Virus record (IMG/VR): IMGVR_UViG_3300044633_000623
Coordinates: 1-21,459 of that record
Source of the DNA: a virus
Length of the DNA stretch: 21,459 nt
Direction: 5' to 3' (one strand)
This document shows positions 1 to 21,459 of the stretch, piece after piece. The position numbers and the translations under genes are program-made. The first letter of the stretch is position 1. Every line of letters starts with the position of its first letter. Below the pieces are notes generated by a model. It was not told where the DNA came from. It saw nothing but the letters and a program-made list of their open reading frames with translations, and made no database searches.

Positions 1-21
1 CTTGTTCTCGTCTTCAGTCAT
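1..21 (-). CDS. Start of a leftward gene cut by the window edge
   Basis: A leftward ATG at 21-19 is preceded by a strong ribosome binding site (AGGAGG, about 6 nt upstream) and opens a frame reading MTEDENK before the window ends. It overlaps the last 8 nt of the next upstream gene, as do other genes of this operon. Too little is visible to suggest a function. The call rests on the ribosome binding site and the operon arrangement. Confidence 0.6.
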
Positions 22-493
22 TTTTTCCTCCTAGTGCGTTTTGAAGCTCTTTGTTTTTTGCGTTCATCATTCCGGCGAGCATTGAAATCTTTGCCTGTGC
101 GTCTGCGTTTTTTGCCCTGCCAGAATCGGTGAGCATTTCAGACTTGGTGAAGCTGACAGACATTGCCATCCGCTTCATCTCTCGGCCAATCGCCTTGATG
201 CCAGTGTCCACTGCGTATTGGGTTTGAGACTCGGGCTCAATGACCACATACGAGCCTTTGTTGTCGGACACCAAGAGCATGCAGTGGGCTGTCAGTAGAA
301 CGTCCTTGATCTCTGATGTGCATTGCAAGAGTTCAAGATCATGCCTACGAACATCCTCAATGCTTTCAGGCGGCTTGACGTTGCAAAGCTCGGCGATGCG
401 TTTTCTGCTGATGGTGCTACCGTAGGTGATGCCTTCATCAATCAGAATCTTGACGGCCTGTTTCCAAGCTGGGAACAGTGTTGTCTCCTGCAT
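14..493 (-). CDS. Phage protein of unknown function, 159 aa
   Basis: I do not recognise a catalytic motif. The protein is soluble, with no signal peptide or membrane segment. The first ~40 residues look helical, and the C-terminal half (about 95-159) is Lys/Ala/Met-rich and helical. The ATG at 493 shares one base with the stop codon of the preceding RAMP-like gene (TGATG), so the two are translationally linked; a GGAG lies about 10 nt upstream. It ends 8 nt inside the next gene. Position directly after the RAMP-like gene in the same transcript suggests a shared job, but that is inference only. Confidence 0.8.
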   Translation of the reverse strand: MQETTLFPAWKQAVKILIDEGITYGSTISRKRIAELCNVKPPESIEDVRRHDLELLQCTSEIKDVLLTAHCMLLVSDNKGSYVVIEPESQTQYAVDTGIKAIGREMKRMAMSVSFTKSEMLTDSGRAKNADAQAKISMLAGMMNAKNKELQNALGGKND

Positions 494-1062
494 CAGATGA
501 ACTCCACGTTGAAGCGTCCAAAGCGTGGCCGATAGTCACCCAGACCAATCAGAGCGCCGGCATCTTGTACGGCTTTTTTTACCTCGTTGACGTTGACCAC
601 TTCTTCGTTGACAACGATGGTTGCGTTCAGTGACCACTTGCGCAGGATGGGGCGGTAGCGCATGATCTTTGCCATGCCGACCTTGACGCCTCGGCAGTCA
701 ATGTACTCGGGGTCACTCCACAGTTGCTCGGGTGTTTTCTTCTCGTAACCGGCAAACACAAGATCATCCTCCAAGACCTGTACGCCCTGCTTGAATTTCA
801 CGCCGAGCTTTTGCAGCTTGGCTGCGGCGATCAGGCAGGCATCAAGGTTTTGTGCCGGCAAAAAGAAACCAACATCTTTGCGCCAGTAGCAGCCGCCAAT
901 GAACTCACTGCGTGCGATGGCAACGTGATCGTCGTCTGTTTTCTTGCGCTTGCTGGTCAGCTCTTTGTGAGCTTTTGCCAGTGGGTCAAGCGGGTTTGCA
1001 AAACGGTCCGAGTGCATGAGCAAAGGGGCCTTACCTGTCAATTGAACTGCGATTGTTTTCAT
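493..1062 (-). CDS. RAMP/Cas7-like conserved phage protein, 189 aa
   Basis: This resembles a widespread phage family usually left as hypothetical. Three features suggest a RAMP (Cas5/6/7-type) fold: an opening beta-strand with KAPLLMHS near residues 11-18, a central FFLPAQNLDACLIAAAK that parallels the 'lPgssikGalR' helix motif of RAMPs, and a glycine-rich C-terminal loop IGLGDYRPRFGRF. RAMP proteins bind RNA; that activity here is inferred. I chose the ATG at 1062 because AAGGAG sits 6 nt upstream. An in-frame ATG at 1125 would add 21 residues but lies inside repeat unit 0 of the leader. The gene is first in a leftward operon and follows a ~640-nt repeat-rich leader. No catalytic residues are evident. 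Confidence 0.75.
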   Translation of the reverse strand: MKTIAVQLTGKAPLLMHSDRFANPLDPLAKAHKELTSKRKKTDDDHVAIARSEFIGGCYWRKDVGFFLPAQNLDACLIAAAKLQKLGVKFKQGVQVLEDDLVFAGYEKKTPEQLWSDPEYIDCRGVKVGMAKIMRYRPILRKWSLNATIVVNEEVVNVNEVKKAVQDAGALIGLGDYRPRFGRFNVEFI

Positions 1063-1228
1063 GATGTTCTCCTTGGTTGATTGATGCACGCTTTGCATCG
1101 AAATGACACCTCGTTGAAGTGTCATGACGCTACATTAGCCCTTGCCATACCTTTCATCTCCTAGCCCCGGCAATCCGGGCCTTGGCCGACCCCGCCCGTC
1201 CGTTCCCGACCGGTCCCCGCCTTAACTT

Positions 1229-1285
1229 TGGTGTTGCCACCGAAATGATTCCTCGTAGAAGAACCATCACACTGTTAACAGCCCC
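1229..1285 (-). repeat. Leader repeat unit 1 (57 nt)
   Basis: It begins TGGTGTTGCCACCGAA and ends with CTGTTAACAGCCCC on the plus strand. In the leftward RNA its central stem is ATGGTTC/GAATCAT, fully paired only if one G-U wobble is allowed. It is the best match to units 2-4 at both ends; the middle 14 stem positions are the variable part. Confidence 0.85.
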
Positions 1286-1346
1286 TGCCTACCCTGCTGG
1301 TCCATACCGCACCCGGACTCGCCACTCCTAACCTAGCCGTTGCTTG

Positions 1347-1402
1347 TGGTGTTGCCACCGAGATGAACCCTCCGTGAAGATTCATAACGCTGTTAACAGC
1401 CC
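1347..1402 (-). repeat. Leader repeat unit 2 (56 nt)
   Basis: Same ends as unit 1. The leftward central stem is ATGAATC/GGTTCAT with one U-G wobble and loop TTCACGGAG. The GCTG-TTAA-CAGC hairpin here is a perfect 12-bp palindrome. Confidence 0.85.
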
Positions 1403-1461
1403 TCGCCACGCCTTTGCAGGCCGAGCCTGACCGCTCCTCTCCGAGCCACAACCACGCCAAT

Positions 1462-1517
1462 TGGTGTTGCCACCGAGGTGAGCTCTCAATGAAAGCTCAC
1501 AACGCTGTAAACAGCCC
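1462..1517 (-). repeat. Leader repeat unit 3 (56 nt)
   Basis: The leftward central stem is GTGAGCT/AGCTCAC, a perfect 7-bp pairing whose sequence differs at several positions from the other units, so changes on both arms compensate. The loop is TTCATTGAG. Confidence 0.85.
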
Positions 1518-1580
1518 TTGATTTGCCCAGTTTTTCCATGCCCGACCCCGCCCCGCCGCACCGTAGCAGTGCAGTCCAAG

Positions 1581-1636
1581 TGGTGTTGCCACCGAAATGA
1601 CCTCTTGTTAGAAGCCATCACGCTGTAAACAGCCCC
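1581..1636 (-). repeat. Leader repeat unit 4 (56 nt), promoter-proximal
   Basis: The leftward central stem can be read as ATGGCTT/AGGTCAT with two wobble pairs and an 8-nt loop, one base shorter than in the others. It is followed, on the promoter side, by the cleanest CC-every-5-nt tract (CC at 1634, 1639, 1644, 1649, 1654, 1659, 1664 and 1669). Confidence 0.8.
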
Positions 1637-1711
1637 AGCCAGTCCCCGCCTCGCCTCTCCGTGCCGATCCTTGTCCGGTCGTGCCTAGATACATCAGGTA
1701 GGTTGGACTCT

Positions 1712-1741
1712 ATTGTATCTGCTATATATCAGGTTCGTCAA
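1712..1741 (-). promoter_or_regulatory. Leftward sigma70-like promoter for the repeat leader and RAMP-like operon
   Basis: Read leftward, TTGACG (1741-1736) and TACAAT (1717-1712) are separated by 18 nt, each hexamer matching consensus at 5 of 6 positions. Transcription would start near 1705 and pass through all five repeat units. The -10 lies in an inverted repeat, ATTGTATC (1712-1719) and GATACAAT (1747-1754), and a direct repeat ATAYATCAGGT occurs near 1688 and 1724. These are plausible operator half-sites. Confidence 0.65.
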
Positions 1742-1788
1742 CAACCGATACAATATATTTTCAAATTATTTTCGTTAGGACAAACCCT

Positions 1789-2073
1789 ATGAGACGAGCT
1801 GCGCGGCGCGACGACAACGAGCAGGACATCATCAAGGCCATGCGTGTCGAGGGTGCCTACGTCAAGCAGATCAATGACGAAGGGCTGTTTGACCTGCTGG
1901 TTAGCCACCGGGGGGAGACCCTGCTGATTGAGGTGAAGGACGGGGCTAAGCCGCCATCGGCACGCCGGCTCACTGACGCGGAGCAAAAGTTCCATGACGA
2001 GTGGCCGGGATCAGACCTGTACATTGTGAACAGTGTGGAAGAGGCCATTGCACTGCTGCGCACCTGCGGATAA
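1789..2073 (+). CDS. VRR-NUC type PD-(D/E)XK nuclease, 94 aa
   Basis: This is a small single-domain nuclease of the VRR-NUC/restriction-like fold, seen in many phages and linked to Holliday-junction or branched-DNA cleavage. Visible catalytic pattern: E11 in an N-terminal helix, D35 in GLFDLLV, then E48-V-K50 in LLIEVKDG, giving the D-x12-ExK spacing of the superfamily. The conserved AKPPSARRLTDAEQKFH follows, as usual in this family. The start at 1789 has only a weak AGGA upstream. The gene stands alone: a possible -10 (TACAAT at 1749-1754) lies before it and a clear terminator lies 44 nt after the stop. It separates the two candidate structured RNAs of this window. Its substrate cannot be told from sequence. 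Confidence 0.85.
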   Translation: MRRAARRDDNEQDIIKAMRVEGAYVKQINDEGLFDLLVSHRGETLLIEVKDGAKPPSARRLTDAEQKFHDEWPGSDLYIVNSVEEAIALLRTCG

Positions 2074-2116
2074 ACTGCAGGCGTGTTTCATGGCGTTTCT
2101 CCTTGAGTGAACTTAC

Positions 2117-2143
2117 CCCCACCTTAGACGTGGGGTTTTTTTT
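2117..2143 (+). terminator. Rho-independent terminator after the VRR-NUC gene
   Basis: A 6-bp stem CCCCAC (2117-2122) / GTGGGG (2130-2135) closes a 7-nt loop and is followed at once by eight T residues. Confidence 0.9.
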
Positions 2144-2147
2144 GTGC

Positions 2148-2177
2148 TTGCACGTCCACCAACGTCTTTGATATACT
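2148..2177 (+). promoter_or_regulatory. Extended -10 promoter for the structured RNA region
   Basis: TATACT at 2172-2177 is preceded by TG at 2169-2170, forming an extended -10. A weak -35 (TTGCAC, 2148-2153) lies 18 nt upstream. The predicted start is about 2184, just after the preceding terminator and at the beginning of the structured region. Confidence 0.6.
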
Positions 2178-2183
2178 GACGCC

Positions 2184-2757
2184 ATAGTCGGATTGGTAAC
2201 CCGGCTTAGCTCTGTAAAGCGACATCCGAAAGCTCTTTAGTGGGTGCTCGGGCTTCGTCAATGCTATTCGTACGTGTTACAGCACTGCGGATTGGCGGCA
2301 ACCAAGCCTAAAGCTCGATCCCCGACTAAAGAGCTTTTTGCATTTGTGCCGCCCACCCGTCAGGGCGCGTTAGCTTATGCGGCAGAAATCTCCGGCACCC
2401 ACTCCAGACCAGTCCCCCATGGCGGTAGCGAAGGGAACACTGAAAAGGCCAACCCCACTTTAAACCGAGTGTCCAAGTAGCGAGAGCGAACGGAATAAAC
2501 GACCTCCCCGCAAGGGGAAAATCCAAATTTCCAGCAATGGAAACGTCTGGGTTCACAGAGCGATCTGTGATGCACGTACAGAGGGCCATCATCCTCTCTG
2601 TAACGCTAAGCCAGAAGGCAGGCGGACTAGGCTCCGATAGCTCACAGTAGGAACTGCTTAGGCAGGCAACGAACAGGGCAAGTCAGGTCGATAAAGGGGC
2701 CATGTAACCTCCGATCCTCGCCCCAGTGAACACGGGGAGGGCAGGCAGGATACATGG
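2184..2757 (+). ncRNA. Candidate large structured RNA (~570 nt)
   Basis: No convincing reading frame exists here, but pairing is dense. Examples: a 13-bp helix 2229-2241/2325-2337; a 9-bp helix 2239-2247/2395-2403 that crosses the first (a pseudoknot); TGCCGC/GCGGCA at 2347-2352/2379-2384; an ACACT-based stem 2434-2441/2468-2474; three successive hairpins with GNRA tetraloops (2505-2518 GCAA, 2528-2543 GCAA, 2553-2570 GCGA); TACAGAG/CTCTGTA at 2577-2583/2596-2602; and CCATGTA/TACATGG at 2700-2706/2751-2757. GGCAGGC occurs three times (2617, 2661, 2740). Size, pseudoknot and GNRA loops recall the giant phage RNAs GOLLD and ROOL, but I cannot match it to either. No terminator follows, so it may be cotranscribed with the next gene. 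The 3' end is approximate. Confidence 0.6.
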
Positions 2758-2792
2758 GTAAGTCGAAACTCGTCCAAAATTTGGAGGTTGAA

Positions 2793-3137
2793 ATGAGAGT
2801 TGATTTGCATGTTCCGTTTAGCCAAAAGGACTTGGCAAAAAGCAAAGGCGCTCGTTGGGATGCGGCCCGGAAAACTTGGTACGTCATTGACCCCTTGGAT
2901 ATACGCACATTCGCCCTCTGGATGGGGCAGGATGTCAAGGATTGGTATGGCGGCAAGAGGGTAAAGCCATCCAAGAAACAGAAGCCAAAGAACCAGCCCA
3001 AGGTTCACGCGCCAAAGCCTGTGATCACCGGCCCTGCTGTGTTCGTGCCTCTGTGCAACTGCACCACCCCGCCATGGGAGGATTGCGAGCATACAGACGC
3101 CTTGGCTCAAGCAGCAATGGGTGAGATGCTGGCGTAA
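2793..3137 (+). CDS. DUF5710-domain protein, 114 aa
   Basis: The N-terminal third (about residues 3-50) carries the DUF5710 signature: VPFSQKDLAKSKGARWDAA followed by RKTWYV. This short domain occurs in phage and plasmid DNA-processing proteins, often beside helicase or primase domains; its function is unknown to me. A Lys/Pro-rich linker (about 62-84) follows, then a tail with CNC and CEH that could bind metal. I chose the ATG at 2793 because GGAGG lies 7 nt upstream; an in-frame ATG at 2754 would fall in the last helix of the RNA candidate and has no such site. The gene directly follows that RNA and may share its transcript. Confidence 0.75.
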   Translation: MRVDLHVPFSQKDLAKSKGARWDAARKTWYVIDPLDIRTFALWMGQDVKDWYGGKRVKPSKKQKPKNQPKVHAPKPVITGPAVFVPLCNCTTPPWEDCEHTDALAQAAMGEMLA

Positions 3138-3159
3138 AAAAACCCGCACTGTGGCGGGC
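3136..3159 (-). terminator. Terminator at the end of the leftward 4823-3178 operon
   Basis: Read leftward, the stem CCCGC/GCGGG (3158-3154 with 3147-3143) is followed by seven T residues. On the plus strand the same hairpin sits just after the DUF5710 stop codon and is followed by CTTCT, so it may also stop rightward transcription weakly. Confidence 0.75.
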
Positions 3160-3177
3160 TTCTCGAAGCGTAGCGGC

Positions 3178-3369
3178 TCAGCCCTCCAGTCCAAGCATCT
3201 GCACACCTCGGCGAACGGCGGTTAGTACTTGCTCTAGGTTGCCATTACTCAGCAGGATAGGGCTCTTGATGTGCATGGTGCAGCATCCTGCGTCCTCGGT
3301 GCTGAGCACGAACAGGACATTTCCGTCCTCGTCCACGGCCTCTACGCGGGTTGGGTATACGTCGATCAT
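3178..3369 (-). CDS. Small phage protein of unknown function, 63 aa
   Basis: It is the last gene of a five-gene leftward operon. The ATG at 3369 has AAGGAG 6 nt upstream and overlaps the previous stop by 4 nt (ATGA). The first half looks like beta strands (VYPTRVEAVDEDGNVLFVL) and the second like a helix ending at the C-terminus; a CC pair sits at about 29-30. I recognise no family, signal peptide or membrane segment. Confidence 0.75.
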   Translation of the reverse strand: MIDVYPTRVEAVDEDGNVLFVLSTEDAGCCTMHIKSPILLSNGNLEQVLTAVRRGVQMLGLEG

Positions 3370-4013
3370 GATTTCTCCTTGATGTCATAGAACCAATCAT
3401 CGCCAGCAGACCACTTGCATGTGCCGTCCACTGTCCAGAATGTTTTGGCCGCTTGGAAGTCAGGGAACTTCACCTCCGCAGGAATCAGGCTCTGGTCGTA
3501 CCACAGGCAGCGGTTGTTGGGCTGCGTGGCAAACTGGCCGTTATCAAGTCGAATGAAGTTGAACGACTTGTGCTCCTCAGCCTGCTCTGTAAACCCTGTG
3601 TCAGCATCCATGCCGTCAGCGCAGAAGTCCACCGTGAACAAATAGCGCCCGTGGTGCCACTGTTTATCTTTGCCTAAAAACTTCACACCGAGGTTGCGCA
3701 GACCGATCTTCTCGCAGACCGCGAAACGGTAACCCATACAGTCCCACAGTTGCAGGATGTCAATGGGTAGGTCAATATCGCTGTCTTCCGAAAAGACATC
3801 TTCGCGCCATACATAGGCATGAAGGGGCAGCTTGTCGTACAGAGCGCCGTATGCGGGCAGCAGCGACTCGATGCGGAACACTTGACCGCGCAGCGCCTTG
3901 ATGCTGACCCAAATGGCAGGCTCAAGTTCGCCAAAGCCCTTGGTAAAGTTGTACAAGAACTCACGGCGCACGAAGCACTTGATGGGCGGTAGTGATGCAA
4001 TGATGTAGCTCAT
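3366..4013 (-). CDS. Conserved phage protein of unknown function, 215 aa
   Basis: It belongs to a family I recall in many phages, with the strings YIIASLPPIKCFVRREFLY, ALRGQVFR, YGALYDKLPL, LQLWDC, HGRYLFTVDFC and QPNNRCLW. No function has been assigned as far as I know, and I see no nucleotide-binding or catalytic motif. It is rich in aromatic residues and likely globular and cytoplasmic. I start it at the ATG at 4013, which has GGAG about 8 nt upstream and overlaps the previous stop by 4 nt; the longer frame reaching back to 4112 only reads through the neighbouring gene. Confidence 0.85.
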   Translation of the reverse strand: MSYIIASLPPIKCFVRREFLYNFTKGFGELEPAIWVSIKALRGQVFRIESLLPAYGALYDKLPLHAYVWREDVFSEDSDIDLPIDILQLWDCMGYRFAVCEKIGLRNLGVKFLGKDKQWHHGRYLFTVDFCADGMDADTGFTEQAEEHKSFNFIRLDNGQFATQPNNRCLWYDQSLIPAEVKFPDFQAAKTFWTVDGTCKWSAGDDWFYDIKEKS

Positions 4014-4333
4014 GACTGCTTCTCCAAAACAATCTTCTCCAGCTTCTCCACAGCAATGCACAGGTCCTCGTGCAGGTACTCTGGCAGGTCTGTCTTTGCG
4101 CTGAACGACCACGACTCCAGCGCGGACAGCAGCTTGATAAGTTTGATGGCATCTTGCTCCTCTTTTCCGTCAAAATAAAACCACTCATGCAGCTCGTTGA
4201 GAACTTCACGCACGATTGATTCGTTAATGTCTGCTTTGCTTGGAAAATCGTTGTGCTTGTACGCTCTTGTGTGCCCAAGAATCACTCCGTCAGTGATGCA
4301 CTTCTCAAGCAACAAGATAAATTTTGGCGTCAT
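4010..4333 (-). CDS. Small acidic helical phage protein, 107 aa
   Basis: Function not recognised. The protein is mostly helical and acidic, with a HNDFPSKADINESIVREVLN stretch and a C-terminal amphipathic helix (about 84-104). Start at 4333 is firm: a near-perfect ribosome binding site TAAGGAGGT lies 7 nt upstream, and the ATG overlaps the upstream stop (ATGA). It is the strongest translation signal of this operon. Confidence 0.8.
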   Translation of the reverse strand: MTPKFILLLEKCITDGVILGHTRAYKHNDFPSKADINESIVREVLNELHEWFYFDGKEEQDAIKLIKLLSALESWSFSAKTDLPEYLHEDLCIAVEKLEKIVLEKQS

Positions 4334-4725
4334 GTGTTTACCTCCTTAAGTGTTGCCATAGTCATTGCTATTGCCATATTTTTTGTCAGCGCCATTTCGT
4401 CTATGGCTTTAATCTGCTCATCCGTCAGGTCTAACCACGGGCGCTGTGCTGCGGGTGGGGTTCCGATGCCAACATTTCCAGTAACCGGGTCAATACGCAC
4501 TCGACCGTTTGTTACTTGCGCCAGATGCTCTGACAAGCCTTTGTGCGGCTCATAATCCAGCCCCAACTCTCTTGCGTTCTCTGCCATCTTGTCGAGGGCG
4601 TCGTTTGCAAGGGCTTGCTTGATGGCTTCAACAGCATCATCGTGGCTTTCGCTTCCTGCCCCGCAACCAAAATACCATTCTTCCAGCGCCTTAAGCGCCA
4701 ACTTCATTGTTTTTTTGTCAGTCAT
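4330..4725 (-). CDS. Phage protein of unknown function, 131 aa
   Basis: The modular sequence is typical of phage accessory genes: an N-terminal helix pair (KLALKALEEWYFGCG, then HDDAVEAIKQALA), a middle helix DKMAENARELGL, and a C-terminal stretch WLDLTDEQIKAIDEM that recurs in many unrelated phage proteins. Enzymatic function is not visible. The ATG at 4725 overlaps the stop of the small zinc-finger-like gene by 4 nt, with GAGG about 9 nt upstream. I prefer it to an ATG at 4761, which would only read into the neighbour. Confidence 0.75.
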   Translation of the reverse strand: MTDKKTMKLALKALEEWYFGCGAGSESHDDAVEAIKQALANDALDKMAENARELGLDYEPHKGLSEHLAQVTNGRVRIDPVTGNVGIGTPPAAQRPWLDLTDEQIKAIDEMALTKNMAIAMTMATLKEVNT

Positions 4726-4823
4726 TTGATGATCCTCAGAAACGCACCACACCGGGCGCATTTGTACAGGGGCTGGCCCTCAACGGGCTCCCAGCGATGC
4801 TGACACTCGTTCATTTTCTCCAT
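4722..4823 (-). CDS. Tiny zinc-ribbon-like protein, 33 aa
   Basis: A 33-codon gene reads MEKMNECQHRWEPVEGQPLY then KCARCGAFLRIIK. C7-x-H9 and C22-x2-C25 form a likely single zinc site. Two in-frame ATGs exist: 4823 (AAGGA 6-7 nt upstream, preferred) and 4814. The stop overlaps the next gene's start by 4 nt (ATGA), and it is the first gene after the leftward promoter of the divergent control region. These points make it a real gene despite its size. It may bind nucleic acid or a protein partner; that is inference. Confidence 0.7.
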   Translation of the reverse strand: MEKMNECQHRWEPVEGQPLYKCARCGAFLRIIK

Positions 4824-4840
4824 GTGCTTTCCTTTGTTGC

Positions 4841-4864
4841 GGCAACCTCCAAGAATTGGTTGCC
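4841..4864. promoter_or_regulatory. Inverted repeat in the leftward operon leader
   Basis: GGCAACC (4841-4847) and GGTTGCC (4858-4864) are perfect 7-bp arms around a 10-nt loop. In the leftward transcript this hairpin lies just upstream of the ribosome binding site of the 33-aa gene, so it could be an operator or a translation-control hairpin. Confidence 0.5.
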
Positions 4865-4872
4865 TAGGCTAC

Positions 4873-4937
4873 AGTTTAGTGTAGTTGAAAATAATTTGCA
4901 ACAGTTTATTGCAAAGAAATACAGAATTGTGTATGAT
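4873..4937. promoter_or_regulatory. Divergent promoters sharing a TTTGCAA-N7-TTGCAAA operator
   Basis: Rightward: TTGCAA (4909-4914), 17 nt, TATGAT (4932-4937). Leftward: TTGCAA (4901-4896), 17 nt, TAAACT (4878-4873). The two -35 elements are the arms of one inverted repeat (4895-4901 and 4909-4915). An adjacent inverted repeat CTACA/TGTAG (4869-4873, 4880-4884) and a repeated ACAGTTTA (4871, 4901) add likely binding sites. One dimeric regulator bound at the centre would cover both -35s. Confidence 0.7.
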
Positions 4938-4943
4938 CAGGCC

Positions 4944-5402
4944 ATGCGCAAACAAACACGACGAAAAATATGGGACACGGGCATCAATCCGATCACGCAC
5001 GCCATGGCGGGGGCATCCATTACCGACGAGGAAAGCCTCAACATTTTGCGCAAAAAGGAGGACGGCAGCATGGAGGCATTCAGGAATGGGTCTGCTACCA
5101 AGCAAGACTGGAACAACATCAACGCAGTGGTTTGCTTAGCAGAGAGCATGGCTGCTGCGGACATTGGCCCGGAGGTCATGGTGCATTGCAAGATCGCTGA
5201 GATGCACCTGCTAGACGCGCACGAGCGGTTCAAGCGCCTCGGAAGGATGGGCTCTACGGCACTTGGCCTTCAGAGCTTTCAAGAAATCATTGAGTGGCAC
5301 GAATTGCAGAGGACTTCAGTGGCTCGCAGCGTTTACGAGAAGCACATCAAGCGGGTGACGGACATGATTCGCAGCAAGTCATCCAAGATCAATTTTTTAT
5401 AG
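4944..5402 (+). CDS. Conserved phage/prophage protein of unknown function, 152 aa
   Basis: It resembles a hypothetical family I recall in prophages of Burkholderiales: an N-terminal basic segment (MRKQTRRK), ITDEESLNILRKKE, an ATKQDWNNINAVVCLAESMA helix, then ERFKRLGRMG and IIEWHELQRTSVARS. It looks all-helical and cytoplasmic; function is unknown. I start it at 4944 where the family-like sequence begins; the long upstream in-frame extension crosses the divergent promoter region and is not credible. The -10 of the rightward promoter ends only 6 nt before this ATG and there is no ribosome binding site, so the mRNA is probably leaderless. It heads the replication block. Confidence 0.85.
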   Translation: MRKQTRRKIWDTGINPITHAMAGASITDEESLNILRKKEDGSMEAFRNGSATKQDWNNINAVVCLAESMAAADIGPEVMVHCKIAEMHLLDAHERFKRLGRMGSTALGLQSFQEIIEWHELQRTSVARSVYEKHIKRVTDMIRSKSSKINFL

Positions 5403-5412
5403 GAGGTGCAAC

Positions 5413-5562
5413 ATGCACGAAGCGCGAAAGCAGTTTGAAGCGATCCTTTTAACCAAGGGCAAAAGAGCTCCCGGTTGGGATGGCGAGAAGTACGACAACA
5501 CCAACATCCAGACCTACTGGCGTTGGTTTCTTTTGGGGTGGACTATGAAGGAAAGTAAATGA
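5413..5562 (+). CDS. Small phage protein, 49 aa
   Basis: It reads MHEARKQFEAILLTKGKRAP, then GWDGEKYDNTNIQTYWRWFL and LGWTMKESK. An AGGAGG lies 6 nt before the ATG and the stop overlaps the ParB-like gene start by 4 nt (ATGA), so it is clearly translated. The pattern 'R-x-Q-F-E ... G-W-D ... I-Q-x-x-W-x-W-x-x-G' is one I recall from other small phage proteins of unknown function. It is Trp-rich for its size (five Trp in the last 29 residues). Confidence 0.75.
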   Translation: MHEARKQFEAILLTKGKRAPGWDGEKYDNTNIQTYWRWFLLGWTMKESK

Positions 5563-6377
5563 ATAAAGTCATGAACATCGGCGCTCTTGTGATGGACGAG
5601 CGTTTGCAGTCGAGAACAGAGATTAACGAAGAGACGGTATCGGAGTATGCAGATGCCATTGCTGCTGGCGCTGACTTCCCTCCTGTGCTGGTTTATTTTG
5701 ATGGCATCAACTACTACCTGACGGACGGCTATCACCGACTGCTGGCCCACAAGCGTGCAGAGAAGGTATCCATTCTGTGCAACGTGGTTCAGGGTACGCT
5801 GAGGGACGCCGTATTCCACTCAACAGGCGTGAACACCGACCATGGCATGCGCCGCACCCATGCAGACAAGCGCAAGGCGGTGATGACGTTGCTAGATGAC
5901 TTTGAGTGGGAGGGTATGGGCAACGGCCAGATCGCCAAGCATTGCCATGTGTCCCCATCGTTCGTGTCTGAACTGCGCAAGGGCGTTGGCAAAGACACGG
6001 GCGATACGGTGAAGTACAAAACACCAAGCGGTAAGGTGATGGAGAAGAAGAAGGCTGCGGGCCGCGCACCGAAAGAGCCGGAACTCAAAGGCCCCGAGGT
6101 CACACAGCCTAAAGATGATCAGAACCAAGAAGCCATCGACATGCTGCTGGCCGAGAACGAAGAGTTGAAAGCCCGTGTCGCAGTCGTGGCTATGGATGCC
6201 TCACCAGAAGAAAAGCAGGCGGCCACAAGCCTGATTGAAGAGCTGCGTGAGGAGTTGCGCATTACCAAGATCGAGCTAACTGCAGTCAAGCAAAGCCGGG
6301 ATCAGTACCAGTCAGAGAACAGCCAACTCAAGAAGCAAGTGCTGTCTATGCAGCGTCAACTCAAGAAAGCCGAGTGA
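5559..6377 (+). CDS. ParB/Srx-like domain protein with HTH and coiled coil, 272 aa
   Basis: The N-terminal ~95 residues match the ParB N-terminal/sulfiredoxin-like domain: QSRTEINEETVSEYADAI, a PPVLVYFDG strand, then TDGYHRLLA (DGYHR at 56-60). A helix-turn-helix follows at about 122-142 (NGQIAKHCHVSPSFVSELRK). After a Lys-rich linker the last ~85 residues form a long coiled coil (LAENEELKARV ... QLKKQVLSMQRQLKK). Proteins with this domain bind DNA and in some phages act as nucleases or in replication control; I cannot say which here. It overlaps the 49-aa gene by 4 nt and sits just upstream of the helicase, so a replication or partition role is likely. Confidence 0.85.
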   Translation: MNKVMNIGALVMDERLQSRTEINEETVSEYADAIAAGADFPPVLVYFDGINYYLTDGYHRLLAHKRAEKVSILCNVVQGTLRDAVFHSTGVNTDHGMRRTHADKRKAVMTLLDDFEWEGMGNGQIAKHCHVSPSFVSELRKGVGKDTGDTVKYKTPSGKVMEKKKAAGRAPKEPELKGPEVTQPKDDQNQEAIDMLLAENEELKARVAVVAMDASPEEKQAATSLIEELREELRITKIELTAVKQSRDQYQSENSQLKKQVLSMQRQLKKAE

Positions 6378-6425
6378 TCATTGCCCAAGCCAGCGGGCAT
6401 GTGTGCTGGCAGTTGGAGAAACAAA

Positions 6426-7892
6426 ATGGGTTTGGAATTACGAGAGTACCAGTCCGGTTCACTGGATGGTTTGAGAAAAGGCTTTGCTGCCGGGTACAAA
6501 GCGCAGATGCTTTATGCGCCCACGGGAGCTGGCAAAACTGAGATGGCGATTGCGCTACTGGATGCAACCCACAAGAAGGGGAATCGTGCAGCCATGATTT
6601 TGGACCGCATCATCTTGTGCGACCAGACAAGCCAGCGGCTGGAAAAGTACAAGATCGAGCATGGTGTGCTGCAGTCTGGACACTGGCGTTACAGGCCATA
6701 CGAGCACATCCAAGTGTGCTCCGCTCAGACGCTCGAGAAGCGCGGCTCCTTTCCCGGCTTGACGCTGATGATTGTTGACGAGGCGCACGCCATGCGCAGG
6801 CAGACCATTGAGTTCATCAAGAACAACCCAGAGATCAAGGTCATCGGCCTGTCTGCATCACCGTTCACCAAGGGGCTTGGCAACGTGTACGAGCACGTTG
6901 TCAGCACAGTCACAACCAAGGAGTTGGTGGACCAGAAGGTGCTCTGCCCACTGCGCGTGTTCGTTGCCAAAGAGATCGACATGACCGGAGCCAAGAAGGT
7001 GGCCGGCGAGTGGAGTCAGGCCGAGTCCACCAAGCGCGGCATGCAGATCACTGGCGACATTGTGTCTGAGTGGATCAAGAAGACGCACGAGATATTTGGT
7101 CGCCCCCGCAAGACCATCATCTTCTGCTCAGGCGTGGAGCATGGTGCAGACCTGTCGAAAAAGTTCGCCGAGCAGGGCTACAACTTCATCAGCATTTCCT
7201 ACAAGGATGATGACGAGTTCAAGCGCGAGGTCATCGAGGACTTCAGCAAGCCAGACACAGAGATTCATGGCCTGATTGCCACCGATATCTTGACCAAAGG
7301 CTTTGACGTTCCTGACGTGATGATCGGCGTGAGCGCACGGCCATTCAGCAAGTCACTGTCGTCTCACGTCCAGCAGATGGGCCGGGTCATGCGCGGCAAC
7401 CCGGATAAAGAGTTTGCGGTGTGGCTGGATCACGCTGGCAACTACATCAGGTTCCAAGAGGACTGGGAAGACATCTACAACAACGGCGTGCATGAGCTGG
7501 ATGACGCTCGCGAGAAGACCAAGAAGGAAAAGACCGACAAGGAGAAGGAGGCGGCCAAGTGCCCCAAGTGCGGACACTTGTGGGCCGGAGGGTCGGACAC
7601 TTGCATTCACTGCGGCTATACCCGCGAGAAGCGCAGCATGGTGGAGTCAGTACCGGGAGAAATGGAGGAGCTCAAAGCGGCGGCCTCTCGGGAAAGCAAG
7701 CAAGACTGGTGGTCAATGTGCCAGTACATGGTCAAGTACCACGGCTGGAGCTCAGGCAGAGCCGCCCACACCTACAAAGACAAGTATGGCGTCTGGCCCA
7801 AGGGTCTGGCTGAAACGCCGCAAACCCCGAGCGTAGAGTTCAACAAGGCGGTGAAGGCTGCTCTAATCCGTTACCTAAAGGGGAAGCGGTAA
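6426..7892 (+). CDS. Superfamily 2 DEAH-box helicase with zinc ribbon, 488 aa
   Basis: It is an ATP-dependent DNA (or RNA) helicase of the type found in phage replication blocks. Motifs in order: Q-like EYQS near 8, motif I APTGAGKTE (31-39), motif II DEAH (118-121), motif III SAS (143-145), motif V ATDILTKGFDVPDV (about 285-298), motif VI QQMGRVMRG (316-324). A zinc ribbon follows, with C379/C382 and C393/C396. The C-terminal ~90 residues (WWSMCQYMVKYHGWSSGRA) are typical of phage members. The ATG at 6426 has GGAG 7 nt upstream; a TTG at 6381 is in frame but unsupported. It shares one base with the primase start (TAATG), so the two are coupled. Confidence 0.93.
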   Translation: MGLELREYQSGSLDGLRKGFAAGYKAQMLYAPTGAGKTEMAIALLDATHKKGNRAAMILDRIILCDQTSQRLEKYKIEHGVLQSGHWRYRPYEHIQVCSAQTLEKRGSFPGLTLMIVDEAHAMRRQTIEFIKNNPEIKVIGLSASPFTKGLGNVYEHVVSTVTTKELVDQKVLCPLRVFVAKEIDMTGAKKVAGEWSQAESTKRGMQITGDIVSEWIKKTHEIFGRPRKTIIFCSGVEHGADLSKKFAEQGYNFISISYKDDDEFKREVIEDFSKPDTEIHGLIATDILTKGFDVPDVMIGVSARPFSKSLSSHVQQMGRVMRGNPDKEFAVWLDHAGNYIRFQEDWEDIYNNGVHELDDAREKTKKEKTDKEKEAAKCPKCGHLWAGGSDTCIHCGYTREKRSMVESVPGEMEELKAAASRESKQDWWSMCQYMVKYHGWSSGRAAHTYKDKYGVWPKGLAETPQTPSVEFNKAVKAALIRYLKGKR

Positions 7893-8710
7893 TGCACTTC
7901 CTTGACTTCTGCCGCCTCCACGGCGTGATCATCGACCGTGAACCACCAATCGGCGTGTGGAAGCGATACCCCACAGAGGACAAGCGGCACCACCGCAACG
8001 GCGCTGTGAAGTTCATGGGTGACCACGCCTTCGTGCAAAACCACGCCACCGAGACAGAGATCAGCGTCTGGCATTCAGACAGTGACTCAGCCATCGACCC
8101 CGACAAGGCACGAGGGGCTGTCGAGGCTGCTGCGTGGGACATTCGCCAGAAGCAGCAAGAGGCCGCTCGCAAGGCTGGCTTCATACTCCACCAGTGCCAA
8201 ATCGGCTACCACCCGTACCTTGAGCGCAAAGGTTTCCCGGATGAGCAAGCCAACGTGTGGAAGACCAATGACGGCCTGCTGCTTGTCATCCCGATGCGAG
8301 TGGGCCATCAGATCGTTGGATGCCAGATCATCAGGGAGGACGGAGAGAAGAAGTTTTTGTTCGGTCAGCGCACGTCTGGTGCCTACTTCTGCTTCGACAA
8401 CAAAGGGCCGAACATTCTGTGCGAGGGTTACGCCACAGCGCTGTCGATACGCGCAGCCATGAAGGCATTGAAGCGGCGCTACACCCTCTACGCTTGCTTC
8501 AGTGCCGGCAACATGAAGAAGGTTGCGGCCACACTGCCTCACGGGTTTGTCGTGGCTGACAACGATGCTTCAGTCGCAGGCGAGCGTACAGCCAAGGAGA
8601 TCGGCTGGCCGTATTGGATGCCAGACGCGGTGGGCATGGATGCCAATGACGTTCATCAGCGTGACGGGCTGTTCAAGTTCTCGCAGTCACTCGGCAAGGT
8701 GATTCGGTAG
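7892..8710 (+). CDS. Toprim-domain DNA primase, 272 aa
   Basis: It makes or helps make RNA primers at the phage fork. The Toprim core is visible: CEGYATALSIRAAM (catalytic E178), the FSAGNMKKVA strand/helix, then VVADNDASVAGERTAKEIG with the acidic pair of DND at 223-225, and GMDANDVHQRDG near the end. A basic, His-rich N-terminal region (KRYPTEDKRHHRNG) precedes it, but no CHC2-type zinc finger is present, so this is a compact primase. It is coupled to the helicase by a TAATG overlap. No DNA polymerase is in the window; it may lie elsewhere or the host enzyme may be used. Confidence 0.9.
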   Translation: MHFLDFCRLHGVIIDREPPIGVWKRYPTEDKRHHRNGAVKFMGDHAFVQNHATETEISVWHSDSDSAIDPDKARGAVEAAAWDIRQKQQEAARKAGFILHQCQIGYHPYLERKGFPDEQANVWKTNDGLLLVIPMRVGHQIVGCQIIREDGEKKFLFGQRTSGAYFCFDNKGPNILCEGYATALSIRAAMKALKRRYTLYACFSAGNMKKVAATLPHGFVVADNDASVAGERTAKEIGWPYWMPDAVGMDANDVHQRDGLFKFSQSLGKVIR

Positions 8711-8712
8711 CT

Positions 8713-8928
8713 TTACTGGTAGTTGACGCAATGCGTCAGGGGCTGGACAGCTAGGCGCTCGGGGTGTGCGCGGGCTGCCAGCTCCAACTTCTGCATAATT
8801 TCAAACCCAATGTCGAGCACGTTGGGACCGTGGCCTACCCACTCCGCAAGGGCAGACACACGGCCATCGGGCCCCTCAATCAAATGGATGCTGAACAGGC
8901 TTTGTGGGTTCTTGGACAGATATGACAC
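8713..8928 (-). CDS. Small phage protein, 71 aa, GTG start
   Basis: Function not recognised. It reads FSIHLIEGPDGRVSALAEWV and IGFEIMQKLELAARAHPERL, beta strands then a helix. The GTG at 8928 has AAAGGA 6-7 nt upstream, but this start makes it overlap the previous gene by 53 nt in another frame, which is long for this operon; a later start may be used. It ends 3 nt from the oppositely oriented primase, making this the convergent junction of two operons. The coding 3' end contains a 15-bp palindrome (8724-8738). Confidence 0.6.
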   Translation of the reverse strand: MSYLSKNPQSLFSIHLIEGPDGRVSALAEWVGHGPNVLDIGFEIMQKLELAARAHPERLAVQPLTHCVNYQ

Positions 8929-9064
8929 GGGTTTCCTTTAGGTCTCGGTCATCATAGTCCAATGCCATTTCAGTGACTTTTCTGAGGGCGTCAAGGCGGT
9001 CATCTGCCTCAAGATCAAGCTGAAAGCGCACGGTTCTTTCGATGGTCAAACGGTAGGTTTTCAC
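8876..9064 (-). CDS. Small acidic phage protein, 62 aa
   Basis: It reads MKTYRLTIERTVRFQLDLEA followed by DDRLDALRKVTEMALDYDDR: two beta strands then a helix, a compact fold common in small phage proteins that resemble antirestriction or host-takeover factors in size only. No known motif. Its ATG overlaps the previous stop by 4 nt (ATGA), supporting translation in the leftward operon. Confidence 0.7.
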   Translation of the reverse strand: MKTYRLTIERTVRFQLDLEADDRLDALRKVTEMALDYDDRDLKETRVISVQEPTKPVQHPFD

Positions 9065-9255
9065 GGCATCTTCCTCTCAATAAGTATTTCAGCGGCCAGC
9101 TTGCACTGGTCAATGGTTAGTCGGTCGGCAGCTCTCTCGCAAGCATGGATAAGGCGCATAGCCTCACTCATGGATGCGTGGCTGGTGGCTCGTGCGCCCA
9201 GCATGTAGGCGCGTGTCAATGGGTGGTTTTGGTTAGGCATTTGTCTCGCAATCAT
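9061..9255 (-). CDS. Small helical phage protein, about 64 aa (start uncertain)
   Basis: The reliable part is MPNQNHPLTRAYMLGARATS, then MSEAMRLIHACERAADRLTI and DQCKLAAEILIERKMP: three helices, no known motif. Starts in frame are a GTG at 9318 (GTGA overlap with the preceding gene), ATG at 9255, and ATG at 9240; none has a strong ribosome binding site. I list 9255. The 5' part contains repeated TTGCGAGA motifs that may be a DNA signal rather than protein-driven sequence. Confidence 0.6.
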   Translation of the reverse strand: MIARQMPNQNHPLTRAYMLGARATSHASMSEAMRLIHACERAADRLTIDQCKLAAEILIERKMP

Positions 9256-9298
9256 GGGGCAGCTCTCTCGCAAATAGGTCGAGGCCGCTGTCTCGCAA
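9127..9298. repeat. Four TCTCGCAA motifs, two within a 16-bp exact repeat
   Basis: TCTCGCAA occurs at 9135-9142, 9244-9251, 9266-9273 and 9291-9298. The first and third lie in an identical 16-mer GGCAGCTCTCTCGCAA (9127-9142 and 9258-9273). Three copies crowd into 55 bp around the uncertain start of the 64-aa gene. Confidence 0.7.
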
Positions 9299-9314
9299 TT
9301 AACCCCGGCGGGGG

Positions 9315-9443
9315 TCACCACGGCGCAGGTGGCGCACCCTCGCGGGCTCGCTCCTCCTGCTGGCGCTGGTAGTCGCGCACCCGCTCCGGGGTCCATGGTG
9401 TCGGGCCTCCGGGCGGTGGGAAGGGCCATAACGGGGCGGTCAT
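9315..9443 (-). CDS. Tiny proline/arginine-rich protein, 42 aa
   Basis: It reads MTAPLWPFPPPGGPTPWTPE then RVRDYQRQQEERAREGAPPAPW. The ATG overlaps the upstream stop by 4 nt (ATGA). A Pro-rich head leads into a charged helix; similar small proteins occur in phage accessory operons, without known function. The alternative frame over this stretch (an upstream extension of the following gene) is Gly/Ala-rich and less convincing. Confidence 0.6.
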   Translation of the reverse strand: MTAPLWPFPPPGGPTPWTPERVRDYQRQQEERAREGAPPAPW

Positions 9444-9622
9444 GCTGTCCGGGCCTCCCGCCTGCCTCGTTCGATTAAATGGCGGGCTTCGGTTTGGTCG
9501 TGGGGCTTCTCTGCCTCCAGTAGGGTGCGGATTATCTGGCTCGCTGCTGCCACTTGTCCGGGCGTGGTGGCGCGTTCGTATCGGTGCCCGGCGTTGATGT
9601 AGTGGGCTTCTGGGTTTTTCAT
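9440..9622 (-). CDS. Small phage protein, 60 aa
   Basis: It reads MKNPEAHYINAGHRYERATT followed by a helix (PGQVAAASQIIRTLLEAEKP) and a basic tail. Function not recognised. The ATG at 9622 overlaps the preceding stop by 4 nt; the next gene overlaps its own stop by 4 nt, so translation is chained. Confidence 0.65.
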   Translation of the reverse strand: MKNPEAHYINAGHRYERATTPGQVAAASQIIRTLLEAEKPHDQTEARHLIERGRREARTA

Positions 9623-9816
9623 TGGGTGTTTCCGTATGTTGTCCAGTGGGTGTAGGCGCGGGTCTCGGTGCCTTCGTGCTTGCATCGGGTACAGAATGCG
9701 CTGGTGTATCCGTTGGGTTTGGCTGCTGTCCATTGGGCGGGTTTGCCGCATTCGTGCCCGTATGTGCCCGGCTCGGCGTTGGTGCATTTCAATTCATCGG
9801 GGTTTTCTGGTTTCAT
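9619..9816 (-). CDS. Small Cys-rich, zinc-finger-like protein, 65 aa
   Basis: C11, C23 and the pair C42-x2-C45 could form one zinc site (KCTNAEP ... HECGKPAQW ... FCTRCKHEG). It probably binds zinc; partner unknown. The ATG at 9816 follows one of the recurrent cassettes (CACAGGAGCCCAAAACATG), which fixes the start; the frame extending to 10008 only reads back through the neighbouring gene. Confidence 0.7.
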   Translation of the reverse strand: MKPENPDELKCTNAEPGTYGHECGKPAQWTAAKPNGYTSAFCTRCKHEGTETRAYTHWTTYGNTQ

Positions 9817-9883
9817 GTTTTGGGCTCCTGTGGTCGGGACAATCCCCGCGACAACCCTCTGCGAAGGGCTGGCGCTGGCGCTG

Positions 9884-10561
9884 TCAGATTGCAGCGATTG
9901 GGATAACCCGGCGTGCGATACGGTCGGCCTGCTTGGCTTTGCTGCCGTGTGCCCTAAAACCAATGATTTGTTTTCGGTCGGCGCGTTGGCAAAGGGCGCA
10001 AAGGGCACAGGTCATGTAGTCGGTTGTCTGGGCGGGGCAAACCAACACCGGGCGGCCTTCGGGTGTCTGGCTGTGCTTTGGCGTGTCCATGGGGACAATA
10101 ACGGCGACTGGCAAACCATGGGCGGCGAGTCGGTCGGCTTGCTGTACATCGTCTGCGCTGAGATTCACGGTGAAACCCCATTGTGTAGCGTGCTTGGCCC
10201 ATCGGATAGCGTCCGGGCTGTGCTTGTGGGTGTAGGTAAACCCGTTTCGGCCTCTGTTGGCTCTCACGATCTGGCCCAATGCGTGGGCGTCCACCTGTTC
10301 ACCCTCTCCGGGTAAGTCTCCTGCGACATTCATTCGCCATAGTTGGCCCTTCGGCAGGCGGCTAATGGCCTTCACTAGTCCGTCCAAGTCTGTGCCGCGC
10401 TGGTTTACCTTGTTCCAATTCATGGCGGTGTAATAGTCCTCGGCGTAACATGAGCCTCGATAATGGGCGCATGAGGGCGGGCATGATTCGCGGCTGGTGT
10501 AGGTCTGCGGGATTGGTCCGGTTTTGCGGTTGCTGCTGGCTTGTATGAAGTGGTATTTCAT
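9884..10561 (-). CDS. Cys-rich phage protein (DUF7227/Gp37-like), probable Fe-S protein, 225 aa
   Basis: Two cysteine clusters stand out: C27-x3-C31-x6-C38 in ESCPPSCAHYRGSCYAED and C175-x9-C185-x2-C188-x2-C191 in CPAQTTDYMTCALCALCQR. Between them are strands such as GFTYTHKH and GFTVNLSADD that suggest an alpha/beta barrel-like core. This resembles phage families (DUF7227, or the Gp37/Gp68 group) thought to be radical-SAM-like; the C-x3-C-x6-C spacing is not the classical CxxxCxxC, so enzymatic chemistry is inference. The start at 10561 has a recurrent cassette (CACAGGAGCCCACAGCATG) and overlaps the preceding gene by 4 nt. It is the largest protein of this accessory operon. Confidence 0.75.
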   Translation of the reverse strand: MKYHFIQASSNRKTGPIPQTYTSRESCPPSCAHYRGSCYAEDYYTAMNWNKVNQRGTDLDGLVKAISRLPKGQLWRMNVAGDLPGEGEQVDAHALGQIVRANRGRNGFTYTHKHSPDAIRWAKHATQWGFTVNLSADDVQQADRLAAHGLPVAVIVPMDTPKHSQTPEGRPVLVCPAQTTDYMTCALCALCQRADRKQIIGFRAHGSKAKQADRIARRVIPIAAI

Positions 10562-10854
10562 GCTGTGGGCTCCTGTGTTGTCTTGGCGATTGCTGCGCGG
10601 GCGGTGGTTAATTCTTGTTTAATGTCTGGGTCGTTGCTCATGCTGTGCTGTTCTGCTGCTCCAATTAGCAGATTAAGGGCTTCCAATAGGTCGGGCGCTG
10701 CGGCGATTAGTCGGGCATTTGCTCGCTGCTCGCTGTGGTCGTTGGCTTCGGCGTTGATTGGTAGCGGCTGACCGTCTGGTCGGGTCAGTCGGTAGTCGTG
10801 GGCGTGGTTGCTGGTATAGGTGCAGGCCCATGGGCTTGGGGTGTGGCTGTTCAT
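10558..10854 (-). CDS. Phage accessory protein with ANARLIAAAPDLLEAL motif, 98 aa
   Basis: The sequence TPSPWACTYTSNHAHDYRLT followed by EQRANARLIAAAPDLLEALN is a common pattern in small phage proteins: a short beta region describing a two-strand hairpin and then a conserved helix. The function of the family is unknown to me. The start at 10854 has ACAGGA upstream at wider spacing than its neighbours, and the stop overlaps the Fe-S-like gene by 4 nt. Confidence 0.8.
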   Translation of the reverse strand: MNSHTPSPWACTYTSNHAHDYRLTRPDGQPLPINAEANDHSEQRANARLIAAAPDLLEALNLLIGAAEQHSMSNDPDIKQELTTARAAIAKTTQEPTA

Positions 10855-10856
10855 TT

Positions 10857-11048
10857 TTAATCGTCCTGTGTGTCGTGGCTGTATTGCAGTTCATCGGCTG
10901 CTTTTTGGCGCTGCCATTGGGTGGCGGTCGGGTCTTTAAGAATGCGAAGGGCGAAGGCTATGGCCTCGTCTAGTGGCATCGGTGCGGGGTCTCCTTCGCT
11001 GTCGGGGTGCGGTAAAGCGGGGTTAACGGTGAAGTGTTGGCGGTTCAT
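10857..11048 (-). CDS. Small phage protein, 63 aa
   Basis: It reads MNRQHFTVNPALPHPDSEGD, then PAPMPLDEAIAFALRILKDP and a helix WQRQKAADELQYSH. Function not recognised. The ATG at 11048 overlaps the previous stop by 4 nt (ATGA) and the stop lies 2 nt before the next start. Confidence 0.7.
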   Translation of the reverse strand: MNRQHFTVNPALPHPDSEGDPAPMPLDEAIAFALRILKDPTATQWQRQKAADELQYSHDTQDD

Positions 11049-11302
11049 GCTGTGGCCTCGTATCTTTTGTAATTCCTGATTGGGCTGTCGTTGTTGGTGT
11101 GGTGCTCTTTGATTTCGTAGGGTTGGCCTTTAATGGCTTCCATGTAGGTGGAAAAATCGCAATCCTCTTCTAAAAATGCGGTTTCTCCTTTGCGGTATGA
11201 ATACCCGCTGATTTTGTTGTCGATGCCAAGCGAGACAAGCTCAGCCACGGGGACTGCTGCCCAGCCGTGTCCGGGGTCGGTATAAAAAATGATTGTTTTC
11301 AT
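11045..11302 (-). CDS. Conserved small phage protein, 85 aa
   Basis: MKTIIFYTDPGHGWAAVPVA, then LGIDNKISGYSYRKGETAFL and EEDCDFSTYM, matches a small family I recall from many phages, with a conserved DPGHGW turn, EEDCD acidic box and a His-rich tail (EIKEHHTNNDSPIRNYKRY). Function is unknown. Start fixed by AAGGAGCC 7 nt upstream of 11302. Confidence 0.8.
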   Translation of the reverse strand: MKTIIFYTDPGHGWAAVPVAELVSLGIDNKISGYSYRKGETAFLEEDCDFSTYMEAIKGQPYEIKEHHTNNDSPIRNYKRYEATA

Positions 11303-11314
11303 GGTGTCGGCTCC

Positions 11315-11683
11315 TTAGTGTGTCTGGCGTGCTTTGACTGTCATTCGGGTGCTTGCTTCGCCCGTCTTGGTGTATGCGCGGATTAGTTGAGGGCTGGCTT
11401 TCAGGCGCTGGGCGATTGCTTGCCAGTCGATCAGGGTCTTGCCTGCGCATTGGGCGAAGTTCACCCGGTAGAGTTGGCCCTCGATGTTCTCTAGGCCTGC
11501 ATCCTCCAGCTCGGTGCGGATCTGGTCGGCCTCGCGTTTCATGTCTGCCAGTGCAGCGTGTAAAACTCCTAAGCGGTCAACCTTGGCGGCGATTGCTTGG
11601 GCGGCTGTCGGTGCTGGTGCTGCTTGCATGATCGGGGCGGACAAAATAGCGTTGGCGAAGTCTGCGAAATTTTCGGGTTTCAT
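11315..11683 (-). CDS. Phage protein with central coiled coil, 122 aa
   Basis: An Ala-rich N-terminus leads into a helix (KVDRLGVLHAALADMKREAD then QIRTELEDAGLENIEG) likely to form a coiled coil, followed by a small C-terminal domain with DWQAIAQRLKASPQLIRAYT and a basic tail. It resembles short phage proteins of unknown function. Start at 11683 has CACAGGAG upstream. Confidence 0.75.
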   Translation of the reverse strand: MKPENFADFANAILSAPIMQAAPAPTAAQAIAAKVDRLGVLHAALADMKREADQIRTELEDAGLENIEGQLYRVNFAQCAGKTLIDWQAIAQRLKASPQLIRAYTKTGEASTRMTVKARQTH

Positions 11684-11701
11684 GGTGTTATCTCCTGTGG
11701 G

Positions 11702-11917
11702 TTATAAAAAACTTTTTTCGTTGCTGTATGCGCGGGGCTGGAAATCCTGCGGGCATAGTTCAAAAAAATGCCGTGTGCCGTCTGGGTCTTGTATGTAGGC
11801 CGGGGCGGTCGTTTCGTCGATCAAGTCGAGCACTTGGGTGCTTATGCGGTCCGGGCCCTCTGTGCTGCCGATATAGGCGGCGGTGGCGGGTATGGTGTCG
11901 GGCGTGTAGCGTTTCAT
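11702..11917 (-). CDS. Small phage protein, 71 aa
   Basis: It reads MKRYTPDTIPATAAYIGSTE and later PAYIQDPDGTRHFFELCPQD. Mainly beta with no known motif. The ATG at 11917 overlaps the previous stop by 4 nt; the upstream AAGG is weaker than the neighbouring cassettes. The frame continuing upstream to 11995 belongs to the neighbour's shadow. Confidence 0.7.
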   Translation of the reverse strand: MKRYTPDTIPATAAYIGSTEGPDRISTQVLDLIDETTAPAYIQDPDGTRHFFELCPQDFQPRAYSNEKSFL

Positions 11918-12108
11918 TTTGTGGCCTTGGTGGTGGTGCTGGCAATAAATCGGCCCCGGCGGGTGACTGTGGCGCGGTCGTAACAGTGGGCCCATTGCAG
12001 GGCATTTTTCAGGGTTAGGCTGTGGTGTACTTTGTCGAATCCTTGGCCTTGGGTCTGGTAACCGATAAGGCGGGCGGCTATGGTGCGTAGGGTGTCGGCT
12101 GTGGTCAT
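11914..12108 (-). CDS. Small basic phage protein, 64 aa
   Basis: It reads MTTADTLRTIAARLIGYQTQ followed by SLTLKNALQWAHCYDRATVT and a basic, Thr/Lys-rich tail. Function not recognised; helical, possibly nucleic-acid binding by charge only. Start at 12108 has a recurrent cassette (CACAGGAGCCCACCACATG). Confidence 0.7.
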   Translation of the reverse strand: MTTADTLRTIAARLIGYQTQGQGFDKVHHSLTLKNALQWAHCYDRATVTRRGRFIASTTTKATK

Positions 12109-12154
12109 GTGGTGGGCTCCTGTGGTGCCCGGCTCTGTGTCCGGGCTGGGTTGT

Positions 12155-12520
12155 TTAATATCCTTCGGCGAAGTCTTCAAGGCTGGAGACCAGTCCATCA
12201 AAGTCTTCATCTGGTCCGAGTAGGTCGGCGAGTGTGTGGACAATCTCGCGGGGGTATTCCTCGCACAATGTCTCCAGATAGTCGGCGCGGTCGGTGTATC
12301 CCTGCTGGGTGTATGCGTTTTTCATGGTGTGGGCTCCTGTGGTGGTTTCTGTGGGGATTGCTTCGAGTAGATACGATTGGTCGTATGGGTCGGTCGGGTC
12401 AATGTAAAAACCCATGAGCTTGCCGCCTTCCTTGATTGCATCGGCTGGGCTTGCGGCCTCTATGTTGAGGGCCTTGGGGCCTCTGGGGTCGTTCTTGGTT
12501 TGGACTGTGTAACGTGTCAT
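12155..12520 (-). CDS. Fused accessory gene, 121 aa, with internal start for a 56-aa protein
   Basis: The first ~52 residues (MTRYTVQTKNDPRGPKALNI ... GKLMGFYIDP) form a small beta/alpha unit. The last 56 (MKNAYTQQGYTDRADYLETL ... LLGPDEDFDGLVSSLEDF) match a separate small phage family. The two are joined by about 10 residues encoded by what is elsewhere in this operon a ribosome-binding cassette: CACAGGAGCCCACACCATG is read through as TTGAHTM. So an ancestral stop seems to have been lost, while a good ribosome binding site still stands before the internal ATG at 12325. The product may be the 121-aa fusion, the 56-aa protein, or both. First gene of the leftward accessory operon. Confidence 0.65.
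   Translation of the reverse strand: MTRYTVQTKNDPRGPKALNIEAASPADAIKEGGKLMGFYIDPTDPYDQSYLLEAIPTETTTGAHTMKNAYTQQGYTDRADYLETLCEEYPREIVHTLADLLGPDEDFDGLVSSLEDFAEGY
12326..12341 (-). promoter_or_regulatory. Internal ribosome-binding cassette
   Basis: CACAGGAGCCCACACC lies immediately before the internal ATG at 12325. The same cassette, with small changes, precedes the ATGs at 12520, 12108, 11683, 11302, 10561 and 9816. Confidence 0.7.
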
Positions 12521-12818
12521 TGTGTTGGCTCCTGTGTGTTAGGTCAGGGTCATTCCTGCCTGATTGATATTCTCTTAGGTTCCGGGGTGCGTGCGAAGGG
12601 GTCAAGCGGTTTATTTAAAGGTTTTTGGTCGAGTATTTTTTAATCGGTTTACGGGGCTGATAGTCTCGGGCAATGGGGTGACGCGGTGCGCTGCCGCCTG
12701 AAGTGTTGGTGGTGCTTGCCTGCTGCCGGGTAAGTTGACCGGGTGGCGCTGTCGGTCGCGGGCCTTGTTTAAAGCGAAGCGGTAGCGGCTCTCTTGCTGT
12801 TCTTCTACAATCGCACCC
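12521..12818. promoter_or_regulatory. Divergent intergenic region between accessory and packaging operons
   Basis: About 300 bp without a credible gene. Leftward, TTGACC (12605-12600) is a fair -35 but no good -10 sits at the right distance. Rightward, TACAAT (12806-12811) lies 7 nt before the terminase small subunit ATG; no matching -35 is seen. No tRNA, terminator or long repeat was found. Confidence 0.45.
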
Positions 12819-13562
12819 ATGAACACCACCAATAAACCAGCAAAGTTAACCCGGGCTCAGATAACCGAAGGGCTCAGTTCTGTGCCCATCTCCCATATCC
12901 TTGGTAAAGGTGTTTCAAGGGAATTAACACCGAAGCAACGGGCCTTTGCTCTTGAAGTGGCGAAGGGGTCAACGGGTGCCAGTGCATACCGCAAAGCCTA
13001 CAGTCCTAAGGGCAAACCCAAAACCCACGGGGATAATGCGTCAAGACTGAAGGGGGATGAAAGAATAAAAGCGGAAATCGAAGCGCTGCAACTGGCAATA
13101 AAGGCTCAGGAATATCAAACCCCTTCGGCCTTGCGTGCTTTGGTCATTCAATCCCTAGTCGGCGTTATCACTGACCCCGACAGTAAACCCGGTCAAATCA
13201 CGGCGGCTGCGAAGGTGCTGGGCACGGTGACAGAAGTAGCGGCATTCACTGAACGGAAGGAAGTTCGGACCATTACATCAAGCGAAGATGCACGCGCTTC
13301 GATCATGGCACAGCTCAAAGCGCTATCCAATGCCAGCGCCACCGATGCGACGATCATCGACGCGCAGGCGGATGAGTTGATGCGCGAGTTGGCCGGCAGC
13401 GACACCCACCCACCCGCCACCACCCCAGATGCCAGCGAGGAGTCCCACGCATATATACATACTATTCCACATGAACAATCCCCTCACGACTCCGAAAATC
13501 CTGCCAGCGACACCCCACCCCCCTCCACACAGGAGACCCCCCCGTCATTGTTGGAAAGCTGA
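12819..13562 (+). CDS. terS: Terminase small subunit, 247 aa
   Basis: It recognises phage DNA for packaging and loads the large subunit. The core LTPKQRAFALEVAKGSTGAS, AYRKAY and DNASRLKGDERIKAEIEAL is the typical helix-turn-helix small terminase domain (about residues 35-95), followed by helices for oligomer assembly. The last ~65 residues are low complexity, rich in Pro, Ser, Thr and His, encoded by a C-rich stretch; unusual length for this family. There is no ribosome binding site and the -10 ends 7 nt before the ATG, so translation may be leaderless. It is separated from the large subunit by an inserted HTH gene. Confidence 0.87.
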   Translation: MNTTNKPAKLTRAQITEGLSSVPISHILGKGVSRELTPKQRAFALEVAKGSTGASAYRKAYSPKGKPKTHGDNASRLKGDERIKAEIEALQLAIKAQEYQTPSALRALVIQSLVGVITDPDSKPGQITAAAKVLGTVTEVAAFTERKEVRTITSSEDARASIMAQLKALSNASATDATIIDAQADELMRELAGSDTHPPATTPDASEESHAYIHTIPHEQSPHDSENPASDTPPPSTQETPPSLLES

Positions 13563-13696
13563 CCCCCGGGGGGTATATTGCTTAAAAAATAGGCAGTCTT
13601 ACGAAAAACGTGATGCGATAAATAGTTCTAGTTGGAATGGCCAGATGATTACGAAAACAACGCGGCAACCAATTCGTGGAGGTTGCGTAAAAAAAG

Positions 13697-13705
13697 TTAT
13701 CCACA
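13697..13705 (+). promoter_or_regulatory. Perfect DnaA box (TTATCCACA)
   Basis: One exact consensus DnaA site just upstream of the HTH gene. I saw no clustered second copy or AT-rich unwinding element beside it, so it may be chance or a regulatory DnaA site rather than an origin. Confidence 0.4.
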
Positions 13706-13710
13706 GGGAC

Positions 13711-13995
13711 ATGAAAATTCGGCGTAGCGATCCTACGAGGGATGAGTGTATGGAGATGGGTATGAGTCCGGCGCAGAAGGAGGTGTTTATGGTGATTGAT
13801 GAGTGGTGGAGGAAGTATGGGTTTTCGCCGACCATACGGGATATTGCGTATGTAAGGGGGAAGATGGGTATGGGGAGTACGGTGAAGATTGTGGAGAGGT
13901 TGGTGAAGTTGGGGGTTGTGAAGAAGATAGATGGGGTGGGAAGGACGATACGTCCGGCGTGGGTGAACTATAGGAACTTGAAGGAACTTGAATGA
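13711..13995 (+). CDS. LexA-type winged helix-turn-helix protein, 94 aa
   Basis: MSPAQKEVFMVIDEWWRKYG, FSPTIRDIAYVRG and STVKIVERLVKLGVVKKIDG follow the LexA N-terminal DNA-binding domain (compare 'L-T-x-R-Q-x-x-V/L...G-x-x-P-T-x-R-E-I...S-x-x-x...L-x-x-L-x-x-x-G-x-I'). The peptidase domain of LexA is absent, so it should be a stand-alone DNA binder, not an autocleaving repressor. Starts at 13711 (AGGG upstream), 13750 (GAGGGAT upstream) or 13645 are all possible. The stop overlaps the large terminase start by 4 nt. Base use here is strikingly G-rich on the coding strand compared with flanking genes. Could regulate late genes or replace part of small terminase function; both are inference. 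Confidence 0.75.
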   Translation: MKIRRSDPTRDECMEMGMSPAQKEVFMVIDEWWRKYGFSPTIRDIAYVRGKMGMGSTVKIVERLVKLGVVKKIDGVGRTIRPAWVNYRNLKELE

Positions 13996-15503
13996 AGAAC
14001 CTTGAGGAGTTGGTTGCGCAGTTGCCCGTGCATGAGCAGGAGAAGCTGATGGAGCAGGTGGCTGAGTACAAGGCTGCGGTGGAGAGGGAGAAGTGTCAGG
14101 CGTCCTTTATGGCTTTTGTCCGGAAGATGTGGCCGGGGTTTATTCATGGGAGACATCATGTTGTTGTGGCTAAGGCGTTTGAGGACATTGCCTCTGGAAA
14201 GCTGAAACGCCTAGCAATTTCTATGCCGCCACGGCATACGAAGTCTGAGTTTGGTTCTTATATGTTGCCGGCTTGGTTTCTTGGGAAGTTTCCTGACAAG
14301 AAGGTAATGCAGGCGTCGAACACTGGGGAGTTGGCTGTTGGTTTCGGACGTAAGGTCAGGAACTTGGTGATGAGTGAGCAGTACCATGAGGTTTTTCCGA
14401 GCACGAACATTCGGCAGGACTCGAAGTCGGCTGGCCGGTGGGCTGTAAATAGTGTGGGGGAATACTTTGCCATTGGTGTAGGTGGAACGATGACTGGCCG
14501 TGGAGCGGATTTGGTCATCATTGATGATCCTCATACTGAAGGGGAGGCGACTTTAGCGGTGCATGACCCTTCTATATATGACAAGGCGTATGAGTGGTAC
14601 ACCTCTGGGCCCCGTCAGCGACTTCAGCCTAATGGGGCGATCATTATTATTGCGACCCGCTGGAGTGAGAACGACCTCATTGGCCGAGTTTTGAAAGAAG
14701 CGGGCGAGAGGAACAAGACAGATGAGTGGCGCGTCATTGAGTTCCCGGCCATTTTGCCTTCGGGTAATCCCTTGTGGCCTGAGTTCTGGTCCCTTGAGTT
14801 GCTCGAAGCACTGAAGGAGGAACTGGCTCCAGCTAAGTGGAATGCGCAGTACCAGCAGCAGCCCACCGGTGAGGAGGGGGCTATTGTTAAGCGAGACTGG
14901 TGGAAGATTTGGGAGAGGGATGATCCGCCGAGGTGTGAGTTCATCATCCAAGCATGGGACACGGCGTTTACGAAAAACGAGCGGTCGGACTATTCGGCCT
15001 GCACCACTTGGGGCGTGTTCTATATGGATGAGGACCCGAACAATGCAAACATTATCTTGCTTGATGCCTTCCAAAAGCGGATGGAGTTTCCTGAGCTCAA
15101 GGAAAAAGCTCGGGCGCACTATCTTGAGTGGGAGCCAGATGACTGCATCATTGAAGCCAAGGCTGCAGGTGCTTCGTTGATCCAAGAGTTGAACCAGCAG
15201 GCTGACATTTTTATTCGGGGGTACACCCCAAGTCGGGGTACACGTCAGCAGTCGAACGACAAGATCGCCCGGATGAACACGGTGTCTGCTATTTTCCAAG
15301 CTGGCAAGGTGTGGGCACCGGATACCAGATGGGCCAGAGAAGTGATTGATCAGATGGCTTCTTTTCCTAACGCGGCCCACGATGACTTGGCTGACACGGC
15401 TGTTATGGCGATCACCAGATTTCGACAAGGCGGGTTCTTGAGACTAGAATCCGATGAGCAGGACGAACCTTTGTCCTTTCGGCGCAGAGCCGCATTCTAT
15501 TAG
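13992..15503 (+). CDS. terL: Terminase large subunit, 503 aa
   Basis: It is the ATP-driven motor and nuclease that packages the genome. ATPase: Walker A-like SMPPRHTKS (77-85), Walker B LVIIDDP (174-180), coupling motif ATRW (221-224). RNase H-like nuclease: D323 in QAWDTAF, E388 in IIEAK, and the D464/D465 pair in AAHDDLADT. All expected acidic residues are present and length is normal. A short helical extension (LVAQLPVHEQEKLMEQVAEY) precedes the ATPase. Its start overlaps the HTH gene by 4 nt (ATGA), and the portal gene follows 8 nt after. Confidence 0.95.
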   Translation: MKNLEELVAQLPVHEQEKLMEQVAEYKAAVEREKCQASFMAFVRKMWPGFIHGRHHVVVAKAFEDIASGKLKRLAISMPPRHTKSEFGSYMLPAWFLGKFPDKKVMQASNTGELAVGFGRKVRNLVMSEQYHEVFPSTNIRQDSKSAGRWAVNSVGEYFAIGVGGTMTGRGADLVIIDDPHTEGEATLAVHDPSIYDKAYEWYTSGPRQRLQPNGAIIIIATRWSENDLIGRVLKEAGERNKTDEWRVIEFPAILPSGNPLWPEFWSLELLEALKEELAPAKWNAQYQQQPTGEEGAIVKRDWWKIWERDDPPRCEFIIQAWDTAFTKNERSDYSACTTWGVFYMDEDPNNANIILLDAFQKRMEFPELKEKARAHYLEWEPDDCIIEAKAAGASLIQELNQQADIFIRGYTPSRGTRQQSNDKIARMNTVSAIFQAGKVWAPDTRWAREVIDQMASFPNAAHDDLADTAVMAITRFRQGGFLRLESDEQDEPLSFRRRAAFY

Positions 15504-15511
15504 GATCAAAT

Positions 15512-18073
15512 ATGGCAACGAGCAGCATGGTTTCATCCCTCGCACAGGCCCCAGAGGGTCTTGATTTCTTAGACATTGTGCAGGATGACACCCCTGCGGT
15601 TGAGATCATCATCGACAACCCAGACGATGTGATGATTGGGATTGACGGCTTGGCAATTGACTTGATGCCGGAAGATGATGAGCCTGAGTTTGATGCCAAC
15701 TTGGCTGAATTCATGGACGAGGGTGAGCTAGAAAAGCTTGGCTCTGACTTGGTTGGCGAGGTTGAATCAGACATTGCTTCTCGTAAAGACTGGGTAGAGA
15801 TGTACGTCAGGGGCCTTGAGGTTCTTGGCATGAAGTATGAGGAGCGCACCGAACCTTGGACTGGAGCCTGCGGGGTTTTCTCTACCCTCTTGACTGAAGC
15901 TGCAGTTCGGTTCCAGTCCGAGACCATCATCGAGACCTTCCCCGCCCAAGGGCCAGTCAAGACGCAGATCATTGGCGCAATCGACAAGATGAAGGAAGAC
16001 GCGGCTGAGCGTGTTCGTGCCGACATGAACTTCCAGTTGGTTGATGGAATGCCGGAGTATCGCCCTGAGCATGAGCGGATGCTGTTCAACTTGGGTCTGG
16101 CAGGCTCTGCCTTTAAGAAGGTTTACTTCGATCCCAACCTTGGCCGTCAAGTGTCTATCTTCTGTCCTGCAGAGGACATCGTTATCCCCTATGGCTCCTC
16201 TGGTGCTCGCTCCGCAGAGCGCGTTACCCATGTGATGCGCAAGACCAAGAACGATGTTCGCAAGCTTCAAGTCGCAGGCTTTTATCGTGATGTGGAGCTG
16301 GGCGAGCCCGTCATGATCCACAACGATGTGGAAAAGAAAAAGGCCGAAGAGCAGGGTTACTCAGTTACAGATGATGAGCGGTATCAGTTCCTTGAGATTC
16401 AAGTGGACTACGACATGCCGGGGTACGAGGACGAGGATGAGATTGCCCTTCCTTACATCGTGACTATTGACAAGGGTACAAACAAAGTTCTGTCGGTGTA
16501 CCGAAACTGGAATGAGAGCGACCCCAAGAAGCTCAAGCGCCAGCACTTTGTTCAATATGACTACGTGCCCGGATTCGGTGCTTATGGCTTTGGCTACATC
16601 CACCTGATCGGCGGCTATGCCCGTGCAGGCACATCCCTGATCCGCCAACTGGTGGACGCAGGCACCCTGTCCAACCTGCCCGGTGGCTTGAAGTCCCGTG
16701 GCTTAAGGATCAAAGGGGACGATACCCCAATCGCCCCGGGTGAGTGGAGAGATGTAGATGTGCCCGGGGGAACGGTGCGCGACAACATCATGCCTCTGCC
16801 ATATAAAGAACCCTCGCAGGTTCTGGCCGCGTTGCTGGAACGCATCACAGAAGAAGGCCGTCGCCTTGGCTCCATTGCTGACATGAACATCAGCGACATG
16901 AGTGCTAACTCTCCTGTCGGCACGACCTTGGCTTTACTTGAGCGTCAACTCAAAACCATGAGCGCGGTTCAGGCCCGGGTCCACTACTCCATGAAGCAGG
17001 AATTTAAACTGCTTAAAGAGATCATCCGGGACAACACCCCAAGTGAGTATGAGTACGAGCCACAAGGAGGCGACCGCATGGCTAAGCGGGAAGACTACGA
17101 CATGGTCGAGGTTATCCCGGTAAGTGATCCCAACAGCTCAACCATGGCTCAGAGGATCATGCAGTACCAAGCTGTAATTCAGTTGTCGCAAAGCGCCCCG
17201 CAAATTTATGACCTGCCGCAGTTGCACCGTCAGATGATCGAAGTGCTGGGTGTGCGCAACGCAGACAAGCTTGTGCCAATTGAAGACGACATGAAGCCAC
17301 GCGACCCGGTGAGCGAGAACATGGCCTTCTTGAATGGCAAGCCCACCAAGGCATTCATCTATCAAGACCATGACGCCCACATCGCAGTTCACTCTGCTTT
17401 GATGCAAGACCCGTTGATGGCCGCGCAGATTGGTCAGAACCCTCAAGCCCAGAAAATGCAAGCCGAGATCATGGCCCACATCTCAGAGCACTTGGCTTTC
17501 TCCTATCGGAAGAAAGTTGAAGAGCAGTTGGGTGTCCCCATGCCAAAGCCTGATGAAGACTTGCCAGAAGATGTCGAGGTGCAGTTGTCTCGTCTGGTGG
17601 CCCAAGCATCGCAACAGGTTCTGGCTCAGAGCAAAGGTCAGGTTGCACAACAACAAGCCCAACAGCAAGCGCAAGACCCACTGGTCCAAATGCAGCAGCA
17701 AGAGCTGCAGATCAAGATGCAGGAAGTTGAAATTAAGAAACTGAAAGCCCAAGGCGATCTTCAGATTCGCGCAGAAGAGCTTGGCCTCAAGGCTCAAGAG
17801 GCCGCTCAGAAATCCGGGCAAGACCCAATGATGGCAGCCCAAAGAATGCAAATGGAAATTGCCCAAATGCAAGAAGCTCATGGCATGGAGATGGCGGCAA
17901 AGAAGCAAGCCTTGCAGCAAGCTCAGGCCCAAGCTCAACAGCAAGCTGCAATGCAGCAAGCTCAGACTCAACAAAAAATGGCGCACGGCGGTCAGGTTCA
18001 CGCGCAAAAACTGAACCATGCCGAACGTGCTTTTCAACAACCAAAACCGACTGCTAAACCGTCGGGGAACTAA
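15512..18073 (+). CDS. Portal protein, 853 aa, with long Gln-rich tail
   Basis: It forms the dodecameric ring at one capsid vertex through which DNA enters. Support comes from position right after terL, size, and portal-like strings: ERTEPWTGACGVFSTLLTEA, LAGSAFKKVYFD, CPAEDIVIPYGSS, HFVQYDYVPGFGAYGFGYIH and ADMNISDMSANSPVGTTLAL. The acidic N-terminus (~residues 20-80) is probably flexible. From about residue 700 the chain becomes a ~150-residue Gln/Met/Ala-rich helical tail (QQQAQQQ, QMQQQELQIKMQ, QAQAQAQQQAAMQQ). Start at 15512 uses AGGA overlapping the terL stop. Larger than P22 portal (~725 aa), consistent with the same general long-portal group. Confidence 0.9.
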   Translation: MATSSMVSSLAQAPEGLDFLDIVQDDTPAVEIIIDNPDDVMIGIDGLAIDLMPEDDEPEFDANLAEFMDEGELEKLGSDLVGEVESDIASRKDWVEMYVRGLEVLGMKYEERTEPWTGACGVFSTLLTEAAVRFQSETIIETFPAQGPVKTQIIGAIDKMKEDAAERVRADMNFQLVDGMPEYRPEHERMLFNLGLAGSAFKKVYFDPNLGRQVSIFCPAEDIVIPYGSSGARSAERVTHVMRKTKNDVRKLQVAGFYRDVELGEPVMIHNDVEKKKAEEQGYSVTDDERYQFLEIQVDYDMPGYEDEDEIALPYIVTIDKGTNKVLSVYRNWNESDPKKLKRQHFVQYDYVPGFGAYGFGYIHLIGGYARAGTSLIRQLVDAGTLSNLPGGLKSRGLRIKGDDTPIAPGEWRDVDVPGGTVRDNIMPLPYKEPSQVLAALLERITEEGRRLGSIADMNISDMSANSPVGTTLALLERQLKTMSAVQARVHYSMKQEFKLLKEIIRDNTPSEYEYEPQGGDRMAKREDYDMVEVIPVSDPNSSTMAQRIMQYQAVIQLSQSAPQIYDLPQLHRQMIEVLGVRNADKLVPIEDDMKPRDPVSENMAFLNGKPTKAFIYQDHDAHIAVHSALMQDPLMAAQIGQNPQAQKMQAEIMAHISEHLAFSYRKKVEEQLGVPMPKPDEDLPEDVEVQLSRLVAQASQQVLAQSKGQVAQQQAQQQAQDPLVQMQQQELQIKMQEVEIKKLKAQGDLQIRAEELGLKAQEAAQKSGQDPMMAAQRMQMEIAQMQEAHGMEMAAKKQALQQAQAQAQQQAAMQQAQTQQKMAHGGQVHAQKLNHAERAFQQPKPTAKPSGN

Positions 18074-18075
18074 AA

Positions 18076-18273
18076 ATGGACAATAAAATATTAGAGCTTC
18101 TCAACAAAAGAATTGAGGAGCACGTCAAAAGTCATTCAGAGGCTTTGGTAGTGGGGCAGTCGAAAGACTATGCCGCTTACCGAGAGTTGTGCGGGGTCAT
18201 CCGAGGTCTCCAGACCGCACAGCGTGAAATTGGCGACCTCGTGCGTAAACTGAAAGACGACAATGACGACTAA
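18076..18273 (+). CDS. Small helical protein after the portal, 65 aa
   Basis: MDNKILELLNKRIEEHVKSH, then DYAAYRELCGVIRGLQTAQR and EIGDLVRKLKDD: an all-helical small protein of a type often found directly downstream of portal genes, function unknown. It starts 2 nt after the portal stop and overlaps the co-chaperonin-like gene by 11 nt. Confidence 0.8.
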   Translation: MDNKILELLNKRIEEHVKSHSEALVVGQSKDYAAYRELCGVIRGLQTAQREIGDLVRKLKDDNDD

Positions 18274-18664
18274 CTTTGATGTTCAGGCGGTTGATCTGTC
18301 TGGCCTACTCAACAAAACCGTTGAGGATAAGGCCACGCAGATTCCAGAACCTGCCACTTACCACCTTCTGTGCATGCTTCCAGAAGCCAAAGAAGAGTAC
18401 GAGGGTGGCCTACTTAAGGCCAGCCAGACGATGCAGTATGAAGAGCTGCTGTCATCCGTACTGTTTGTGGCTAAGGTTGGCCCAGACGCCTTTAAAGATG
18501 AGAAGCGCTTCCCCAGCGGCCCAAGCTGCAAGGTGGGTGACTTCATCATCGTGCGCCCAAACACTGGAACGCGAATGAAAATTCACGGAACTGAGTGGCG
18601 GATCATCAATGATGACTCTGTTGAGGCTGTGGTCGAAGACCCTCGCGGCATCCAGCGCGTTTAA
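18263..18664 (+). CDS. GroES-like co-chaperonin, 133 aa
   Basis: The order of motifs follows GroES: an opening strand PEPATYHLLCMLPEAKEE, a glycine-rich segment EYEGGLLKASQTMQYEEL at the place of the GroES mobile loop (EGGLLKA compare SAGGIVLTG), VAKVGPDAF, then SCKVGDFIIVRP, TGTRMKIHGTEWRIINDDSV and EAVVE (compare KVGDIVIF ... [20 protein letters not shown]). Such proteins pair with host GroEL to fold the phage capsid protein, as T4 gp31 does. Position inside the head gene cluster fits. About 35 residues longer than GroES, mostly at the N-terminus and loop. Function is inferred from similarity by eye. Confidence 0.7.
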   Translation: MTTNFDVQAVDLSGLLNKTVEDKATQIPEPATYHLLCMLPEAKEEYEGGLLKASQTMQYEELLSSVLFVAKVGPDAFKDEKRFPSGPSCKVGDFIIVRPNTGTRMKIHGTEWRIINDDSVEAVVEDPRGIQRV

Positions 18665-18673
18665 GGAGACACC

Positions 18674-19630
18674 ATGGCTGAACTCGACAAAACCGAATTT
18701 ACTTTCCCCGATGAGGTGGAAGAAAAACAATCTCGTGCTGGCTCCAAGGTTGTAGAAACTGAGCCTGAAGTTGAGATTGTTGACGACACTCCTGAGCAGG
18801 ACCGTGGCCGCAAGCCCATGGAAGAAGCTCCCAAGGATGTAACCGACGAAGAGCTCTCAAAATACGATGAAGGTGTGCGCAAGCGCATCCAGCATTTTAC
18901 AAAGGGCTACCACGAAGAACGCAGAGCCAAAGAGGCTGCCTTGCGCGAGCGCGAAGAAGCTGTAAAGCTTACCCAGCAAATCATTGAGGAGAACAAAAAA
19001 CTCAAAGGTTCCTTGCATCAAGGCCAAAGCGCCCTACTCGAGCAGGCCAAGAAGGTTGTAGCCAACGAGATGGAGCAGGCCAAGCGAAAATTTAAGGAAG
19101 CGTACGAAAGCGGCGACGCAGATGCACTGACGGCAGCTCAAGAAGAGATGACAACGGTGAAGATGAAAGCCGAGCGTGTAAACAATTTTCGGCCAGCACC
19201 TGTACAAACCGACGAAAAACAGGTACAAATACCTACCGCTGAACCAATTCGGCCCAGACTTGATGCGAGAACTCAGGAATGGACGGATAAAAACAAATGG
19301 TTTGGCAGTGACGACGAGATGACCAGCTTTGCATTGGGATTCCACAACAAGCTGGTTAAATCTGGAATTACGCCGTCATCACCTGAATACTACGAGCGCA
19401 TTGACGCACGTATGAAACAAGTTTTTCCGGATGCGTTCGAGTCCGGTGAAACTGACGCTTCGGGGGATGCTAACTCTTCTCCGAAAAGATCGAATGTTGT
19501 TGCACCAGCGACACGCAGCACAGCGCCCAAAAAGATCGTGCTGACAAAAACGCAGGTGGAACTCGCTAAGCGGTTGGGACTGACGAATGAGCAGTACGCC
19601 CGTGCAGTTGCGGCAGAAATGAGGAAATGA
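18674..19630 (+). CDS. Scaffold-like head assembly protein, 318 aa
   Basis: Highly charged and mainly coiled coil (RIQHFTKGYHEERRAKEAAL, REREEAVKLTQQIIEENKKL, AKKVVANEMEQAKRKFKEAY), with an acidic N-terminus and a basic, Ser/Ala/Pro-rich C-terminal third ending in a small helical domain (TKTQVELAKRLGLTNEQYAR). This composition and its place between portal and major capsid genes are typical of scaffolding proteins, which guide procapsid assembly and then leave. No protease motif is seen. AAGGAG precedes the ATG at 18674. The last residues overlap the next gene. Confidence 0.75.
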   Translation: MAELDKTEFTFPDEVEEKQSRAGSKVVETEPEVEIVDDTPEQDRGRKPMEEAPKDVTDEELSKYDEGVRKRIQHFTKGYHEERRAKEAALREREEAVKLTQQIIEENKKLKGSLHQGQSALLEQAKKVVANEMEQAKRKFKEAYESGDADALTAAQEEMTTVKMKAERVNNFRPAPVQTDEKQVQIPTAEPIRPRLDARTQEWTDKNKWFGSDDEMTSFALGFHNKLVKSGITPSSPEYYERIDARMKQVFPDAFESGETDASGDANSSPKRSNVVAPATRSTAPKKIVLTKTQVELAKRLGLTNEQYARAVAAEMRK

Positions 19631-19632
19631 AA

Positions 19633-20094
19633 ATGGCTAAAACAGAACTTGACAATCGTGAGCCTCGTGCTCTGCAAATGCGTGACTCAGCCGAGCGACC
19701 AAAAAAATGGTCGCCACCCCAGCTTTTGCCTGATCCGACACCGGAAGAGGGCTACGCTTATCGCTGGATTCGGATTGCCACGCTTGGTAAAGATGACGCC
19801 ATGAACGTTTCCGGCAAATTGCGAGAAGGATGGGAACCTGTTAAGGCATCGGATCACCCCGAAGTGCGATTGTTCAGCGGCGGCCAAAACCGTTTTACTG
19901 ACAGCATTGAGGTTGGAGGCTTGCTGCTTTGCAAAACACCTGTGGAGTTCACCGAGCAGCGGAATGCGTACTACACCCAACAGGCAGAGTCGCAGATGCA
20001 ATCAGTGGATAACGCTTACATGAGAGAAAATGATCCTCGTATGCCGCTTTTCAAAGAGCGCAGCACGAAGGTCACTTTCGGCAAAGGCACTTAA
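19633..20094 (+). CDS. Head-region protein of unknown function, 153 aa
   Basis: Reads MAKTELDNREPRALQMRDSA, then a compact domain (EGYAYRWIRIATLGKDDAMN, VSGKLREGWEPVKASDHPEV) and a helical C-terminus. I recall similar proteins next to capsid genes in other phages, where they are annotated as hypothetical or minor head proteins. ATG at 19627 overlaps the previous stop (ATGA), but GAGG at 19621 is only 2 nt from it and 8 nt from the ATG at 19633, so I use the latter. Confidence 0.75.
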   Translation: MAKTELDNREPRALQMRDSAERPKKWSPPQLLPDPTPEEGYAYRWIRIATLGKDDAMNVSGKLREGWEPVKASDHPEVRLFSGGQNRFTDSIEVGGLLLCKTPVEFTEQRNAYYTQQAESQMQSVDNAYMRENDPRMPLFKERSTKVTFGKGT

Positions 20095-20113
20095 CTTTTT
20101 TTGGAGTCCAAAC

Positions 20114-20710
20114 ATGGCTTTCCCCACCGTTTCGGCACCCTACGGTCTGCAACCTATCAATCGAATTGATGGCATGCCGTACGCAGGTGCAATCCGTCAG
20201 ATTCCCGTAGCTGCTGGCTTCGGCACCGCCATTTTTGATGGCGATACCGTTGTGATCAACAGCGATGGCTATCTGGTTAAATCCACCACAACCAACTCCG
20301 GCGACATTGTTGGCGTGTGTCTCGGCGGACAGTACGTGAACTCGAGCAATCAAACTGTTCAAGGTCAGTTCATCCCCGCTTCGGCATCTACCGCAACCAA
20401 TCTGGCGCTGGCCTACGTTGTTGATGACCCAATGGCTCTGTTTAAGGTCGCTGTTGTGACCTCTGGCACTACCATGGGCACCGCTGGCCGTACTGTTGTT
20501 GGCACTAACCTTGCGCTCGTCCTGAACGCTGGTAACACCACCACCGGTAATTCTGCTTTCGCCGTCACTTTGACTGGCGCTGGCACTACTGCCACCATCC
20601 CAATCCGTGTGATCGACGTTGTGCCAGAAACAGCTACCGCTGCTGACACATTCACCGAGCTGTTGGTGAAAATCAACACACACCAGTACAACAACACCAC
20701 TGGTGTCTAA
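20114..20710 (+). CDS. Capsid decoration/stabilising-like protein, 198 aa
   Basis: Opens MAFPTVSAPYGLQPINRIDG, followed by YAGAIRQIPVAAGFGTAIFD, a pattern typical of proteins encoded immediately before the major capsid protein. It is Thr/Ala/Gly/Val-rich and nearly all beta, which fits a capsid surface cement protein. GGAG lies 7 nt before the ATG at 20114; the frame extending upstream to 20030 overlaps the previous gene and is rejected. RBS and spacing indicate cotranscription with the capsid gene 10 nt downstream. Confidence 0.8.
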   Translation: MAFPTVSAPYGLQPINRIDGMPYAGAIRQIPVAAGFGTAIFDGDTVVINSDGYLVKSTTTNSGDIVGVCLGGQYVNSSNQTVQGQFIPASASTATNLALAYVVDDPMALFKVAVVTSGTTMGTAGRTVVGTNLALVLNAGNTTTGNSAFAVTLTGAGTTATIPIRVIDVVPETATAADTFTELLVKINTHQYNNTTGV

Positions 20711-20720
20711 GGAGTAAATC

Positions 20721-21459
20721 ATGGCTATTTCACGCGCACAACTGCTGAAAGAACTTCTCCCCGGCTTGAACGCTCTGTTCGGTCTGGAGTACGCTAAGTA
20801 CGGCGAACAGCACAAGGAAATCTACGAGACCGAAACTTCAGAGCGTAGCTTTGAAGAGGAAGTTAAGTTGTCCGGCTTCTCCGCAGCTCCTGTCAAGAAC
20901 GAAGGCGCAGCCATCGCTTATGACAATGCTCAGGAAGCTTTCACAGCTCGCTACACCCACGAAACCATCGCTTTGGGCTTCTCCATCACTGAAGAGGCTA
21001 TCGAAGACAACCTGTACGACAGCTTGTCCAGCCGATACACCAAAGCTCTGGCCCGTGGCATGGCTTACACCAAGCAAGTCAAAGGCGCAGCTATCTTGAA
21101 CACCGGTTTTACCGGCGGCCCCACCTACGGTGACGGCGTGACCCTGTTCTCGACTGCTCACCCTCTGGTGTCTGGTGGCGTCAACAGCAACCGTCCTGCC
21201 ACGGCAGCCGACCTGAACGAAACTTCGTTGGAAAACGCAGTCATTCAGATCGCCGCTTGGACAGATGAACGCGGTTTGCTGATTGCAGCCAAGCCCAAGA
21301 AGCTGGTGGTTCCTCCGTCGCTGCAATTCGTTGCAACCCGCCTGTTGGAAACTGAACTCCGCGTTGGCACTGCTGACAACGATATCAACGCCATCAAGAA
21401 CAACGGCTCCATCCCCGGTGGTTACACAGTCAACAACTTCTTGACTGACACCAACGCTT
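20721..21459 (+). CDS. Major capsid protein, N-terminal 246 aa (cut by window end)
   Basis: Open reading frame from ATG 20721 (AAGGAG 6 nt upstream) to the window end without a stop. MAISRAQLLKELLPGLNALF and later YTHETIALGFSITEEAIEDN, GDGVTLFSTAHPLVSGG, LVVPPSLQFVATRLLETELR are typical of HK97-fold major head proteins of the Mu gpT-like kind. The first ~60 residues lack the long cleavable delta domain seen in HK97, in keeping with a separate scaffold gene upstream. Codon use is strongly biased to C-ending codons, as expected for a very highly expressed gene. Confidence 0.88.
   Translation, partial: MAISRAQLLKELLPGLNALFGLEYAKYGEQHKEIYETETSERSFEEEVKLSGFSAAPVKNEGAAIAYDNAQEAFTARYTHETIALGFSITEEAIEDNLYDSLSSRYTKALARGMAYTKQVKGAAILNTGFTGGPTYGDGVTLFSTAHPLVSGGVNSNRPATAADLNETSLENAVIQIAAWTDERGLLIAAKPKKLVVPPSLQFVATRLLETELRVGTADNDINAIKNNGSIPGGYTVNNFLTDTNA

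Follow-up and report, generated by a model that had tools for sequence, protein, structure and literature searches.

A probable type II-like VIPR locus in a tailed phage and its putative guide against large serine recombinases

The DNA analysed here, hereafter the window, is the 21,459-nucleotide IMG/VR virus record IMGVR_UViG_3300044633_000623. Near its first position, the minus strand carries two genes preceded by five arrays of GG-containing pentads, each followed by a hairpin module. The features are listed below in the order of the putative transcript, under names taken from VIPR, the system to which the locus very probably belongs.

1712..1741, minus strand: sigma70-like promoter, TTGACG-18-TACAAT, at the 5′ end of the array transcript (10 of 12 consensus positions; shuffles give 0.5 per region; suggestive only)
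1636..1690, minus strand: vrRNA1 guide, NN = TA AC CG AA TC AC GA GA GG CT TG (pentads and target match)
1582..1635, minus strand: vrRNA1 3′ tail, three hairpins (tail alignment, covariation)
1518..1577, minus strand: vrRNA2 guide, NN = CT CT AC GC GG GG CG AT AA TG AA AA (NN shared with related loci L006, L011 and part of L032)
1463..1517, minus strand: vrRNA2 3′ tail (tail alignment, covariation)
1403..1460, minus strand: vrRNA3 guide with one 1-nt phase shift, NN = GT TG / TC GA GC CA TC CT AA GT GA (probably a diverged anti-vipr guide)
1348..1402, minus strand: vrRNA3 3′ tail (tail alignment, covariation)
1285..1342, minus strand: vrRNA4 guide with one 1-nt phase shift, NN = TA TA GT GA CG GC AT CC ... 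(pentads)
1230..1284, minus strand: vrRNA4 3′ tail (tail alignment, covariation)
1142..1221, minus strand: vrRNA5 guide of 16 pentads, NN = GG CC CG AC CG GG CG AA CC TT GG TA GA AA AT AA (pentads)
1083..1141, minus strand: vrRNA5 3′ tail, which stops shortly before the ribosome-binding site of vipr (sequence)
493..1062, minus strand: vipr, RAMP (Cas7-like) protein of 189 aa, phrog_4652 (phrog match 2.4e-67)
14..493, minus strand: vap1-like accessory gene, 159 aa, phrog_5926 (phrog match, homologues in LESphi2 and VpaE1)

Three further features of the window were noted. Positions 2229–2337, in non-coding DNA of balanced G+C content, hold an inverted repeat of 27 nt with a 55-nt gap, which may represent a structured RNA. 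The minus-strand gene at 3366–4112 matches phrog_3704 (1e-71), annotated as a ferredoxin among morons and host-takeover genes, and 18263–18664, between the portal and capsid genes, is a gene that matches the phage co-chaperonin GroES family phrog_3188 (2.6e-8).

The first-pass annotation had reported CC dinucleotides (GG in the transcript) recurring with an exact 5-nt step between 1142 and 1676, and this period proved to be real. Runs at this step start at 1190 (seven), 1322 (four), 1421 (six), 1536 (six) and 1634 (eight). The autocorrelation of CC over the five spacers, on the given strand, gave 42, 39, 31 and 32 pairs at lags 5, 10, 15 and 20, as compared with 16.1 (±3.5), 14.8, 13.4 and 12.0 in dinucleotide-preserving shuffles; this comparison, which the annotation had proposed as a check, left none of 2000 shuffles reaching the observed value at any of the four lags. 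The rest of the window contains a single CC run of at least four at a 5-nt step (2399, four steps), and no such GG run was found on the given strand of the whole window outside the array region. The region is wider than reported (about 1083–1690) because degenerate pentads such as GACCG and GACAA prolong the arrays and because two arrays contain a 1-nt phase shift. Degenerate pentads occur in guides 1, 2, 3 and 5, and phase shifts in guides 3 and 4. The longest intact pentad runs comprise 4–8 units, fewer than the 9–16 repeats per vrRNA reported for VIPR (PMC13142463); with degenerate ones counted, each guide has about 10–16 pentad positions. Neither a BLASTN comparison of the array with GenBank phages nor an Rfam search of the window and 12 array-bearing loci returned a match.

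On the minus strand, from about 1690 down to 1083, the tracts with GG every 5 nt alternate with hairpin modules of 54–59 nt, the first four of which are spaced by 115–119 nt. The elements earlier called spacers and modules are both present; their roles had been missed, the spacers being probable guides, whose NN letters would encode DNA targets, and the modules the guides’ 3′ tails. Each tail contains three hairpins. Among 30 tails, all seven pairs of helix 2 were changed on both sides, and this helix had 58 compensatory cells on the minus strand, as compared with 13.2 in shuffles. Because the covariation includes G–U variants on the minus strand, we take this to be the RNA strand. A second class of tail, with a first hairpin of GCUG-ACAA-CAGC, was seen in L013 and L018–L020; in L013, the ACAACA of the loop region could pair with a UGUUGU further along, which would give a pseudoknot such as that reported for the SUSP1 tail (PMC13142463). 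In Gordonia phage MakoManhole (L171), copies of a tRNA-like minihelix of T-arm and acceptor, GGTGGGGTTCGACTCCCCACC within a longer stem, lie between GG-pentad arrays at 1651–1692, 2983–3024 and 3101–3142; ARAGORN found no tRNA and Rfam no family in them, and they are perhaps vrRNA tails matured by tRNA-processing enzymes.

The arrays accompany one gene. We found 44 relatives of the window Vipr in viral contigs, at 45–100% identity. By the annotation’s own criterion, homologues without the period would have refuted it; in all 44 loci GG-pentad arrays lie beside the gene, upstream in 43 and downstream in one (L047). Among GenBank phages whose Vipr is about 40–46% identical, Pseudomonas phage LESphi2 has arrays upstream, Escherichia phage VpaE1 upstream and downstream, and MakoManhole chiefly downstream of the gene; Medea1 has no array near its Vipr relative. 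Linkage was also evident in a blind scan, in which viral contigs were searched by the pattern (GGNNN)10 alone, a search for such repeats and shared neighbours having been suggested by the annotation: an iterated protein profile recognised vipr at 82 of the 120 stretches recovered, and in the 78 first-round hits the array was always on the vipr coding strand. Only two of about 236 control loci had vipr: 2 of 119 chosen by an unrelated 14-mer, both of which also have arrays, and none of about 117 chosen by a period-7 pattern. The next commonest neighbour family reached at most 9 of the 120 stretches, one further cluster being the antisense of the arrays. The 38 loci without recognisable vipr (among L172–L291) include poly-G artefacts and short contigs, and others may hold a divergent Vipr. 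One stretch (L192, about 6311–6900) contains very long arrays, with up to 43 uninterrupted GG pentads, possibly the staggered arrays of the VIPR preprint. These relatives also refine the repeat unit: the period of five in the proposed (GGNNN)n stands, but position 3 is not free, being a pyrimidine in 93% and G in 0.7% of 3774 pentads, and with positions 4 and 5 nearly free the unit is GGYNN.

The vipr product belongs to phrog_4652, a family to which phrog assigns no function, and is homologous to SUSP1 Vipr (chain in PDB 36pp, 1.3e-45). Its AlphaFold model (pLDDT 90.7) resembled chains of Csm3, Cas7-11 and type VII Cas7 in a structure search, with a best Z of 11.5 and an rmsd of 3.0 over 137 residues. 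Of the options put forward by the first-pass annotation, a filament of RNA-binding subunits agrees well with this Cas7/Csm3-like fold of the adjacent gene product and with the co-purification of Vipr with vrRNAs (PMC13142463). The product of 14–493 has homologues encoded directly behind vipr in LESphi2 (1e-24) and in VpaE1, a SUSP1-like phage (9e-7); we call it vap1-like, with a putative role in DNA binding, the match to the published vap1 resting on the close similarity of VpaE1 to SUSP1. Of the 82 array loci with vipr, just 12 have a recognisable phrog_5926, and we therefore rejected it as an essential partner.

The NN letters are shared between phages to a degree that the surrounding bases are not. 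Guides of different phages carry identical NN strings while their scaffolds differ at up to 12 of the 21 other bases; the guide 1 string AC CG AA TC AC GA GA occurs in eight distinct arrays (the window and seven others, with diverged scaffolds), and that of guide 2 in four. Since chance in-register pairs dominate a pooled position-by-position mismatch tally, which was uninformative, we used a keyed comparison instead. With 8 pentads, keying on positions 4 and 5 gave 16 shared groups, as against 1 and 3 for other position pairs, and with 9 pentads the numbers were 6, 0 and 0. These comparisons indicate that selection keeps the NN letters, not the scaffold. Where the window has GACCG and GACAA, L019 has GGTCG and GGTAA; the retained NN letters suggest that degenerate pentads are tolerated and still selected.

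What guide 1 would recognise can be read from its NN letters. Its first ten dinucleotides fit the codons for Y T R K S T [DE] E G L, which surround the catalytic serine of large serine recombinases. Read with one base skipped per step, its core of nine dinucleotides has exact matches in at least 120 viral-contig stretches, as compared with roughly two chance matches if some 10^11 positions are assumed. At a 2-nt skip no match was found in viral contigs. A related vipr is present in a Rhodoferax MAG, and among 391 genomes around this MAG the core has 15 exact places, about 0.05 being expected from genome size. Neither set of hits is independent, because they lie in one gene family. The reversed guide 1 pattern, our control, had no matches. 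All 126 matched places examined read TRKST[DE][DE]G from the first base; this frame is the longest open one in 105 of them, and in 21 a longer ORF overlaps in another frame. By Pfam, a typical target is a large serine recombinase, with Resolvase (4e-39), Recombinase and a sub-threshold zinc ribbon, and the flanking residues at 15 other sites fit the same family. Counted from the closest ATG or GTG upstream, the site lies at a median distance of 15 codons. In this register NN falls on codon positions 1 and 2 and the skipped base on the wobble position. The tenth dinucleotide, TA, matches the Tyr preceding the core; the last has no match, an exact scan including it giving no hits. Within 3 mismatches, the target was absent from 15 phage records of the clade, most of which have guide 1 or a close relative. 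Large serine integrases are not named as a target class in the main text of PMC13142463, and this class appears to be new.

Other guides of the relatives point to further targets. In contigs chosen only by the guide 1 target, skip 1 gave 54 placements in which these guides matched at 18 of 18 letters, and skips 0 and 2 gave none. A second motif of that recombinase, IVVYKIDRL, is spelled by arrays of L007–L010; both this and the guide 1 site are exact in 14 recombinases, nearly always 213 nt apart. An L015 guide fits DLPKK[VE]WDQ in another gene of the recombinase-target contigs, and the L409 guide TG CC AG TC TG GC AT GT AA fits the antisense of FTIAHELGH, the HExxH zinc motif of ImmA/IrrE-type metallopeptidases (PF06114). 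One L006 guide agrees at 17 of 18 letters with the codons for PIFREWAAE in a rival vipr gene (L201). Guide 3 of the window, with 14 of 18 letters in common, looks like a version of this L006 guide and is probably a diverged anti-vipr guide. Loci that had not been selected for targets showed no clear excess at any skip, except for the L006 guide against the L201 vipr. Our searches yielded no target for guides 2, 4 and 5 and only a weak one for guide 3; guide 2 had no match in the 391 genomes of the Rhodoferax MAG family and guide 5 none in 201 genomes of that family, an exact ten-dinucleotide scan for guide 5 also giving none.

As described in PMC13142463, VIPR consists of the RAMP protein Vipr, a vap gene and vrRNAs made of GGY/NN motifs and a structured 3′ tail; the NN dinucleotides recognise double-stranded DNA with one base skipped per step, and competing phages are repressed. 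Expression, complex assembly and repression were shown there for Escherichia phage SUSP1 and partly for a Pseudomonas fulva prophage, whose targets, according to the main text, are satellites and lysogeny–lysis regulators, respectively (PMC13142463). The window locus shares with these type II systems a homologous Vipr RAMP, a vap1-like second gene, intergenic arrays of GGY/NN guides with structured 3′ tails, the 1-nt-skip rule, and targets in competing mobile elements, other vipr genes included. It differs in tail sequences, in less regular pentads and in the placement of its vrRNAs, all five upstream of vipr, whereas SUSP1 has one upstream and three downstream. Its target class differs too, being large serine recombinases at their catalytic codons rather than satellites or lysogeny–lysis regulators. 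The class 1 CRISPR backbone (Csm3, Cas7) resembles it in subunit fold and in having a guide RNA in a row of subunits with periodic pairing gaps; CRISPR has a 6-nt periodicity, whereas the window has a pentad with the GGY scaffold built into the guide. Class 1 CRISPR-Cas combines identical repeats, unique spacers and several cas genes, whereas we found no tandem array, no CRISPR-like repeat near vipr and no further cas among the scanned genes of this 21-kb record, which may be a fragment.

Because GGY/NN arrays are linked here to a Vipr homologue with a Cas7/Csm3-like fold, we assign the locus to VIPR. We put at about 0.93 the probability that it represents a tailed-phage VIPR system of a type II-like kind, with guide 1 directed against large serine recombinases. 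It fits VIPR in nearly every feature that sequence can test, and only the number of intact repeats per guide leaves the fit uncertain: we observed the period, the vipr linkage, the homology and the predicted fold, as well as tail covariation, NN conservation and the guide–target match.

Other explanations of the pentads fare poorly against these data. The annotation had likened them to the binding sites of TRAP. TRAP is a ring protein that binds (G/U)AG triplets and controls attenuation, with no guide function. The likeness, RNA triplets at about a 5-nt pitch with one per subunit, is one of style only: the window triplet is GGY, and the protein is a RAMP unrelated to the ring protein. A regulatory leader in which pentads seat Vipr or another protein TRAP-style, for autoregulation of the operon without DNA targeting, would suit arrays that lie in the vipr leader with the last tail ending beside the ribosome-binding site; arrays also downstream of the gene (L047, VpaE1, MakoManhole), NN letters that are conserved and match targets, and DNA targeting in relatives (PMC13142463) make it very unlikely. 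Still less probable is a DNA-level repeat, such as a replication origin, a centromere or a phased protein-binding site with about half a helical turn per step. The window does contain phage replication genes and the repeats lie between divergent genes, but the constant orientation of arrays relative to vipr in first-round hits, tail covariation with G–U pairs on the minus strand and NN letters that match targets as a guide RNA all fit an RNA. Two-layer RNA G-quadruplexes with 3-nt loops, also raised in the annotation, agree with (GGNNN)4 in loop arithmetic alone. We dropped this reading, to which we give almost no weight, because a pyrimidine is required at pentad position 3, where G is nearly excluded: a quadruplex could form without this constraint and would be favoured by G, and the variable NN letters carry information conserved between phages.

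A more serious, though still unlikely, reading is that this is a VIPR locus in partial decay, with function left in guide 1 alone or perhaps also in guide 3. It is suggested by the degenerate pentads of guides 1, 2, 3 and 5, the 1-nt shifts in guides 3 and 4, and the failure to find targets for guides 2, 4 and 5; the degenerate pentads nevertheless keep their NN letters, as in the comparison with L019.

Under the VIPR assignment, one minus-strand transcript would contain five vrRNAs, then vipr and then vap1, each vrRNA consisting of a guide of GGYNN pentads and a three-hairpin 3′ tail. Cas7-like Vipr subunits would line the guide, each occupying one pentad, where it would hold GGY and expose NN; the NN letters would pair with double-stranded DNA as xNNxNN..., one target base being skipped per step, and thereby block transcription of the target gene. 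Formation of the ribonucleoprotein, 1-nt-skip pairing and repression have been shown in relatives (PMC13142463) and are carried over here by analogy; we infer that the locus is expressed and active in the window phage and affects its rivals. In coding targets, synonymous changes would give no escape because the skipped base is the codon wobble position. The target of guide 1 would be the catalytic-serine codons, close to the 5′ end of genes for large serine recombinases that rival temperate phages or further mobile elements carry; given what this target is, integration or excision of these rivals would be suppressed.

A broader proposal, which we consider reasonably probable though clearly less secure, is that a widespread phage clade keeps VIPR guides, their NN letters conserved and their GGY scaffolds drifting, against motif codons that rivals could scarcely alter: YTRKS and YKIDRL of large serine integrases, HExxH of ImmA/IrrE and RPxFRxW of rival vipr. 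Such an RNA-guided anti-integration and anti-VIPR arsenal would leave almost no mutational escape, because a wobble-skipping code is combined with catalytic-site targeting.

The VIPR system itself is known, having been described in 2026; the window member and its target appear to be new. VIPR is a newly described, CRISPR-like form of RNA-guided DNA recognition used by phage against phage, and has been proposed to predate CRISPR. With the present locus its range grows to include a clade of environmental phages, and natural variation provides evidence that the NN letters are what selection acts on. A concrete target class emerges as well, that of large serine integrases hit at their catalytic codons, and this choice suggests how guides may stay effective against diverse rivals.
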